64,000 bases of DNA from Akkermansia muciniphila (GTDB lineage: Bacteria; Verrucomicrobiota; Verrucomicrobiia; Limisphaerales; UBA9464), in NCBI GenBank assembly GCA_945861565.1, contig CAMAUY010000002.1, positions 48,806-112,805 on the forward strand, given 5' to 3'. The notes beneath the pieces are model-generated. The model was not told where the DNA came from. It saw nothing but the letters and a program-made list of their open reading frames with translations, and did not search any database. This document shows positions 1 to 64,000 of the stretch, piece after piece. Positions within the stretch are counted from its first letter, which is position 1. Every line of letters starts with the position of its first letter. Position numbers and translations under genes: made by a program.

Positions 1-637
1 TATGGACCAGCCAATTATAGCCAAACATGGATGGAATGGCCACCAGAAGACCTGCCACGGTGGTAATCAACGCGGCGGCCACACCGGGAGCCATCGTGCC
101 CAGGTCCGCTCGACCGCCCTGAGCCACACTTTGCGCCACGTAACTGAACGCGTCCATGACCCCCCAAACAGTTCCCAGTAGCCCTAGAAACGGCGCTCCA
201 CTCACCGCAATTGCCAGGATGATCAGACCCGATTCCAATCGCAGCGCCTCGCGGGCGACGGCCCCCTCGAGAACCCGCTTGACATGTTCCATCGACTTTA
301 AGGAGAGGTGGGGACGGCGGACCTCCGTACCTCCTTTCAAGCGGGCATTCAATTCGACACAACCATCCTGATAAACGGAAAACAACGGACAACCGCCCAC
401 CTGCAATCGTCGATCAAAAATGCCGAAGACGAGCTTCTGACTGCGAAATTCACTTTCGAAATGCTGATTCAACAGCTTCGCCCGCCGCATCTGGGTCGCC
501 TTCTGGAGCATCGTCATCCAGGCAAGGATCGAGAAAACGATGAGGATACCAATGATGACCTTGGCCTCCCAGGTGGCTTGGTGCCATACGTATATCAGAG
601 AAAATCCGCCGCGCCCCGAAACCGGGGTCGCAGTCAT
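1..637 (-). CDS. MotA/TolQ/ExbB proton channel family protein (3' end outside window)
   Basis: The reverse frame runs open from an ATG at 637 to the window edge, giving about 212 residues with no stop. It has an N-terminal membrane segment (about residues 18-35), then a soluble stretch, then the typical ExbB/TolQ block around residues 135-165 with GAPFLGLLGTVWGVMDAF, and a last helix entering ALITTVAGLLVAIP. In the family, these proteins form the inner-membrane proton channel that energises TonB- or Tol-dependent work at the outer membrane, with ExbD/TolR as partner. The partner would be expected downstream, beyond the left edge. ExbB, TolQ and MotA cannot be told apart from this piece; ExbB/TolQ is likelier because no flagellar gene is nearby. 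Confidence 0.9.
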   Translation of the reverse strand, partial: MTATPVSGRGGFSLIYVWHQATWEAKVIIGILIVFSILAWMTMLQKATQMRRAKLLNQHFESEFRSQKLVFGIFDRRLQVGGCPLFSVYQDGCVELNARLKGGTEVRRPHLSLKSMEHVKRVLEGAVAREALRLESGLIILAIAVSGAPFLGLLGTVWGVMDAFSYVAQSVAQGGRADLGTMAPGVAAALITTVAGLLVAIPSMFGYNWLVH

Positions 638-930
638 GGCGGCGAGAAATAAACTACAAACGGGTGGATACACGACAACGGGTCACCAGAAAACAACCCT
701 GCTTTGAATTAGCGATGCCGAGCCATCGGGTCAAAGGGTTTTCCGCTGCGCAGACGACAGTTGTTCACAGCCAACCCGAACGGACGGGACATCACCAGCC
801 GCTCCGCGGACCCAGGAATCACACCCCGCCGGACGCTTCCCGCATCCATTTCCGCATTGCCAATCCATCGCAATCCGCCGCACGTCCTTGCGAATGTCAT
901 GGCGCATATCCCGGGTCCGGAAAAAACCCG

Positions 931-2037
931 TCAGGCTTTCACCGGTTCGGTCAGTTCCGCCAACTTCGCCGCCCGGATTCCGTCTCCAATCTTCCGGGCG
1001 ATCTCTGGCTTCTCGAGGAGTGCCTTCCGCGCCGCCTCCTTCCCCTGCCCGATCAACTCTCCGTTGAACTGCAACCAAGCACCTTTCTTTTCGACCACAC
1101 CACAATCGATGCCGACTTCCAGCAGACTTCCCTCCTTGTCAATCCCATGATTAAAGAGGATGTCGAACTCCGCCTCGGCAAACGGCGGTGCCACCTTGTT
1201 CTTCACGATCTTCACCTTCACGTGGTTGCCCATCACATTGCCGGCCGCATCCTTGATCGCGTCCTTGCGCCGGATATCGATGCGCACCGACGCGTAAAAC
1301 TTCAACGCCTTGCCGCCCGGAGTGGTCTCCGGATTTCCATACATCACGCCCACCTTCTCCCGAAGTTGGTTGGTGAAGAGGCAGGTCGTCTTGGACTTGC
1401 TGAGCAGCGCCGTGAGCTTCCGTAACGCCTGACTCATCAAACGCGCCTGCATACCCATCGTGGCCATGCCCATCTCGCCTTCCAATTCCGCCTTCGGCAC
1501 CAGGGCGGCCACCGAATCAATCACAATGATGTCCAGGGCACCGGAACGCGCCAATGTCTCGCAAATCGTTAAGGCTTCTTCTCCCGAATCGGGCTGTGAC
1601 ACCAGCAGATCATCGAGGTTGACTCCCAACTTCTTTGCGTAACCAGGGTCCAGCGCATGCTCAGCATCGATGAACGCCGCGATTCCACCCGCCTTCTGTG
1701 CATTGGCGATCAGATGCAGCATCAGGGTCGTCTTGCCGGAACTCTCCGGTCCGTAAATCTCCACCACGCGCCCCCGTGGAACACCGCCCACCCCTAGGGC
1801 GAGATCGATCGCAATCGCCCCGGTTGGAATGACCTCGATCTGCCGGAGGGCCTGAGCCGCCCCCAGCCGCATAATCGCACCGTCCCCGTAGGCCTTGGTA
1901 ATCGACGCAATGGCCGACTCGAGCTCGCGTGCTTTGGCCGCATTGATTTTTGCCGCTTCGGGCAGGTGCGCGGCGGCCTTCGTTTCGGCAATCTTGGATT
2001 CGGCGGATTTTGATTCAACGGTCTTAGCAGTAGCCAT
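931..2037 (-). CDS. recA: Recombinase RecA
   Basis: 368 residues, the normal RecA length plus an Ala/Lys-rich N-terminal extension of about 30 residues. Walker A is GPESSGKT at 96-103, Walker B is [10 protein letters not shown] around 170-179, and the DNA-binding L2 region ([21 protein letters not shown]) spans about 222-242. It catalyses ATP-dependent strand exchange in homologous recombination and activates LexA-type repressor self-cleavage where such repressors exist. The gene stands alone on the minus strand with about 290 bp before the channel gene. A sigma70-like promoter with an inverted repeat in its spacer lies about 35-60 bp upstream, which would fit damage-responsive control. The C-terminus is less acidic than in E. 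coli RecA. Confidence 0.98.
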
Positions 2038-2072
2038 GGCAAAAAGGATCTGAGTGTTTCTCTCGGGGGCGC

Positions 2073-2100
2073 AGGTTAGGAGCGAACCCGTTCAAGTCAA
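2073..2100 (-). promoter_or_regulatory. Putative recA promoter with inverted repeat in the spacer
   Basis: Read on the minus strand, TTGACT (2100-2095) and TAACCT (2078-2073) are separated by 16 bases. The spacer contains the perfect inverted repeat GAACCCGTTC (2084-2093 on the plus strand). The position fits a repressor operator covering the promoter of recA. The half-sites GAAC/GTTC resemble those of several LexA boxes, but the 2-base gap is shorter than the 4-base gap of the Bacillus-type box, so LexA binding is only a suggestion. Confidence 0.4.
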
Positions 2101-2224
2101 TTGCTGCCTGTGCCCGTTAACAAAGAACCCTCGGGGGATTCGGATTTCGCGAATGTTTGCGCGTTCCATCTTCTTGTTCGCACTCCGGCACGCCCCTTGC
2201 TAGGATTCCCAATCAAAAAAACGC

Positions 2225-3517
2225 ATGAGTTCCGCCAGCTTGACTCCGCGAGTCTGTTTCTCGGCACGCTCTTCCCTACGCGCCGTCGCCGTGGCCGTCG
2301 GGTTGCGCCTCGTGTCTCCAACTCGGATGATCGCTGAAGACCGGGTTGAATATCGGTTCGAGGATTACAATGAAGACGGAAACCGGATGCACATCCAGAC
2401 CCATTCGGCATACTTCGAAAAGGAGCTCAATTCCCGAATCACAGCCCGAGGAACTTTCGTGTACGATTCCATTTCGGGCGCATCGCCCACGGGTGGGGCA
2501 CCTGATTACGGTTCCGATAAGGTTCCCGTAAATCAATTCCTCATCCACGACATCCGACGGGCCGAGAGTCTGGATTTCGCCGTTCGATACGGGGGCATCC
2601 ACATGACCACCCCCCAAATCGCCTACAGCAAGGAAAGGGATTATGAATCCGTTGGCCTAGCCCTGAATCACGCCATCGAGTTCAACCAGAAGAACACCAC
2701 CGTACTGCTCGGGCTCGCCCGAAATTTTGACGAACTTTCGGGACGCTACCAGACAAAGCCAGCGGACAAGGATACCCTCGACGGGATCATTGGATTGACC
2801 CAACTCCTCAATCCGCAGACCTATCTTACCGCGAATTTAAGTTTCGGCTATGGGGAGGGGTATTTAGATGATCCCTACAAGGGAGTGAATTTCTTTTTTC
2901 CCTATCCGGGCACCCGCCCAGAGGACTGGCCGACCGAGGCCAATCTCGCCGAGAAGAGGCCCTCACACCGGTCGAGACAAGTGCTGTTCCTAGGCGTCAC
3001 TCATTTTGTCACGCCGCTCAAGGCAGGCGTCGATGCTAATTACCGCTTTTATCACGACAGTTACGACATATTCGCTCACACCGTGACGCTGCAGTGGAAC
3101 CAGAAGCTGGGTGAAAAAGTCACCGTGTCGCCCCTGGTTCGATGGTATCGCCAGGGCGCCGCACGCTTCTATCAACCGCGCTTCATCGGCGAGGCCGACT
3201 ACCCGGACGGCACCACGGCCGCCTATCAGGATGGCGAGTTTGTCGACTACGAGGGAGGCCCAGCTTATCCCGAAGATCCAGCGGGCTACACGTTTATCGA
3301 CATTCCTGCCCATCCTAGTTCGTATTCCGCGGACTATCGGCTGAGCGAATTTGAAGCGTATTCAATCGGAATCGGCATGCACTGGCGACTCCACGATCAC
3401 GTCTCCTTGGATGCGGCGTATAAGCGCTACGAAATGCACGGCGTCGGCCACATAACACCCAAAGATGCCTATCCAAAGGCTCATGTGCTGACCGCCGGAT
3501 TGGCCCTATGGTTTTAA
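2225..3517 (+). CDS. DUF3570 outer-membrane beta-barrel protein
   Basis: 430 residues. The N-terminal 37 residues look like an export signal, though basic and not ideal. The rest is a run of alternating short beta strands rich in Tyr/Asp (for example YRFEDYNEDGNRMHIQTHS), ending in LTAGLALWF, the aromatic C-terminal strand typical of outer-membrane barrels. Content and length match the DUF3570 family. It is the first gene of a four-gene plus-strand operon with ApbE, TlpA and DUF4266, a grouping I know as recurrent. Its stop overlaps the apbE start by 10 bases. Function is unknown; a role as an outer-membrane partner or conduit for a flavin- or thiol-dependent process is inference. The chosen ATG is the first in frame. 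Confidence 0.85.
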   Translation: MSSASLTPRVCFSARSSLRAVAVAVGLRLVSPTRMIAEDRVEYRFEDYNEDGNRMHIQTHSAYFEKELNSRITARGTFVYDSISGASPTGGAPDYGSDKVPVNQFLIHDIRRAESLDFAVRYGGIHMTTPQIAYSKERDYESVGLALNHAIEFNQKNTTVLLGLARNFDELSGRYQTKPADKDTLDGIIGLTQLLNPQTYLTANLSFGYGEGYLDDPYKGVNFFFPYPGTRPEDWPTEANLAEKRPSHRSRQVLFLGVTHFVTPLKAGVDANYRFYHDSYDIFAHTVTLQWNQKLGEKVTVSPLVRWYRQGAARFYQPRFIGEADYPDGTTAAYQDGEFVDYEGGPAYPEDPAGYTFIDIPAHPSSYSADYRLSEFEAYSIGIGMHWRLHDHVSLDAAYKRYEMHGVGHITPKDAYPKAHVLTAGLALWF

Positions 3518-4545
3518 CGCCTCCCATCCCGGCAGCGTCCCCGGATGCGGTCAACCTGCATCCGCCCGACCTCCGCCCGGTGCACCAGCGAATTGTGGCC
3601 TCGGCGCACGAAGAGGCTCGCGAGGGCGGACACAGCCTGACGTTCCAGGCGATGGGCACGAACTGCCGCGCTTGCTTCTCCGCTCCCCGGGACATCGCCC
3701 GCCAGTACCGCGACGCCCTGCTTCGGTGGGTCGCGTCGTTTGAGGCCCGCTACTCCCGGTTTCGAGAGGACAGCCTGATCTCACAAATCAATCGGGAGGC
3801 CGGCAGACGCTGGGTAACTCTCGACCCGGAGACGGATCGGTTGATGGCGCTTTGCCACGAACTCGTTTTTCTTACAAAGGGCATTCTGGATCCAACTTCC
3901 CTGCCGCTGATCGGGCTCTGGAACTGGAAGAATTCACCCCCAGCGGTTCCGACGCCGGAACAGATTGCCACCGCCCGGGAGCAGGTCGGTTGGCGGAAGT
4001 TGCAGCGCCGTCCCGGGGCGATCTTTCTGCCCTCTTCCGGGATGTCGCTCGACCTCGGAGGTGTGGGCAAGGAATACGCCGTCGACCAAGCCGTGCTGCT
4101 CGCCGGGTCCATGGGTGTGACCGGCGTACTGGTGGATTTTGGAGCCGACGTCCGCGTTGCCGGCCTGCCGCCGGACGGCCGACCGTCTTGGTCTATTGGG
4201 CTCGAAGACCCTCGCAAGCCTGGCTCCACCTGGAAGGGTCTAACGCTTCGGGACGGAGCCGTCGCCACATCCGGTGACTATTTTCGGAAATTTGAAGTCA
4301 ACGGCCGGCGCTACGGTCATATTATCGATCCGCGCACAGGCGAACCCGTCCACAATACCTGCTTGGCGGTCAGCATCATTGCCCCAAGCTGCACGCAGGC
4401 GGGCATGCTTTCGACAGCGGCGTTTGTGTTGGGCGCCGATGCCGGTCTAAAACTGATTGAAGCCCAACCCGCCACCGCCGGAGCCATTGTCACTGAATCC
4501 GGTATCCATCTCAGCCGTCGATTCCATGAATATGCACTCGCTTAA
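3508..4545 (+). CDS. apbE: FAD:protein FMN transferase (ApbE family)
   Basis: 345 residues. ApbE enzymes use FAD to attach FMN covalently to a Thr/Ser of a target protein, normally in the periplasm and with Mg2+. The family pattern is clear: FQAMGTNCRACF near 50, SLDLGGVGKEYAVD near 185, and SGDYFRKFEVNGRRYGHIIDPRTGEP near 255-280. Two things are odd. There is no visible signal peptide or lipobox, so the protein may act in the cytoplasm or the annotated start may be wrong. At the C-terminal metal site, usually D-A-L-[AS]-T, the sequence reads GMLST (Gly299 to Thr303), so the metal-binding Asp is Gly while the Thr remains. It overlaps both neighbours (DUF3570 by 10 bases, TlpA by 20), implying co-translation. 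Confidence 0.93.
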   Translation: MVLTPPIPAASPDAVNLHPPDLRPVHQRIVASAHEEAREGGHSLTFQAMGTNCRACFSAPRDIARQYRDALLRWVASFEARYSRFREDSLISQINREAGRRWVTLDPETDRLMALCHELVFLTKGILDPTSLPLIGLWNWKNSPPAVPTPEQIATAREQVGWRKLQRRPGAIFLPSSGMSLDLGGVGKEYAVDQAVLLAGSMGVTGVLVDFGADVRVAGLPPDGRPSWSIGLEDPRKPGSTWKGLTLRDGAVATSGDYFRKFEVNGRRYGHIIDPRTGEPVHNTCLAVSIIAPSCTQAGMLSTAAFVLGADAGLKLIEAQPATAGAIVTESGIHLSRRFHEYALA

Positions 4546-5059
4546 ATTCAACCGCCGGGAGTGGCTGACCGCCACGGCCAGCGTCCTCGCAGCCACCGCA
4601 ACCCCAGAATTTGTCCGGGCAGCCTCCGTCGGCCCCAAGGCCGGTGACACGCTTCCTGACCTCGCCAGTTTTGGATTGGAAGGAACTCTGCCCGATCTGA
4701 AGGGCAAGACCGTCTTGATCGATTTTTGGGCATCCTGGTGCGCTCCCTGCAAGCGGTCGTTTCCGTCGCTGGCCCAGCTGCATCAAAAATTCGCAGCGAG
4801 AGGATTCCTCGTTCTCGCCGTCAGTGTGGATGAGGAAAAGGAGGACATGGACAAGTTCCTGAAAAAAAATCCCGTTCCGTTTCCGGTGGTGCGGGATCCC
4901 AAAAGCCAGTTGGCCGAAAAGCTCGGAATCGATGTAATGCCCACCTCAATTTTGGTGGGCAAGGACGGCAAAATCCGGATAGTGCATCGTGGATTCGAGG
5001 GCGAGTCGACCCGGAAACAATACCAGGCCGATATTGAGGCCGCGCTTGATTCAAAGTGA
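4526..5059 (+). CDS. TlpA-type thioredoxin-fold protein with Tat-like signal
   Basis: 177 residues from the ATG at 4526. This start puts an export signal at the N-terminus: NRREWLTATASVLAATATP, a twin-arginine-like motif followed by an Ala-rich core. A longer in-frame start at 4457 would bury it. A thioredoxin fold follows, with the active site WCAPC at 71-75 and the cis-Pro loop MPTSILV near 140. TlpA proteins reduce or oxidise extracytoplasmic thiols, for example in haem or copper-protein assembly. Here the partner is likely the Cys-containing DUF4266 lipoprotein encoded 37 bases downstream or the DUF3570 barrel (inference). Tat export, if real, implies that it folds or acquires a cofactor before export. 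Confidence 0.9.
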   Translation: MNMHSLKFNRREWLTATASVLAATATPEFVRAASVGPKAGDTLPDLASFGLEGTLPDLKGKTVLIDFWASWCAPCKRSFPSLAQLHQKFAARGFLVLAVSVDEEKEDMDKFLKKNPVPFPVVRDPKSQLAEKLGIDVMPTSILVGKDGKIRIVHRGFEGESTRKQYQADIEAALDSK

Positions 5060-5096
5060 TCCAGTGTCGAGTTCCTCCGATCGACGCCCTTCTCCC

Positions 5097-5315
5097 ATGA
5101 AAAATCTGATCCCTCTGCTGATTCTAGCCGTGTGCGCCACCTGGGCTGCAGGCTGCAAGAATGTGAAACCGTACCAGCGGAAAACGTTGTCGGACCGAAC
5201 GATGCGCGGGGACCGGGACCCGATGGGGGTCGCGTTATCGGAACACATGTACTTCTCGCGCGAAGCCGCCGCCGGCGGGCGAGGCGTCGGCGGCGGCGGC
5301 TGTGGCTGCAACTAG
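5097..5315 (+). CDS. DUF4266 small lipoprotein
   Basis: 72 residues. A hydrophobic signal ends in the lipobox AAGC (Cys20). The mature part KPYQRKTLSDRTMRGDRDPM...HMYFSREAA is followed by a glycine-rich tail ending GGGGCGCN. This is the DUF4266 pattern, which as I recall it conserves the final CGC and usually has a Ser/Thr in the segment before GG; here that segment reads REAAAGG. It would sit in the periplasm anchored to a membrane by lipid. It closes the DUF3570-apbE-tlpA operon. The two terminal Cys are obvious candidates for a metal or thiol site handled by the TlpA protein. Function is unknown. Confidence 0.85.
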   Translation: MKNLIPLLILAVCATWAAGCKNVKPYQRKTLSDRTMRGDRDPMGVALSEHMYFSREAAAGGRGVGGGGCGCN

Positions 5316-5488
5316 CTGCCAGTAAGATGCGTATAGGGATGGGTGGCACGCCAGTTGCTCTACCCCTACTCGTATGAATGATTCCGAGCATGCCCTGTGT
5401 CAGTACACCCGAAGACTGGCTTTGGATCACTGCTCGTAGGTTTTTCTGAACCGTCGGTGAACTCCATGAGTCCAACCTTACTCGTGCC

Positions 5489-6973
5489 GTGAGACGCATC
5501 TTTCAAGTTCCATCGCTGCTGGTCGCCGTGCTCCTTCAGCTTGCACCCCTCAGCCGGACTCTGCCCGTGTCGGTTTTGCCCGTTGCATCGCCCATCGCCG
5601 TCGTCTGGCAGATTCTTCTCCGAGCGGCCGCGGTGGCCGGAAGTTTTCACGCCGTGTCCGGTGCGACAACCCTGGTAAGCCCGGAATCCGCCAGCGGGAA
5701 AGTGGGGGTACCCTTCAACTACAAGGCAGAAATCTTCAGCGACCAATACCTTTCACCTAAATCGTATTCCGCCACCGGCATTACCCCCACTCCGAAGGAC
5801 ATTGCCACGCTTGGATTCGTGATCGACAATCTTTCCGGCCAAATCAGCGGGACGCCGAACAAGGCCGGAACCCACAAGATTAAGCTCACCGGTTGGCATA
5901 AGTCGAATCTCTCGGGCGATAGTGCATCGTATAATATCACGTTCGTCATTAGTCCAGGCGGTACTGCTCCGACGATTTCCCTGCAGCCCCTCGCCCAAAC
6001 CGCAACCGTCGGTGACACGGTCACACTTCGTGTTGCCGCCACCGGAGACTCGCCATTTACCTACCGATGGATCCGCAACGGAATTGAACTTTCTGGCAAA
6101 ACGAATTCGACCCTCACTTTCAGTCCCGTCGCGCTAACGGATGACGCCGACTACTCCGTTCGCGTCACAAATCCCTCCGGCAACACTCCCAGTGCAACGG
6201 TCCATCTGACCGTCGTCGCGCCCCCAGTTTCCCCCGTGATCACGCTCCAGCCGTTGGGCGTCAGCGCCAATTCGGGCGCCAACGTTGAATTCCGGTCGCA
6301 GGCCAGCGGGGCTCCAGCCCCAACCTATCAGTGGTTCAAAGGATCGACGCTTCTCGCCGGTAAAGTAAGTTCCACTCTCTTCCTGCCCAATGTCACCACC
6401 AATGATGAGGGTGCCTACTCCGTTCACGTCAGCAATGCCGGCGGCACGGTCCCCAGCAATCCTGCACTCCTGACGGTCTTTGTCGCCCCCAGCGTCACCC
6501 TGCACCCGTCGGATCAGACAGTGCCGGCGGGGACATCGGTCACGTTCAACGTTGCCGCCACGGGCAAACCCGCCCCGTCCTTCCAGTGGTACCATGGAAA
6601 CACTCTCCTGATCGATTCCACCAATGCCATCTTGGAAGTGACCGCTTCCGACTCAACAATGGGATCGTACCACGCCGTTGCGAGCAATGTCGCCGGCACT
6701 GCCCTCAGCACTTCCGCCTCTCTGACGTTGGAGCCAACGGTCGTGCTGACCGTTCCACCACTTCATCTGATTTCGGTGGGCGAGACCGTTTCCGTGCTGG
6801 AGTTCACAGCCTCGCCCGGAGGCGCGTATGTGATCGAATATCTGGATACGCTCCACGGCACCCGCTGGGCACCCGGTCCAACGCTGTCGAACAGCACCGG
6901 GTCCGTCTTCGTCGAAGTGCCCAGTGGTGAAGTCGGAGCTCGTTTTTGGAGGGTCCGATTGGGCACGAATTAA
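5489..6973 (+). CDS. Secreted protein with putative-Ig and three Ig-like domains
   Basis: 494 residues from a GTG. A hydrophobic N-terminus (about 1-52) leads to a putative-Ig (He_PIG-like) module around 60-150 with the ending NLSGQISGTPNKAGTHKIKLTG. Three Ig-like repeats follow, each built on '[IV]xLQPxxxxxxxGxxVxxxxxA.G.P.P.[FY].W' and ending 'YSVxVSNxxG' (about 160-245, 250-332, 334-415). The C-terminal module ends in GARFWRVRLGTN, a form common on secreted Verrucomicrobia proteins. It is probably a surface or extracellular adhesion or scaffold protein. There is no catalytic motif. The start is uncertain because the first 25 residues are unusual for a signal peptide. It is convergent with metF. 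Confidence 0.75.
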   Translation: MRRIFQVPSLLVAVLLQLAPLSRTLPVSVLPVASPIAVVWQILLRAAAVAGSFHAVSGATTLVSPESASGKVGVPFNYKAEIFSDQYLSPKSYSATGITPTPKDIATLGFVIDNLSGQISGTPNKAGTHKIKLTGWHKSNLSGDSASYNITFVISPGGTAPTISLQPLAQTATVGDTVTLRVAATGDSPFTYRWIRNGIELSGKTNSTLTFSPVALTDDADYSVRVTNPSGNTPSATVHLTVVAPPVSPVITLQPLGVSANSGANVEFRSQASGAPAPTYQWFKGSTLLAGKVSSTLFLPNVTTNDEGAYSVHVSNAGGTVPSNPALLTVFVAPSVTLHPSDQTVPAGTSVTFNVAATGKPAPSFQWYHGNTLLIDSTNAILEVTASDSTMGSYHAVASNVAGTALSTSASLTLEPTVVLTVPPLHLISVGETVSVLEFTASPGGAYVIEYLDTLHGTRWAPGPTLSNSTGSVFVEVPSGEVGARFWRVRLGTN

Positions 6974-6990
6974 ACGGGGACCTTGATCGC

Positions 6991-7010
6991 GGACTCTTGC
7001 TCCGGAGTCC
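6991..7010 (+). terminator. Possible stem-loop between convergent genes
   Basis: GGACTC (6991-6996) pairs with GAGTCC (7005-7010) in the 51-base gap between the convergent Ig-protein and metF genes. No clear T run follows on either strand, so this is a weak terminator candidate. Confidence 0.3.
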
Positions 7011-7024
7011 TGACCCAATATCCC

Positions 7025-7918
7025 TCAAGCAAGGCCTAGATTTCTCACCACTTGGACTGCGGACCTCGCCCTGTTTAGCGTATAGAAGTGGATCCCAGGA
7101 GCGCCTTCCCGAAGCAGTTCCTCGCACTGGCGTGTGGCGTACTCAATGCCATATCGAGTTACCGCTTCGTCGTCGTCTCCCAACTCCTCCAGCCGCTGCA
7201 AAAATGCCGCCGGCAGACGCGCACCACACATCTCGGTAAACTTCTTCGTCTGATTCCGCGACAGCACCGGCAGGATACCTGGAATCAAGGGAACCGTTAC
7301 TCCCAAGTTCCGCGTCAGGTGTTCCCGAAAGGCAAAGTAATCCGCGTTGTCAAAAAATAGCTGTGTTACGACAAAATCAGCCCCGGCAGCAATCTTTTCG
7401 CGCAGATGCCCCCAATCTACGTGTTTCCCTTCCGATTGAGCGACGTGTCCTTCAGGAAATCCCGCCGTTCCCACGGTGAAACCGCCCAGATCGTGCAGGT
7501 ATCGGACCAATTCAGCCGAATATCGAAAGCCACCTTCGGTCGCCACCCAGTCGCCCGTTCCACCCGGCGGATCTCCTCGCAACGCCAGAATATTGTGAAC
7601 GCCCCGCGACCGCGCCTCATCGATCACCGACCGCAGCTGCTCCCGCGTCGCATTCACGCAGGTCAGGTGCATCATCGTCGTAAGGTCAAACTCCCGCTGG
7701 ATGCGATCCACAATTGCGAGCGTCTTCTCACGCGTGCTCCCACCCGCCCCATACGTCACAGAACAATAGTCGAACCGGCCCTCCTTCAACATGGGAAGGG
7801 TCTTCTCGAAAAGCGTCCGGTCGCCGTCATCGGACTTGGGCGGAAAGAACTCGATCGAAATCGACGGCCGCCCGAGTCGAGCGTTCGCAACATGAATATC
7901 ATGAATCGATTGAACCAT
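7025..7918 (-). CDS. metF: Methylenetetrahydrofolate reductase
   Basis: 297 residues, the normal bacterial MetF size (flavin TIM barrel). SIEFFPPKSDDGDRTLF near 22-38 contains the conserved catalytic Glu. VTYGAGGSTREKTL lies near 60, NILALRGDPPGG near 112 (flavin/folate region), and FVVTQLFFDNADYFAF near 180. It reduces 5,10-methylene-THF to 5-methyl-THF for methionine synthesis. It is a single gene on the minus strand, convergent with the Ig-protein gene. A near-perfect inverted repeat lies 42-69 bases upstream and may be its operator. Confidence 0.96.
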   Translation of the reverse strand: MVQSIHDIHVANARLGRPSISIEFFPPKSDDGDRTLFEKTLPMLKEGRFDYCSVTYGAGGSTREKTLAIVDRIQREFDLTTMMHLTCVNATREQLRSVIDEARSRGVHNILALRGDPPGGTGDWVATEGGFRYSAELVRYLHDLGGFTVGTAGFPEGHVAQSEGKHVDWGHLREKIAAGADFVVTQLFFDNADYFAFREHLTRNLGVTVPLIPGILPVLSRNQTKKFTEMCGARLPAAFLQRLEELGDDDEAVTRYGIEYATRQCEELLREGAPGIHFYTLNRARSAVQVVRNLGLA

Positions 7919-7959
7919 GCGCCGATTAGTAAACAGGTCCGGTCCTTAAATCAATAATC

Positions 7960-7987
7960 AAATCAACGCATCAGGATATGTTGATTT
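7960..7987. promoter_or_regulatory. Inverted repeat upstream of metF (operator candidate)
   Basis: AAATCAAC (7960-7967) and GTTGATTT (7980-7987) are perfect 8-base arms around a 12-base AT-rich spacer that itself contains ATCA..TGAT symmetry. It sits 42 bases before the metF start and 103 bases before polX on the other strand. The shape suits a dimeric repressor site. The regulator is not identified. Confidence 0.4.
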
Positions 7988-8090
7988 GAAAAGTTAGCTT
8001 CGCGGGAGCCGCCTCCGGCAACACCTCGCTTGAGTTTCGGGGGACAGGATTTCTGTTCACCCCTGCCACGGCTCATGCCACGGTCGCCCC

Positions 8091-9848
8091 ATGGATAAGG
8101 ATCACGTAGCTGCGGTCCTGACAGAAATCGGCACGCTGCTCGAACTAAAGGGCGAAAACCCCTTCAAAACGCGCGCCTACGTCAACGCCGCCCGAATGTT
8201 GGAGGGACTGAACGAACCTCTGGAGAAGGTCGTCACGGAAAAGCGCCTTGGCAATCTCAAGGGCGTTGGTGACGCACTCGTGGAGAAGATCACCACGCTC
8301 GTAACTACGGGCCGGTTGCCGTATTACGAAGAACTCAAGGCCTCGGTGCCATCCGGTCTGCTGGAAATGCTAGAGCTCCAGGGCCTGGGACCGAAGAAGG
8401 TCAAGAGACTGCACGACGAGCTAGCGATCACAGGCGTCGAACAGCTTGAGGCCGCGGCCCGAGCGGGAAAAATCGCTCGTCTCGAAGGTTTCGGTGAAAA
8501 AACCCAAACCCGAATCCTCGAAGCCATCGCTTTCAAACGCCAGTTCGCCTCCCGGCATCGCCTGGCCAGCGCGCTCACGGCGGCGGATCCCATCGTAGAA
8601 TCGCTACGCTCTCACCCGGATGTTTTGCGATGTTCAACCGCCGGCAGCCTTCGGCGTTGGAAGGAAGTCATCGGTGACATCGACTTCGTCGTGTCTTCGA
8701 AGAAGCCCCTGGCCGTCCTCCAGCATTTCGTCACCCAGCCCGGAGTTCTGCAGGTGCTCGCGCATGGAGACACCAAGGCCAGCGTCTTGCTCAACGGTGG
8801 CATCCAGGCCGACCTTCGCGTGGTGAGTGAAACCGAGTATCCCTTCGCCCTCGCCTATTTCACCGGCAGCAAGGAACACAATATCGTTATGCGTCAGCGT
8901 GCCATTGCCCGCGGCCTTCGTCTCAACGAGTACGGCTTATTCCGATCCACCGAAGAAACTCGCGACCCGGACCTGCGGATCTCCTGCAACAGCGAGGAGG
9001 AACTCTACCAGAACTTAGGTCTCCCATTCATCGCCCCCGAACTGCGCGAAGACCACGGCGAATTCGCCGCCGGAGAATCCCATACGTTGCCGCGATTGAT
9101 GGAATGGACCGACCTTCGGGGGTCCCTCCACAACCATTCAAACTGGAGTGACGGGCGGAACACCCTCGAAGACATCGTCCAACATACCTCGGACCTGGGC
9201 CTGGAATACTGGGCCATCACGGACCATTCCCGCGCCAGCTTTCAAGCCAATGGGCTCGATCCGAAACGACTGCGTCAGCAGCTCGAATCGGTCGCGCAAA
9301 TCAATCGATCCCTGGCCGATGAAGGCACGGCGTTTCGGCTGCTCACCGGCACAGAAGTCGATATTCTCAAGGACGGCCTGGACTTCCCGGACGATCTCCT
9401 CTCGCAACTGGAGGTGGTTGTTGCCAGCCTGCATGTGCCAGCCAGTGATGAAGCGGAAAATACGCGCCGATTGATCGCCGCCGCAGAGAATCCCTTCGTC
9501 CACATGCTGGGACACCCCACCGGGCGTCTTCTCCTCGAACGGGATGCGTATAAGGTCAACATTCAAGCCGTCATTGACGCCTGCGCCGAGACCGGAACCT
9601 GGATCGAATTGAATGCGTCCCCGTACCGTTTAGATCTCGATTGGCGGCACTGGAATTACGCAAAGTCCAAAGGGGCGCGCTGCGTAATCAACTGTGATGC
9701 CCACCGGTTGGAGCACGTCCAGTTCCTTCGCCTGGGGGCGGCCATCGCCCGGAAAGGATGGCTGGAGAAACCGGATGTTATCAACACGCTTCCTCTCGCA
9801 GCCCTCCGCAAGGCCCTCGGCAAGAAACGGACGGCGGCCGGTTCCTGA
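8091..9848 (+). CDS. polX: DNA polymerase/3'-5' exonuclease PolX
   Basis: 585 residues, the usual PolX length. The N-terminal family X polymerase has helix-hairpin-helix segments (LKGVGDALVEKI near 56, LQGLGPKKVKRL near 100). The catalytic Asp pair is in GDIDFVV (195-201) and the third Asp is in QADLRVV (241). The C-terminal PHP domain starts with HNHSNWSDG (347-355) and continues with ITDHS, GTEVDIL, LGHPTGR and NCDAHR, which provide the metal ligands. It fills short gaps during base-excision repair, and the PHP part trims 3' ends. It is a single plus-strand gene, with the stop 13 bases from the convergent prepilin gene. Confidence 0.96.
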   Translation: MDKDHVAAVLTEIGTLLELKGENPFKTRAYVNAARMLEGLNEPLEKVVTEKRLGNLKGVGDALVEKITTLVTTGRLPYYEELKASVPSGLLEMLELQGLGPKKVKRLHDELAITGVEQLEAAARAGKIARLEGFGEKTQTRILEAIAFKRQFASRHRLASALTAADPIVESLRSHPDVLRCSTAGSLRRWKEVIGDIDFVVSSKKPLAVLQHFVTQPGVLQVLAHGDTKASVLLNGGIQADLRVVSETEYPFALAYFTGSKEHNIVMRQRAIARGLRLNEYGLFRSTEETRDPDLRISCNSEEELYQNLGLPFIAPELREDHGEFAAGESHTLPRLMEWTDLRGSLHNHSNWSDGRNTLEDIVQHTSDLGLEYWAITDHSRASFQANGLDPKRLRQQLESVAQINRSLADEGTAFRLLTGTEVDILKDGLDFPDDLLSQLEVVVASLHVPASDEAENTRRLIAAAENPFVHMLGHPTGRLLLERDAYKVNIQAVIDACAETGTWIELNASPYRLDLDWRHWNYAKSKGARCVINCDAHRLEHVQFLRLGAAIARKGWLEKPDVINTLPLAALRKALGKKRTAAGS

Positions 9849-9861
9849 ATCGGACGTGAAA

Positions 9862-10677
9862 CTACGGCCCGCCCAACTCCGGCTTCAGCCAGGGTGTGTC
9901 CGCCCAATACCATTGCCTGGTTTTTAGCGAATCCACATGCCCGTCCGCATAAAGGTTATTCGCACGCGTGTTGTGTCGGGGATCAGGCCCGCCCCAGTTC
10001 GGGTCATCGGGCGAGGCAACACATCCGACACAGGGCGCATCGTTGCCGACATCATGGACGATCCAGGTGCCGATCTTGCGTTTGGAAAGCGGTGTCACGG
10101 CTTTTTCAGGATCCTTAGAGTTGGTCGCTGCAACCCCTCCATCCGTCACGTGCACGGTCCCCGCCGGATTACGAAGCCCACTGTCTTTGACCCCTCGAAC
10201 CTCCCAGGTTTTCGGCCACCAACATCCGCCCAAGCGGAAATTCGCAGCATAGTTGCCATATAAACCATCCTTGGAATAGGTCACTTCGCCGTCATTGCTC
10301 GTACCAAAGGCTCCGCCGGAATTTGGCTTGCGGTCCTTGGGGGCCGGACGAACCGGGCACAACAGAAGTTTCTTCGCCTGCTGATAGGCAAAGGTGTAGC
10401 TGTACCAGTTGGTCTGGTCGAGGCCGTTCATGGTCAGAGTAAAGGTCCACGGGAAGAGGTCCCGATAATCGTTGAGATACAACTTCGCCGCCAAGCCGAG
10501 TTGTTTCTCGTTGTTGACGCACTGGATCGCCTGCGCCTTAGACTTTGCCCGGGACAGCGCCGGCAACAGCATGCCCGCAAGAATCGCAATGATCGCGATT
10601 ACCACCAGCAATTCGATCAGAGTGAAGCCGTGACGCGTGCATCGGAAGGGGTTCGATTTCATGAAAAAGCGGAACAA
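9862..10677 (-). CDS. Prepilin-like protein with H-X9-DG tail, copy 1
   Basis: 271 residues. The type IV prepilin/pseudopilin leader [20 protein letters not shown] gives a cleavable N-terminus and one helix (about 17-40), followed by [13 protein letters not shown]. The C-terminus has His-(9 residues)-Asp-Gly in [19 protein letters not shown]. This DUF1559-like/H-X9-DG architecture is expanded in Planctomycetes and Verrucomicrobia. It is presumably a pseudopilin exported by a type II secretion or pilus-like apparatus and processed by a prepilin peptidase; its actual role is unknown. ATGs at 10677 and 10662 are both possible. It is a close paralogue of the next gene upstream (10722-11525). Confidence 0.88.
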
Positions 10678-10721
10678 TCCGATGCAGTGACCTACGAACA
10701 GGGTCTAAAATCAACCCAAAA

Positions 10722-11525
10722 CTAAGGCCCACCGACATCCGGCTTCAGCCAAGGCGTGTCTGCCCAATACCACTGCCTTGTTTTGAGCGAATCCGCATGG
10801 CCGTCGGCATAGAGGTTATTCGCACGCGTGTTGTGTCGGGGATCAGGCCCCCCCCAGTTCGGATCATCGAGCGAGGCAACACAGCCGACACAGGGGGCAT
10901 CGTTGCCGACATCATGGACGATCCAGGTCCCGATCTTGCGTTTGGAAAGGGGTGTCACCGCCTTGTCGGGATCCTTACTATTGGTCGCCGCAACCCCTCC
11001 ATCCGTCACGTGCACCGTCCCCGACGGATTGCGGACCGCCCCTTCCTTGACCCCCGGCACCACCCAGGTGCCCGGAAACCAGCATCCGCCCAAACGAAAA
11101 TTCGCAGCATAATTGCCGTACAAACCATCCCGGGAATAGGTCACTTCGCCGTCCTTGCTCGTACCAAACCCTGCGCCCGCGCCGGGCTTCCGGTCTTTGA
11201 GTGCCGGGCGGACCGGACAAAGCAGCAGTTTCTTCGACTGTTGATAGATAAAGGTATAGCTGTACCAGTTGGTCTGATCGAGACCATTCGCCGTCCCCGA
11301 AAATGTCCAAGGGTACAAGTCTCGAAAATCGTTCAGATATAATTTTGTGGCCAACCCGAGTTGCTTCTCGTTGTTGACACACTGAATCGACTGCGCCTTG
11401 GTCTTCGCTCGGGATAGCGCCGGCAACAACATGCCCGCAAGAATCGCAATAATCGCAATGACCACCAGCAATTCGATCAGCGTGAAGGCGCGCCGGGCCG
11501 ATTGCGAACGGTTGTTCCAATTCAT
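10722..11525 (-). CDS. Prepilin-like protein with H-X9-DG tail, copy 2
   Basis: 267 residues with leader [20 protein letters not shown] and the same H-X9-DG ending ([17 protein letters not shown]). It matches copy 1 over nearly the whole length, with differences mainly in the leader and around residues 60-115. The residue before the cleavage-site Phe is Ala here and Gly in copy 1, which might alter processing. The 44-base spacing to copy 1 and their shared strand suggest co-transcription. The same general role is inferred as for copy 1. Confidence 0.88.
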
Positions 11526-11561
11526 GGGGTAAACGAAAAATGAAAAGCGCCCGTTAGACTC

Positions 11562-13055
11562 CTAGACTCGGGAGGGCACTTCAAACCCGCGGCGATACTC
11601 GCGTGTCAGCATCGAATTCGCCCGCCGACTGGAACCCGTGAAACGCTCGGTCTGCGTGTCCATATCGAGCGATGCACCCATCACGAATGGCGTCCGAGTC
11701 AGATCAATACCATTGGCTCCCAGGTGTTCATTGAGACGAGCCAACGTTTCGGATGCCGCCGGATTCCCCTGCAAACGCTCCCGGAGGGCTCCGGGAGAAA
11801 GCTTTTCCCCGAGTTGATAGCTCACATTGGCGGTGTGGCACAGGCCGCTGCTCAGGTGCCCCTCCTCGATCTCGGCATTCAAATCGTGCGGGCGGCGGCT
11901 GCGGACTGCGGCGATGAAATTTGCGTAATGATCCGCAGCCCCTTTCCAACGCTTAACCTCGTGGCCTGAGCGGTCGTAGGCGACGGCACTATCGTAACTT
12001 GGAATGCTGAGGTATCCGCCCTCGCACTCGACGATGACACCAATGCTGGCACCCCTGAGCACATCCATATTCTTGCCCCACAACGCCGGTGTCTGAAACT
12101 CCTGGGCCCTCGGCAATCCGCGCACTTCGAAGATCAACGGGGCCCGTTTGAAGCCATGGTAAACGAATTGGGAATTCGGGGTATTGCCATCGTCCACGTA
12201 TCCAAACCGTCCGCCCACGCTGAAGACCGTCGGGCTGAGGGTGCGCTCGCCCAGCGCCCAGCGGGCGATATCCATCTGATGGATGCCCTGGTTACCCAGA
12301 TCTCCGTTGCCGGTGATAAACTGCCAGTGCCAGTCGTAGTGTAACTTCTGCCGCATGAGGGGATTCATCGGTGACGGCCCGCACCAGAGGTCATAGTCGA
12401 CGTGGGGCGGAATGGGCGTCGGAGCGGCTACCTTGCCAATGCTCTGGCGCGGCTTATAGCAAAGGCCCCGGGCGAGCGTGATCCTGCCCAGATTATTTGC
12501 CTGGACCCACTCGACCGCCTCGCGGAGGCCGGGGTTGGAGCGGCTTTGAGTTCCCGTCTGCACGATGCGGCCGTACTTCCGGGCGGCCTTAACGATTTGA
12601 CGTCCTTCCCACGCGTTGTGGGACACGGGCTTCTCGACGTAGACGTCTTTGCCGTGCTGGCAGGCCCAGACGGCGATCAATGCGTGCCAGTGATTGGGGG
12701 TGGCGGTTGAGATTGCGTCAATGTCCCCCCGTTCCAACAGCTTGCGGACGTCGGTGAATTTTTCGACGTGAATGCCCTTGGCGGCAAGGTCCGTAGCTCC
12801 TTTGTCCAAGACGTTGCGATCGCAATCACAGAGCGCCACGAGACGAACGCCTTTTAATTTGGTGAAGCCATTGATATGATCCATGCCACGACCGTTGAAT
12901 CCGATGACCGCCACCCGCACATCGTCGTTGGCTCCGATAACCCGTGCGCTCCGCGGCGCAGCCGGGCGTGATGTCGAACAACCTGGAACGGCTAGCCCTC
13001 CGACGCTCAGAGCGGCGGCGGCAAGAAACTGACGGCGTGTAACGTGGGTATTCAT
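11562..13055 (-). CDS. Gfo/Idh/MocA family oxidoreductase, Tat-exported
   Basis: 497 residues from the ATG at 13055. The longer frame start at 13094 would hide the Tat signal THVTRRQFLAAAALSVGG. After the signal and a Cys that could be a lipobox (VPGC), the Rossmann motif VAVIGFNGRGMDH begins near 50. The family signature YVEKPVSHNAWEG with its catalytic Lys is near 137, followed by a C-terminal alpha/beta dimerisation domain. These enzymes are NAD(P)-dependent dehydrogenases or epimerases on sugars and related compounds; exported ones are abundant in Verrucomicrobia and Planctomycetes. The substrate is not deducible. The DUF6807 gene lies 97 bp upstream on the same strand, a common partner in glycan or organic-matter degradation sets. 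Confidence 0.93.
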   Translation of the reverse strand: MNTHVTRRQFLAAAALSVGGLAVPGCSTSRPAAPRSARVIGANDDVRVAVIGFNGRGMDHINGFTKLKGVRLVALCDCDRNVLDKGATDLAAKGIHVEKFTDVRKLLERGDIDAISTATPNHWHALIAVWACQHGKDVYVEKPVSHNAWEGRQIVKAARKYGRIVQTGTQSRSNPGLREAVEWVQANNLGRITLARGLCYKPRQSIGKVAAPTPIPPHVDYDLWCGPSPMNPLMRQKLHYDWHWQFITGNGDLGNQGIHQMDIARWALGERTLSPTVFSVGGRFGYVDDGNTPNSQFVYHGFKRAPLIFEVRGLPRAQEFQTPALWGKNMDVLRGASIGVIVECEGGYLSIPSYDSAVAYDRSGHEVKRWKGAADHYANFIAAVRSRRPHDLNAEIEEGHLSSGLCHTANVSYQLGEKLSPGALRERLQGNPAASETLARLNEHLGANGIDLTRTPFVMGASLDMDTQTERFTGSSRRANSMLTREYRRGFEVPSRV

Positions 13056-13152
13056 GGAATTCTCGCGAGGGTTATAGAAAACAATTGAAAACAATCAGAC
13101 CGGGATTCTCTTTAAGTTCACTTCTATAGCGGGTGGGGTGGATGGAATCCGT

Positions 13153-14169
13153 TCAGGGCGATTCCTGGTAGCGGGTCCATTGTTCGGCGACTCTGCCTTG
13201 CTCCGTGTCGCCGCCGTGGAAGAGGAAACGATATCGAAACGTGACGCTCTTGCCGGCCGGAATTCGGAGATCACCCTCGCCCTTCGGCTTCTTCTCAAAA
13301 TCATGCAAACCGAACGGGTTGGCCGCAAAAAGGCCGTAATCCCGCGCATGCCACCAGGTGGGATGGCGCGGATTGGACGGATGGTCAAACATTGAAATCC
13401 CGACCTTACGACCATCGACTGGACCATAATAGTCGCACCACTCGGCCCGTTTTCCCCAAACTGCCGCTCCGCTCGCGCCACGGGAACTGACCAGATGCCC
13501 GGCACCCAACTGATCCTTCGGCTGCTTGACACGCATTGATTCGGGCACCCGGATAGACATCGACCCCTCCTTGGTGTCTCCCAGCACCAAGTCGCCGTGT
13601 GACGCAATCACGGTAATCTCAAAATCCATCAGCCGCGCATCCACGGGGGTACGATGGAACCGCATTGTCCGCTCATCGGTCGCCACCACCGTGCCATCCT
13701 TCGCACGCCATTCATTGCGGGTTGTCAATACCCCACGGTCGGTTCCCGATTTCAATTGCGAAAAACCCTGGTGGACCGTCCGGCCGGCCTTCACCCCTTC
13801 GCTCCAGAAATCGACACCGTTGACCTCCCCGTGCGCCCACCAAAGACCGTGATGATGGGGATGATCGCGCTCCTCACCCGACACCTCCTCCTGCGGCCAT
13901 CGGCGAGTCATATGCACCCCGCCTGGCCCCAAGATCGGGTAGAAATAGGGGCGGGTCACATCTTGGTAGCGATAGTCGGTGAAATGTTGCCCATCGACCT
14001 CGACCCGAATAACTCCGTTGGTCTCGATCAATGCCACACCCGGAGGGGCCGGAACGGCCGACGCACGATCGCCGAGGGATCGGTGAGTCTGACAACCCGA
14101 CCCCAGGACGGCGAGAATTCCCATTACGCAGAGAGAAAACGTTCCAGAATGACGCCGTTGGGGAAACAT
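13153..14169 (-). CDS. DUF6807 (PmoA-like) family lipoprotein
   Basis: 338 residues. A signal peptide with lipobox LGSGC (Cys26) precedes a single domain matching the family once named 'PmoA family': YRYQDVTRPYFYPILGPGG, ERDHPHHHGLWWAHGEVNG (His cluster near 105-112), then MFDHPSNPRHPTWWHARDYG near 260 and SVTFRYRFLFHGGD near 315. The His-rich motif suggests a metal or sugar-binding centre, but no activity is established to my knowledge, and there is no real link to methane oxidation. It lies directly upstream of the Gfo/Idh/MocA gene on the same strand and is divergent from msrP. Confidence 0.85.
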   Translation of the reverse strand: MFPQRRHSGTFSLCVMGILAVLGSGCQTHRSLGDRASAVPAPPGVALIETNGVIRVEVDGQHFTDYRYQDVTRPYFYPILGPGGVHMTRRWPQEEVSGEERDHPHHHGLWWAHGEVNGVDFWSEGVKAGRTVHQGFSQLKSGTDRGVLTTRNEWRAKDGTVVATDERTMRFHRTPVDARLMDFEITVIASHGDLVLGDTKEGSMSIRVPESMRVKQPKDQLGAGHLVSSRGASGAAVWGKRAEWCDYYGPVDGRKVGISMFDHPSNPRHPTWWHARDYGLFAANPFGLHDFEKKPKGEGDLRIPAGKSVTFRYRFLFHGGDTEQGRVAEQWTRYQESP

Positions 14170-14271
14170 GAGAACTCTTTCTTAACCGGAACGACAGGAG
14201 AGAACAATAGTATTCCAGGGGCAATGAAGCCAGCCGTTGAAATCTTTCCCCAAACCCCGCATATTGACGCC

Positions 14272-15258
14272 ATGGCTAATACGATTGTTCCTCCCCCATG
14301 GCGTATTCCGGAATCTGCCGTGACTCCCGAAAGCGTCCACCGCAATCGCCGCCGGTTTTTGCGCGATCTGGGATTCGGTGCCGCCGGCACTCTCGCTCTT
14401 GCCAGTGCGGGCAACGGATATTCCCAGTCGGCCGTGCCATCGACCGCAGCGGGCACCAACGCGGCGGGTACGGGAAGATATCCAGCCCGACGCAATCCGG
14501 ACTTCGATCCCAAATGGAAGCTCAGCGACGAGAAAACGGCCGCCACGTACAATAATTACTACGAATTTTCCACCCAGAAGGACCGGGTGCACCGACTCGT
14601 CGATGGGTTCGTCATAACTCCCTGGCCGGTCGAGATCTATGGACTTTGTGAAAAGCCGTGGAAAGGCGACTTGAACGAGCTAATCGCTGAATTTGGACTC
14701 GAAGAGCGCATCTATCGGTTTCGTTGCGTTGAGGCCTGGGCCATGATCGTGCCGTGGACCGGCTTTCCGCTCGCAAAGCTGCTGGAAAAAGTCGTGCCGA
14801 AATCCGACGCCAAATTCGTCCGGTTCGAAACCGTCGCCCGCCCAACGCAAATGCCCGCCTACACCCGGCTGGTAAGCAACGGCTATCCATTGCCTTACAA
14901 CGAAGGCTTGCGAATAGACGAAGCGATGCATCCCTTAACCCTCGTCGCGACGGGCATCTACGGAAAGGCGTTGCCCAAACAACATGGCGCTCCAGCCCGG
15001 CTCGTGGTCCCATGGAAGTACGGCTACAAGAGTATCAAGAGCATCGTGAAGATTGAATTGATCTCCCGGCAACCGGCCACCCTCTGGGAAACGCTCGCCC
15101 CGGACGAATATCCATTTGAATCCAATGTGAATCCAACGGTTCCGCATCCCCGTTGGTCTCAAGCCACCGAACGAATGATCGATACGGGAGATCGCGTGCC
15201 CACTCAGCCCTACAACGGTTATGGCGAGGCCGTCGCGAAATTGTACAAAAAGTCCTAA
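14272..15258 (+). CDS. msrP: Protein-methionine-sulfoxide reductase catalytic subunit MsrP
   Basis: 328 residues from the ATG at 14272; another in-frame ATG at 14224 would add 16. The family start pattern RIPESAVTPESVHRNRRRFL carries the twin-arginine signal. The molybdopterin-ligand Cys is Cys152 in YRFRCVEAWAMIVPWTGFPL. FVRFETVARPTQMPAY and VVPWKYGYKSIKSIVKIELI are also typical. MsrP (YedY) is a periplasmic Mo enzyme that repairs oxidised Met residues of exported proteins. Its membrane haem partner MsrQ is not adjacent. It is divergent from the DUF6807 gene, with a 102-base shared promoter region. Confidence 0.95.
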   Translation: MANTIVPPPWRIPESAVTPESVHRNRRRFLRDLGFGAAGTLALASAGNGYSQSAVPSTAAGTNAAGTGRYPARRNPDFDPKWKLSDEKTAATYNNYYEFSTQKDRVHRLVDGFVITPWPVEIYGLCEKPWKGDLNELIAEFGLEERIYRFRCVEAWAMIVPWTGFPLAKLLEKVVPKSDAKFVRFETVARPTQMPAYTRLVSNGYPLPYNEGLRIDEAMHPLTLVATGIYGKALPKQHGAPARLVVPWKYGYKSIKSIVKIELISRQPATLWETLAPDEYPFESNVNPTVPHPRWSQATERMIDTGDRVPTQPYNGYGEAVAKLYKKS

Positions 15259-15313
15259 GGCGAAAGCTCGCACACCCCTCGCCAAGGCCGGATTCACTGC
15301 TAGCTTCTTGACC

Positions 15314-16702
15314 ATGTTCCGACGGTTACATCCCTGGATCCTGCCCGTTGGTCTATTTGCACTGACCGGCCCAGCCACACGGATGAGCGCGGTTCGAGCA
15401 GACGCGATCGGCACCGCGCCGGGCCTAGCCTGGGATGCGAGCACTCAGAGGCTGAGTGCCAATATCGATGGATGGTCACTGCCCAAGACCCTCACTCGCC
15501 TGTCTCGCATCACCGGTTGGGAGGTTCGCATCGAACCGGGTGCGGATCGACGGATCGCGACAAAATTTCGCCTGCTCGACGCGAACGACGCCCTGCCCCG
15601 GTTGTTGGGGGATCTCAACTTCGCCGTCCTCCCGCGATCCAATTCCGCCCCTCAACTGCTGATCTATCGAACGTCCGCTGCCCAAGCCACCGAAGTTGTT
15701 CCGGCTGCTGGAAAAATCGGCGATGAACTTCTACTCACTCTCAAACCGGGGGATCCCTCGCGAATTGATGCGATCGCGCGTCAGTACGGCGGCAAAATTA
15801 TTGGCCGTTCCGACGCTCTCAACACCTACCGCCTGAAGTTTGATTCCGACGCGGCCGCGGACCTGGCTAGGGAAGCGCTAAAACTGAACGGTGAACTCGC
15901 GGGCATCGAAAACAATATTCGCTACGATCGTCCGGATTTTTCCGAGGCAGCCACGGAGGCCATCGTCCCGGCACTCAACCTAAAACCAAAGGGAGTGCCT
16001 GCTAAAGATCAATTGATCGTCGCTCTGATCGATACGGGCACCCAGAAAGTCGGGCCACCTTACGACGGATTCGTGCTTCCCTCGGTGAAACTCGAATCCG
16101 CCGCCGTCGTCGACGACAATGGCAGTTTGAGCCACGGCACTGGCATGTTGCTGACCCTGCTGAACGGCCTTGGGTACACGCAGCACGAAGGCGAATCCAA
16201 GGTGCGCGTCTTGCCAGTTAACGTCTTCAATTCAGCCGAAACGACGACCTCGTTCGATGTCGCCCTCGGGATCAACGAGGCGTGGGCACGGGGTGCGACG
16301 GCCTTCAATCTGAGTCTTGGCACCCCCGACCCCAGTCCCCTGCTCGACAACTTGATGCACCAGATCCACGACAAAGGTGGCATGTTCATTTCCGCCGCCG
16401 GCAACACTCCCACGGCGCAGCCGAGCTTCCCCGCCGGCTCTCCCTGGGGAATTTCCGTGACCGCCAGTCAAGGTCCCGGTGTCTTGTCGTCGTTTGCCAA
16501 TTTTGCTCCGACCACGGACTTAATGGCCTCCGGAAGAAGTGTTGTCACATGGAATGGCCAACGCTGGCTGGTCACCGGTACATCCCCCGCAGCCGCCTCC
16601 GTCAGCGGAATCTCGGCCGGTCTCCTCAGCCGCGGTTGGACGCCGCAAATGGTGGAAGTGGACCTAAAGAAAAACTTGCCGTTTACGCCGAGCGGCAACT
16701 AG
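15314..16702 (+). CDS. Subtilisin-like (S8) serine peptidase with N-terminal STN-like domain
   Basis: 462 residues from the ATG at 15314, which begins a signal peptide (MFRRLHPWILPVGLFALTG). Residues about 45-115 (RLSANIDGWSLPKTLTRLSRITG...LLGDLNFAVL) resemble the STN/secretin N-terminal fold, and a propeptide-like segment follows. The peptidase domain carries Asp240 (ALIDTGT), His274 (SHGTGM), an AAGN oxyanion motif near 360 and Ser424 (TGTSPAAASVSG). It is probably a secreted or periplasmic protease. The pairing of an STN-like module with a subtilase is unusual. It starts 55 bases after msrP and may be co-transcribed with it. Confidence 0.85.
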   Translation: MFRRLHPWILPVGLFALTGPATRMSAVRADAIGTAPGLAWDASTQRLSANIDGWSLPKTLTRLSRITGWEVRIEPGADRRIATKFRLLDANDALPRLLGDLNFAVLPRSNSAPQLLIYRTSAAQATEVVPAAGKIGDELLLTLKPGDPSRIDAIARQYGGKIIGRSDALNTYRLKFDSDAAADLAREALKLNGELAGIENNIRYDRPDFSEAATEAIVPALNLKPKGVPAKDQLIVALIDTGTQKVGPPYDGFVLPSVKLESAAVVDDNGSLSHGTGMLLTLLNGLGYTQHEGESKVRVLPVNVFNSAETTTSFDVALGINEAWARGATAFNLSLGTPDPSPLLDNLMHQIHDKGGMFISAAGNTPTAQPSFPAGSPWGISVTASQGPGVLSSFANFAPTTDLMASGRSVVTWNGQRWLVTGTSPAAASVSGISAGLLSRGWTPQMVEVDLKKNLPFTPSGN

Positions 16703-16799
16703 CGCCATGAACAGAAAAGTTCATCCCGAGTAGGCTGTCGAATTTCCCTCAAATTCGTTTGCTCGAACACCGGCGGACCCCAATCGTCTCAGAGGTCAT

Positions 16800-17495
16800 A
16801 TGCCCACGGCTTACAAGCTCATTGGCGGCGACGGACAGGAATACGGTCCCGCCACCCTCGAAGAACTCCGCAGTTGGATTGTGGACGGCCGTGTCAATGG
16901 ACAAACCTTGATCTGGAACTCCGACGATGCCCAGTGGCGCAAGGCTGGCCAGCGCGAGGAACTTCGCTGGGATCTTCCCTCCGCTCCTCCGGTGATGCCG
17001 TCCGTGCCCGCAGTCCGGTTTGTTCCCGCAGGTTTCCTCCTGCGCCTAGCGGCGTATTGCCTCGATTTTCTGATCGTGAACATGGCTTCGTCGATCTTGT
17101 GTACGCCTTTCGCGCCTCAACTGCGGATCCTGTTGGAAGGGGCAGACCCCGAAGTCCTCGGCACGGATGTCGGGCGAATGCTGGATTTTTATCAACAGGC
17201 CGGCCCGCTCATGCTGCTGATATCGGGCATCTATTCCGTGGTTAGCGTGCTCTATTACGTAGGTTTTCACGGCCACACCGGATCGACGCCCGGCAAACGT
17301 CTTTTTGGAATCCGCGTCGTAAATGTCGACGGTTCAGCTCTTAACTACCGGCGGGCTCTGACTCGGTACGGAGGCGAACTGCTGAGCTTCTTGATCCTGG
17401 GGTTTGGATATCTGATGATCATTACGCACCCGGAGAAGCGGGCCCTGCACGATCTGCTCGCAAACACTCGCGTGATCCGGATAGAGCCGGTTTGA
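16800..17495 (+). CDS. GYF_2 and RDD domain membrane protein
   Basis: 231 residues. The N-terminal 57 residues form a GYF_2-type module (YKLIGGDGQEYGPATLEELRSWIVDGRVNGQTLIW). An RDD domain follows from about 80, with FLLRLAAYCLDFLIVN (Arg/Asp in the first helix), two more helices and the ending HPEKRALHDLLANTRVI. RDD proteins are small integral membrane proteins, some linked to ion transport; the cytoplasmic GYF_2 part may bind proline-rich or signalling partners. The exact role is unknown. It is monocistronic, with no recognisable functional partner nearby. Confidence 0.85.
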   Translation: MPTAYKLIGGDGQEYGPATLEELRSWIVDGRVNGQTLIWNSDDAQWRKAGQREELRWDLPSAPPVMPSVPAVRFVPAGFLLRLAAYCLDFLIVNMASSILCTPFAPQLRILLEGADPEVLGTDVGRMLDFYQQAGPLMLLISGIYSVVSVLYYVGFHGHTGSTPGKRLFGIRVVNVDGSALNYRRALTRYGGELLSFLILGFGYLMIITHPEKRALHDLLANTRVIRIEPV

Positions 17496-17520
17496 AACGC
17501 TTCGTGTTCACGGGTTGACA

Positions 17521-17898
17521 TCACCGCTGCTGCCCCAGCCAGAGCAAAAGGATGGGCGCCGACGTTCCGAGGCCGAGTGCCAGCCAGACGGGCCATCGCT
17601 GCCGCGTAAATTTGAAGGCCAGGACCAAGCCGAGCAGGGTGGAAACTATCATGGCCAGGGACATCGCCATCACGAGGGCTTGGAACGCTTTCGGAGATTG
17701 CCGCCGGACGTCGCCGCCACCTGGATAGATCTGATCCGTGTGAACAACACGGAATTTCTGCAGGAGCGACTCAGCCTCGGCCGCCGACTTAAGTCGCGCC
17801 GGATTCACCGTCTGGTACCCGCCAGACCCGATATAAAACAGGAGCAGCGGAGCGAAGAAAACTCCCAGGTATAGATGAAGCTTGCGGATGAATTTCAT
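17521..17898 (-). CDS. Small PepSY-associated membrane protein
   Basis: 125 residues. It starts with the PepSY-TM signature KFIRKLHLYLGVFFAPLLLFYIGSGGYQ (helix about 8-28), followed by a short periplasmic segment and two C-terminal helices (about 72-93 and 103-120). It is shorter than full PepSY-TM proteins. Its ATG overlaps the stop of the M42 peptidase gene (ATGA, 17895-17898), so the two are translationally coupled. Function is unknown; family members occur near iron-uptake or reductase systems. Confidence 0.75.
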   Translation of the reverse strand: MKFIRKLHLYLGVFFAPLLLFYIGSGGYQTVNPARLKSAAEAESLLQKFRVVHTDQIYPGGGDVRRQSPKAFQALVMAMSLAMIVSTLLGLVLAFKFTRQRWPVWLALGLGTSAPILLLWLGQQR

Positions 17899-18965
17899 AT
17901 TTGAATCTTGAACTCCTCACCCTTGTGAATCGATTGGGCAAATCCGGCCAGTAATTCGGGAATCACTTCGAGATCTTTGAGGCTCACAACCTCAACGGGC
18001 GAGTGCATATATCGCAATGGCAGACTGATCAAGGCACTGGGAATGCCGCCGCGGGTCCAGAAGATCGCGTCGGTGTCTGTGCCACTGCTGTTGCTCATGG
18101 CTTCGTACTGGAGGGCGATTCGCTTCCGGGCGGCAACCTGCTCGATACGGGAGACCACTTCGTGATGATTCGGCCCACCACGGGTCAGGGTCGGTCCTCC
18201 GCCCAGCTTGATTTCCCCGTGTTGACGCTGATCAATCGTGGGACAATCCGTCGCATGGGTGACGTCGACGACGAGGGCGACATCCGGTTTCAGCGAATAA
18301 GCGATCTGCCGGGCTCCGAGCAGCCCCACCTCTTCCTGGATGTTGGCGACGGCACAAACCTCGCACTCCAGCTTTTTCTCGCCTGCCTTGAGCATGCGAA
18401 ATGCCTCGGCGACTGCCCAAGTCCCGGCGCGGTTGTCGAACGCCCGAGCCACCGCCAGATCGTTCCGCAGGAACTCAAACTCGTCGCTGAGCGTGACCGG
18501 GTCCCCAATTCGCAGCAGCTTGAGCGCGTCCCGCTTGCTGGCCACGCCAATATCGATAAATAATTCGTGGATCTTGGGAGGCTTTGGATCGGTATCCGCT
18601 TTGGTCAGGTGAATGGCCACATTGCCCACCACACCTTTGATCGGGCCACCCTGCGAATGAATCGTCACGCGCTGTGCCTTGGTGATGGCAGGATCCACAC
18701 CCCCAGTCCGCCGCACATGGACAAAACCTTCCGGTGTGATGAAGTTCACCGTCATCGCAATCTCATCCGCGTGGGCTGCCAACATCACGCGCGGGCCTCC
18801 TCCCTTGTTCAACACCGCCACCGTGTTCCCGTAAGCGTCAGAAAATGTCTCCCCGGCAAACGGTTGGACATAATCCCGCCAAAGTTTGAGCCCGCGAGCT
18901 TCGTGACCCGTCGGGCTCGGTGTGTTGACGAGGGATTTCAGAAACTGAAGAGACTCAGGCCGCAT
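17895..18965 (-). CDS. M42 family metallopeptidase (glutamyl aminopeptidase/endoglucanase M type)
   Basis: 356 residues from the ATG at 18965, chosen because homologues begin near LQFLKSLVNTPSPTGHE; a start at 19031 would add 22 alien residues. Co-catalytic metal ligands are visible in MLAAHADEIAMTV (His), ARAFDNRAGTW (Asp), NIQEEVGLLGAR (catalytic Glu-Glu) and VVDVTHATD (Asp), with a last His in LPLRYMHSPVEVV. M42 enzymes are large cytoplasmic tetrahedral aminopeptidases that digest peptides. It is the first gene of a two-gene unit with the PepSY-TM protein. The pnp terminator overlaps its promoter region. Confidence 0.93.
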   Translation of the reverse strand: MRPESLQFLKSLVNTPSPTGHEARGLKLWRDYVQPFAGETFSDAYGNTVAVLNKGGGPRVMLAAHADEIAMTVNFITPEGFVHVRRTGGVDPAITKAQRVTIHSQGGPIKGVVGNVAIHLTKADTDPKPPKIHELFIDIGVASKRDALKLLRIGDPVTLSDEFEFLRNDLAVARAFDNRAGTWAVAEAFRMLKAGEKKLECEVCAVANIQEEVGLLGARQIAYSLKPDVALVVDVTHATDCPTIDQRQHGEIKLGGGPTLTRGGPNHHEVVSRIEQVAARKRIALQYEAMSNSSGTDTDAIFWTRGGIPSALISLPLRYMHSPVEVVSLKDLEVIPELLAGFAQSIHKGEEFKIQI

Positions 18966-18990
18966 GGACGCATCCTCGTCCAAAGACCCC

Positions 18991-19030
18991 AAAAGGGAAA
19001 AGAAAAAGGCGAGCCCGCAGGCTCGCCTCA
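18991..19030 (-). terminator. Rho-independent terminator of pnp
   Basis: GGCGAGC (19008-19014) pairs with GCTCGCC (19021-19027) around a 6-base loop. On the minus strand the stem is followed by TTTTTCTTTT. It lies 30-60 bases after the pnp stop and just before the M42 start. Confidence 0.85.
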
Positions 19031-19058
19031 AAACTCGGCATCCGAACCACCCCGCGAC

Positions 19059-21659
19059 TCAGGGAGTCGGGGAGGAGGACTGCGCCTTGTCCCGATCTTC
19101 CATCGCCGCCTTCCGCGAAAGGCGGATGCGATTCTTCTCATCCACTCCCAGAACTTTGACCCAGATCTCATCGCCTTCCTGAACGATGTCCGTGACCTGC
19201 TTCACCCGGAAATTCGCGAGTTCACTGACGTGGCACAATCCTTCCTTGCCGGGGAGGAATTCGACAAAACAGCCAAACTCCTTGATCGAAACTACCTTGC
19301 CCCGGTGAATCTTGCCAATCTCAACGCCTTCCGCCGGGTTTTCGGTCTCCGAACGGCTGTCTCGACCCCCACCACGCGGAGGACGCTGTCCGCGATCGCC
19401 TCCCCGATCTCCTCGAGCCCCCCCCCGGTCAGCGCCGCCACCCCGGTCACTCCGAGGTTCCGGGCGATCGGTGCGGGCAGGTTCCCGCGCTTCACGAGCG
19501 TCATTCCCCCGCGGCTCACCGGCCTGATCCGCTGCCGCCGCCACCGATTCACCGCGCTCCTCCATGGCCGCCTTGCGGCTAAGTTTGACGCGCCCTTTTT
19601 CGTCGACACCGATGCATTTCACCCAAATGTCGTCGCCCATCTTGACCACGTCCTCGACGCGGTTCACTCGTTTAGCCGACAGCTCGCTCACGTGGACAAG
19701 CCCATCCTGACCGGGGAAAACTTCCACAAAGGCACCGAATTCCTTGATGGTAACGACCCGGCCCTTGTAGACCTTGTTAATCTCGATTTCGGCACTGATT
19801 CCCTCGATCTCTCGCTTGGCGACCTCCATGCCTTCGGGAGAGACCGAAAAGATCTTCACCGTGCCGTCGTCCTCGATGTTAATCTCACACCCGGACTCGT
19901 CGACAATGCGCTTGATATTCTTGCCGCCGGGCCCGATCAGCGCCCCGATCTTCTCGGGATTGATCTTCATCGTGATGATGCGCGGCGCATACTTGCTGAT
20001 ATCAGCCCGTGGCTCCGCAAGAATGCCGTGCATGTGCTCGAGGATCTTGAGCCGCGCCACTCGGGCTTCCTCAATCGTCTCGGCCATGATGCGGTGCGAA
20101 ATACCAGGAAGTTTAAGGTCGAGCTGGAAACCGGTGATGCCATTTGCCGTTCCGGCGATCTTGCAATCCATGTCGCAGAATGCGTCTTCCCAACCCAGAA
20201 TATCGGTCAGCAACTGGTAGCGGGTGATCTTGTCCTGAGTGTCACTCTCTGTACAAATGCCCACGCTAATACCGGCGACGGGACGGATGAGCGGAACGCC
20301 CGCATCCATCAATGCAAGCGTGGCACCGCAAACACTTGCCATGGAGCTGGAACCGTTGGATTCCGTGATTTCGGAGGTGATTCGGACCGCGTACGGATAC
20401 TCGGCCAGCGGGATCATCGATTCCACCGAACGTTCCGCGAGCGCACCGTGGCCAATTTCTCGTCGACCCGGCCCTGCAATGCGGCCGGTTTCGCCCACCG
20501 AAAAATTCGGGAAATTGTAATGGAGGATGAACTGCTTCTTCGTCTGACCGCCGGTGTAGGAGTCGAAATCCTGAACATCGTCACTGGTGCCAAGCGTCGC
20601 GGTACACACCGATTGAGTTTCACCGCGCTGAAACAGCGAGGAGCCATGAGCACGGGGGAGGATACCAACCTCGCTATGCAAGGGACGAATATCGCGAAAT
20701 CCGCGGCTATCGAGACGCTTCTTGGCGTTCAGAATCAAACCGCGGACGGCTTCCTTCTGGATGTAGTACTGGAGATCTTTGAGGACGAATTCCGTGACGC
20801 GGGACGCGCCAAACTTTTCAACCAGCGCCGCCCCAACCTCGGTGAACACCGCTTTCGCCGCGTTCTCTCGGGCCAATTTTCCAGGGGTTAACAGGGCGGA
20901 TAGGATCCGTTCGCCCGAAAGCCCCTTCGCTTCCTTCAGGATATCGTCCGGAACGACTGTGACCTGGATTTCGCGCTTCTTCCGGCCGACTTTGGCCGCG
21001 AGTTCCTTTTGGGCCTCGATCATGGGAAGACACGCGGCCTGAGCGAACCGGAGTGCAGCCACGAAATCCTCCTCCGAGATTTCCTTCGCAGACCCCTCGT
21101 ACATCACCACATCCTCTCGATTCCCAACGTAAATCAGATCGAGATCACTGACTAACCGCTGCTCGTTCGTCGGATTGACCACGAACTGCCCGGCCACGCG
21201 CCCGACGCGAACGGCTCCGAGAGGACCATCCCAGGGAATGTCTGATACGGTCAGGGCGGCCGAGGCACCGAGGATGGAAAGAATGTCTGGGTCATTCTGT
21301 CCGTCGGCACTGAGCAACACGCTCTGAACCTGGACTTCATTGTACCAACCCTTCGGGAAGAGAGGGCGGATCGGCCGGTCCCCCAGTCGGCTGGTGAGAA
21401 TCTCCTTCTCGCTCGGACGGCCCTCTCGCTTGAAGTAGCCGCCAGGGAATTTCCCGGCCGCGGCGGCCCGTTCGCGATAGTCGACCGTCAGAGGGAAAAA
21501 TTCCTGACCTGGTTTCGCCTTGGAGGCGGCGACGGCGGCGGTGAGGAGGATCGTTTCACCGAGTTGAACCATGACGGCTCCGTCGGCTTGTTTGGCAATC
21601 TTGCCGGTTTCGATGGTGATCGTCTGACCACCCACTGTAATTGTTACTTTTGCAGACAT
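19059..21659 (-). CDS. pnp: Polynucleotide phosphorylase with duplicated S1 domain
   Basis: 866 residues from the ATG at 21659, against about 700 for ordinary PNPase. Two RNase PH domains are followed by KH (about 560-620, IGALIGPGGKNIKRIVDESG) and S1 (about 628-699). Then comes an Arg/Gly/Asp-rich disordered linker (about 700-778) and a second S1 (about 779-860). The two S1 units both contain GxVVxIKEFGxFVE and end in LSRKAAMEE/DR, so they are an internal duplication. PNPase degrades RNA 3' to 5' using phosphate, usually with RNase E and a helicase. It lies downstream of rpsO, the classical order, but an apparent terminator separates them. Confidence 0.97.
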   Translation of the reverse strand: MSAKVTITVGGQTITIETGKIAKQADGAVMVQLGETILLTAAVAASKAKPGQEFFPLTVDYRERAAAAGKFPGGYFKREGRPSEKEILTSRLGDRPIRPLFPKGWYNEVQVQSVLLSADGQNDPDILSILGASAALTVSDIPWDGPLGAVRVGRVAGQFVVNPTNEQRLVSDLDLIYVGNREDVVMYEGSAKEISEEDFVAALRFAQAACLPMIEAQKELAAKVGRKKREIQVTVVPDDILKEAKGLSGERILSALLTPGKLARENAAKAVFTEVGAALVEKFGASRVTEFVLKDLQYYIQKEAVRGLILNAKKRLDSRGFRDIRPLHSEVGILPRAHGSSLFQRGETQSVCTATLGTSDDVQDFDSYTGGQTKKQFILHYNFPNFSVGETGRIAGPGRREIGHGALAERSVESMIPLAEYPYAVRITSEITESNGSSSMASVCGATLALMDAGVPLIRPVAGISVGICTESDTQDKITRYQLLTDILGWEDAFCDMDCKIAGTANGITGFQLDLKLPGISHRIMAETIEEARVARLKILEHMHGILAEPRADISKYAPRIITMKINPEKIGALIGPGGKNIKRIVDESGCEINIEDDGTVKIFSVSPEGMEVAKREIEGISAEIEINKVYKGRVVTIKEFGAFVEVFPGQDGLVHVSELSAKRVNRVEDVVKMGDDIWVKCIGVDEKGRVKLSRKAAMEERGESVAAAADQAGEPRGNDAREAREPARTDRPEPRSDRGGGADRGGARGDRGGDRGQRPPRGGGRDSRSETENPAEGVEIGKIHRGKVVSIKEFGCFVEFLPGKEGLCHVSELANFRVKQVTDIVQEGDEIWVKVLGVDEKNRIRLSRKAAMEDRDKAQSSSPTP

Positions 21660-21849
21660 TTCATTGTGGCCGCCCGCCCCGAGAAACTTCAGTCGGCCGC
21701 CCAAACAATTGTTTAGGGTAGCAGAATGAAATCACCCGGGCTGGCCGGCATAAGTTTGACGCGACTTGGATACAGGAAGGCAGGCAGAACTCCGCGTGCG
21801 TCGACTTTACGGTGCTCCCACCCAGGACTTTGAAACCCGATGGAGCCTG

Positions 21850-21885
21850 CCCAAAGACAAAGCCGGGCACGAAGCCCGGCTCTCA
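21850..21885 (-). terminator. Rho-independent terminator of rpsO
   Basis: AGCCGGGC (21861-21868) pairs with GCCCGGCT (21874-21881) around ACGAA. On the minus strand it is followed by TTGTCTTT. It lies 8 bases past the rpsO stop and ahead of pnp, so pnp expression would need read-through or its own promoter in 21660-21850. Confidence 0.75.
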
Positions 21886-21889
21886 GAAA

Positions 21890-22171
21890 TCACTTGCGAA
21901 GCTTCAGCTTTTTCGTAATCGCCTGATACCGTTTCTCGTCCTTTTTATTCAGGTAATCGAGGAGGCATCGACGTTTGCCGACCATCATCAACAGACCCCG
22001 TCGGGAGCCGTGATCCTTCTTGTTTTTCTGCAGATGCTCCGTTAAGGAGTTGATCCGCTCGGTCAAGAGAGCCACCTGCACGTCGGCAGAACCGGTGTCA
22101 CGCTCATGAATCCGAAAATTTGTAATCGTCTTGGACTTTTCTTGCATTGCTTGGATTTCGGCGAGGCCCAT
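21890..22171 (-). CDS. rpsO: 30S ribosomal protein S15
   Basis: 93 residues from the ATG at 22171; an ATG at 22147 (85 residues) and a TTG at 22180 are also possible, and no clear ribosome-binding site decides. The S15 core [29 protein letters not shown] and [21 protein letters not shown] is fully conserved. S15 binds 16S rRNA helices 20-22 early in small-subunit assembly, and in many bacteria it controls its own mRNA. It is encoded upstream of pnp as in most bacteria. Confidence 0.97.
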
Positions 22172-22263
22172 CCCCGCCAACAGTCGTTAAACTTAAGAGA
22201 GAGGGACGCTAATTGGCACTCACTGGGCTGTAAAGACTTCTTTTTGGTTCAACCGAGGAGGGG

Positions 22264-24249
22264 TTAAGCGACCGCGGCGAGTCGCTGGCCGGTCGGTTTG
22301 GCCGCCAGGATCGACCGGACCCCCTCCATTATCTTCGGAACGGTCAATCCGTGCCGCTCGCGCAGATAATCCACCGTGGAGGCGTGCTCGATGAATGCGT
22401 CCGGCCAGGCGATGCGAACGACCGGCGTCTGGATGCCCGCTTCGCTCAAACACTCGAGCACAGCACTGCCATACCCACCCATTCCGACATGATCTTCGAT
22501 CGTCGCGACCACCTCAGCCGATTGCGCAAAAAACGCGTGCACGGCGGCATCCAGCGGTTTGAAGAATCGCGGGTTAATGACGGCGACGTCGCAACCCTGC
22601 GAGATCAGTTGCTCCGCGGCCTCCCGCGCCAGGCGCAACATCGGCCCAAGGCCGAACAGGGCGACCTTGGGGCCGCCGTTGTTGCTAAAGTTGCGGACCA
22701 CTTCGGCTTTGCCAATCTCGATCACGGCGGGCTGGTCCTTGACGGGAACTCCTTCGCCGTTGCCCCGCGGATAGCGAATCGCGACCGGGTGGGCCTGCAA
22801 CGTGGCCGTAAACATCATGTCTTGCAGCTCATCCTCGTTGGCCGGTGCCATGCCAATGATATTCGGCAGGCACCGCAGGTAGGCGATGTCAAACAATCCG
22901 TGATGCGTGGGGCCGTCGTTGGCGGAAAGCCCGGAGCGGTCCATGCAGAAGATGACAGGTAAATCCTGCAGGCAGACGTCATGGTGAATGCAGTCATAGG
23001 CGCGCTGCAGGAACGTCGAATAGATCGCGACGACCGGGTGAAACGACATGGTCGCCATCCCCGCCGCGAAAATCACCGCGTGTTCCTCGGCAATTCCAAC
23101 GTCGTAAAACTGCTTGGGCACAGCCTGTTCGAGCAATTTGAGACTCGTGCCACTCGGCATCGCAGCGGTGATCCCCACGACGCTCTTATTCCGCTCACAA
23201 AGCTTTACCATGGCGCGGCCGAAGACATCCTGCCAGAGCGGTGCGACGCCCGGTTTCGATGCCGGAGTGATGCCGGTATGGGCATCGTAAGGTCCCAGGC
23301 CATGAAATTTTTCGGGTGACTTCAACGCCGCGTCGAACCCCTTTCCCTTTTGCGTCAACACGTGGATGACCACGGGTTCATTGCAGGTCTTGGCAAACTC
23401 CAGCGTGCTGACCAGCAGGGGAATATTGTGTCCATCGACCGGGCCGAGGTAACGAATCCCGAATTCTTCGAACAGCAAGGGACTGCCATGCCCCCCCTTG
23501 CCATCCGCATCCAGGGCCGAGGGAGTGTGCTCCAAAGCGAGCGCTCCGGCCATTCCCTTCAGGGCCTCTTCGGCTTTCTGCCCAAGCATGGCCACGAGAT
23601 CGCCCTTGGGTAACTTCTTCAACCACGCGGCGAAGTCGCGGGTGATTCGGTTGTACCGCGGGCTCGTGGTTAGCTTCCCGAGGTAGGTCGCGACCGCACC
23701 CACGTTTTTAGCGATGCTAAACTCGTTGTCGTTCAATATACCGATGAACTTTTTTGTGGTGGATGCCACATTGTTCAGGGCTTCAAAGGAAATGCCGTTG
23801 GTCAGAGCGGCATCCCCAAAAATGCAGACCACATGCTCCCCGGAATTACGCTGGTCGCGGGCGGCACACATGCCCAAGGCGGCCGAGAGAGCCGTCCCGG
23901 CGTGACCGGCCCCGTAGCAGTCGTGCTCGCTCTCGGTCCGCAACGCGAACCCGTTCAAACCATCCGTGGTCCGAATCGTCCGGAAGCGGCTCTTGCGTCC
24001 GGTCAGCAACTTGTGGACATAAACCTGGTGGCTGACGTCCCACACGAATTTGTCCCTCGGCGTCTCGAAGCAGCGATGCAACGCCACCGTCAACTCCACG
24101 ACCCCAAGGTTGGGCCCAAGATGACCTCCATTCTTGGCCAGCCCGTCGATGAGCTCTCTGCGGATATCGGAAGCCAGTTCAGTCAACTGCTCCGGCGTGA
24201 GTTTCCTGACGTGTGATGGATGGTCAACCATTTCAAGATAGCGGCTCAT
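22264..24249 (-). CDS. dxs: 1-Deoxy-D-xylulose-5-phosphate synthase
   Basis: 661 residues from the ATG at 24249. The enzyme condenses pyruvate and glyceraldehyde-3-phosphate with thiamine diphosphate, the first step of the MEP isoprenoid pathway. SHQVYVHKLLTGR near 73, YGAGHAGTALSAALG near 112, NDNEFSIAKNVGA near 173 and DRSGLSANDGPTHHGLFDIAYLRCLPN in the pyrimidine domain are all typical. The cofactor motif, normally GDG, reads GDA (145-147, FGDAALTNG), which I believe also occurs in chlamydial relatives. It follows xseB on the same strand by 112 bases, a common pairing in bacteria. Confidence 0.95.
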   Translation of the reverse strand: MSRYLEMVDHPSHVRKLTPEQLTELASDIRRELIDGLAKNGGHLGPNLGVVELTVALHRCFETPRDKFVWDVSHQVYVHKLLTGRKSRFRTIRTTDGLNGFALRTESEHDCYGAGHAGTALSAALGMCAARDQRNSGEHVVCIFGDAALTNGISFEALNNVASTTKKFIGILNDNEFSIAKNVGAVATYLGKLTTSPRYNRITRDFAAWLKKLPKGDLVAMLGQKAEEALKGMAGALALEHTPSALDADGKGGHGSPLLFEEFGIRYLGPVDGHNIPLLVSTLEFAKTCNEPVVIHVLTQKGKGFDAALKSPEKFHGLGPYDAHTGITPASKPGVAPLWQDVFGRAMVKLCERNKSVVGITAAMPSGTSLKLLEQAVPKQFYDVGIAEEHAVIFAAGMATMSFHPVVAIYSTFLQRAYDCIHHDVCLQDLPVIFCMDRSGLSANDGPTHHGLFDIAYLRCLPNIIGMAPANEDELQDMMFTATLQAHPVAIRYPRGNGEGVPVKDQPAVIEIGKAEVVRNFSNNGGPKVALFGLGPMLRLAREAAEQLISQGCDVAVINPRFFKPLDAAVHAFFAQSAEVVATIEDHVGMGGYGSAVLECLSEAGIQTPVVRIAWPDAFIEHASTVDYLRERHGLTVPKIMEGVRSILAAKPTGQRLAAVA

Positions 24250-24361
24250 GGAAGATAAAATTAAAGGGTGTCGCGGAATGTAAACGATACTCGCTGGATA
24301 CTGGAGCCGCCTTCGAAAGCTCCCCAAGGGGCCTCCATCGCGGGATCCATTTCGATGGGAA

Positions 24362-24631
24362 TCAGTCGTGAGCGGGCTCCGTACCCGGCGAAAAGAGCGT
24401 AACGCTGAGTTCACCCTTGAGGCTTTCTTCAAGTTTCTGAATTTTCAGCTCCGCATCGGCGAGGCGACTCTGGCAAAGGCGGGCCAGACGGGACCCTTCC
24501 TCGTACTTGAGCAGCAACTGCTCCAGGGCAAGATCCTCGGATTCCATCGCTTCCACGATAGATTCCAACTTCTTCAAGGCCTCTTCGAACGGAGGCTCGT
24601 CTGCAGAGGCAGCTTTGGGGGCCTTCGACAC
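24362..24631 (-). CDS. xseB: Exodeoxyribonuclease VII small subunit
   Basis: 89 residues. The helical core PPFEEALKKLESIVEAMESEDLALEQLLLKYEEGSRLARLCQSRLADAE is the XseB signature. Several copies of it wrap one XseA large subunit to degrade single-stranded DNA. xseA is not in the window. It sits between the LysM protein gene and dxs on the same strand, probably within one transcript with dxs. Confidence 0.93.
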   Translation of the reverse strand: MSKAPKAASADEPPFEEALKKLESIVEAMESEDLALEQLLLKYEEGSRLARLCQSRLADAELKIQKLEESLKGELSVTLFSPGTEPAHD

Positions 24632-24704
24632 GTCTGGTACTTTTAAGGAAAAGGTGACGGCTGACTAGTACGGATTTCGGCCCAGCGGGAGGTGGGGTGC
24701 CCCT

Positions 24705-25388
24705 TCACTTGACGACGGGTATCTTTACCGTTTGACCAACAAAAACCTTCTTTGGGTCCTTCAATTTGGGATTGGCTTTCATCACATCGCTCAACTTCAC
24801 CTTCATTTCGTACTGCTTGTTGTACGCCGTGATGATTTCACCCAAGGTCTGATTGGCCTCAACTTTGTGCGGATAGTAGTCGCCCGAAAACTCACCCTTG
24901 GGAGGGGGGGTGTCCGGGGTCGAGGCCGGTTTCTCAATTCGGACCGGTTTCTCGGTGCCGACGGTCGATCGTGTGGAGTGGGACCCATCGATCGGGGTCG
25001 GCAGGGAGGGCAGCTTGCTCAATTCCCGAACTTCCCGAAGGATTAACTCCTTATCGTCACCACGCTTGCGGTCAACCTCCTGGACCTTCTCCACCACGGA
25101 ACGAAGTTCCTCCCGATTGACGTAGCCGGCGGTCATCCGCGCAACAGCATCTTTCAGCGCGAGGTTTTCAGCGCGCATCCCGCTCACCAGATCCCGCAAC
25201 TGGCGAACCTCGCGCTCGAGAAAGTCCTGACGTTGCTGGAGAGTTGAAATATCGGAGCGAATCATCTTTTCGGCCTCCTCCAACTCCTGACGGGCGGCGA
25301 TCAGATCAGCCCCGGTCAGATTCTGACCCTGCAGCGTTGCCCCGATCAGACTCGACCCGAGCGCCATTCCCACGAAAAATCGTTTCAT
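24705..25388 (-). CDS. Secreted coiled-coil protein with C-terminal LysM domain
   Basis: 227 residues from the ATG at 25388, which starts a signal peptide (MKRFFVGMALGSSLIGATLQG). A coiled coil covers about 30-130 (ARQELEEAEKMIRSDISTLQQRQ onward) and a Pro/Ser/Thr linker spans about 130-172. The C-terminal LysM module runs from YYPHKVEANQTLGEIITAYN to KVFVGQTVKIPVVK, so it probably binds peptidoglycan in the periplasm. No enzymatic motif is visible. It lies in the minus-strand run between pyrB and xseB. Confidence 0.85.
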   Translation of the reverse strand: MKRFFVGMALGSSLIGATLQGQNLTGADLIAARQELEEAEKMIRSDISTLQQRQDFLEREVRQLRDLVSGMRAENLALKDAVARMTAGYVNREELRSVVEKVQEVDRKRGDDKELILREVRELSKLPSLPTPIDGSHSTRSTVGTEKPVRIEKPASTPDTPPPKGEFSGDYYPHKVEANQTLGEIITAYNKQYEMKVKLSDVMKANPKLKDPKKVFVGQTVKIPVVK

Positions 25389-25461
25389 CAGGGCAACGTA
25401 GGAATCGCCAACCGCACCCCGCAAGTTTGGAATCAAGGAAGAATGGGCAGGTTCTTCACCA

Positions 25462-26400
25462 TCAAGCGGCGATCTCTTCCTGACGACCCCCGTTGATGAG
25501 GAAGAGAACGGCCATCCGTACGGCGAGCCCGTTGGCGACTTGGTCCAGAATAACCGATTGCGAACCATCCGCGAAGGAGTTGTCGATTTCGACGCCGCGA
25601 TTGATCGGACCCGGGTGCATGATCAACGCGTCAGGCTTGACCAGATGCCGACGGCTGTGATTCAGGCCGAACAAGCCCGCATATTCGCTGATACTTGGGA
25701 ACATGGTCTTCCGTTGTCGTTCATGTTGAATGCGCAGCAGGTTGATAACGTCGGCATCACGGATGGCACTCTCCAGATCCCAGGTCACCCGGCATCCTAA
25801 CTTTTCAAAAACCCGGGGCACGAGCGTTGGAGGACCACAGAGCGTTACGCGGGCACCGAGCTTGCGCAGCGCCCAAATGTTCGACCGGGCAACCCGACTG
25901 TAGAGGATGTCTCCCAGGATCGTTACGTTCAAACCGGCCACGCGACCCTTTTCCTGGCGAATGGTGAAAACATCCAACAAACCCTGGGTCGGATGCTCGT
26001 GCGCTCCGTCCCCGGCATTGATGATGTGGGCCTGCGCGAACCGAGCAAGAAAATGAGGAGCCCCACTGGCGCTGTGTCGAAGGATGATGAAATCCGCATT
26101 CAACGCCTCCAGGTTGCGTACGGTATCCTTGAGGGATTCACCCTTTTTCAAGGAGGACGCATCGGCTGAAAACTGGATTACATCCGCGCTTAATCGAAGC
26201 GCCGCCAACTCGAAGCTGATCCGGGTGCGGGTACTGGGCTCGACGAACAAATTCACTACTGTTTTGCCTCGCAAGGCCGGAACCTTCTTAATGGACCGTT
26301 CGCCCACGGTCTTGAAATGGGCCGCTGTGTCCAGCACCGCAGAGATCTCTTCCGCGGTCAGCGACTGCAGATCCAGCAGATGGCGGCGATTCCAAGGCAT
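25462..26400 (-). CDS. pyrB: Aspartate carbamoyltransferase catalytic subunit
   Basis: 312 residues from the ATG at 26400; a longer frame overlapping pyrR by 32 bases is less likely. Carbamoyl-phosphate-binding STRTR is at 56-60, SLKKGESLKDT at 83-93, the HPTQ motif at 136-139 and GDILYSRVARSN near 160. It makes carbamoyl aspartate, the first committed step of pyrimidine synthesis. No regulatory subunit pyrI is next to it. It is 52 bases downstream of pyrR, the regulator of the same pathway, and clearly in the same operon. Confidence 0.97.
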   Translation of the reverse strand: MPWNRRHLLDLQSLTAEEISAVLDTAAHFKTVGERSIKKVPALRGKTVVNLFVEPSTRTRISFELAALRLSADVIQFSADASSLKKGESLKDTVRNLEALNADFIILRHSASGAPHFLARFAQAHIINAGDGAHEHPTQGLLDVFTIRQEKGRVAGLNVTILGDILYSRVARSNIWALRKLGARVTLCGPPTLVPRVFEKLGCRVTWDLESAIRDADVINLLRIQHERQRKTMFPSISEYAGLFGLNHSRRHLVKPDALIMHPGPINRGVEIDNSFADGSQSVILDQVANGLAVRMAVLFLINGGRQEEIAA

Positions 26401-26452
26401 GGGATTTAACGGTACCGGCCGGTTCGAAACTGTCGCGGACCGGCGCTGTTCC

Positions 26453-26986
26453 TCATGACATTGCGTCCTCGACCAGGACTTCATCCCGTTGCGAATGCTC
26501 CGTCAAACGGACGTCGATGCGCTGGTTGGCTCGCGGGCTCGCCTTGACTCCCAAAAAATCAGCGGCGATGGGCAGTTCTCGCCCCCCGCGGTCGACCAGA
26601 ACGGCGAGTTGAATCCGGCGCGGTCGGCCAAAATCGTTCAGCGCATCCAGTGCAGCCCTTGCCGTGCGACCGCTGTAAAGCACGTCATCCACCAGCACAA
26701 TCGCTCGACCGGTGATATCCCCGGGAAGGTGGGTGGAGCGCATTACGAGGGTTCCGCGGGCATCCAAATCATCGCGGTGCATCGAAACATCAAGGGTCCC
26801 GTGCGGCACATCCCGCTGCCAGATCTCCCTCAGGATAAGGGCCAGACGACGGGCGAGATGAATTCCGCCGGCTTGAACGCCCACGACGATAACACCGTCT
26901 TCATCACCATTGCGCTCGGCGATTTGGTGGGCCATTCGGGTCAGAGCCCGTCCCAGGCTGGCCGCATCGAGCAGCACGTGACTCAT
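26453..26986 (-). CDS. pyrR: Bifunctional pyr operon regulator/uracil phosphoribosyltransferase PyrR
   Basis: 177 residues. The PRPP loop VLVDDVLYSGRTARAAL is at 97-113, IVVGVQAGGIHLARRL at 33-48 and MHRDDL near 69, all as in PyrR. In Gram-positive bacteria PyrR binds pyr mRNA to promote attenuation when UMP is high; it also has weak UPRTase activity. It precedes pyrB here, so a similar control of pyrB is likely, but I did not identify an attenuator structure upstream. Confidence 0.95.
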   Translation of the reverse strand: MSHVLLDAASLGRALTRMAHQIAERNGDEDGVIVVGVQAGGIHLARRLALILREIWQRDVPHGTLDVSMHRDDLDARGTLVMRSTHLPGDITGRAIVLVDDVLYSGRTARAALDALNDFGRPRRIQLAVLVDRGGRELPIAADFLGVKASPRANQRIDVRLTEHSQRDEVLVEDAMS

Positions 26987-27009
26987 AGTGAAAAACAGAC
27001 TCGAGGCCG

Positions 27010-27240
27010 TTAGGCACGCCCCACCGCGAGCGTGTCCTGTCGACCACGCCGCCAGCCCGACCGATATCTTGCGATCCAGTCGGTCAACGCCGCCTCGAAT
27101 CCAATGTCGCGACCGCTCTTTTCAGACTCGATCCATTTGTGTTTTAGAATCTCGTCTCGTTCCGCCTGAAACTCCCGGTAAAGGGAGGTGTTTTGCAGGT
27201 AAACCCGCGGATCCCGCTTCGGGTCAGTAGACTGTCCCAT
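27010..27240 (-). CDS. Small conserved-looking protein of unknown function
   Basis: 76 residues from the ATG at 27240. It is charged and helical, with LYREFQAERDEILKHKWIESEKSGRDIGFEAALTDWIARYRSGWRR. The segment 'EILxHKWxxSExxGRDIG' reminds me of a motif seen in small Verrucomicrobia/cyanobacterial proteins and at the end of DUF4032, but I cannot assign it. It is the first gene of the pyrR-pyrB strand run, 23 bases upstream of pyrR, and divergent from fabD. Confidence 0.65.
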   Translation of the reverse strand: MGQSTDPKRDPRVYLQNTSLYREFQAERDEILKHKWIESEKSGRDIGFEAALTDWIARYRSGWRRGRQDTLAVGRA

Positions 27241-27387
27241 AGTGTTACAATGAGGTTGCACCGAACTCACAGCACCGTAACAAGAGAGGCCCGGGAGGCA
27301 ATGGGGTTTTTTGAGGGGGTGTATTCGAATGTCGCGCTGCAACCGATTCTGGATTTGAAGGGGCAGCCCTGATTCACTCACGGGCCA

Positions 27388-28332
27388 ATGATAAAAACCG
27401 CTTTGCTCTTTGCCGGCCAGGGTGCCCAGAAGGTGGGAATGGGACGAGATCTGACCGAGGTCTACCCAGTTGCCAAGGCTCTCTTTGATCAAGCAAACCA
27501 CGCCCTCGGCTACGATCTCGGAACCCTCTGCATTTCCGGACCTGAATCGGATCTGACCCGCACGGAGAATGCCCAGCCTGCCATTTATCTCATCAGCTGG
27601 GTTGCATTGGCACTCCTCCAGTCTCGCCTCTCCGCGTTCTCCTTCCAGGCCACCGCTGGACTTTCACTGGGCGAGTTTACCGCCCTCGCTGCAGCGGGCG
27701 CTCTCAGCTTTGAGGACGGTTTGAAAATCGTCCGTCAACGCGGACGCTTCATGCATGAAGCGTGTGAATCCACTCAGGGCGGCATGGCCGCAATCGTTGG
27801 CCTCGACGAAGCATCCACCCGCGAGGTATGTATTGCCACGGGTGTCACACTCGCCAACCTCAATTGCCCGGGACAAATCGTCATTTCCGGGGCCACGGAC
27901 CCAATTTTCGCCGCGATTCAACTCGCGCAAGACCGCGGTGCAAGAAAAGCGATCCCTCTCACGGTCGCCGGAGCCTACCACTCGCCCTTGATGGCTTCCG
28001 CACAGCCGAAGCTGGCGGTCGCCCTCGCCGGTGTCCCCCTCCTGCCACCGCGCGTTCCCGTGATCGCCAATGTCACCGGTAAGCCGCACGGATCTCCGGC
28101 GGAAATGGCCCGCTTGCTGATCGATCAGGTTACATCCCCTGTCCGTTGGGAGGATTCCATCCGCTACCTACTCGCCAACGGCTTCAATCGCTTTATCGAA
28201 CTCGGACCCGGAACTGCCCTGAGCGGATTCATGAAGCGCATCGACCGATCGGTCCCCGTTTTCAATGTAGCGGACGTCCCAAGTCTTGAAGCCACCGTCC
28301 TCGCCCTCAATTCTGCCCCGGAAGCCTCTTGA
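27388..28332 (+). CDS. fabD: Malonyl-CoA:ACP transacylase
   Basis: 314 residues. LLFAGQGAQKVGMGRDL lies at the N-terminus, active-site Ser93 is in GLSLGEFTAL, and the catalytic His is in VAGAYHSPLM near 204. ELGPGTALSGFMKRI is near 272. It loads malonyl groups onto acyl carrier protein to start fatty-acid elongation. It is followed by fabG after 25 bases, as in standard fab operons. Candidate promoters lie in the 147-base divergent gap to the small gene at 27240. Confidence 0.97.
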   Translation: MIKTALLFAGQGAQKVGMGRDLTEVYPVAKALFDQANHALGYDLGTLCISGPESDLTRTENAQPAIYLISWVALALLQSRLSAFSFQATAGLSLGEFTALAAAGALSFEDGLKIVRQRGRFMHEACESTQGGMAAIVGLDEASTREVCIATGVTLANLNCPGQIVISGATDPIFAAIQLAQDRGARKAIPLTVAGAYHSPLMASAQPKLAVALAGVPLLPPRVPVIANVTGKPHGSPAEMARLLIDQVTSPVRWEDSIRYLLANGFNRFIELGPGTALSGFMKRIDRSVPVFNVADVPSLEATVLALNSAPEAS

Positions 28333-28357
28333 ACCCTATCCCCCTCCTCCTCGTATT

Positions 28358-29101
28358 ATGTCCCCTCTTTCCAACCAAATCGCCGTAGTCACCGGTGCCG
28401 GCCGCGGCATCGGCCGTGCCATCGCCCTCCAGTTCGCCGCGGCCGGAGCCGACGTCGTCTGCGTCTCGCGCACTGCGGAAAATGCCACCCGCATCGCCGC
28501 TGAAATTCAGGCACTGGGACGTCGCAGCTGGGGCCTCGCCGTCGATGTCAGTGACCCGGCCGCCGTGACGGCGGCGGCCGCAACAATCCTTGCCGATGCC
28601 GGCAGAGTCGACGTCCTCGTCAACAATGCGGGCGTTACTCGGGACGGCCTCTTGATGCGCATGAGCGAAGCCGACTGGGATGCAGTCTTGAACACCAATC
28701 TCCGCGGAGCGTTTTTGTTCACCAAGGCGTTCACCCGATCCTTTCTCAAGCAGCGATCCGGACGAATCATCAATGTTGCGAGTGTCATCGGACTGGTGGG
28801 CAACGCCGGACAATGCAACTACGCCGCGAGCAAAGCGGGCCTCATCGGATTCACCAAATCGGTCGCCAAGGAGCTCGCCTCCCGCGGCATCACGTGCAAT
28901 GCGATCGCGCCGGGTTTCATCGAAACCGACATGACCGCTGCCTTGGACGAAACAATGCGCACCGCGTTGTTGCAGCAGATTCCCTTGAACTCCTTCGGAA
29001 AGGCCGAGGACATCGCCCAGGCCGCCCTTTACCTCGCGGGACCGGGCGGATGCTACGTCACCGGCCAGGTGTTAACCGTGGATGGCGGCATGGTCATGTA
29101 G
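28358..29101 (+). CDS. fabG: 3-Oxoacyl-ACP reductase
   Basis: 247 residues from the ATG at 28358; an earlier in-frame start at 28286 would overlap fabD. The NADPH motif TGAGRGIG is at 12-19, NNAG at 89-92, and the catalytic triad is Ser142, Tyr155 and Lys159 (YAASK). The C-terminal GQVLTVDGGMVM is typical. It reduces 3-oxoacyl-ACP in fatty-acid elongation. It is paired with fabD, but acpP and fabF, which often follow, are absent; the next gene is convergent and unrelated. Confidence 0.95.
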   Translation: MSPLSNQIAVVTGAGRGIGRAIALQFAAAGADVVCVSRTAENATRIAAEIQALGRRSWGLAVDVSDPAAVTAAAATILADAGRVDVLVNNAGVTRDGLLMRMSEADWDAVLNTNLRGAFLFTKAFTRSFLKQRSGRIINVASVIGLVGNAGQCNYAASKAGLIGFTKSVAKELASRGITCNAIAPGFIETDMTAALDETMRTALLQQIPLNSFGKAEDIAQAALYLAGPGGCYVTGQVLTVDGGMVM

Positions 29102-29248
29102 CGCGCGAACGGCTGGGGCGGGGATTTGCCCCGCTTCCGGCGCTACTTGGCCGCCCGGCGGACGCTTCCGCCGCTGTGGCGTTAGCGGCCTCCGGCATGG
29201 TCCGGCATGGTCCGGCTGATGCGCGAGGCGCGGCGCGATTCGGGAGGA
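29102..29248. repeat. Convergent intergenic region with stem-loops and a short direct repeat
   Basis: This GC-rich gap lies between fabG and a convergent secreted-protein gene. GCGGGG (29118-29123) pairs with CCCCGC (29129-29134), and GCCGCT (29170-29175) with AGCGGC (29184-29189). TCCGGCATGG is repeated in tandem at 29191-29210, with a partial third copy. The stems may serve as bidirectional terminators, although there is no good T run. Confidence 0.45.
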
Positions 29249-29683
29249 TCAGGGTTTGCGCAGTCGGAAGTAGCGTGTAACGGCATCGATCGAGACTGCC
29301 ACCGGGGACAAGGTGCCTCCCTCGACAACCTTCCAATCGGTGTTAATCTGGCCGGTCTGTTCCAGGGTATAGCCTGACCCACCGCCCGACCAGGAAATCA
29401 GAATGCCTTGAGCCTGCCGCGAGATGACCAAGGTGGGGGCTCCCGGCGTGACGACGATAAGCGGCGCCATGTCCTGGGAGCCCGCCTCCAGGACAAAGGC
29501 GCCCTGAGTGGCGGTGCCGCCTGCATCCGGTGTGAGGGCTCCTCGCAGCACATAGGTGCCACCGGTGCTCACGCCTCCCCCACCGTTGACGCCGGCCTGG
29601 ACCGTCACCGTCGCCGTCGAGGCTGTTCCAGGAAGCAGCGCCCAGGCCAGGATGCCCAACCCGAGGGACCATGTCGTTTTCAT
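29249..29683 (-). CDS. Small secreted protein with Verrucomicrobia-type C-terminal module
   Basis: 144 residues. The signal peptide (MKTTWSLGLGILAWALLPGTASTA) is followed by a Gly-rich stretch TYVLRGALTPDAGGTATQGAF. The C-terminal segment ISWSGGGSGYTLEQTGQINTDWKVVEGG ends RYFRLRKP. The last part is the 'YxLEQSxxLxxxWxxV...FYRLR' module found at the ends of many large secreted Verrucomicrobia proteins, here almost alone. It is the third gene of a minus-strand operon, 20 bases after the M4 protease. Function is unknown. Confidence 0.7.
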   Translation of the reverse strand: MKTTWSLGLGILAWALLPGTASTATVTVQAGVNGGGGVSTGGTYVLRGALTPDAGGTATQGAFVLEAGSQDMAPLIVVTPGAPTLVISRQAQGILISWSGGGSGYTLEQTGQINTDWKVVEGGTLSPVAVSIDAVTRYFRLRKP

Positions 29684-29703
29684 ATTAAATCAATGCTGAA
29701 GGG

Positions 29704-31629
29704 CTATTTGCCGATGACCACCGCCCCGCCTGAGGCCACGACGCTCAAACGTTTATTGAAGACCACTTTCTCGGAATAGCTTCCGGCTCGGATGTGCAGC
29801 CGGTCGCCCGGGCGTGCAGCCACATTGCCTTGCGTAACGGCGGGAAACGGGCCCCCGGCAAACGGAAGGTACGGAATGGCACCCGTCCCGCAGCCGTCGT
29901 CGATGCCGTCAGCCAAGAGGCAGGCCTTGGCCTTGTCAACGTACACATCATCCGGCGCCGCGATCTCGACCGCGCGGCATGCCCGATAAAGGTTGTTACG
30001 TTCCGCCACGGTCCAGTTCAGGTCGAGGGCGGCCTGTTGCAGCGCGTTGTAGAGATCTGTCCAGCCTGAGGTGGGAGTCAGGAGTCCGGTCTGCGCCCGA
30101 TAGTAAAGCAGGGCGACCCGTTCCACACCCATGCCCGTGACGATTTGGCCATTAAAGGTCTGTCCATCGACCAGCAGAAAACAGAGCTTATTGTTCACAC
30201 CGCTGTTGTTGTGCACGCCTCCGTTGTCGGACTTGTCGGACGGCGGTTGGTACAAGGGACTGCCGACTCGGTCGGGATTCGAAAAAACGGTCGGGTCGGC
30301 CAGGTCGCGCAGACCGGTGCCGAGCCACTGGGGGGCATCTTCGCCGAGCAGCCAGCGCACGGCGGCACGGTCGTCGCCCCGGCCATTCGTTAGATCGATG
30401 AATTCACCCCAGATGTCTGAGAAGGACTCATTGATGGCACCGGACTGGTTCTTGTATTTGAGGCCGGATTCCGATCCGGTGACCCCGTGGGTGACCTCGT
30501 GCCCCGTAATGTCGTCGGTGACGGACCCGGGCTGGTAGTACATGCGCCCCTTCCGAAAAGCGGCGGTCATGCCGGTGTAGGTGCAATTGGTCGCCCCGAG
30601 ATTGGCCGTGCAATAGCGGCATGTGGAGCTGAAGACGCCTCCGGCACCATCCCACCCGTCGCGCTTATGGAGGTTCAGGTAGAAGCTGTAGACATCACCC
30701 AGGGCGGTATAGGCCGAATTGGCGTCCGGCACCGAGCTAGCGGCGCCGCCCTCCGTTCTCACCAGCGTGCCCGGGTTCACCGTTTGCAATCCGGCGTCGT
30801 AGATCTGGCGATTGAGCGCGGCATGCAGGTTGGGGACCCGGTCGAAGAGTTGGCCGGAATGGGCGTCGACAAACACCTCATCGTCCATGCGTAAGCCGTC
30901 CCCGGCAGTCACATTCATCTGCCAGGCAAGGCGGATCGATCCGGCCTCGTCAAACAGTTCTGGATCGAACAACACCAGTTCCGCGGGACCGACCGTGGGG
31001 ATCTCCCCAGCCAGTTCGCGAGCCAGGCCGGCCCGGGCGGCGTCGGCAGCCTTGGCTGACGTGAGGGTGGGGCGAAGGGAAAGGCGTCCATCGTCGAGCT
31101 CCTGAGTTCGGCGCATCACCGTGCTCAGGAGGGCGTCAACACCCAGTTCGTCGTTTACCTGGACGCGAACTTCGGCCGCGTAGACCGGAACGCCCCCATA
31201 CGTCTGGCCGAATCGGATGGCCGCGGTCCGGCTACCCCGCCGGGGCGGCAACGGCACCAGTTGGACCTGCGTGCTTGCGACTCCGAGAAGAGAACGGGTG
31301 CGGCTGACGAAATCGACGGCCGCCTCCTGCGGCGTTGTGAACCGGATGTCGGTGCGGAGGAAATGATGATCCGCCGGGGCACCAATGAAACCCAGCGAAC
31401 CGTCAGTCCGGGTGGCAATGCGGGCATTCTCGGGGGTCGTAACGGTACGACCACGGCGCACCGAGACGGTGCGGAGCAGCGTGGGGGTTTCCGGGACGAT
31501 CCGGAACGTTTGCGCGTGAAGATCACCACCGGCTGCCAGCAAACCGAACGCGCCCGCAACGATGGAGAACGCTCGCCTTGCCCGCTGGCCAACGAGTTGG
31601 GGACCGAGGAAATAGGGCTGAAAATTCAT
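29704..31629 (-). CDS. M4 (thermolysin-like) metalloprotease, secreted
   Basis: 641 residues. The signal peptide ends near 40 and a fungalysin/thermolysin-type propeptide spans about 50-270. The catalytic domain has HEVTH (377-381), GAINESFSDIWGEF with the zinc-ligand Glu near 400, and NGGVHNNSGVNNKLCFLL with the transition-state His. An extra C-terminal segment of about 45 residues (RPGDRLHIRAGSYSEKVVFN) looks like the start of a beta-helix and resembles carbohydrate-surface modules. It is an extracellular protease for protein degradation. It lies between the tail-like repeat gene (24 bases upstream) and the small secreted protein. Confidence 0.92.
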   Translation of the reverse strand: MNFQPYFLGPQLVGQRARRAFSIVAGAFGLLAAGGDLHAQTFRIVPETPTLLRTVSVRRGRTVTTPENARIATRTDGSLGFIGAPADHHFLRTDIRFTTPQEAAVDFVSRTRSLLGVASTQVQLVPLPPRRGSRTAAIRFGQTYGGVPVYAAEVRVQVNDELGVDALLSTVMRRTQELDDGRLSLRPTLTSAKAADAARAGLARELAGEIPTVGPAELVLFDPELFDEAGSIRLAWQMNVTAGDGLRMDDEVFVDAHSGQLFDRVPNLHAALNRQIYDAGLQTVNPGTLVRTEGGAASSVPDANSAYTALGDVYSFYLNLHKRDGWDGAGGVFSSTCRYCTANLGATNCTYTGMTAAFRKGRMYYQPGSVTDDITGHEVTHGVTGSESGLKYKNQSGAINESFSDIWGEFIDLTNGRGDDRAAVRWLLGEDAPQWLGTGLRDLADPTVFSNPDRVGSPLYQPPSDKSDNGGVHNNSGVNNKLCFLLVDGQTFNGQIVTGMGVERVALLYYRAQTGLLTPTSGWTDLYNALQQAALDLNWTVAERNNLYRACRAVEIAAPDDVYVDKAKACLLADGIDDGCGTGAIPYLPFAGGPFPAVTQGNVAARPGDRLHIRAGSYSEKVVFNKRLSVVASGGAVVIGK

Positions 31630-31653
31630 GGGAATAGGTCCATGTTGGAAAAA

Positions 31654-33819
31654 CTATTGCAGCGACACGAGCACGAGCAAGAGGCCACGTCCTTCGGGAA
31701 GCGCAGTCAATGCCTTGCCCAGGATGGCGCCGAATGCGTCCGGAGATCTTCCGGCGCGCATGGCGTGGCCGGGAGTCTGAGAAGTCGTGAGGAGGTCACC
31801 GGGCTTCACCGCTCCGAAACCGGCATCGACCAGGCAGTAGACCCGGCCGGCCAGTGCGACCGGGAATCGCCCGTCCGCAACGGAGCCTTGCTGGCCCATC
31901 AGCATGCCGGTGCGGATTCCTCCGGCGCCGCTAATCACGCCAACCACGGTGGGGTCGAAAGCCTTGGTGCTGAGGAGAAGGCCGCCTTCGCGTTCGGGAT
32001 CGATGCACAGAACCATGCCGGGCACCGGGGCCGGCCCCGCGTGTTGCACTTCGAACTGTTCTGAGAGATCGCTGCCCCCGGTGATTTCGAGGACCTGCGT
32101 GGTAACCTTGCCCCCGCCGGAAGCGCTGGCGTCCAGTCGGATCGGGAAGGATCCGTCGGACTTTGCCAAGCGGAGGGAGCCGCCGCCGGCACCGAGCTCG
32201 GCATCGAGCAGGACGGTGGGAATGCCGTTCGCCTTGGCGAGAAGGATTTGGGCCCCCTGGGAGGAGACCTCCGCGCCGGAGATCTGGGCGGTCACGGTGC
32301 CACTGGCGTCGCGGACCCCGACTTAGCCGCCGCCGGAGGATTGCTGGCCGACGATATTCACCCGCGTCTGGCCAGCCATGTTGTTCACGACCAACTGTCC
32401 GCCCTGGTCTCCCGCTTGGGCATCAGCAAGCAGGCCCACCTGGCCATCCGGTTGCCGGAGCACCAACTGGCCTGCCCCATCTCCCTCATTGGCCCCTTCG
32501 GTGCCCTGCAGTTGCGCCGTGACTTGACCGGCGGCATTGGCCACCCGAATCTCGCCGCCGCCGTTCCCCAATTGACCATCCAGAATAATTCCGGCCTTGC
32601 CGTCATCCCGTTTCACCGTGACCTGCCCCCCCTGATTGTCAGTGGTCTCGTTCCCCAGGATTTCCACCGTTTCGTCCCCCGCGGCATTGCGAACGGAAAT
32701 CTGACCCCCTCCAGATCCAAACTGGGCGTCAAAGATCAACGTGGCGGCTCCATCGCTCCGGCGGATGGTTAGCTGCCCACCCGCATTGCCGCCGGTTTCC
32801 GCCCCCACCAACTCCACCGTTTCCTGACCAGCGGCATTGCGAAGCAACACCTGTCCCCCGCCTCCGGCGCCTTGCCCCGACAACGACGCACCGATGCCAG
32901 CAGATCGGTATAATAGAATGTTACCACCGGGATTGTTCCCATTCTGCCCATTAAGCTGCAGCCCCGCGTTCCCGTTGTTCTGGAGAACCGTGGCGTAACC
33001 GCCCACCTCGGATGACCCGAGCTCTACGGTCTTCTGGCCGGTGCCCAGGCCACCCAGTTGATCGAAGAGGCGAACGAAGCCACCGACCGTGGTCCCTGTG
33101 ATTTCAAGAAATCGGCCGATGGATCCGTGATTCATGCGGAGGATGCCGGCGTTGCCAGCACTTCCCACTTCCACCCGGTTCAAGCCTTCCGCGCTCTCAA
33201 GGACCAGGTCCTCCAGCCTCAGCGTGTCGGAAAGCTGGGCGGAACCCACCGCATTGGCCGCCAGCTTGCTCGCCGTGACGGCATTGTCCGCGATCTCGGC
33301 GGTGCCGACGGAACCGTTGGCCAGTTCCTCCGTCCCAACTGCATTCGGCGCCAGCATGGGCCCGGTTACCGTCCCATCCGGCAGTCCGGCGGCCCGGAAA
33401 GCATAACCCGCCGCCACCACACGCTGGTCGGGGGCAAGCTGGGTGAAGGTCGGGTCGGACACATTCATCCAGATCCGCAGCCGCACATCCGAATGGTCAA
33501 ACGCGGGCGAAGGAATTGCCTGCATGTTGGGCAGGGAAACGTCGCCCAGGAGGACTTGAAACTGGCCATCCTGAACGTCGACGCCGGTGTGGGCCGACGG
33601 TTCGGAGCCGTTGACACTCGACCCATTGTTGCTCCAATAGCTGGTGCCATTGACACCGTCCACCAGCGCAAACTTGAACCGGACCGGTCCGGTGTGATTG
33701 GTGCCGGCGACGGTGAGTCGTCCCTGGTAGTTCATGATTCCTGGCACCTGAGCCATTGCTGACATACCAATCAGGCACGCGCCCACAAGCCACATCGGGC
33801 CAACCCTTATTTTGATCAT
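31654..33819 (-). pseudogene. Phage-tail-like repeat protein split by one in-frame stop
   Basis: The frame from the ATG at 33819 encodes a signal peptide and a fibre-like N-terminus (GIMNYQGRLTVAGTNHTGPVRFKFALVDG). A stalk follows (NAVGTEELANGSVGTAEIADNAV), then Gly-rich repeats of the type 'GGGQISVRNAAGDETVEILG' alternating with 'GGQVTVKRDDGKAGIILDGQ'. At 32323-32325 the frame meets TAA, then continues in the same frame with the next repeat and the normal C-terminal module (FDPTVVGVISGAGG...KPGDLLTTSQTPGHAM) to 31654. Sister repeats carry Gln or Glu at the stop position, so a single C-to-T or G-to-T change explains it. It may be a true nonsense mutation, read-through, or a sequence error. 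It heads the operon with the M4 protease. Confidence 0.8.
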
Positions 33820-34050
33820 GGTCCGTTTCTCTTGCCTATCGGCTGCAATGTCCAACTTTATTTAACGAGACCCAACCGTCCCTCGGTTTCCGTTTCACAA
33901 CCATTCGCCATTACGGGTAGGAATTTGGTTTCTCAACACTCCGCGGAAAGCGTAGTTAAATCCTTGCGCCGGCACTATCCGGATCAAGTTACGGGCCATC
34001 AACGCTCACACATCGAACTCTCAGCGCCATCACGGAAATCGACAGTAACC

Positions 34051-36567
34051 ATGACTGCATCGCAATGCTCTTTCGCGCAGCTCACCGCCGCCCTGTTGCT
34101 GTGGCCGCTGCCTACCGGCCATGCCCAAACCCTCATCTGGACCAATCTTGCGAGCGGCAACTGGGCCACCGCCGCGAACTGGTCGCCGAACCAGACGCCC
34201 GCCGCGACCAACTCCGTCATCATCACCAACGCCGGCACCTATACCGTGACGATCAGCGCGGCCGCCAGCGTGAGCAACATCCTCGTCGGCGCGCGCGGCG
34301 TGGCGGGAACCGTGACCTTGAGCGTGACGGAACCGCTCGCGCTCGGCGGCGTCGCGATGTTCGAGACCAACACCCTTTTCAGCCTCAACGACGTGGTGCG
34401 GACGGCGGGCGCGACCATCCAAATCGGCGGACGCATGAACTGGAACAGCGGCTCGATCCTCGGGCCGGGCCGCACCATCGTGACCCAAACCGGCACCCTT
34501 TCCTGCAACGGCTACAACACCTCCAAGACGCTCTCGACGAACATTTTGGAAAACTACGGCATGCTCACCCACTCGGGCGATGGGGGCTTCGGGCCGGGAC
34601 TGCTGTTGAACCTCGCCGGCGGCGCGTGCCTCACGAACCACCCGGGGGGCACCCTGCGCATCGGCGAGGGTAATGGCTACCACTACTTCGGTTCCCAGAC
34701 TCCGCGCTGCTGGATCGTCAACCACGGCACAATCATCACCGCCGGCTCCGCGCCCACGCCCGGACGCATCTCCGTAGATCTGCTGAACTACGGCAAGCTC
34801 TCCGCCGGCTTCTGTTACATCAGCCGCGGCACGAACTTCGGCACGGTCGAGTTCCGCAGCTCGCTGGCCGAACTGTCCTTCTTCGGCAACGAGGCCACGG
34901 GCGACTATTTCTCCTTCGAACCAGGCACCGTGCTGACCGGCCCGCTGCACAACATTGACGTGGCCGGACTGGTGGCGTGGAACGCGCCGGCCACAGTGCA
35001 GAACGGGCAGTTGAAAGTCGGCGTCGGCTCGGGCGGATTCAGTTCCGCGGGCGCGCGGTTCAACGCCGGCGCTGGTTACACGAACATCAACGTGGTCACA
35101 GTCCTGCGCGGGGAATTTCATGTGCCAACCAACGGCGTCGCCGACCTGCGGCGGCTGGAGGATTCGTTGAGCAGCGGCACCTGGTCCTACCTCGTCAACA
35201 ACCTGGGCGCGATTTACGCCAACACCGTGAGCCACACCGCGCGTAGCTTCAACAACCGCGGCCTGCTGGTCATCCGCACCAACCTCTCGCTCGCGGGCGG
35301 CACATTTTTCGGTACCACACCGGGCACCGTCCTCATCACCAACAACGGCGCCGCCACGTTCACGGGCAGTTCGATTGACAACCAGGCCTTCCACAATTTC
35401 GGCTCCGTGGTAGTGGATGCGGCGACGGCCTTCACCGATTCCGTGTTCGAGAACAAACCGGGCGCATTCCTGAACCTCGCGGCGGGTGCGCTGCAAACCG
35501 GCCCTTCCTCCGTGCTGAACTTTGGCACCATCCAGGGCTACGGCACCATCGGCGTCCCAACAACCAACGCGGGCGTGATCGCGGCCGATGATTCGCTCGG
35601 GCGCACGCTGACGATCAGTTCGCTAGTCCAGACCAACGGCCAGACACGCGTCCGACGCGGCGTGCTGGGCGGGAACATCAACATCGCGGGCGGGTACATC
35701 AGCGCCACGAACTCCATCCGCGGCACGCTGCGCAACAACGCCGTCTTCGGCCCGGGCACGCCGTTCGGCCTGCTGACCATCACCGGGAATTACACCAACG
35801 AGGCGGGCGCGCTGCATCACATGCCGATCAAGGGCGCGCTGGCGCTCCGGGACTTCCCTCAGGTGCGCGTGAGCGGCACCGCGAAACTGGCCGGCACGCT
35901 GAACGTCACGTTCACCAACGGATTTTTCCCTGTGATCGGCAGCAGCTCCACCGCTCTGACCTACACCGCGCGCTCCGGGGCTTTCGACCAAATTCTCACG
36001 CCCAACTACGCGTTCGAGATTATCTACTATCCGAACGCCCTCGTGCTGCGCGCCTCAAACGCGCTGCCAAACCTCGTGGTCACCGCGCCCGCCACCCAAT
36101 TCGTGTGCGTGCCGTTCCTCCTCAACGCCAGCGCCACCGACCTCGATGGCACCGTCACGAACATTACCTTCCTCAGCGATACCACTGAGATTGGCTCGGT
36201 CAACGCCGCCTCGGGATCGCTGCGCGTGCTCTACGATTTTCCCGGCCTGGTCAACTTTAGCGCCCGCGCCACAGACAACCGCGGCGGACAGAAGACAGTG
36301 ACCACCAACGTCACCTTTGTGACACCGCCGCTGCATGTCCTAAGCCTCGGCGGCTTCTTCGAGACGAACACGGCGTTCAAGCTGTGCATGCAAGGCGAGG
36401 AGGGCTCAAACTACGTGGTGCAGGCCGCGGCAGTCTTCAGTCACCCCGCGGTGACCCAGTGGCAGGACATCGGCACGATGACCTTCGCCAATGGCATCTT
36501 CCGCTACAGTGACAGCAACGCGACCAACTTCCCCCGCCGCTACTATCGCGCCCGGCAGGAGCCGTAG
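34051..36567 (+). CDS. Large secreted beta-rich protein with Ig-like C-terminus
   Basis: 838 residues from the ATG at 34051, which begins a signal peptide (TASQCSFAQLTAALLLWPLPTGHAQ). The open frame runs further upstream, but without a signal. The body is a long series of short beta strands with recurring Asn, Thr and Gly (TNSVIITNAGTYTVTISAAASVSNILVGARG), as in autotransporter-like beta-helix proteins. An Ig-like segment lies near 675-755 (FLLNASATDLDGTVTNITFLSD). The C-terminal 'NYVVQAAAVFSHPAVTQWQDI...PRRYYRARQEP' is a Verrucomicrobia secreted-protein ending. It is probably a surface or extracellular protein with no visible enzyme motif. Third-position GC appears higher than in neighbouring genes by eye. 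Confidence 0.8.
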   Translation: MTASQCSFAQLTAALLLWPLPTGHAQTLIWTNLASGNWATAANWSPNQTPAATNSVIITNAGTYTVTISAAASVSNILVGARGVAGTVTLSVTEPLALGGVAMFETNTLFSLNDVVRTAGATIQIGGRMNWNSGSILGPGRTIVTQTGTLSCNGYNTSKTLSTNILENYGMLTHSGDGGFGPGLLLNLAGGACLTNHPGGTLRIGEGNGYHYFGSQTPRCWIVNHGTIITAGSAPTPGRISVDLLNYGKLSAGFCYISRGTNFGTVEFRSSLAELSFFGNEATGDYFSFEPGTVLTGPLHNIDVAGLVAWNAPATVQNGQLKVGVGSGGFSSAGARFNAGAGYTNINVVTVLRGEFHVPTNGVADLRRLEDSLSSGTWSYLVNNLGAIYANTVSHTARSFNNRGLLVIRTNLSLAGGTFFGTTPGTVLITNNGAATFTGSSIDNQAFHNFGSVVVDAATAFTDSVFENKPGAFLNLAAGALQTGPSSVLNFGTIQGYGTIGVPTTNAGVIAADDSLGRTLTISSLVQTNGQTRVRRGVLGGNINIAGGYISATNSIRGTLRNNAVFGPGTPFGLLTITGNYTNEAGALHHMPIKGALALRDFPQVRVSGTAKLAGTLNVTFTNGFFPVIGSSSTALTYTARSGAFDQILTPNYAFEIIYYPNALVLRASNALPNLVVTAPATQFVCVPFLLNASATDLDGTVTNITFLSDTTEIGSVNAASGSLRVLYDFPGLVNFSARATDNRGGQKTVTTNVTFVTPPLHVLSLGGFFETNTAFKLCMQGEEGSNYVVQAAAVFSHPAVTQWQDIGTMTFANGIFRYSDSNATNFPRRYYRARQEP

Positions 36568-36713
36568 GTCGCTCAGCGCAGGCTGACGGGGATGTCTTTG
36601 TGGCTCGTTCCAGCGCGCGGAACAATGAGGATTACCGGGTGGACCGAGATGGCTGGTGGACGCTTTTCAGCGGCATCTTGCACGCAGGGCACCGGTCGCA
36701 CAGGATGCGCGGC

Positions 36714-37475
36714 ATGTCTTGGGAAACACTTCGTCCGCAATGGGGACTCGTTCTGGGCTCGGGGCTGGGTGGGTTTGTCGAGCGAATAACGGTGACGGAC
36801 GTGGTGCCCTATGCCGGGATCGCGGGACTGCCGCAGTCGCGGGTGGAAGGACATGCGGGCGAGTTTGTATTCGGGATGCTGGGCGGCGTGCCGGTCGTCG
36901 CTGCGCGGGGGCGCGTACATCTTTACGAAGGGCGGACGGCCGCCGAGGTGACCGCACATGTGCGCTGGATGGCGGAGCGCGGAATCCGGCGCCTCGTGCT
37001 CACGAACGCCGCGGGCACATCCAACCCGGACTTCGAGCCCGGCGGCTGGATGATGCTCAGCGATCAGCTCAATCTCACCGGAACGACGCCGCTGCTCGGC
37101 GGACCCAACTTTCACGACATGAGTGAGGTGTATTCCAAGGCGCTGCGCACTCACTTTGCGACCACGGCGAAGGAACTCGACATCCGGCTCCACGAAGGCG
37201 TGTACGCCGGACAACTCGGCCCGCAATACGAGACGCCCGCGGAAGTCCGCATGTTGCGCACGCTCGGCGCCGATGCCGTGGGCATGAGCACGGTGCTGGA
37301 AGCCATCGCAGCGCGCGCGCTCGGCCTGGAGGTCGCCGGCTTTTCCTGCCTCACGAACTGGGCCGCCGGCTTTCACCCCGGATCGCTGGCGCACAGCGAA
37401 GTCATCGAGACGGGTCAGCGCGCCGCCGGAACGCTCGCGGCCCTGCTCGCACGAGCGATCCCGGCGGTGCGCTGA
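36714..37475 (+). CDS. Purine-nucleoside phosphorylase (class I trimeric type)
   Basis: 253 residues from the ATG at 36714. The phosphate loop GLVLGSGLGGF is at 11-21. VEGHAGEFVFG near 42, ARGRVHLYEGR near 63, LVLTNAAGTSNP near 96, GVYAGQLGPQYETPAE near 163 and GMSTVLEAIAAR near 189 match the family, and CLTNWAAGF supplies the base-contact Asn. It cleaves purine nucleosides with phosphate in salvage. The N-terminus is shorter than usual, about 15 residues before GSGLG; a frame opening at 36600 would lengthen it but the added part does not look related. It lies between two unrelated genes. Confidence 0.9.
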   Translation: MSWETLRPQWGLVLGSGLGGFVERITVTDVVPYAGIAGLPQSRVEGHAGEFVFGMLGGVPVVAARGRVHLYEGRTAAEVTAHVRWMAERGIRRLVLTNAAGTSNPDFEPGGWMMLSDQLNLTGTTPLLGGPNFHDMSEVYSKALRTHFATTAKELDIRLHEGVYAGQLGPQYETPAEVRMLRTLGADAVGMSTVLEAIAARALGLEVAGFSCLTNWAAGFHPGSLAHSEVIETGQRAAGTLAALLARAIPAVR

Positions 37476-37584
37476 TCCCGTGGTTGAGTTGCTGACGCAG
37501 CGCGGAATACTTGAAACCTTCGGTCAAGTTTGCGAGTTGTTTCACGGAGCCGAGCTAACACACCAAAACAAAAAGCTTCCCTGA

Positions 37585-38385
37585 ATGAATGCAATGCACG
37601 AAATCGACTACACCATCCACGGCAACGACTTGCAGTATGTTGAGGTGGAATTGGATCCCAACGAAGCCATGGTCGCCGAGGCCGGCGGCATGATGTACAT
37701 GGAGGATGGCATTGAAATGGAGACGATCTTTGGCGACGGATCGCAGCAATCCTCGGGGTTTCTTGGGAGCTTGATGGGGGCGGGAAAACGACTTCTGATC
37801 GGGGAATCCCTCTTCATGACCGTGTTCCAGAACCGGTCGGCGCAGAAGCGAAAGATGGCCTTTGGGGCTCCGTATCCCGGCAAAATCGTGCCGATTCATC
37901 TCAGCGAAGTGGGTGGTGAACTGATCGCCCAGAAGGATTCATTCCTCTGCGCCGCCAAGGGGGTCAGCGTCGGAATCGCCTTCAATAAGAAAATCGGGGC
38001 CGGATTGTTCGGCGGCGAGGGCTTCATCATGGAACGACTTCAAGGCGACGGCTGGGCGTTTGTCCACGCCGGCGGAACCCTCATGGCCCGGGAACTGGCC
38101 GCCGGTGAAACCCTGCGTATCGACACCGGTTGCATCGTTGCCTACACGAAAACCGTCGATTTCGACATTCAATACGTCGGAAAAATCAAATCCGCCCTGT
38201 TTGGGGGCGAAGGGCTGTTCTTCGCCACGCTCCGCGGACCCGGCCGGATCTGGCTTCAATCACTCCCGTTGAGCCGACTGGCCGATCGACTCCACTCCGC
38301 ATCACCGAAGGCCGGCGGCTCCAGCCGTGAGCAGGGATCCCTCCTCGGAGGACTGGGTAACATGTTGGGCGGCGACAACGACTGA
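37585..38385 (+). CDS. AIM24/TIGR00266 family protein
   Basis: 266 residues; a second ATG at 37594 is equally plausible. The family pattern is [30 protein letters not shown] at the N-terminus, then [34 protein letters not shown], and a repeat of the beta half with [26 protein letters not shown]. It ends in a Gly/Ser-rich tail ([14 protein letters not shown]). AIM24-like proteins form a double beta-sandwich; the bacterial role is unknown, with a suggested link to membrane or Trp-RNA-binding-like folds. It is a single gene upstream of the topoisomerase pair. Confidence 0.88.
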
Positions 38386-38472
38386 CCCACACCTTGCGAA
38401 TAACTTTCCGATCGCCTCCTTTACTCATTTGTTTCCTGCCCCGGCTTTCTCCATTGTCCCGGCCGGTCAATA

Positions 38473-40314
38473 ATGGCTGAAGACATGGCTGACGAAAAAA
38501 AGCACACCTACGACGAAAGCAAGATAAAGACCTTGTCGTCGATCGAACACATCCGGCTGCGGACCGGAATGTACATCGGTCGAATCGGGGACGGCACCCA
38601 TCCCGACGACGGATGTTACATCCTGCTGAAGGAGGTCATCGACAACTCGATTGACGAATTCATCATGGGCCACGGCCGCGAAATCCAGATCGCCGTGGAC
38701 CGCGGTGTCGTGTCCGTCCGAGATTTTGGGCGGGGAATCCCCCTGGGCAAAGTCATCGAGTGTGTGTCCCAGATCAACACGGGAGCCAAGTACAATGACG
38801 ACGTTTTCCAGTTTAGCGTCGGATTGAACGGCGTTGGGACGAAGGCGGTGAATGCGCTCTCCAAGGACTTCACGGTGCGCAGCCACCGTGAGGGGGATTT
38901 CGTCGAAGCCCAATTCAAACAGGGCAAATTAAAGAAGGACCTGCAGGGAAAGACGACCGAACCCAACGGCACGTTCATCCGCTTCGAGCCCGACCCGGTG
39001 ATTTTCAAGGGGGCGATTTTCAAACCGGAATTCATCGAACGTCGCCTCCGGCACTACAGTTACTTGAATGCTGGATTGAAGCTGCAGTTTAACGGTCAGA
39101 CCTTCCAGTCCCGGCATGGGCTGCTCGATCTGGTGATGGAAGACCTCCAGTCGGATCACGCTGAACCCATCTACACGCCCCTGCATTACACCGGCAAGAC
39201 GCTCGAGTTTTGCTTTACCCATACCAACAGCCGATACGGGGAATCCTTCTTTTCCTTCGTCAATGGCCAGTATACCAGCGACGGTGGCACCCACCTGAGT
39301 GCCTTCCGGGAGGGATTGCTGAAGGCCGTGAACGAGTACTCAAAATCCGGCTACGACGGCGACGACGTCCGCGAATGCATGGTCGGGGCGGTGGCCATCC
39401 GACTCAAAGATCCGGTGTTCGAATCCCAAACCAAGAACAAATTAGGTAACACCGAGATCCGGACCGATCTGGTCAATCGCGTTCGCGAAGAATTACTGCA
39501 CTTCTTCAACCGTAATAAGGCGGTCGCCGATATGATCCTCGCCAAGGTCGAGGACACCCGGCAGTTGCGGAAGGAATTGCAGGAGGTCAAGAAACTTGCC
39601 CGGGAACGCTCGAAAGCAATTACGCTGCGCATCCCGCAATTGAAGGACTGCAAGATCCATCTCGACAAGGCCAAGGGTAAAGGCCGCGGGTCGATGGTTT
39701 TTCTGACCGAAGGGCAATCCGCCGCCGGCTCCATTGTCAGCTGCCGCGACGTTAGCACCCAGGCGATCTTTGTGCTCAAGGGCAAACCTCTCAATGTTTG
39801 GGATCTGAAGCGCGACATCGTCTACAAAAATGACGAGATGTATAATTTGATGCGAGCGCTCGATATCGAGGACAACGCGGAAAATCTGCGCTACGACCGA
39901 GTGATCCTGGCTACCGATGCGGATGTCGACGGTCTGCACATCCGGAACCTGCTGATTACTTATTTTTTGAAATTCTTCGAGCAAGTCGTCCAGGAAGGGC
40001 ACCTGTTCGTTCTCGAAACACCCCTCTTCCGAGTACGAACGAAGGAGCAGACACTCTATTGTTACTCCGAGGTGGAACGCGACCAGGCCGCGGCCAAGCT
40101 GGGAAAAAGCGCTGAGATCACCCGCTTCAAAGGGCTCGGAGAAATTTCTCCGGCTGAATTCAAACAGTTTATCGGACCGAAGATGCGCCTCAACCAGGTG
40201 GAACATGCGCCCCGCGGCGATGTCGCCCAGATTCTCGGCTTTTACATGGGAAAAAACACCCCGGATCGCAAGGACTATATCATGGAAAACCTGGTCGTTC
40301 CCGTGGAAGAGTGA
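38473..40314 (+). CDS. parE: Type IIA DNA topoisomerase B subunit (ParE/GyrB-like)
   Basis: 613 residues, shorter than GyrB and typical of the topoisomerase IV-type subunit. The GHKL ATPase is shown by HIRLRTGMYIGRIGDG near 26, VIDNSIDEFIMGHG near 55 and GLNGVGTKAVNALS near 117. The QTKNKLG motif is near 318. The TOPRIM domain contains FLTEGQSAAGSIVS and ATDADVDGLHIRNLL, with ITRFKGLGEISPAEF at the end. With the A subunit encoded 94 bases downstream it decatenates or relaxes DNA. The gyrase/topo IV assignment cannot be made firmly from sequence reading. Confidence 0.93.
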   Translation: MAEDMADEKKHTYDESKIKTLSSIEHIRLRTGMYIGRIGDGTHPDDGCYILLKEVIDNSIDEFIMGHGREIQIAVDRGVVSVRDFGRGIPLGKVIECVSQINTGAKYNDDVFQFSVGLNGVGTKAVNALSKDFTVRSHREGDFVEAQFKQGKLKKDLQGKTTEPNGTFIRFEPDPVIFKGAIFKPEFIERRLRHYSYLNAGLKLQFNGQTFQSRHGLLDLVMEDLQSDHAEPIYTPLHYTGKTLEFCFTHTNSRYGESFFSFVNGQYTSDGGTHLSAFREGLLKAVNEYSKSGYDGDDVRECMVGAVAIRLKDPVFESQTKNKLGNTEIRTDLVNRVREELLHFFNRNKAVADMILAKVEDTRQLRKELQEVKKLARERSKAITLRIPQLKDCKIHLDKAKGKGRGSMVFLTEGQSAAGSIVSCRDVSTQAIFVLKGKPLNVWDLKRDIVYKNDEMYNLMRALDIEDNAENLRYDRVILATDADVDGLHIRNLLITYFLKFFEQVVQEGHLFVLETPLFRVRTKEQTLYCYSEVERDQAAAKLGKSAEITRFKGLGEISPAEFKQFIGPKMRLNQVEHAPRGDVAQILGFYMGKNTPDRKDYIMENLVVPVEE

Positions 40315-40407
40315 TCGACGCTCCCGACTCTTTTTCATCGCCACCCGCCAACCCCCAGACCGCCGCGCAATCCCGTTTCCCCGCTCAACCGCTTTTGCAC
40401 TCCGCAC

Positions 40408-42558
40408 ATGCCCTCCAAACGAAAACCCGGCGGCGACCAGCCGGAATTGCCGATCGACGGACCGGTCAAACCCTCGTCACAAGCCCCGGGCGCTCCCATC
40501 GGAACCGCCGTGCCCCCGGCCGCCGACCCTTTGCCATCGGCTACCTCCGCTCCCGAAACACACGTGGAAGCCGAAGCCATCGGAGCGGTCGTTCCTCGCT
40601 CATTCTCGCCGTCCAAAATCGAACATCCACTGCACGGGCGGGTCGACACGAACTTCATGCAGTACGCGTCCTACGTCATCCGGGACCGCGCCATTCCGCA
40701 CATGGTGGACGGACTGAAGCCCGTGCAGAGGCGAATTCTCTGGTCGTTACACGAAAAAGATGACGGGCGGTTTATCAAGGTTGCCACCATCTCCGGACAT
40801 TGCGCCCAGTATCATCCGCACGGCGAGGCGGCGATCTCCGATGCCCTGGTCGTCCTGACCAACAAGCGCTACCTGATCGAAGGACAGGGGAATTTTGGCA
40901 ATGTCTTCACCGGCGATCCCGCTGCGGCTGCCCGTTATATCGAGTGCCGGCTCACGCCCCTCGCCCGGGAACATCTCTTCAATGATTCCCTGACCGAGCT
41001 CGTCGCAAGCTATGACGGTCGGAACAAGGAACCGGTCACTCTGCCCAGCCGGCTGCCACTCCTCCTGATGCTCGGTACGGAAGGCATCGCCGTCGGCATG
41101 GCCTGCAAAATCCTGCCCCATAACTTTCCGGAACTTATCGCCGCGCAGATTGCCATCCTGCAAAAGCAGCCCTTTAAATGTCTTCCGGATTTTCCGACCG
41201 GCGGTCTGATGGACGCCCGGGATTACCAGGATGGACGCGGAACCGTGAAAGTCCGCGCCCGGATCCGATCGAAGGACGATTCCACCGTCGTCATTCACGA
41301 GATCCCGCCGATGACCACCACGGATTCACTCATCACCTCGATTGAGGACGCGGTGCGCAAGGGCAAGATCAAGATCAAATCCATCAACGATTTCACGGCC
41401 GAGGGGGTGGAGATCGAGATCAAGACCCCGGCTGGAATCAGCGCGGACCAGCTGATTGACGCCCTCTACGCATTCACCGACTGCGAGATCTCCATTTCCA
41501 GCCGGATCATCGTCATCCGTGAAAACCGTCCGTTGGAAACCACGGTTTCGGAGGTGTTGCGGGCGAATACCGAACAGCTGTTGGAACTGCTCCGGCGCGA
41601 ACTCGAGCTCAAGCAGCAGCAGCTCGAGGGCGAACTCCATTTCCGTACGCTCGAACGTATCTTCATCGAAGAACGTATCTATAAGAAGATCGAGCAGTGC
41701 AAGACCAACGAGGCGGTCCTTGCCGCCGTGGTCGACGGGTTCAAGCCATTCCGAAAACAACTGTTGCGGGATCTGAGCGACCCCGACGTGGAACGTTTGC
41801 TCCAGGTGCGGATCCGGCGGATTTCGCTTTTTGACATCGAAAAGCACCGGGCCGAGATGGAGAAGTTGCAGACCGAACTCGGCGAGACCTCGAAACATCT
41901 TAAAAACGTCACCCGCTACGCAATCGCCCATCTCGAGGCCTTGTTGGCAAAATACCGGCCGGTGTATCCCCGCTTGACCCGCTCGAGTCGGCACGAGGAA
42001 ATCGATGCCAAGGAGGTGGCCTTCAAAGCCTTCAAAGTCGCCTACGACCGGGAGACCGGCTATGTAGGTCACAAGGTGTCTGGCGAAGAATTCCGACTAG
42101 ACTGCACGAAATTTGACAAGCTGCTGCTCGTCTTTAAGGACGGCCACTATAAGGTGGTCGAATTGGCGGAAAAGCTATTCATCGGCCCCGATCTTTTTTA
42201 CTGCGGGCTGCCAGACCGGGACCAAGTATTTACCTGCGCCTATACGGATCGTGAAGCGAGCAATCTCAAGCGGTTCACTTTCGGCGGAACCATTCTGAAT
42301 AAAGAGTATTTTTGCATCCCTCCCAAATCGCGAATTCTCTTTTTTGAACAAGGCACTCCGGCACAACTTTATATCCGATTCAAACCGGCCCCGCATCAAA
42401 AAGTGTCCCAGCAAATATGCTCGCCGGCCGACATTGACGTGAAAGGCCCCAAAACCATCGGGCGACAGATTTCGATTAAGGACATCAACTCGATCACGAG
42501 CAAACCCACCCGCGGCTGGGATCCGGAAGCAACAACGACAAAGTTGGTATTGGCGTGA
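40408..42558 (+). CDS. parC: Type IIA DNA topoisomerase A subunit (ParC/GyrA-like)
   Basis: 716 residues. A Pro/Ala-rich N-terminal extension of about 75 residues precedes the core NFMQYASYVIRDRAIPHMVDGLKPVQRRIL. The catalytic Tyr is in AAARYIECRLTP (near 177), the region after it is intact (LPLLLMLGTEGIAVGMACKILPHNF), and a coiled-coil segment (LRRELELKQQQLEGELHF) follows near 400. There is a short C-terminal part without clear GyrA-box beta-propeller repeats, which favours a topo IV-like role. It cuts and rejoins DNA with the B subunit encoded just upstream. Confidence 0.93.
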   Translation: MPSKRKPGGDQPELPIDGPVKPSSQAPGAPIGTAVPPAADPLPSATSAPETHVEAEAIGAVVPRSFSPSKIEHPLHGRVDTNFMQYASYVIRDRAIPHMVDGLKPVQRRILWSLHEKDDGRFIKVATISGHCAQYHPHGEAAISDALVVLTNKRYLIEGQGNFGNVFTGDPAAAARYIECRLTPLAREHLFNDSLTELVASYDGRNKEPVTLPSRLPLLLMLGTEGIAVGMACKILPHNFPELIAAQIAILQKQPFKCLPDFPTGGLMDARDYQDGRGTVKVRARIRSKDDSTVVIHEIPPMTTTDSLITSIEDAVRKGKIKIKSINDFTAEGVEIEIKTPAGISADQLIDALYAFTDCEISISSRIIVIRENRPLETTVSEVLRANTEQLLELLRRELELKQQQLEGELHFRTLERIFIEERIYKKIEQCKTNEAVLAAVVDGFKPFRKQLLRDLSDPDVERLLQVRIRRISLFDIEKHRAEMEKLQTELGETSKHLKNVTRYAIAHLEALLAKYRPVYPRLTRSSRHEEIDAKEVAFKAFKVAYDRETGYVGHKVSGEEFRLDCTKFDKLLLVFKDGHYKVVELAEKLFIGPDLFYCGLPDRDQVFTCAYTDREASNLKRFTFGGTILNKEYFCIPPKSRILFFEQGTPAQLYIRFKPAPHQKVSQQICSPADIDVKGPKTIGRQISIKDINSITSKPTRGWDPEATTTKLVLA

Positions 42559-42841
42559 TCATGGAGAGGGAACACCTCCAATCATTGGACATGAATTATC
42601 ACACTTTCGAAAGTGGAACCACGTACCTCGGCGTCGAGCGGAGGTTGGGCTCTGGTCGCACCGTTGTTCTGGGCAAGCTGACCGGTGTAATGTTGTTAAC
42701 ATTCAGCCACGCTTTGGCATGGATTGCATCGAGATTTGTTGGAGAGAGGCTTTATGAGAATGGCACGGATCAAAATCGAAGGGGCTACTGAGCCTTTTGG
42801 TGGAAACGAATTGGGCAAAAGATAGCAAGCCTGTCACATTA

Positions 42842-43822
42842 TCATGGCGTGGATTTCAAAATAGCTTCCGCGGCGGCCCAGCCCGAGAGGGCCGCACCCT
42901 CAACCTTTGGTCCGGCAAAGGCATCGCCGGCCAGCACCAGCATGGGAGACTGACTCGCGGTCACGCAGGCTTGCTCATGCACCCGCATCGGCTTGCTGTA
43001 ACGCCACCCATGGACTTGAAAGGTCTTGATGCCCGCACCCAGCCATTCCGCCGCTGCTTCCAACAGAACCCGACCACTCGCCTGGCGGTCACCATCCCAA
43101 TGCTCCAGACTAAAGGCGTGAGTGGCGTGGATCGTGACGGCTGGCGCTGCCGAAATGCCCTTCAACTGATTGTCTGCGATCCAGGCGATCGGTCCATCGG
43201 CGGGCGCGACCCCGCCGGGCGGTGGCAGGCGCGATGGCCGTTCGAGCACGGCCATGACCGCGAGACAACGCTCGTAATCAATGGCGGCAAGCCGTGCGCG
43301 AATCTCGGGCGGAAGCACAAATCCCCCCGCTGCTATCAGCACCAGCGATTGCGGCACGGGTGGAGTCAGCACGACGGCGCTCGCCGAGTAAACCTCGCCC
43401 GTGTTGGTTTCCGCCCGCCATTGATTCTGCAGACAATGTAGCGCAACAACCTGCTGCTCCAAGCGGACCTCGAGGCCGTGAGCGAGATGTTTCGCCACGG
43501 AGTTCATGCTGGGTTTTCCCCGCCAACGCGGATGACCGTCTGCGTGGTCCACAAAGCCGCGACACCATTCCGCGACGACTCCCCTCTGCCGCCAATCTTC
43601 CAACGCCGCCACGAATCGCGGCTCGCGGGTCGTGATGAATTGCGCCCCATGATCGAAGCTGGCTTCGCCAATGCGTCGGCTTGCCAGGCGGCCACCCACG
43701 CCGCGGCCTTTGTCGAGAATGCGCACGCAGCGACCGGCGCGCTGCAATTCCGCCGCTGCCGTCAACCCAGCCATTCCTGCGCCGATGATTAACACGTCTG
43801 TATTCCGTTCCGATGATTCCAT
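42842..43822 (-). CDS. FAD-dependent amine oxidase/renalase-like oxidoreductase
   Basis: 326 residues from the ATG at 43822, directly before the dinucleotide-binding motif DVLIIGAGMAGLTAAAELQRAG (residues 9-30). The second flavin-binding motif KGRGVGGRLASRRIGEASFDHGAQFIT follows at once, as in renalase-like proteins. The C-terminal LVLAGDAFAGPKVEGAALSGWAAAEAIL closes the FAD site. The substrate is unknown; relatives oxidise reduced nicotinamide isomers or amines. It is monocistronic and divergent from the YqjF-type gene. Confidence 0.9.
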   Translation of the reverse strand: MESSERNTDVLIIGAGMAGLTAAAELQRAGRCVRILDKGRGVGGRLASRRIGEASFDHGAQFITTREPRFVAALEDWRQRGVVAEWCRGFVDHADGHPRWRGKPSMNSVAKHLAHGLEVRLEQQVVALHCLQNQWRAETNTGEVYSASAVVLTPPVPQSLVLIAAGGFVLPPEIRARLAAIDYERCLAVMAVLERPSRLPPPGGVAPADGPIAWIADNQLKGISAAPAVTIHATHAFSLEHWDGDRQASGRVLLEAAAEWLGAGIKTFQVHGWRYSKPMRVHEQACVTASQSPMLVLAGDAFAGPKVEGAALSGWAAAEAILKSTP

Positions 43823-43933
43823 GCCTGAGACCATGCTTGATGCAAATCGCATGCGATGCAACTCAAGGCCGGAGCTTGCACCGTGTCTTGATCAATTGTT
43901 CGCTCCAGCCATCTGAGCTAAAGTCCTTGCTGC

Positions 43934-44713
43934 ATGACATCCTCTGCAACCAATCCGCACATTCCCGACGTGGCGATGCGGCTGGCGGCGCGGGCGCGAT
44001 CGATTGGGAAGCCGGTGATGTATCAGGAGTGGCGCGATCTGCTTTTCCTGCACTGGGAATATCCCGTAGCTGCGATTCAGGCGACGCTGGCGGACGGATT
44101 GTTCGTGGATACTTTCGGCGGCAAGGCTTATCTGGGCATCGTCCCTTTCTTTATGCGGAACATCCGACCGCGCCTCCTGCCCGCCGTGCCTGGCATCTCG
44201 AACTTCATGGAAATGAACCTGCGCACGTACGTTCATGACCGGGCGGGCGTGCCGGGCGTCTGGTTCTTCTCCCTGGATGCGAATCAATGGCTGGCGGTAA
44301 AGATTGCGCGCCGCTTTTTCCATCTGCCTTATGAACACGCGGAGATGAACTCAAGCCGCACGCCGGAAGGCCGCATCCGCTACGAATCTCTGCGCAGTGG
44401 CAAAAGGGCAAACGGCACGAGTTGTCGATTCGAATACGCTCCTGGTGGGGAGCTGCCCCAGCCCTCGCCCCACTCGCTGGAGTTCTTTCTCGTCGAACGC
44501 TACCGCCTTTATTCCAGCGCGCCCGACGGGCTCCGGCGCGGCGCGGTTTTCCATCCGCCGTATCCGCTCTGCCGCGCCGAGGTGACGGCGTGGGACGAAC
44601 ACTTGCTGACACTCGACGGTTTCGCGCCCACGGGGCGTCCACCCGACCACGTCATCATGTCGCGCGGAGTGGACGTGGCCATTTTCCCGCTGGAGCGTTT
44701 GGGAACGGTGTAG
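43934..44713 (+). CDS. YqjF/DUF2071 family protein
   Basis: 259 residues. The family elements are QEWRDLLFLHWEYPVAAIQATLADGLFVDTFGGKAYLGIVPFFM near 30-75, VPGISNFMEMNLRTYVHDRAGVPGVWFFSLDAN near 88-120 and FFLVERYRLYSS near 190. DUF2071 proteins have no established activity. It is a single gene between the renalase-like gene and a repeat-containing gap. Confidence 0.85.
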   Translation: MTSSATNPHIPDVAMRLAARARSIGKPVMYQEWRDLLFLHWEYPVAAIQATLADGLFVDTFGGKAYLGIVPFFMRNIRPRLLPAVPGISNFMEMNLRTYVHDRAGVPGVWFFSLDANQWLAVKIARRFFHLPYEHAEMNSSRTPEGRIRYESLRSGKRANGTSCRFEYAPGGELPQPSPHSLEFFLVERYRLYSSAPDGLRRGAVFHPPYPLCRAEVTAWDEHLLTLDGFAPTGRPPDHVIMSRGVDVAIFPLERLGTV

Positions 44714-44895
44714 CCTTCACGCGACGATATGGAACTGGGCAGTCTCAAGGCGGAGTACCGCTCAAGCCCTTCGGGTTCTAAGTCCGGTCCGTATTTCAAA
44801 CATCAGGTCTGGATTGACGATGCCAATTTGAGTCCCTCGCACAGACCTTCGTCCAACGGACCGTCGAGCATACAAGGACAATGAACCGGAGTTGG

Positions 44896-44998
44896 AACCG
44901 CGGATGAACGCTGATAAGCGCTGATTCCGGGCACTCACTCAGAAAGTGAGCGGCAACGGCTTCCTCTTATCCGCGTCAATCCGTGTCAATCCGCGGTT
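44896..44998. repeat. Intergenic inverted-repeat element
   Basis: AACCGCGGAT (44896-44905) is mirrored by ATCCGCGGTT (44989-44998). Inside lie GCTGATAAGCGCTGATT and the near-repeat ATCCGCGTCA / ATCCGTGTCA. It occupies the 409-base gap before the AAA/DUF4143 gene; the rest of the gap (44714-44895, 44999-45122) holds nothing I recognise. I recall similar 'CGCGGAT..ATCCGCG' stretches as scattered intergenic repeats in environmental genomes. Confidence 0.6.
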
Positions 44999-45122
44999 CT
45001 TCCCCCCGGCACTTTGCGTTTCGACTCGCAAAAGTGCCAGGTTGAATGGGTCACTTTTTCAAGCAGGACTTCTTCGCGAGTGGGATTCATGGACTGATAG
45101 TTTTGTATTGTTCGCCATCATT

Positions 45123-46295
45123 ATGACCGTCAATCTGCTGACGATGATTGCGCGGCGTTATCCGATTCCAGATCATTCGTTCTTCCTGTTTGGCCCGCGA
45201 GGCACGGGCAAGACTACCTGGCTGCGGCAGGCGTTGCCGGACGCGCTTTGGTTCGATCTGCTCCGCACGCACACCTTGCTCGCATTGACGCGGCAGCCGG
45301 AATCTTTCCGCCAGCAGGTCGAGGTGCGTCCGCGCGGAAGCTGGGTGGTGGTGGACGAGGTGCAACGCCTGCCCGCCGTGTTGAACGAGGTCCATGCGCT
45401 CATTGCGGAAACCGGGCGCAGGTATCGTTTCGCCCTGAGTGGGTCGAGCGCACGCAAGTTGAAGCGGCTCGACGTAAACCTCCTGGCTGGCCGCGCCATC
45501 AATCGCCAGTTTTTCCCGCTCACCGCCGCCGAGTTGGACTTCGACCTTGACCTCGACCGCGTGCTGCGTTTCGGGTTGCTGCCGCAGATTCACGCCGAGC
45601 CGGTGCACGCGCTTGACGTGTTAGACGCTTACGTGTCGAACTATATTCGGGAGGAAATCCAGCAGGAGGCGTTGGTGCGGAGTCTGGATTCCTTCGCGCG
45701 ATTCCTCGAAGTAGCCGTGCTCATGAATGGCCAAGTCGTTAATGTCGCTGGCCTCGCCCGCGATGCGGCCGTCGCGCGGCCCACGGTGCAGGGCTACTTC
45801 GAGGTACTGGTGGACACGCTCATCGGCTTCTGGTTACCCGCCTGGCAACGCCGGGCGAAGGTCAAGGAGGTGGCAAGCCCGAAATTTTACCTTTTTGATC
45901 CCGGAGTGGCGCGCGCCCTCGCCGGTCGAGCGCGCGAGCCGCTCGAAGGGATGGAGCGCGGCTTTCTGCTGGAGACTTGGGTGCTGCACGAGTTGCGTGC
46001 CGCGATGGCGTTTCACAACGCCGGTGGCCAGCTTCACTATTGGCGCACGCCCCACGGTAGCGAAGTGGATTTCATCTGGACGCGGGCCAAACGCGCCGTG
46101 GGCATCGAGGTCAAGGCATCGGAACGCTGGCGATCTGAGTTTGGTGCTCCGTTGAAAGGTTTGCTGGCTGAGGGCATCGTGCAGACCGGCTTCGGCGTTT
46201 ACACCGGTGCGGTGGAACTTAAAGACGGCCCACTGCGCGTGCTGCCACTGCCGCTCTTCTTTAAATTGCTGACCAAAGGCGATTTGTTTTCGTGA
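45123..46295 (+). CDS. AAA ATPase with DUF4143 domain
   Basis: 390 residues from the ATG at 45123; a Met 7 codons later is possible, and upstream in-frame sequence lies in the repeat element. Walker A FLFGPRGTGKTTWLRQ is near 20-36, Walker B SWVVVDEVQRLP near 77, and LSGSSARKLKR (sensor) near 110. The C-terminal DUF4143 part has ETWVLHELRAAM and YWRTPHGSEVDFIWTRAKRAVGIEVKAS, whose E-V-D...E-x-K pattern resembles a nuclease-like PD-(D/E)XK fold. Members are frequent in genomic islands and have no firm function. It lies at the border of the decayed accessory stretch. Confidence 0.9.
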   Translation: MTVNLLTMIARRYPIPDHSFFLFGPRGTGKTTWLRQALPDALWFDLLRTHTLLALTRQPESFRQQVEVRPRGSWVVVDEVQRLPAVLNEVHALIAETGRRYRFALSGSSARKLKRLDVNLLAGRAINRQFFPLTAAELDFDLDLDRVLRFGLLPQIHAEPVHALDVLDAYVSNYIREEIQQEALVRSLDSFARFLEVAVLMNGQVVNVAGLARDAAVARPTVQGYFEVLVDTLIGFWLPAWQRRAKVKEVASPKFYLFDPGVARALAGRAREPLEGMERGFLLETWVLHELRAAMAFHNAGGQLHYWRTPHGSEVDFIWTRAKRAVGIEVKASERWRSEFGAPLKGLLAEGIVQTGFGVYTGAVELKDGPLRVLPLPLFFKLLTKGDLFS

Positions 46296-46918
46296 GGAAA
46301 TACCGATTCTGACCAATCGCTCGTTGCAGATGGCCTTGGGGCTGAAACCATCGTGAGCCAGAGGGGACCGTTCCGAAAGATTAGAACCATGCGCTTTAGA
46401 TTCTAACGTTGCCGTATGCAATGCGCCGAGCCCGCTGATTTGGAAGAGCTATGCCAGCCTGCATTTGCTGATTTTGACCGGGGCATCAAAAACGTGGACC
46501 CGAGATTGTGCGTCCCATTTTACGCTGCTGCAGACCGGTTGGATTCCACAAACTTCACTCCTAGCCGCCACGCTGATTTTCAGCAGCCGCTTCCTGATGG
46601 AACGGCGCGGCAAATAGCACGGATGTGAGTGGATCTGGAGGACTTGATTCGGGCCGACGGTGTTAACGTAAGAACCGCCGGTGCCACAATTCCGGCCCCC
46701 GGGAGCAGACACCCTGACCCGCGGATAGCCATAGCGAGGCGCGCGCCCGTGAATCAGCCATTGACTGCCCAGCTCGCTTCTTTGAGATCCGGGCTATGAA
46801 ATCCGTTGGGTTGTGCCTCTTCTTTTAGTCTCTGTCATTGGACTTGGTTGGGTGCAAGGCGTGGCGGCGTCCCAGTCAAGTCGGTCGGCGAAACTGGAGC
46901 GTAGCCAGCGGAGCCGTT
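46296..46918. other. Gap without recognisable gene
   Basis: Short open frames exist here but none has a family pattern, signal or ribosome-binding site I could recognise. The stretch separates the AAA/DUF4143 gene from the transposase remains and is probably degenerate DNA. Confidence 0.6.
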
Positions 46919-47338
46919 TTACGGAGTGCTGAGTGAAGCGCTGGAGGGCGACCACGGGGCTGGGGATCGTTCGCCGAGTTTGTTCTTAAGCGGATCGGCT
47001 TGGTCCCAAGCCGGGGTTCCCGTGACGGCCAGTTTCATATTCTCCTTCTCCCGACTCACGAAGTACAAGCCGTGAGCCTGCTTCCAACGGTGCCAAGCAT
47101 GAAAATCGATGCAGGCCTTGGTTGAGTTCACAGGCCAAGCATAGGCGGCGCGAGCTTTTGAGAGAATTACGATCCCTTTGCTCTGGGATTCAACGGCGCC
47201 GCGGCCGGGGCGATGAGAACGCGCTGAGAACTCATCGACGAGCAGAAAGCAGGATCGCCCCCCCCAGCAAGTAGCGGCTTCACCGTGCCCGCCTATCGCT
47301 CCACCAATCAATGCAATAGGCCTCGAAAATCCTCTCAA
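46919..47338 (-). pseudogene. Transposase remnant, possibly two fused fragments
   Basis: A 139-codon frame contains two transposase-like blocks. The first is TCWGGRSCFLLVDEFSARS followed by GIVILSKARAAYAW, like the '..LDAYF....VTRAKxNxxAY' region of some DDE transposases. The second is IDFHAWHRWKQAHGLYFVSREKENMKLAV, like the IS4-type 'DxHxxxxLxxxGxxFVSRxKxNM'. Both lack the rest of the enzyme, and the sequence after KNKLG (46973) is unrelated. It is a broken insertion-sequence fragment with no visible terminal repeats. The family call is from memory of motif shape. Confidence 0.6.
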
Positions 47339-47365
47339 TCTTGGACACCGCTCACTCCGGAGCAG

Positions 47366-47433
47366 CCCCTCACCCGGCCTTCGGCCACCCTCTCCCCCCG
47401 CTCCGAACGGGGGGGGAGATGCCAGGGTGAGGG
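47366..47433. repeat. Long GC-rich palindromic intergenic repeat
   Basis: CCCTCACCC (from 47367) pairs with GGGTGAGGG (to 47433), and the CTCTCCCCCC / GGGGGGGAG blocks pair inside. A smaller GGCCTTCGGCC hairpin also lies within. It sits between the transposase remnant and the NHL-repeat gene. It looks like a dispersed 'CCCTCACCCGGCCTTCGGCC' type repeat often seen in environmental bacterial genomes. Confidence 0.65.
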
Positions 47434-47477
47434 AGCCGGTTCATGGAGCGGGCTGGGCAATGGCCCGCGGGGTTCGC

Positions 47478-48434
47478 TTAGCGTTCGCGCACAAATTTGT
47501 GCAGATGACCGAACTGGCTCCACTCGCTCACGATCAGATTTCCCTTCTTATCGATTGCGGCTCCATGCGGCGAATTACAAATCCCATCCTTCCACTGGTC
47601 CGGCACCAGGCCAAAATTGGCGCGTTGACTCTCGGTCGGGTTGTCCCCGACCTGCGCCACAATGTTTCCCTCCTTGTCCAACACCGTTGCCCGCCCTTTC
47701 AATTCCGGAATAACGGCGTAGTCGCCCCGGATATGTACTGCGGCGGGCATCCGCAGGCCCCGTCGGATTACTTTTACAAAATTCCCATCCAGATCCCAGT
47801 GCTCCACCCGGTCATTGTTTCGGTTGCAGACCAGCAACAACGGTTTTCCCGATCGAGTATCCAGCCCGATTCCATGGCAGGTCTTGAACTTTCCATCTTC
47901 TTCCCCGGGTCCGCCAAATGCCTTCACAAACTTTCGATTCTTATCGAACTTTAGCACAAAGTTGGACCCATAGCCGTCCGCAACAAACAAAGATCCATCC
48001 GGTCCCACCGTCACCGCGCACGGATTAAATCCCTTCCCGTCTTTATACAATCCCGCATCCATCGGTGTACCGAGCTTCCAAAGAATCGTCCCATCCAGCG
48101 CCAGCTTCAACACTTCGTGATCCGAAGGACGTGCCGCATAAATGTACTCGACCCCCTTTTCGCTGCGGATCTCCGCCCCATGAATCCGCGTCGGCCCCAC
48201 TGCCCGCAGGAATTTTCCCTTCGGCGAAAACACCACAATGCCGCGTTTCGTATCGGTCGTGACGTAAATATTCCCTGCCTTGTCCGTCATGGCCGCCCCG
48301 TGACACGGCCCCAGTTGTTGGCCGCCAGGATTTTTCTCAAAGAAATCCGGCGCAATCGAGTATTTGATCTCCCGGGCGAAAACTGCATTCGACAAGAGCG
48401 CGGCACAGGCGAGCAATGACGTAATTTTTTTCAT
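47478..48434 (-). CDS. Secreted NHL-repeat/beta-propeller protein
   Basis: 318 residues from the ATG at 48434, which begins a signal peptide (MKKITSLLACAALLSNAVFA). The rest is a six-bladed propeller built from repeats such as AMTDKAGNIYVTTDTKRGIVVFSPKGKFL, VTVGPDGSLFVADGYGSNFVLKFDKNRKFVKAFG and GAAIDKKGNLIVSEWSQFGHLHKF. It is probably periplasmic or extracellular and could bind ligands or act like a lactonase or lyase; no metal site is obvious. It is a single gene ending next to the palindromic repeat. Confidence 0.85.
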   Translation of the reverse strand: MKKITSLLACAALLSNAVFAREIKYSIAPDFFEKNPGGQQLGPCHGAAMTDKAGNIYVTTDTKRGIVVFSPKGKFLRAVGPTRIHGAEIRSEKGVEYIYAARPSDHEVLKLALDGTILWKLGTPMDAGLYKDGKGFNPCAVTVGPDGSLFVADGYGSNFVLKFDKNRKFVKAFGGPGEEDGKFKTCHGIGLDTRSGKPLLLVCNRNNDRVEHWDLDGNFVKVIRRGLRMPAAVHIRGDYAVIPELKGRATVLDKEGNIVAQVGDNPTESQRANFGLVPDQWKDGICNSPHGAAIDKKGNLIVSEWSQFGHLHKFVRER

Positions 48435-48689
48435 GGTGTTTTGATTGGAGCGATGGGCCATATTGCGGGTTCAGCACAGCCAAACACAATCCCGAATACT
48501 TCAATGCAGTCGGCCTGGTTCCCTCTCGCTGAAATGTCGTTTTGAACCGATCGCAAGGAGGATGCCGCCGGCAACTCAGTTTTCGAACTTCGCTCCGCTC
48601 TCGAGGTGACATTTCGTTTCCATGAAATTCAACCCGTTGTCTGGCTGACCACGATTGCTAATTCAAGTGCCGTTGGGTAGTCTTCCATT

Positions 48690-48896
48690 GTGCGCGAGCG
48701 GTTCATCAAGCCAATCATCTCCACCTCACGAACCTTTGCGGAGGCGGACGAAAAGGATCGAGCCTTCTGGAATTCACGCACCCCGCAGGAGCGCCTCTGG
48801 CATCTGGAGTATCTCCGCGAAATTAATTATGGACCCGAGGCATCTGCCCCCCGACTTCCGCGAATTCCTTGCGTGTCTCAACGCAGCTGGGGTTGA
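48690..48896 (+). CDS. Small partner gene of a nucleotidyltransferase
   Basis: 68 residues from a GTG. IKPIISTSRTFAEADEKDRAFWNSRTPQERLWHLEYLREINYG is a pattern I recognise from small proteins encoded just before MNT-type nucleotidyltransferases, possibly toxin-antitoxin-like pairs. It overlaps the broken nucleotidyltransferase gene that starts at 48829. Whether it is still functional without its partner is unknown. Confidence 0.55.
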   Translation: MRERFIKPIISTSRTFAEADEKDRAFWNSRTPQERLWHLEYLREINYGPEASAPRLPRIPCVSQRSWG

Positions 48897-49278
48897 GTAT
48901 CTCCTCGTCGGAGGCCATGCCGTCGCCTAACATGCCTACCCGCGCGTCACCTCCGACATGGGTGTTTGGATTCACCGTACGGAAGTCAACGCGGAGAGGA
49001 CTATCGCGGCGGTACGATGCTTTTTTGGCGATGAGCTTACGGGACTGACGGCCTCCCAGTTCCTAGACACTGAAATGGTCACCCACTTTGGGGCGCGGCC
49101 TCACCTGATCGAGATTTTGAACCGGATTTCGGGATGCGATTTTGCCCTCGCGTGGACCCGGCGAGTCCATGTGGAATACGACGGTGTGCCTGTCAATGTC
49201 ATCAGTTTCGAAGACCTCAAGAAGAACAAGGGTGCAACGGGGCGGGCCAAAGATCAAGCCGATCTCGACCACCTTTGA
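48829..49278 (+). pseudogene. Nucleotidyltransferase (MNT/DUF6036-like) with nonsense mutation
   Basis: From the ATG at 48829 the frame reads PPDFREFLACLNAAGVEYLLVGGHAVA, then TAA at 48928-48930. It continues in the same frame as HAYPRVTSDMGVWIHRTEVNAERT...VHVEYDGVPVNVISFEDLKKNKGATGRAKDQADLDHL. Intact relatives read '..GGYAVAxHGYPRxTxDxDIWI', with an aromatic residue usually where the stop lies, so a TAT/TAC to TAA change fits. The second metal Asp of the D-x-D motif also reads G (SDMGVWI). Loss of function is likely. Confidence 0.8.
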
Positions 49279-49377
49279 GTATTGCCTTTGATGGATCGCC
49301 ATTTGACCCCGGCTAACGATCCCTTTACAGATTCCACGCCCACGTGAACATAACGTGCCATCGATTCTCCGATTTTT

Positions 49378-49743
49378 ATGAAATCCGCTTCTATCATTGC
49401 CATCGTCGCATCACTGCTCTGCAGTGCGGGCTGCAGCAAAGAGGAAGCTTCCAGGGCCGCCGAAAAAATGGCGGAAACCGCCGGAAAAGTGGGGGACAAA
49501 GCCTCCCAAGGTATGGAAGTTGTGAAGCAGAAGGCCGGCCAGGCTGCCGACAAGGCCATTCAGGTCGGTGGTGATGCCGCTTTGCATGCAAAGGAGGCCA
49601 CGGTCCGGGCCTACGACACGACCAAGGAAGTGGTGAAGGATGCGGCTGGCAAGACCGCCGATGCCGCCAAGGCCGGCCTGGAGAAAGCCAAGGTCGAGGC
49701 AGAGAAAGCGACCGAAGCCGTCAAAGGCGCGTTGCCCAACTAG
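49378..49743 (+). CDS. Small lipoprotein with amphipathic helical repeats
   Basis: 121 residues. The signal peptide ends in the lipobox SAGC (Cys19). The mature protein is almost entirely Ala/Lys/Glu-rich helix with 11-residue-like periodicity (AAEKMAETAGKVGDKASQGM, EVVKDAAGKTADAAKAGLEKA), similar to LEA or apolipoprotein-like helices. No enzymatic motif is present. It could coat membranes or act as a stress protein. It lies 34 bases upstream of the exosortase gene on the same strand and may be co-transcribed. Confidence 0.75.
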   Translation: MKSASIIAIVASLLCSAGCSKEEASRAAEKMAETAGKVGDKASQGMEVVKQKAGQAADKAIQVGGDAALHAKEATVRAYDTTKEVVKDAAGKTADAAKAGLEKAKVEAEKATEAVKGALPN

Positions 49744-49777
49744 GCCGTCTACTGGCAACTTAAGACTCATCTCACGC

Positions 49778-50728
49778 ATGGACTCTTTGCGACAAATTTG
49801 GAATGCCCTCCCGTTCAAATCGTATTTCGGTGTGCTTCTGATCGCGTGGGGAGCTCTCTTCCATTTCCTCGGGAATTCAGTGTTTGGTTATGTCGACACA
49901 CCCTCGCTGTATGGATGGCTGTGGGCTATTTGGCATGGCAACGAAGACGATGAGGTTGGGATGCTGGTTCCGATTCTGGTTTTGGGGCTGCTCTGGATGA
50001 AGCGGGAGGACTGGATCGGTGCGACCAAGCAACCCTGGGGACTGGCTCTGGTCCTGGTGGCATGCGGAGCCTTGCTGCATTTCGCGGGATACACTGTGCA
50101 GCAAACTCGCGTCTCCGGCTTCGGGTTTTTGGTTGGTTTGGCGGGTATCATCGGCCTTGTCTGGGGCCGGGCGTTCTTGTCGGCGGTGTTTTTTCCGATG
50201 TTCCTCCTCTCGTTTGCCTTGCCGTTTTCCAGCCTGCTGGATGGACTGACCTTTCCATTGCGGATGTTTGTTACCGGAGGGGCAGTCAGCGTCTGCAATG
50301 GAGTGCTCGACATGGGTGTGCTCCGTGAGGGTACCCAGCTTTTCAATGCCCAGAAACAGTACCGTTTTGAGGTGGCCGCCGCCTGCAGTGGTATTCACAG
50401 CCTGACGGCGATGGTATTACTGACTGTCACGTTCGCGTTCCTGAATTTTCACTCCGGGTGGCGACGGGCGCTCCTGATTGCGTCGGCTATCCCACTCGCC
50501 GTTTTGGGGAACATCCTCCGCCTCATCACCGTCATCGTGGTCAGTGACACACTGGGGGAGGCGGCGGGGGTGAAGATTGAAAACCGGTTTGGCTTTGTGA
50601 CCTTCCTCTTTGGACTTCTGAGCGTGTTTACCCTCGGTTACCTGCTGCGCGAACCGCGTCCCAAGCAATCCGCCGCCAAGCAAACCAGCACAACGAATCC
50701 GCCACCGGCGCAGCCGCAAACCGTATGA
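49778..50728 (+). CDS. Exosortase/archaeosortase family transpeptidase
   Basis: 316 residues from the ATG at 49778, with about eight membrane helices. Catalytic Cys203 is in VAAACSGIHSL and the conserved Arg248 in GNILRLITVIVV. The later position where exosortases usually have a His reads KIENRFGFV (266-274), so that His is not visible. Exosortases cleave C-terminal sorting signals (PEP-CTERM and variants) of exported proteins at the membrane, often with exopolysaccharide production. The ATGA overlap with the EpsI-like gene shows translational coupling. I did not find a clear PEP-CTERM-like substrate in this window. Confidence 0.9.
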   Translation: MDSLRQIWNALPFKSYFGVLLIAWGALFHFLGNSVFGYVDTPSLYGWLWAIWHGNEDDEVGMLVPILVLGLLWMKREDWIGATKQPWGLALVLVACGALLHFAGYTVQQTRVSGFGFLVGLAGIIGLVWGRAFLSAVFFPMFLLSFALPFSSLLDGLTFPLRMFVTGGAVSVCNGVLDMGVLREGTQLFNAQKQYRFEVAAACSGIHSLTAMVLLTVTFAFLNFHSGWRRALLIASAIPLAVLGNILRLITVIVVSDTLGEAAGVKIENRFGFVTFLFGLLSVFTLGYLLREPRPKQSAAKQTSTTNPPPAQPQTV

Positions 50729-51468
50729 ACCGGCGCCTTCCCGTGCTCTCGGCGATCGCTCTGATGATCATCGCCGTCACCGCATGGCAGCTTTGGAGCA
50801 TGAAGCATCGGCACCGGCTGGGGCCGCCGGGACTGCGGCTCTCGTCGGAACCAATCTTTAGCGAGGACGGCCGGATGGCTCGGACGAACTCGGTCTACCT
50901 CCCTTGGCTGGCCGGGGCATGGACCGGCTCAAACATGCCAATCACAAATCTGGAACTGGGTTATCTCCCGGCCGACACCACGTACGCACGCAAGGGGTAT
51001 CGGACGGGGGACGGGGATAGCCGTTGGGCCCTGCAGGCTAGCGTGGTGATGATGGGAACGGACCGCACGAGCATCCACCGCCCGGAATATTGCCTCACGG
51101 GACAGGGTTGGGCCATCGAGCGGCGGCAGAACACCACCGTGAAAGTTCCGGGACTCGTGGCGGGCTCGCTTCCGGTCCGGCGCTTCGACGCGGTGCAAAG
51201 CGGGTCGATCAACGGAAAACCCTCCTTGATCAAAGGTGTGTATGTCTTCTGGTTTGTGGCCGACGGGTTGGTCACGGCGGACTACCGGCAGCGGTTGCTC
51301 TGGATGGCTCGTAATTTATTAACGACGGGCGAACTCCAGCGATGGGCCTACGTATCCTGTTTTACCACCTGCCTGCCGGGCCGGGAGGACGAGGCATTCG
51401 CTAAAATCTCGGATTGGATCGCCGCCGCGGCACCCGAATTTTTGCTTGATCGCTCACTGCCAAGGTAA
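50725..51468 (+). CDS. Exosortase-associated EpsI-type protein (DUF3485)
   Basis: 247 residues. One N-terminal membrane anchor (about 5-25) is followed by an extracytoplasmic EpsI domain with LPWLAGAWTGSNMPI, TDRTSIHRPEYCLTGQGW (conserved Cys near 123) and KGVYVFWFVADGLVTADYRQRLLWM. EpsI-type proteins accompany exosortases in the same operon or as fusions. The start overlaps the exosortase stop (ATGA). Confidence 0.88.
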   Translation: MNRRLPVLSAIALMIIAVTAWQLWSMKHRHRLGPPGLRLSSEPIFSEDGRMARTNSVYLPWLAGAWTGSNMPITNLELGYLPADTTYARKGYRTGDGDSRWALQASVVMMGTDRTSIHRPEYCLTGQGWAIERRQNTTVKVPGLVAGSLPVRRFDAVQSGSINGKPSLIKGVYVFWFVADGLVTADYRQRLLWMARNLLTTGELQRWAYVSCFTTCLPGREDEAFAKISDWIAAAAPEFLLDRSLPR

Positions 51469-51478
51469 GGTCGAGCGC

Positions 51479-52639
51479 GTGGGCAATCATTCGTCATACG
51501 ACTTCTTGATCGTCGGTCTCGGTGCGATGGGCAGCTCCGCGGCGTTTCACCTCGCGCAACGTGGCGCGCACATCCTCGGCCTGGATCGCTTCACGCCGCC
51601 TCACTCGTCCGGATCATCCCACGGACAGACCCGTATCATTCGAGAAGCCTACTTCGAACACCCGGACTATGTCCCCCTGATTCAGCGCGCCTACGAACTG
51701 TGGGCTGATCTGGCGTGCGCCGCGAACGAGGAATTGCTCCTCCCAACCGGCGGCCTGATGATCGGTCCGCCCGATGGCGTGGTCGTGAGCGGTGCCCGCC
51801 GCAGCGCCGAGGCACACAACCTGCCGCATGAGGTTCTCACGGCCGAGGAAGTGCGTCGCCGCTTTCCCGGCTTGTGCCCCGAGGGCGACATGCTCGCCGT
51901 GTTCGAACCTCGCGCGGGCATCCTCTACCCCGAACGCTGCGTCGACGCCAATCTTCGCCTCGCCGTCGAACGAGGCGCTACACTCGGCTTTGACGAACCC
52001 GTGCTCCATTGGGCGGCCGACGGCGACGGCGTTCGTGTCGTCACTTCCCGCGGTGAGTATCGAGCCGGCCAGCTCGTGCTCACGGCCGGAAGCTGGATCA
52101 ATTCGCTGCTCCCAGGCCTATCCCTGCCGTTCGCCGTCGAACGTCAGGTGCAGTTCTGGTTCGCCCCGGTGCGGGCACGCGACGTTTTCCATCCTGACCG
52201 CTGCCCAGTTCACCTATGGCAGTATGACCGCGACCGGTTCTTCTACGGCTTTCCGGACCTGGGTACGGGCGTGAAAGTTGCCTGTCACCACCGCGGGGAA
52301 CCGGCGGATCCCGACACCGTGCGGCAGGAAGTTGGGGTGGAGGAGATCGACGCCATGCGTGTCATTTTGCGCCGCTTTCTGCCTGCGGCCGACGATCGAT
52401 TGGCCCAAGCTGTGGTCTGCAAGTACACCATGACGCCGGATGAACACTTCTGGCTCGACCGTCATCCGCAGCATCCGCAAGTCCTGATCGTCAGCCCGTG
52501 TTCCGGGCACGGATTCAAGTTTTCCGCCGTCATTGGCGAGGTAGTGGCCGACTTGCTCCTGTCGGGCCGAAGCCGGTTCGACTTGAGCCTCTTCCGCCAC
52601 CGGTCGGGACCGGGCGAGAGCTTCAATCGGAACTCGTAA
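51479..52639 (+). CDS. Monomeric sarcosine oxidase/N-methyl-L-tryptophan oxidase family flavoenzyme
   Basis: 386 residues from a GTG at 51479; a TTG at 51446 would overlap the EpsI gene. FAD motif FLIVGLGAMGSSAAFHLAQRG is near 8, and DRFTPPHSSGSSHGQTRIIREAY near 36. Cys314 in VVCKYTMTPDEHFWLDRHP corresponds to the Cys that binds FAD covalently in monomeric sarcosine oxidase (Cys315), and SPCSGHGFKFSAVIGE is near 340. It oxidises N-methyl amino acids to formaldehyde, amine and H2O2. The exact substrate is not resolved. A decayed copy of its 3' end lies at 54851-54960. Confidence 0.93.
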   Translation: MGNHSSYDFLIVGLGAMGSSAAFHLAQRGAHILGLDRFTPPHSSGSSHGQTRIIREAYFEHPDYVPLIQRAYELWADLACAANEELLLPTGGLMIGPPDGVVVSGARRSAEAHNLPHEVLTAEEVRRRFPGLCPEGDMLAVFEPRAGILYPERCVDANLRLAVERGATLGFDEPVLHWAADGDGVRVVTSRGEYRAGQLVLTAGSWINSLLPGLSLPFAVERQVQFWFAPVRARDVFHPDRCPVHLWQYDRDRFFYGFPDLGTGVKVACHHRGEPADPDTVRQEVGVEEIDAMRVILRRFLPAADDRLAQAVVCKYTMTPDEHFWLDRHPQHPQVLIVSPCSGHGFKFSAVIGEVVADLLLSGRSRFDLSLFRHRSGPGESFNRNS

Positions 52640-52830
52640 TTACACCCACCGAAAAGATGGGTCCGGCTGGGGTGGCAGCCGCGTTGTCATAACACGGCAG
52701 GAGTAAACACGCTCTCTGCGAATGTACCCTGCGAGGTGGACGGGAATCCCGCGAGGCTCGAAGACAACCTCGTCGTGCGCAGCAACGTCGCCCTCGACAA
52801 GCGACGAGCCGCATCCAAGACTTCCACCGC

Positions 52831-53460
52831 GTGATCTATGGCTCGGTCAATCCGCCGGTGTTCTCCCGCATCCCTCGGGCGGCCGCGCGTATCCTCGACG
52901 TCGGGTGCGGCGATGGCACCCTGGCCCGCGCGATCAAGTCGGAATGGCCGGTGCACATTACGGGCATTACCCACTCGGACGAGGAGGCCGTCCGTGGCCG
53001 CGATGGGCTGGACGCGGTGGTGGTTACAGACCTGAACCGTTTTGACGGCGCCCAACTCGGCACGTTCGATTGTGTGATTTGCAGTCATGTCCTGGAACAT
53101 CTCTTGGATCCATGGTCACTGCTGCGCACGTTGCAACCACACCTCGTGACAGGTGGAACTTTGATTGTTGCCCTGCCGAATCTACTCTTCTGGCGCAACC
53201 GACTAGCGATGCTGCGCGGACGATTTCGCTACACGGATGGAGGCCTGATGGATCGAACTCATTGCAAATTCTTCGACTGGCACACGTCGGCTGAACTCGT
53301 GCGCAACGCCGGCTTCGTCCTAACGGAATGCCTCGCCGACGGCAGCTGGCCCGGCTCGCATTTCTTGGGATCATTCCGCGCCCCGCTGGACCGCGTCGCG
53401 CTGGCGATGTCGCCCGGACTGTTCGGCTGGCAGTTCGTGCTGGTCGGCCGGCCAGCCTGA
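52831..53460 (+). CDS. Class I SAM-dependent methyltransferase
   Basis: 209 residues from a GTG. SAM motif I is ARILDVGCGDGTLARAI (19-35), with Asp in VVTDLNRFDG, CVICSHVLEHLLDPWSLLRTL (post-I/II region) and LVTGGTLIVALPNLLFWRN (motif III). FRYTDGGLMDRTHCKFFDW is typical of Methyltransf_11/23-type enzymes acting on glycans, quinones or small molecules. The substrate is unknown. The 190 bases before it hold no gene. Confidence 0.88.
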   Translation: MIYGSVNPPVFSRIPRAAARILDVGCGDGTLARAIKSEWPVHITGITHSDEEAVRGRDGLDAVVVTDLNRFDGAQLGTFDCVICSHVLEHLLDPWSLLRTLQPHLVTGGTLIVALPNLLFWRNRLAMLRGRFRYTDGGLMDRTHCKFFDWHTSAELVRNAGFVLTECLADGSWPGSHFLGSFRAPLDRVALAMSPGLFGWQFVLVGRPA

Positions 53461-53585
53461 CGCAATCACCCCGGGGGGAGCCCACCCGGCCTCACGGCGA
53501 CCCGAATCAAGGATCGGTGATAGTGCCGATGCGCGTCCGTTTATTTAGGAGATTTCGTAATCAGCAGGGTGTTCTGGAGCCGACG

Positions 53586-54498
53586 CTACCGTCGCGCGGT
53601 TGAATGTTCGAATATCCAGACGACATCCCTGCTTTTGGGGTCAATCGCTTGCCATTCCGACGTATATCCTCGTGTGCTAACGAGTGCTTTGGTCCGATTC
53701 TCGAGCCACTTATGGACTTCTGCGTGCCCATCCGCAAAGCCAAAACCACAGGCCCCATTGTGGTAACTGGCGCTCAGATCACCAAACGATTTGCCATCAT
53801 TAATAATCGGCATCATCCAGGCGTCATTAACGGAATTGGGATGTTCATCGACAAAAACCCACAGTTGGGTGGGGTCGGGAGACCGGATGTCGCTCATTTT
53901 GTCATATCGGGCGAGTTTGGGAAACCAGGTCGAACCACCGGAGGGATCCTTAAACGCTCCTCCTTCGATAAATCCATTGAGAGACACACTGCGGACTCGG
54001 GCCAGATTTTGTTTACCGACTCTGGCCAGGAGTTTGTCCGCGGGACATTTGTAAATCTTAGAGGCACGACTGGAAAAACGGCCCGAGCTTTGATTCTGTC
54101 AGGTTTAAGGTGTTGGTATTATCGAAATTATTGACATCAAAACTCATCCACCCATAGCACCACGCCTTCCCCTCAGCGGCCGAGCTCGAGACAGGGTTTG
54201 GAACCAAATTATCATTAAATTCGCCCGCATAGAGTATCCAGGCCAGAGTGAGTTGCCGGTTATTGTTCAGGCAAAAAATGCCCTGCGCTTTGGATTTGGA
54301 CTTGCTCAATGCCGGCAAGAGCATGCCGGCGAGGATGGCGATGATCGCGATCACGACCAATAGTTCGATCAACGTGAACCCCGACCGTGCGGCACGGGAA
54401 AAGAGGCGACGCCAACCCGGACTTTGAATTGTAACCGCAACGTCAATCGAAGGCGGAGGCGTTGCTGAATGAACGAACGGGCGAGGTCGCAGTTTCAT
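53586..54498 (-). pseudogene. Prepilin-like gene with single-base frameshift
   Basis: The first frame (from 54498) has the prepilin leader [20 protein letters not shown] and continues to [17 protein letters not shown], where it stops at 54058. Starting near 54072 the neighbouring frame gives the expected continuation [35 protein letters not shown] and runs to 53586 with GFADGHAEVHKW. One extra base near 54070 explains the break. The full protein would be about 300 residues, like other Verrucomicrobia pseudopilins with a 'IYKCPAD' motif. It is either a pseudogene or a sequencing error. Confidence 0.8.
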
Positions 54499-54625
54499 AA
54501 ATCCGGCAAGGGAGTGTGTAAGACAATTGCGCTATGCTCCGCCGTACGGGCGAATTGCATCTGCGGCTCTGGGTGATTTGGCCGCACGTTACCCCAGTTT
54601 GTTGACCGACGCTAGGGCTTTTTGA

Positions 54626-54844
54626 GATGTCGATACCGAGTTGCTCCCGTTGCTTCCTCTGAGCCGCACTGTGCTTGAGCGCGCCAGCGCCATTCAGTTG
54701 GCGTGTCATCCGAATATCCCCCTGCGGACGTTGGATGCGCTGCACGTTGCGACGTGTGATCTGCACCGGAGTGGGACGCTCGCAACGACCGATGGCCGCG
54801 TGCATTCGGCCTGCGAGCAATTTGCCATCGCGCTCGTTCCCTAG
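54626..54844 (+). pseudogene. VapC-like PIN domain C-terminal remnant
   Basis: In frame after a TGA at 54623, the codons give DVDTELLPLLPLSRTVLERAS, then LRTLDALHVATCDLHRSGTLATTDGRV and IALVP. This is the second half of a VapC PIN RNase (the DALHVA and TTDGR blocks with their acidic residues). The first half, with the essential N-terminal Asp, is missing, and no vapB partner is seen. It is a decayed toxin gene. Confidence 0.7.
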
Positions 54845-54850
54845 GAGCGG

Positions 54851-54960
54851 CACCCGCAAGTCCTGATCGTCAGCCCGTACTTCCGGGCACGGATGCAAGT
54901 TCTCCGACGCTACTGGCGACGGGTGGCTGGCCTGCTGACGTTGGGGCCGAATCCGGTTTG
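54851..54960 (+). repeat. Degenerate partial copy of the flavin-oxidase gene 3' end
   Basis: Starting with CACCCGCAAGTCCTGATCGT this stretch follows 52470-52585 of the sarcosine-oxidase-like gene almost base for base at first, then with many substitutions, through the codons for the C-terminal flavin motif. The Cys/Gly codons are changed, so it is not coding. It shows that a second copy of that gene, or a recombination fragment, once lay here. From 54961 to 55132 there is nothing recognisable. Confidence 0.75.
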
Positions 54961-55132
54961 AACAGGATCTCTTCGGCCCTCGGCCATGAACGGCCCTTCT
55001 CCGGGGCACTTTCATCAAGAATCCACTCCTCCGGTTGACTTCGTTGGGGCGTCCGACAGATTTTCCCGCCGATGATTGCCCGGAGACCAGAAATCGAGGG
55101 ACTATGGGGCTCCGGGGTTTCCCGATGACTGC

Positions 55133-56278
55133 ATGCGACAGAGATTACTCCAAGCCAGCTACGCCCTGACTCAATTGTCAGCGCGGATTTTTTCACGAAG
55201 CCGTGTCGCCAAGCCGGGCGTGCCCGCCAGTGTGACTCTATTCGGGCAGGAGAAGCCGGGGAAACCGGCAGGGGGAAGGCGGCCGCCTGCGGGAGATGCG
55301 ACGGAAAATTCCCGGACATCCACACGGGCTATTCCCGCGGAGATCCTAAAGAAGATCCGGCAGATCGAGATCCGCACCCGGCGGCTGGTGAGCGAGACCC
55401 TGGCCGGCCAATACCACAGTGCCTTCCGTGGCACCGGGATGGACTTCGACGAAGTGCGCGAATACCAGCCGGGTGACGAGGTTCGCACGATCGACTGGAA
55501 CGTCACGGCGCGGATGAGTCATCCGTTCGTAAAGAAGTTTCGCGAGGAGCGGGAGCTCACGGTGATGCTGGTGGTGGATTTGAGCGGATCCGGGCTGTTC
55601 GGATCGGCCATTCAATCCAAGCGGGAGCTGGCGGCCGAGATTGCCTCAGTCCTAGCCTTCTCGGCGGTGGGGAACCAGGACAAGGTCGGGCTCCTACTAT
55701 TCACCGACATTGTGGAGCACTTCCTGCCCCCAAGAAAAGGCCGCCGTCACGTGCTGCGCGTGATTCGCGACATCCTGTTTCACGAACCAACTCTGCGTGG
55801 CACCAACCTGAACGGGGCCTTGGAATTCGTAAATCGCGTCCTACCCCACCGCTCCGTGGTGATTGTTCTTTCTGATTTTCTCGGAGAAACCCATACGACT
55901 CGCGCGGAGATCCAGCAGCATCTGAGGCGCAAGGCACTCTATTCGGAAACACTGGGGCGATTGTCCGTCGCCGTCCTCCGCCAGGTCAGTCGCCGGCACG
56001 ACATGCTCGCCGTCCAAATCACCGACCCGTACGAACTCACATTGCCCAACGTCGGTCGACTCGTCCTTAAGGACGCCGAGACGGGGGAAGTCGTCGAAGT
56101 GAACACCTCCGATGATCGCCGACGCGCGGCATTTGTCTCGCGCCAGGAAAAGACCCAAAACGAATTGCTCAAACTGTTCCGCTCCGCTGGAGTCGATCAC
56201 TTACACTTGCGGACCGACGAACCCTACGAGACAAAACTCGGACAATTCTTCGATCGTCGGGTTAAGAAGCGCCGATGA
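55133..56278 (+). CDS. DUF58 domain protein of the Bat operon
   Basis: 381 residues from the ATG at 55133; the frame opens at 55076 and the true start is uncertain because homologues begin near AIPAEILKKIRQIEIRTRRLV (about residue 67 here). The core has QYHSAFRGTGMDFDEVREYQPGDEVRTIDWNVTAR (the DUF58 signature) and a VWA-like fold with MLVVDLSGSGLFG. It usually works with a MoxR AAA ATPase and VWA proteins, perhaps in folding or assembling membrane or periplasmic complexes. It is the first gene of the Bat operon and overlaps the next gene by ATGA. Confidence 0.88.
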   Translation: MRQRLLQASYALTQLSARIFSRSRVAKPGVPASVTLFGQEKPGKPAGGRRPPAGDATENSRTSTRAIPAEILKKIRQIEIRTRRLVSETLAGQYHSAFRGTGMDFDEVREYQPGDEVRTIDWNVTARMSHPFVKKFREERELTVMLVVDLSGSGLFGSAIQSKRELAAEIASVLAFSAVGNQDKVGLLLFTDIVEHFLPPRKGRRHVLRVIRDILFHEPTLRGTNLNGALEFVNRVLPHRSVVIVLSDFLGETHTTRAEIQQHLRRKALYSETLGRLSVAVLRQVSRRHDMLAVQITDPYELTLPNVGRLVLKDAETGEVVEVNTSDDRRRAAFVSRQEKTQNELLKLFRSAGVDHLHLRTDEPYETKLGQFFDRRVKKRR

Positions 56279-57075
56279 AAACTGGGACCTTCCATTCGAC
56301 TCGCCGTGCCGGCCGGTATCGCATCCGACTCGTGCTTTGCTGCGTATGGGGATTCCTGCTCTTGGCCTTGGCCACCGGGCAGGCGGCGCTCAAATCGAAT
56401 GGCGTCATCGATGTATCCAGCAACGCGCCCACCTCAACCTCCACCCAGGAAACACTCCGAGATATTACCGGTCCGGTGGACATCGCGACGCGGTGGACGT
56501 GGCTCGGGAGGACGGTACTCGCCCTGGCGTTGGGTTTGTTCGGGTGGTGGCTCTGGAATCTCTGGCAGAAAAACCGCGCCAATACCCGGGCTGGCCGGGG
56601 AATCTCCGCCGAGGATCGTGCCCGGGAACGACTGCGTGAGGCTTGGGCACATATTACGGATCCTCCCCGCTTCTGTTCCTTCGTTTCGATCGTTGTCCGG
56701 GATTTTCTCGGCGACAAGTTTGGATGGCCCGCTTCCAAGCAGACGACCGAGGAATTCCTGGAGGAATATGCCAGTGGAAACTCCTTGGCTCCTCACCACC
56801 GGGATCTGCTGGAGGATTTCTTGTCTCGTTGTGATCTGGTAAAATTCGCGCGATACGAGGCCGCCCGCCCCGAACTTGAAGACTTGCACCAGGCGGCATT
56901 GCGGGTGGTCGAAGAGACGACCGCTCCGCAACCGTCCCCACCGCCGACGATCGAAAGCGGTCCATCGTCCAGGCTTGGATCTGCGGATTTCAGTGCGAAC
57001 GGCACGGGTGCTGAACCCGTTCTTGTCGGGGAGGAACGTTATATGCCGCGCGAACATCCAACGCTTATTCCATGA
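56275..57075 (+). CDS. DUF4381-like membrane protein
   Basis: 266 residues. An N-terminal hydrophobic segment (signal or anchor, about 18-38) and one membrane helix with WTWLGRTVLALALGLFGWWLWNLW near 73-96 lead to a cytoplasmic part: RARERLREAWAHITDPPRFCSFVSIVVRDFLGDKF and LEEFLSRCDLVKFARYEAARPELEDLHQAAL. The DPPRF...VR..L pattern and position fit the short 'DUF4381' genes between DUF58 and BatA in Bat operons. It overlaps both neighbours by ATGA. Confidence 0.78.
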   Translation: MKTGTFHSTRRAGRYRIRLVLCCVWGFLLLALATGQAALKSNGVIDVSSNAPTSTSTQETLRDITGPVDIATRWTWLGRTVLALALGLFGWWLWNLWQKNRANTRAGRGISAEDRARERLREAWAHITDPPRFCSFVSIVVRDFLGDKFGWPASKQTTEEFLEEYASGNSLAPHHRDLLEDFLSRCDLVKFARYEAARPELEDLHQAALRVVEETTAPQPSPPPTIESGPSSRLGSADFSANGTGAEPVLVGEERYMPREHPTLIP

Positions 57076-58067
57076 ACTTCGCAGCTCCCTGGTGGCTTCT
57101 GGGTCTGCCCCTGATCCCGCTCCTAGCCTGGCTGCGCGGGCGGACCGGGCGGGAATCGGCCTTCCTCTATTCCAGCGTGGGTCTCGTCAAGGGTATCACT
57201 CAACTCTCGCGCTCGCGCGCCGGCCGTTTTCTTCTGATCTTGCGATGGGTTACTCTCGCGCTGTTCGTCATCGGAATGGCCCGGCCTCAACTCGGCGAAG
57301 GCCACGCCCCGCATAAGGCCAGCGGGATTGACATTGTGGTGGCTTTCGATCTGTCGGGCAGCATGGCAGCCGAGGATTTTGAGCTGCACGGCAAACGAGT
57401 CAATCGTGTCCAGATCGCCAAGGATGTCCTCAGTCAGTTCGTCGACAGTCGGCCGAACGATCGGATCGGCTTGGTGGCCTTCGCTCGCAACGCGTATATC
57501 GCCGCGCCCCTCACCCTCGATCACGAATTCCTGAAGGCCAATCTCGATCGGATCAACCTCGGCCAGGTGGAAGATGGCACTGCGATCGGATCCGCCATCA
57601 CGGCTGCGGTGAACAGGCTCCGCGGATTGAAGTCGAAGAGTCGGATTGTAATTCTGATGACCGACGGTCAGGACAATGCCAGCAAAGTGCCACCGCTCAC
57701 CGCGGCGGACGCCGCCAAGGCGCTCGGAGTGAAGGTCTATACCATTGGTGTTGGCACCCATGGCACCGCTCCGGTTCCGACCCAGGACATGTTTGGCCGA
57801 CGGGTCTATGTCCAGCAGGCGGTGGACATTGATGAAGACACGCTGCGGAAAATCTCCGACCGTACCGGCGGGCGCTACTACCGCGCCGACAGCGCCGCGA
57901 CCCTGAGGACGATTTACGCCGAGATCGACAAATTTGAAAAAACGGAGGTGGAAGTTCGGAAGTACCAGTTCTACCACGAGCTCTTCGCCTACTTCGTCAG
58001 CCCGGGACTCGCGCTCTTCTTTCTCGAAGTGATCCTCGGCCATACGGTTTGGCGGAAGTTACCCTAA
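57072..58067 (+). CDS. batA: BatA VWA-domain membrane protein
   Basis: 331 residues. Two N-terminal helices (about 8-20 and 55-75), a periplasm-exposed VWA domain with MIDAS DLSGS at 93-97 and IVILMTDGQDNASK near 193, and a C-terminal helix (YFVSPGLALFFLEVILGH) follow the BatA plan. The metal site appears intact. In Bacteroides, Bat proteins support aerotolerance; the molecular role is unclear. It lies inside an operon of overlapping genes. Confidence 0.9.
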   Translation: MNFAAPWWLLGLPLIPLLAWLRGRTGRESAFLYSSVGLVKGITQLSRSRAGRFLLILRWVTLALFVIGMARPQLGEGHAPHKASGIDIVVAFDLSGSMAAEDFELHGKRVNRVQIAKDVLSQFVDSRPNDRIGLVAFARNAYIAAPLTLDHEFLKANLDRINLGQVEDGTAIGSAITAAVNRLRGLKSKSRIVILMTDGQDNASKVPPLTAADAAKALGVKVYTIGVGTHGTAPVPTQDMFGRRVYVQQAVDIDEDTLRKISDRTGGRYYRADSAATLRTIYAEIDKFEKTEVEVRKYQFYHELFAYFVSPGLALFFLEVILGHTVWRKLP

Positions 58068-58076
58068 CCACCGGAC

Positions 58077-60095
58077 ATGACCTTTGCCTCTCAATTCTAC
58101 CTCGCGCTCACCGCCCTTTTAGTGCCGGCGACGGTGGCATTTCTCATTTGGACGTGGCGGCTCAAGCAGCAGGCGGTCCGTCGGTTCGTGAGCACACGCC
58201 TGCTCGCAGCCCTGACCGTGGGGGTATCGAGGCCGCGCCAGATCGTGAAGCGCATCCTGCTCGGAACGGCCATCAGTTTGGTCCTCCTCGCGCTGGCCCA
58301 GCCGCAGTGGGGATTTCGGGAAGAGGAAGCGCGCATCCGGGGATTGGACATCATGGTGGCACTCGATACCTCGAAATCCATGCTGGCGACGGATCTCCGG
58401 CCCAATCGACTCGAGCGCGCCAAACTCGCCGCGCAAGACCTCCTCGAAATCGCCAAGACCGACCGTCTCGGATTGGTCGCCTTTGCCGGCAGCGCGTTCC
58501 TGCAATGCCCACTGACACTGGATGAGGAGGCCTTTCGTGCGACGCTGACTCAATTGGACACCGAAGTGATTCCACAGGGCGGCACGGCTCTCGGGGAAGC
58601 GATCGATACCTCCGTGGAGGCGTTCAGCAAGGAAGGAGGAGGGCGCCGGGTGCTGGTGCTCATGACGGATGGTGAAGACCACGAAGAAGGCGCCGTCGAC
58701 GCGGCCCGGAAGGCTGCCGCCGCGGGGGTCCGGATCTTTACGGTTGGAATCGGGACCCCGAATGGTGAAATCCTGTTCACTCCAGATCCCTACGGAAACA
58801 AGGTCTTCATCAAGGATTCCGCCGGGAACGCCGTGAAGTCCCAACTCGACGAATCATTGCTGAAGAAGATCGCCGAAGCCGGCGATGGATTCTATATCCC
58901 ACTTCAGAATGCCCAGTCGATCGCGGCCCTCTATCAACAAGGGATCGCCACGATGCCTCGACGGGACGGAGCCGTTCGATCAGTCCGAGCTCGACAGGAA
59001 CGATTTCAGTGGCCGCTGGGACTCGCGATCCTGCTGCTTATTCTCGAGATCCTGTTGCCCGATCACCGCCGGCCGGCATCCCGGGAGGCGGTGCCATCGC
59101 TTGGAAGTGTGGCGGGCGGACCGGCGGTGGCCGGGTTGTTGGTGATCTTGTTTTTGTGGCCCGCGACGCTTTCCGCCTCAGGCCGTTCGGCGAACCGAGC
59201 GTATGCCAAGGGCGACTACGAATCCGCCCTGCGCGAATACCAGGCACTGCTGCGGGAGGAACCGGAAAATCCTCGACTACAATTCAATGCCGGCGCCGCA
59301 GCATTCAAGCTGGGGCAGAGTGCCGAAGCCCTGAAACACTTCGAAGTGGCAACTCGGGACCCCGACTTGAACCTTCAGGGAAACGCCTACTACAACCTTG
59401 GAACGGTCTTCGCCAAGCTCGGTGAACAAGCCGACGCGGACCCGGAGAAACTGGGGCACCTGGAGCAAGCCTTGAAACATTTTGACGGCGCACTGCAATT
59501 GCAACCCGACAATGCGGATGCAAAATACAACCGAGATCTGGTGAAAAAGCGATTGGAAGAGCTCCAGAAAAAGATGCCGCCCGATCCGAACAAAAAATCC
59601 GACAACAAGAAACAGGACAAGGATCCAAAACAGGACAAAGACACGAAGGATCAAAAAGACGGCCAATCGGATTCGGAAAAGGATTCGCAGGAAGAGAAAT
59701 CGGAACAACAACCTCCCTCGGAAAAGAACCCCGACGGCTCGCAGAAACAAGACCCATCGAAACCGGATTCGAAAGAGAATCCCAGTTCGAAGTCTGACCA
59801 ACCCGATGGGCAGAAGGGGGACGATCAACCGCCCGATGCCGACCCAAAGAAAGGGTCGAAGAGCTCGGACAAGAAGGAGAGCGACGAACAAAAGCCAGAC
59901 GGTTCCGGCGGGACGCCCGCGGAACAAGAGCGGGCGGAAGAAGCCGAGGCCCAGGCGGCCGCCCAGGCGGGAAAGATGACACCCGCCATGGCGAACAAGC
60001 TTCTCGACACGACAAAAAACAACGAAAAAGCGATGCTTTTCCGCATGGTTGATCGAAAACCGACGGGAAAGGAACGCTCGCGCAAAGAATGGTGA
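58077..60095 (+). CDS. BatB-BatC fusion: VWA domain plus TPR and charged tail
   Basis: 672 residues. The first 330 are a second VWA protein (BatB) with MIDAS DTSKS at 97-101 and RVLVLMTDGEDHEEGA near 190, flanked by helices. Residues about 370-500 hold TPR units (NRAYAKGDYESALREYQALLREEPENPRLQFNAGAAAFKLGQ), as in BatC. A Lys/Asp/Glu-rich disordered stretch then runs to about 635 (KKSDNKKQDKDPKQDKDTKD), ending KLLDTTKNNEKAMLFR...RSRKEW, the usual BatC end. The fusion joins two proteins that are separate in Bacteroides. It lies 9 bases from batA and overlaps batD. Confidence 0.88.
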   Translation: MTFASQFYLALTALLVPATVAFLIWTWRLKQQAVRRFVSTRLLAALTVGVSRPRQIVKRILLGTAISLVLLALAQPQWGFREEEARIRGLDIMVALDTSKSMLATDLRPNRLERAKLAAQDLLEIAKTDRLGLVAFAGSAFLQCPLTLDEEAFRATLTQLDTEVIPQGGTALGEAIDTSVEAFSKEGGGRRVLVLMTDGEDHEEGAVDAARKAAAAGVRIFTVGIGTPNGEILFTPDPYGNKVFIKDSAGNAVKSQLDESLLKKIAEAGDGFYIPLQNAQSIAALYQQGIATMPRRDGAVRSVRARQERFQWPLGLAILLLILEILLPDHRRPASREAVPSLGSVAGGPAVAGLLVILFLWPATLSASGRSANRAYAKGDYESALREYQALLREEPENPRLQFNAGAAAFKLGQSAEALKHFEVATRDPDLNLQGNAYYNLGTVFAKLGEQADADPEKLGHLEQALKHFDGALQLQPDNADAKYNRDLVKKRLEELQKKMPPDPNKKSDNKKQDKDPKQDKDTKDQKDGQSDSEKDSQEEKSEQQPPSEKNPDGSQKQDPSKPDSKENPSSKSDQPDGQKGDDQPPDADPKKGSKSSDKKESDEQKPDGSGGTPAEQERAEEAEAQAAAQAGKMTPAMANKLLDTTKNNEKAMLFRMVDRKPTGKERSRKEW

Positions 60096-61903
60096 CCCTC
60101 CGCTCACACCTCTCACAGTGGATCCGGATTGGAACGTCCATCCGCCGGGTTCTTGCCGCGTTGGCGCTCCTGATTTCGATTGCTCTTGCCCGCGCGGGCA
60201 GCTTCACGACTTCCCTACAAAACACGACCGTCGAGCTGGGACAGAGCACGATCTTTAGCCTGCAATTCCAAGATCTACAGGTGCCAAGCCAACCCCAATT
60301 GCCGTCCCTTGGGGACATCACGGTTCGCTACCTCGGCCCGCTGAGCCAGCAGTCGTTCGTCAATGGAAAGCGCTCCTCCAGCATCACCTTCCGTTATCAG
60401 ATCACCCCGAATAAACCGGGCGAAGTCACTCTCCCGGCACTCTCCATCTCGATCGGAGGACAGTCCTACTCCAGCCAATCTCTCAAATTGATTGTCGCCC
60501 CCCCGAACACCATGACCGCTCCGGAGGGCGATGCGGGCCTGCTTTTCCTCAAACTGATCACGCCAACCAACGACCTCGTTCTGGGGGAAACTTTTCCCTT
60601 CGAAATTCGGCTTTTCTTCGCCGCTAATCTTCGCGAAACCTCCAATCCTAAACTCGAACTCGACGGCTTCATCCTCGGAAAAACCGCCCAACCGGAACAA
60701 GGCCAAACCCGCATCGGCGGCAAGCCCTATGGAACCGTAACCTGGCGGATGTCAGCCACCGCGGCCAAGGCGGGTAATCTCCCATTCGGTCCGGTCGAAA
60801 TGGAAATGATGGCGGTCCTCCCGGGAGCCCAACCCCGCGGCGGCATATTTAATCCCTTCGGAATGTTTTCGGAACACCGCCGCGTTTCTCTCCAAAGCGG
60901 CACGAATGTACTCCGCGTTGTTCCCCCTCCCGTGAACGGACGCCCCGCCAACTTCGGCGGCGCTGTGGGCAAGTTCCGCCTCCTCAATTCCCTCTCCACC
61001 ACCAATGTCGCTGTCGGCGATCCCATCACCCTTCGGGCACAGGTCGCCGGGCGTGGTAACTTCGATCAAGTCAACATGCCCGTCCTCGTGTCGACCAATG
61101 GGCTGCGCATCTACGATGCGCAATCGGAAGTGCAGACGACGGATGACCTCGGTTTGGAGGGCGTCAAATCGTTTGAGCAAATTATTATCCCGGAACAAAC
61201 CGGCTTTGTGCAATTTCCCGAGATTCAATTCAGCTACTTCGACCCGGAATCGAAATCGTACGTTACTTTAAAGCATGCCCCCACCCCCATTACAGTGCGA
61301 CCGGGAGCGGCTCTCTCAGCAAACCTTCCCACCCGCAACGCTGCGGACACCACGCCGGCCCCGCTTCCCCCGCCCGTCGCCCCAAAGAACGAATTGCAGC
61401 CTATTGTCTATGCCCTCGGACCTCCTCTGAACCCGCGGCCGTGGATCCGCCGTCCCGGGGTGCTCGCCGCACTGACTTTTCCACTGCCCGCCTACGCGCT
61501 GTTCGCGGCGTGGCATCGCCGACGGCAGGAACACATTCGAGATCCTCGCCGCCAACGACGCGCTGCCGCCGAACAGTCGATCGCCGCCGGACTCTCGGCG
61601 CTCACCCGCCAGGCCGCCGCCGGGGACAGCGCCGGTTTCTTCGCATCGCTCGGAGGGGTGCTCCGAGAAAAAATTGGCCTCGCACTCGACATCCCCGCCG
61701 CCGCCATCACCGAGGAAATCATCGACAGCCGCCTTCTCTCGATCGGATTGGCCGATATTGTCATCACCGGATTGAACGAGCTATTTTCCGCCCTGAACCA
61801 GGCGAGATTTGCCCCCGACCATTCGGTCGAAGAACTGGAATCGTTCCAGCAGCGATTGCGCACCGTGTGCGATGCCCTGGACAGATCGAGAGAACAACGA
61901 TGA
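60089..61903 (+). CDS. batD: BatD-like oxygen-tolerance protein
   Basis: 604 residues. The signal peptide is followed by beta-sandwich repeats: FTTSLQNTTVELGQSTIFSLQFQD, RYQITPNKPGEVTLPALSISIGGQSYSS and LRAQVAGRGNFDQVNMPVLVS. A C-terminal membrane helix near 452-470 leads to a cytoplasmic tail with TRQAAAGDSAGFFASLGGVLREKIG. The order matches BatD in Bat operons. The start overlaps the BatBC stop and its own stop overlaps batE (ATGA). It is a membrane-anchored periplasmic protein, probably in a Bat complex. Confidence 0.88.
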   Translation: MVTLRSHLSQWIRIGTSIRRVLAALALLISIALARAGSFTTSLQNTTVELGQSTIFSLQFQDLQVPSQPQLPSLGDITVRYLGPLSQQSFVNGKRSSSITFRYQITPNKPGEVTLPALSISIGGQSYSSQSLKLIVAPPNTMTAPEGDAGLLFLKLITPTNDLVLGETFPFEIRLFFAANLRETSNPKLELDGFILGKTAQPEQGQTRIGGKPYGTVTWRMSATAAKAGNLPFGPVEMEMMAVLPGAQPRGGIFNPFGMFSEHRRVSLQSGTNVLRVVPPPVNGRPANFGGAVGKFRLLNSLSTTNVAVGDPITLRAQVAGRGNFDQVNMPVLVSTNGLRIYDAQSEVQTTDDLGLEGVKSFEQIIIPEQTGFVQFPEIQFSYFDPESKSYVTLKHAPTPITVRPGAALSANLPTRNAADTTPAPLPPPVAPKNELQPIVYALGPPLNPRPWIRRPGVLAALTFPLPAYALFAAWHRRRQEHIRDPRRQRRAAAEQSIAAGLSALTRQAAAGDSAGFFASLGGVLREKIGLALDIPAAAITEEIIDSRLLSIGLADIVITGLNELFSALNQARFAPDHSVEELESFQQRLRTVCDALDRSREQR

Positions 61904-62658
61904 TTTTTCGCAGCGCCATCCGAAATGGCGGGGGGCTTTTCCTCGTCCTCCTGTTCGCCATCATCGCCACGCGTGGGGACGCCGGGGCTGATTTCGCCGC
62001 CGCCAATCAATTCTACGAGCAGGGCCGTTTCACGGAAGCGGCCCGTGCCTATGAACGGCTCATTGAACTCGGGACGGATACCACCGGAGTCCACTACAAC
62101 CTCGCCAATACCCGCTATAAGGCCGGTCAACTCGGCGCCGCTCTGGGACATTGGCGCCTCGCTCAATCGGCTAGCCCGCGTCAACCCGAGATTGAATCCA
62201 ACCTTCAGTTCGCCCAAGCCAACGCACCGACGCTCCGACGGTCGGCATTGCAATCCTGGGAATCGTGGGTCCGCCACCTCACCCTCAACGAATGGACCGT
62301 GCTCGCTCTGGCCAGCGTCTGGCTATGGACGGCTCTGCTGATGGGAACCACCCTGCGTCCCACGTTCGCCACGGGCCTTCGCGGCTACACGCTGGTTGCG
62401 GCGATTGCGGCGCTTCTTTCCCTCCTCGGTTTAGGGATCTCCGCCTGGTCTCGAATCGTCCGGCCTCTCGCGATAGTGATTTCGAAGGATGCCCCCGTTC
62501 GCTACGGACCGGTGGAGGAATCGAAGGTGGCTTTCACATTGACCGAGGGAATGGAGGCCCGACTTCACGAGAGTCGTGGCGGCTGGCACCGAATCTCACT
62601 GCCCGACGGGCAGAGCCAGGGCTGGATTCGCAGCGGTACATGCGTCGTGGTGCGGTAG
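61900..62658 (+). CDS. batE: BatE-like TPR and SH3-domain membrane protein
   Basis: 252 residues from the ATG at 61900. The signal peptide is followed by TPR repeats (NQFYEQGRFTEAARAYERLIELGTD, VHYNLANTRYKAGQLGAALGHWRLA). Two membrane helices (about 133-150 and 160-183) precede a C-terminal SH3-like segment (APVRYGPVEESKVAFTLTEGMEARLHESRGGWHRISLPDGQSQGWIRS). This matches BatE, the last protein of the operon. It overlaps batD by ATGA, and the operon ends here. Confidence 0.87.
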   Translation: MIFRSAIRNGGGLFLVLLFAIIATRGDAGADFAAANQFYEQGRFTEAARAYERLIELGTDTTGVHYNLANTRYKAGQLGAALGHWRLAQSASPRQPEIESNLQFAQANAPTLRRSALQSWESWVRHLTLNEWTVLALASVWLWTALLMGTTLRPTFATGLRGYTLVAAIAALLSLLGLGISAWSRIVRPLAIVISKDAPVRYGPVEESKVAFTLTEGMEARLHESRGGWHRISLPDGQSQGWIRSGTCVVVR

Positions 62659-62743
62659 TCCAAGCTGTCCGGCGACCCGGAATTCATACTGCCGCAAAGC
62701 CCTTATCGCCGCTGAGATTGCAGGGGTTTCCGGTCGAATGGGG

Positions 62744-63157
62744 TTAGTGGTCATGGCCTCCGTAAATCCACATCGGCTCCGTCTGTCCGGCGTGCTCAAA
62801 ACCGAGCTTGCGGTAGAAATCGACCGCCCGCCCATCGGCGGTGACCATGTGCTGATGGAAGCCTTCGTAGCGAGCCATGAGTCGGCGCATCAGCCCGGTG
62901 CCAATACCGCGCCTCTGATAGTCGGGATGGACAAGAAGATGCGGGTAATAGACGACAAGGTAGCCGTCGGAGATAGCGTAGCCGAGGCCGACGAGGCGCT
63001 CGCCGTGACTTGCAGTGAAGAGAGAATGCGCGCCGATCAAAGCACGATGGAGCAAGAACGGCTTCTCGGCCGATGACCACTCGTTCGCGCGGTAAAGCGC
63101 GACGACGCTCTCTATGGAAAAGTCGCGCGAGTCTCGGTATTGAATGGCTTCGTTCAC
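62744..63157 (-). CDS. GNAT family N-acetyltransferase
   Basis: 137 residues. The acetyl-CoA site is LLVHPDYQRRGIGTGLMRRLMARY (QxxGxG/A motif near 84-89), preceded by the beta strand GYLVVYYPHLLVH, with AVDFYRKLGFEHAG at the end. The substrate is unknown. It is convergent with the Bat operon. Confidence 0.9.
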   Translation of the reverse strand: MNEAIQYRDSRDFSIESVVALYRANEWSSAEKPFLLHRALIGAHSLFTASHGERLVGLGYAISDGYLVVYYPHLLVHPDYQRRGIGTGLMRRLMARYEGFHQHMVTADGRAVDFYRKLGFEHAGQTEPMWIYGGHDH

Positions 63158-63228
63158 AGGCGACGCGAGGAATGTCTCAAATTACAGCTCCCTCGTCCAT
63201 CGCGCGGTGGGTGAGACGAGGGCGGACA

Positions 63229-63375
63229 GCCGCCGAGATTGCCATTGTGCAGCGCTTGGGTCACCGCCCGGATTTCCTCTTCACCCACCGCCGACTTGTG
63301 AAATGGGATCCGTGCCGTCGGCACCCAGGTTTTCGACGGCGATGGGTAACCGACTGGAGCGGAAACGGGGGACAT
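63229..63375 (-). pseudogene. DegT/DnrJ/EryC1 aminotransferase N-terminal fragment
   Basis: From 63309 downward the frame reads IPFHKSAVGEEEIRAVTQAL then HNGNLGG, the N-terminal pattern of PLP-dependent sugar aminotransferases (WecE-like '[IV]PFxxPxxGxEExxxVxxxLxSG'). After about 27 residues the match stops, and the PLP-binding Lys and all later parts are absent. The rest of the gap, 63158-63228 and 63376-63548, holds nothing recognisable. Confidence 0.55.
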
Positions 63376-63548
63376 GAATGATGCGATAGAGGTGTTACCG
63401 TGGACTCACAGCAACCGGTCACTTAATGAAGCAGATTTCTGTCTGACACCCGGGTTAAGGTCCAGTTCAAGGACAGGATTGTAAATTCCGGCGCATCGAG
63501 TAAGACTCGAAAAGGAAATCCATTTAAAATTGGCCCGTAGGATCTACC

Positions 63549-63869
63549 ATGAGTGCAAGTCACATCTTCCGAGAGTGGAGGCTCGCCGTCGTCATTACCG
63601 CGGCCGTCGCCGCCGTGGCATCCCGTGCGGATGACATGGTATTGCGATGGAATCAAGTGCTGCATACCACGGTCCGAATCGACAATACCAGTCCCGGTCC
63701 TACGTGGGCATCCCTGAACTCTGCCCGGGTCCACCTCGCCATTTTCGAGGCGGTGAACTCAATCCGAAGAACCTACCAACCGTTCTACGAGTATGTCCCG
63801 GCTTCTCCGGAGGCCTCCGTCGACGCCGCCGCGGCGCAGGCGGCCTATCGAATGCGGAGGACGGTCTGA
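63549..63869 (+). pseudogene. Vanadium-haloperoxidase/PAP2-like protein, truncated
   Basis: 106 codons. A signal peptide (about 1-27) is followed by MVLRWNQVLHTTVRIDNTSPGPTWASLNSARVHLAIFEAVNSI and RTYQPFYEYVPASPEASVDAAAAQAAYR. This is the N-terminal portion of bacterial vanadium-dependent haloperoxidase-like phosphatases, which normally run past 400 residues. Homology ends at AYR, and the frame stops at 63869, at the boundary with sequence resembling a mobile-element end. The catalytic PAP2 motifs are therefore missing. Confidence 0.7.
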
Positions 63870-64000
63870 AAACCGTGTGAAAGTGCCGATTTGAAAACCG
63901 CACAGTGATTGAGGGGTATTTCCGAGATGGGCGAGGGCGACGCTGGGTTCGCCGCCCCCGCCGAGGTGCGGCCTTCTTTATTCGGGATTCTCGATCTGGT
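63867..64000. mobile_element. Possible insertion-element end at window edge
   Basis: TGAAAACCG occurs twice (63867-63875 and 63892-63900), with GTGAAAGTGCCGATT between the copies. It lies immediately after the point where the haloperoxidase-like frame loses homology. Repeated short terminal motifs of this kind remind me of IS21-type ends. No transposase is visible before the window ends at 64000, so the call is tentative. Confidence 0.4.

Follow-up and report, generated by a model that had tools for sequence, protein, structure and literature searches.

The DNA analyzed here (the window, a single stretch of 64,000 nucleotides) contains a five-gene cluster, the Verrucomicrobiota form of a DUF3570-ApbE-thioredoxin-DUF4266 system already in print. 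In the explanation that we favor for the five genes as a whole, to which we assign a probability of about 0.55, an ApbE flavin transferase with no recognizable signal for export would load FMN, likely in the cytosol, onto the precursor of an outer-membrane barrel and likely onto that of an immunoglobulin (Ig)-domain protein before they are exported.

Organization and distribution of the gene cluster

The cluster and its key sites are as follows.

2225..3517, + strand: DUF3570 outer-membrane beta-barrel with an N-terminal signal, predicted ApbE substrate (PF12094, 226 bits; cut-off 25)
2465..2485, + strand: flavinylation motif D-S-I-S-G-A-S, barrel residues 81-87, where strand 3 ends and the next loop starts
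3508..4545, + strand: ApbE, FAD:protein FMN transferase, without a recognizable export signal (PF02424, 243.5 bits; cut-off 25.6)
4526..5059, + strand: TlpA/ResA-like thioredoxin-fold protein with an N-terminal signal (Redoxin, 87 bits; WCAPC)
4739..4750, + strand: active-site pair C-A-P-C in TlpA (from the sequence)
5097..5315, + strand: DUF4266 small lipoprotein (PF14086, 73.3 bits; lipobox AAGC by eye)
5301..5309, + strand: C-terminal C-G-C pair of DUF4266 in the glycine-rich tail GGGGCGCN; the protein ends in CGCN
5489..6973, + strand: fifth gene, encoding an Ig-domain protein that may be another ApbE substrate (Ig_3, 131 bits, three stretches)
5648..5668, + strand: H-A-V-S-G-A-T, fifth-protein residues 54-60, candidate FMN site or signal-peptidase site

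Profile scores and coordinates confirm the four closely spaced or overlapping genes of the initial annotation, all on the forward strand; ApbE and the barrel gene share 10 bases, and TlpA and ApbE share 20. The operon had been taken to end at position 5315, but the same-strand cluster continues past DUF4266 to the fifth gene, which may encode an unrecognized substrate. The recurrence of these families, proposed initially, is in print (PMC8238504) and is borne out by the gene neighborhoods read here. The order DUF3570-ApbE-TlpA-DUF4266 was found at 57 of the 73 DUF4266 places (70 loci read), far above chance. A scan of named genomes gave three loci, and a plasmid search for related loci returned no match, so the signal-less ApbE was examined within one phylum only. 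No promoter or terminator signal exceeding shuffled sequences was detected in the scan.

The DUF3570 barrel as a predicted flavin carrier

The initial annotation saw no usual flavinylation sequence in the operon and named TlpA or DUF4266 as a possible flavin target. The barrel, however, carries DSISGAS, which is nearly invariant among 121 aligned homologues (D 121/121, S 120/121, G 121/121, A 119/121, T/S 121/121), and it is the best target in the cluster, since members of its family were shown to be flavinylated in 2021 (PMC8238504). The window barrel has a single [ST]GA[ST] motif, and two or more were found in only one of the 121 homologues. A seven-residue motif is enough for ApbE (PMC12052999).

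The window DUF3570 protein is predicted by a high-confidence AF2 model (pLDDT 97.2, pTM 0.90) to form a closed 16-strand outer-membrane barrel, a count for which two short strands were merged and three loop strands excluded; the model thus agrees with the outer-membrane assignment made from the sequence at the outset. Fold matches spanning nearly the whole model (residues 1 to 391-393) include BamA, PelB, BcsC and OmpG, and 6r2q_B, a chain of the Mtr complex, ranks 23 in Foldseek; a sequence search of solved structures with DUF3570 found no relative. Strand positions and loop lengths place both termini on one side of the model together with short turns, and the long loops on the other. As the flavin loop lies opposite the termini, it is predicted to face the cell exterior. 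Invariant residues are weakly enriched on the outer face (overall p = 0.08; p = 0.04 when strand halves are counted). A conserved A-E/D site is also present in the barrel.

The Ig-domain protein as a candidate second substrate

The fifth gene was first revealed by a 48-locus BLAST cluster, which mixes in other Ig proteins and hence provides no count. Its N-terminal module starts less than 600 bases from the DUF4266 stop at 45 of the 73 places and less than 3 kb away at five more, while no fifth gene lies within 3 kb of the stretch read at 23. Among related genomes, the module is present in 45 of the 47 that encode DUF4266 and in none of the 31 that do not, and in a second genome set (Fisher test) in 15 of 29 with versus none of 259 without, no whole-module match having been found in the DUF4266-less genomes of either set. 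It is absent from all 13 DUF4266-bearing genomes outside the class and from one genome inside it (G311). Where ApbE has moved away (seven places), the module adjoins ApbE or ApbE-TlpA at four: at L187 and L188 the Ig gene is next to ApbE and no TlpA was detected beside it, and at L189 and L190 the Ig gene is downstream of ApbE-TlpA. At the other three, TlpA is present without an Ig gene.

Proteins of this family share a conserved [HDN]-x-x-[SA]-G-A-[TS] site. In a profile built from motif-bearing rows, the site columns of 90 distinct members contain a final T/S in 90/90, A in 86/90, G in 74/90 and an initial H/D/N/Q in 90/90. Strict motif departures occur in 23 of the 90, 14 of which have S-A-A-[TS], including the L189 and L190 copies. 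The window motif opens with H rather than D, lies about 33 residues past the first and strongest hydrophobic stretch of the protein, and overlaps a possible signal-peptidase site (S/A-x-A before T). We consider the Ig-domain protein a likely second flavin carrier, although its site could instead serve signal peptidase.

The strongest competing explanation builds on this overlap and has a substantial chance of being correct, if somewhat short of even. It retains the single substrate of the published system: only the barrel would be flavinylated, and the fifth protein would be a surface Ig protein of the ordinary kind, whose extended signal peptide is cut between [SA]-[GA]-A and [TS]. Signal-peptidase sites follow a rule of small residues at -3 and -1, which the fifth-protein site fits, with a hydrophobic stretch preceding it; S-A-A-[TS] in the 14 members is also in keeping with cleavage, and the conserved A-E/D site of the barrel illustrates that conservation at +1 does not by itself point to modification. 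Evidence against such a reading includes the complete conservation, in the motif-bearing profile, of the columns that would be +1 (T/S) and -6 (H/D/N/Q), the distance of the window site from the hydrophobic stretch, the restriction of whole-module matches to DUF4266-bearing genomes, and, in some genomes, the pairing of the module with ApbE at places apart from the barrel.

An AF2 model of the fifth protein, built with four sequences, exceeds 85 pLDDT over much of the Ig region and falls below 50 at residues 13-65, and consequently gives no structural information on the motif. Serine/alanine pairing between barrel and fifth protein (S-S 29, S-A 6, A-A 6, T-A 2, A-S 1) is confounded by lineage and was therefore not relied on.

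Export signals and the site of ApbE action

The window ApbE has relatives in the PDB (13 distinct sequences at E <= 0.001) and aligns with two solved chains of the ApbE family, 1vrm and 6nxi; the aligned region takes in TSGDY and HIIDPRTG. An export signal was scored as a 12-residue stretch of mean hydropathy at least 1.9 upstream of the ApbE core, the core being placed by alignment. No such stretch was present in any of the 59 ApbEs at the loci read or in nine further ApbEs from a genome search. These 68 signal-less proteins form one tree group (support 96/94), whereas 16 of the 17 other ApbEs in the same tree do carry a hydrophobic stretch. Among the best 120 of 3687 database homologues, none reached a hydropathy of 2.0 and one reached 1.93. 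Eight genomes with no ApbE at the DUF4266 loci that were read were searched, and each encodes a member of the signal-less clade elsewhere. The same scan misses 11 of 67 DUF3570, 4 of 43 DUF4266 and 12 of 39 TlpA proteins, and can thus fail on real signals. The initial proposal that an ApbE without an export signal works in the cytoplasm remains the natural reading: the ApbE of the cluster likely acts in the cytosol, and the barrel would in that case receive its flavin prior to export by Sec.

Published experiments bear on this order of events in that the C. luteolum DUF3570 protein was flavinylated by its ApbE. The strategy for the constructs is described as resembling that of a pair with truncated signal peptides, and the cell pellet contained most of the DUF3570 protein, which suggests that modification of a substrate that is cytosolic and unfolded can occur (PMC8238504). 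Characterized ApbEs are typically periplasmic, and a cytosolic version of one of them failed to complement its mutant (PMC12052999). It is conceivable, but improbable, that ApbE enters the periplasm by an unrecognized route, e.g., together with a partner exported by Tat, and modifies the barrel there before folding. A twin-arginine pattern occurs in 28 of the 64 TlpA proteins scored, including that of the window, whose signal has the Tat-like look (NRREWL) noticed initially; this feature is not general, as 33 of the 64 have no twin arginine at loci that hold ApbE, and Tat hitchhiking on TlpA was rejected as a general route. The detached ApbEs beside Ig genes at L187 and L188, with no adjacent TlpA detected, also speak against periplasmic entry.

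TlpA, DUF4266 and DsbD

CxPC is found in 65 of 66 TlpA proteins, the remaining one having CTSC. The closest solved relatives of the window TlpA are DsbE/ResA; against the PF13899 model it scores 15.9 bits, under the cut-off of 27, and is still a member of the thioredoxin family. CGC lies one residue before the C-terminus in 73 of 73 DUF4266 ORFs. The only PF02683 (DsbD-type) match in the genome (93.3% complete) is on a different contig, none being linked to the cluster. The suggestion that TlpA serves the CXC lipoprotein is plausible, and redox cycling of the DUF4266 CXC has also been proposed in print (PMC8238504). That ApbE flavinylates TlpA or DUF4266, or that the cysteine tail is itself a modified product, is very improbable, for although the tail is almost invariant beyond the apparent needs of a simple disulfide, no [ST]GA[ST] was seen by eye in either window protein, and the barrel holds the full motif in a family experimentally shown to be a substrate (PMC8238504).

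Proposed pathway and implications

In the favored five-gene explanation, signal-less ApbE would transfer FMN, likely while in the cytosol, to D-S-I-S-G-A-S of the barrel precursor. The Ig-domain protein encoded downstream would probably be modified as well, at its matching site. The FMN-bearing, still unfolded precursors would pass the Sec channel, whose lumen reportedly admits rigid organic tails of up to 2.4 nm (PMC6028853), and the barrel would then insert with its FMN outside. Exported TlpA, reduced by a DsbD-type protein encoded elsewhere in the genome, would keep the DUF4266 CXC reduced; the glycine-rich tail may hand electrons to the barrel FMN, and the flavin-bearing Ig protein may extend the chain at the cell surface toward an external acceptor. 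We put forward only tentatively, as doubtful, the full version in which ApbE loads two secretory precursors in the cytosol, SecYEG threads these flavin-bearing chains, the Ig module represents a new ApbE substrate class, and the outside flavin of the barrel is fed by a periplasmic cysteine tail.

If the favored explanation is true, covalent flavin can be fitted before Sec export, contrary to the usual picture of periplasmic ApbE; a Gram-negative barrel would be marked by flavin on its outer face; and electrons would have a cytochrome-free route across the outer membrane. The Ig module offers a new candidate ApbE substrate family, and two proteins with one motif each and one enzyme make the role of DUF3570 directly testable. 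Literature searches returned one paper each for DUF4266 and DUF3570 and found ApbE, flavinyl and immunoglobulin nowhere together, although the supplementary cluster tables of Meheust 2021 may list an Ig gene. Among the papers listed, none deals with an outer-membrane barrel that is flavinylated ahead of its export.

Comparison with known systems

MtrCAB is an outer-membrane porin-cytochrome electron conduit. The window system resembles it in combining a barrel with redox partners in a proposed electron path across the outer membrane, but would use flavin and thiols instead of multiheme cytochromes. A cytosolic Klebsiella pneumoniae ApbE flavinylates a soluble fumarate reductase (PMC12052999); the window ApbE likewise shows no signal peptide and is predicted to act in the cytosol, whereas its predicted substrates are exported.

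The closest relatives are the clusters described by Meheust 2021, in which DUF3570 was shown to be an ApbE substrate (PMC8238504). Shared features are the four families together, the DUF3570 substrate, the C-terminal CXC of DUF4266 and a thioredoxin-like partner. The first survey of that study excluded genes without a predicted signal, its cluster step required one or more target genes, but not ApbE itself, to have a signal, and 316 clusters without DsbD were counted (PMC8238504). A signal peptide or lipobox, taken as a trait of ApbE in the published clusters, is not seen by hydropathy in the window ApbE; DUF3570 has two motifs there and one here, a trait not taken as required for the cluster type; the thioredoxin belongs to PF13899 there and is TlpA/ResA-like here; no DsbD is linked here; and in the window an Ig-domain gene comes after DUF4266. 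Relative to the literature consulted, the new elements are the signal-less ApbE, the predicted 16-strand barrel with its putative outer flavin loop, and the Ig-domain fifth gene.

Distribution of the Cluster

The window spans 48806-112805 of contig C2 in its genome (G000). The four genes placed by the initial annotation at 2225-5315 of the window are present there, and a fifth gene, in which Ig domains were found, lies downstream:

2225-3517 (+), DUF3570 barrel
3508-4545 (+), ApbE
4526-5059 (+), TlpA
5097-5315 (+), DUF4266
5489-6973 (+), Ig-domain protein (fifth gene)

DUF4266 was searched for in 78 relatives and 288 genomes drawn over the phylum (the window's own genome counted in both), 47 and 29 of which were positive, respectively. 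The 70 loci read, with 73 DUF4266 places, comprise the window, 40 stretches from relatives and 29 taken from the phylum sample. In this survey of one phylum, with genomes chosen through DUF4266, the order DUF3570-ApbE-TlpA-DUF4266 was found in 57 of the 73 places, in agreement with the recurrence of these families stated in the initial annotation. DUF3570 is fragmented in two of the 57 (L066, 985-2810; L122, 4082-5490), lying in several reading-frame pieces beside single frames for ApbE, TlpA and DUF4266, as a result of decay or assembly error. Among the exceptions, ApbE was absent from the genes found at seven loci with DUF3570 and DUF4266 (L039, L043, L045, L051, L062, L063 and L076) and likewise at L119; DUF4266 stands alone at L041, and L135, L136 and L137 begin with it. 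The cluster is duplicated side by side in L051, L062 and L112, both copies lacking ApbE in the first two. By eye, the window neighbours at 931-2037 (-), 7025-7918 (-) and 8091-9848 (+) resemble RecA, MetF and a PolX-type polymerase, and none stands out as redox-related.

Predicted Flavinylation of the Barrel

According to a review (PMC12052999), the ApbE motif is D-x-x-[S/T]-G-A-[S/T]. The barrel contains D-S-I-S-G-A-S, which fits this pattern, and the earlier statement that the usual flavinylation sequence is missing from the operon products was therefore wrong. In an alignment of 121 rows (the window's barrel and the 120 homologues listed out of 333), the motif is almost invariant (D 121, S 120, G 121, A 119 and acceptor T/S 121), and only one row has a second [ST]GA[ST].

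The absence of an export signal from ApbE, also proposed initially, is supported by hydropathy, on which all signal calls were based: with N-termini aligned at the conserved GT, none of the 59 ApbEs at cluster loci has a 12-residue stretch of mean hydropathy of at least 1.9 before the core. A similar scan picked up stretches of this kind in 56 of 67 DUF3570, 39 of 43 DUF4266 and 27 of 39 TlpA proteins, and it is thus a fair but imperfect signal test. Searching 20 genomes for ApbE yielded 56 matches, and the 30 that came with loci were examined. When 85 ApbEs were placed in a tree, the 59 locus proteins grouped with nine further signal-less copies (68 rows, support 96/94), and the exported ApbE SL153 forms a long branch just outside this group. 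Sixteen of the other 17 have a hydrophobic stretch of at least 1.93, including the lipoprotein-type ApbE of the window genome (contig C10) and those of L135, L136 and L137; the sole exception is the window genome's third ApbE (C210). Among the nine extra copies, that of G023 belongs to an operon truncated where its contig stops (L171), and the remaining eight belong to the eight searched genomes whose DUF4266 loci, as read, contain no ApbE (G003, G005, G007, G010, G019, G022, G030 and G360). Most signal-less ApbEs have a Cys at the fourth position counted from the conserved G (GTNC in the window), which is missing in 15 of the 16 exported-looking ApbEs listed.

We consider it probable (approximately 0.75) that the barrel is flavinylated in the cytosol, before export. 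Based on the protein families, electrons might pass from DsbD via TlpA and DUF4266 to the barrel FMN and a putative external acceptor.

In the DUF3570 signal peptide (window 2225-2340), a basic residue separates the hydrophobic stretch from the probable cleavage point (A-E/D). This unusual arrangement was observed in 42 of the 43 homologues scorable by pattern (of 75) and might delay export. A comparable P-x-x-R is present in the fifth protein downstream of its first hydrophobic stretch.

An Ig-Domain Protein as a Candidate Second Substrate

The Ig-domain family emerged from clustering of flanking ORFs with no motif condition imposed. Its N-terminal module, represented by a profile of 36 rows, begins no more than 600 bases past the DUF4266 stop in 45 of the 73 places and at 600-3000 bases in five, and was not found in 23, among them L066, which ends 118 bases on. 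Among relatives, the module occurs in 45 of 78, i.e., in 45 of 47 with DUF4266 and 0 of 31 without; the two exceptions are G028, cut 118 bases past DUF4266, and G039, with a completeness of 66%. Of the 288 genomes in the phylum sample, where scoring was limited to 16 first-look candidates in each, 20 had matches: 15 over most of the module (15 of 29 DUF4266-positive versus 0 of 259 negative genomes) and five weak, partial ones in DUF4266-negative genomes. The module also stands at the head of open frames of far greater length, reaching 2604 residues (G217:C1:3158330-3158677), and one family member (L111) has NHL repeats.

The 36-row alignment has four invariant columns, namely P, G and the G-A pair within [HDNQ]-x-x-[SA]-G-A-[TS], the pair being forced by choosing rows with the motif. 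When 90 distinct members are aligned by this profile, all 90 have T/S at the last position, A is kept in 86 and G in 74 (A in the other 16), and the first position is H in 69, D in 16, N in four and Q in one. The strict pattern occurs in 67 (49 of the 62 located close to the cluster or an ApbE, 18 of 28 elsewhere), and one copy at L064 has lost the motif. This motif may instead be a signal-peptidase site.

Neighbours were read at seven of eight detached ApbE loci. The Ig gene adjoins ApbE in L187 and L188 and follows ApbE and TlpA in L189 and L190, where the sites are relaxed (S-A-A-T); L223, L224 and L225 have TlpA only, L225 ending 140 bases past it. These arrangements tie the Ig protein to ApbE, beyond the barrel alone. 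L187-L190 all come from one genus and may represent few events. The Ig protein as a second ApbE substrate is about an even proposition.

Relationship to the Described System

Within the literature searched, a single paper names DUF3570 and DUF4266 (Meheust et al. 2021, PMC8238504). The outer membrane is mentioned in a 2024 paper that models flavinylated domains (PMC11334425), whose section 5 legends contain no DUF3570 model. Meheust et al. 2021 report clusters combining ApbE with DUF3570, DUF4266 and a thioredoxin-like protein, with and without DsbD, and suggest possible cycling of the DUF4266 CXC; in their coexpression experiments, C. luteolum DUF3570 was flavinylated by its own ApbE at two [S/T]GA[S/T] sites. 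Given these described clusters and DUF3570 flavinylation, the window cluster is a member of an already described system.
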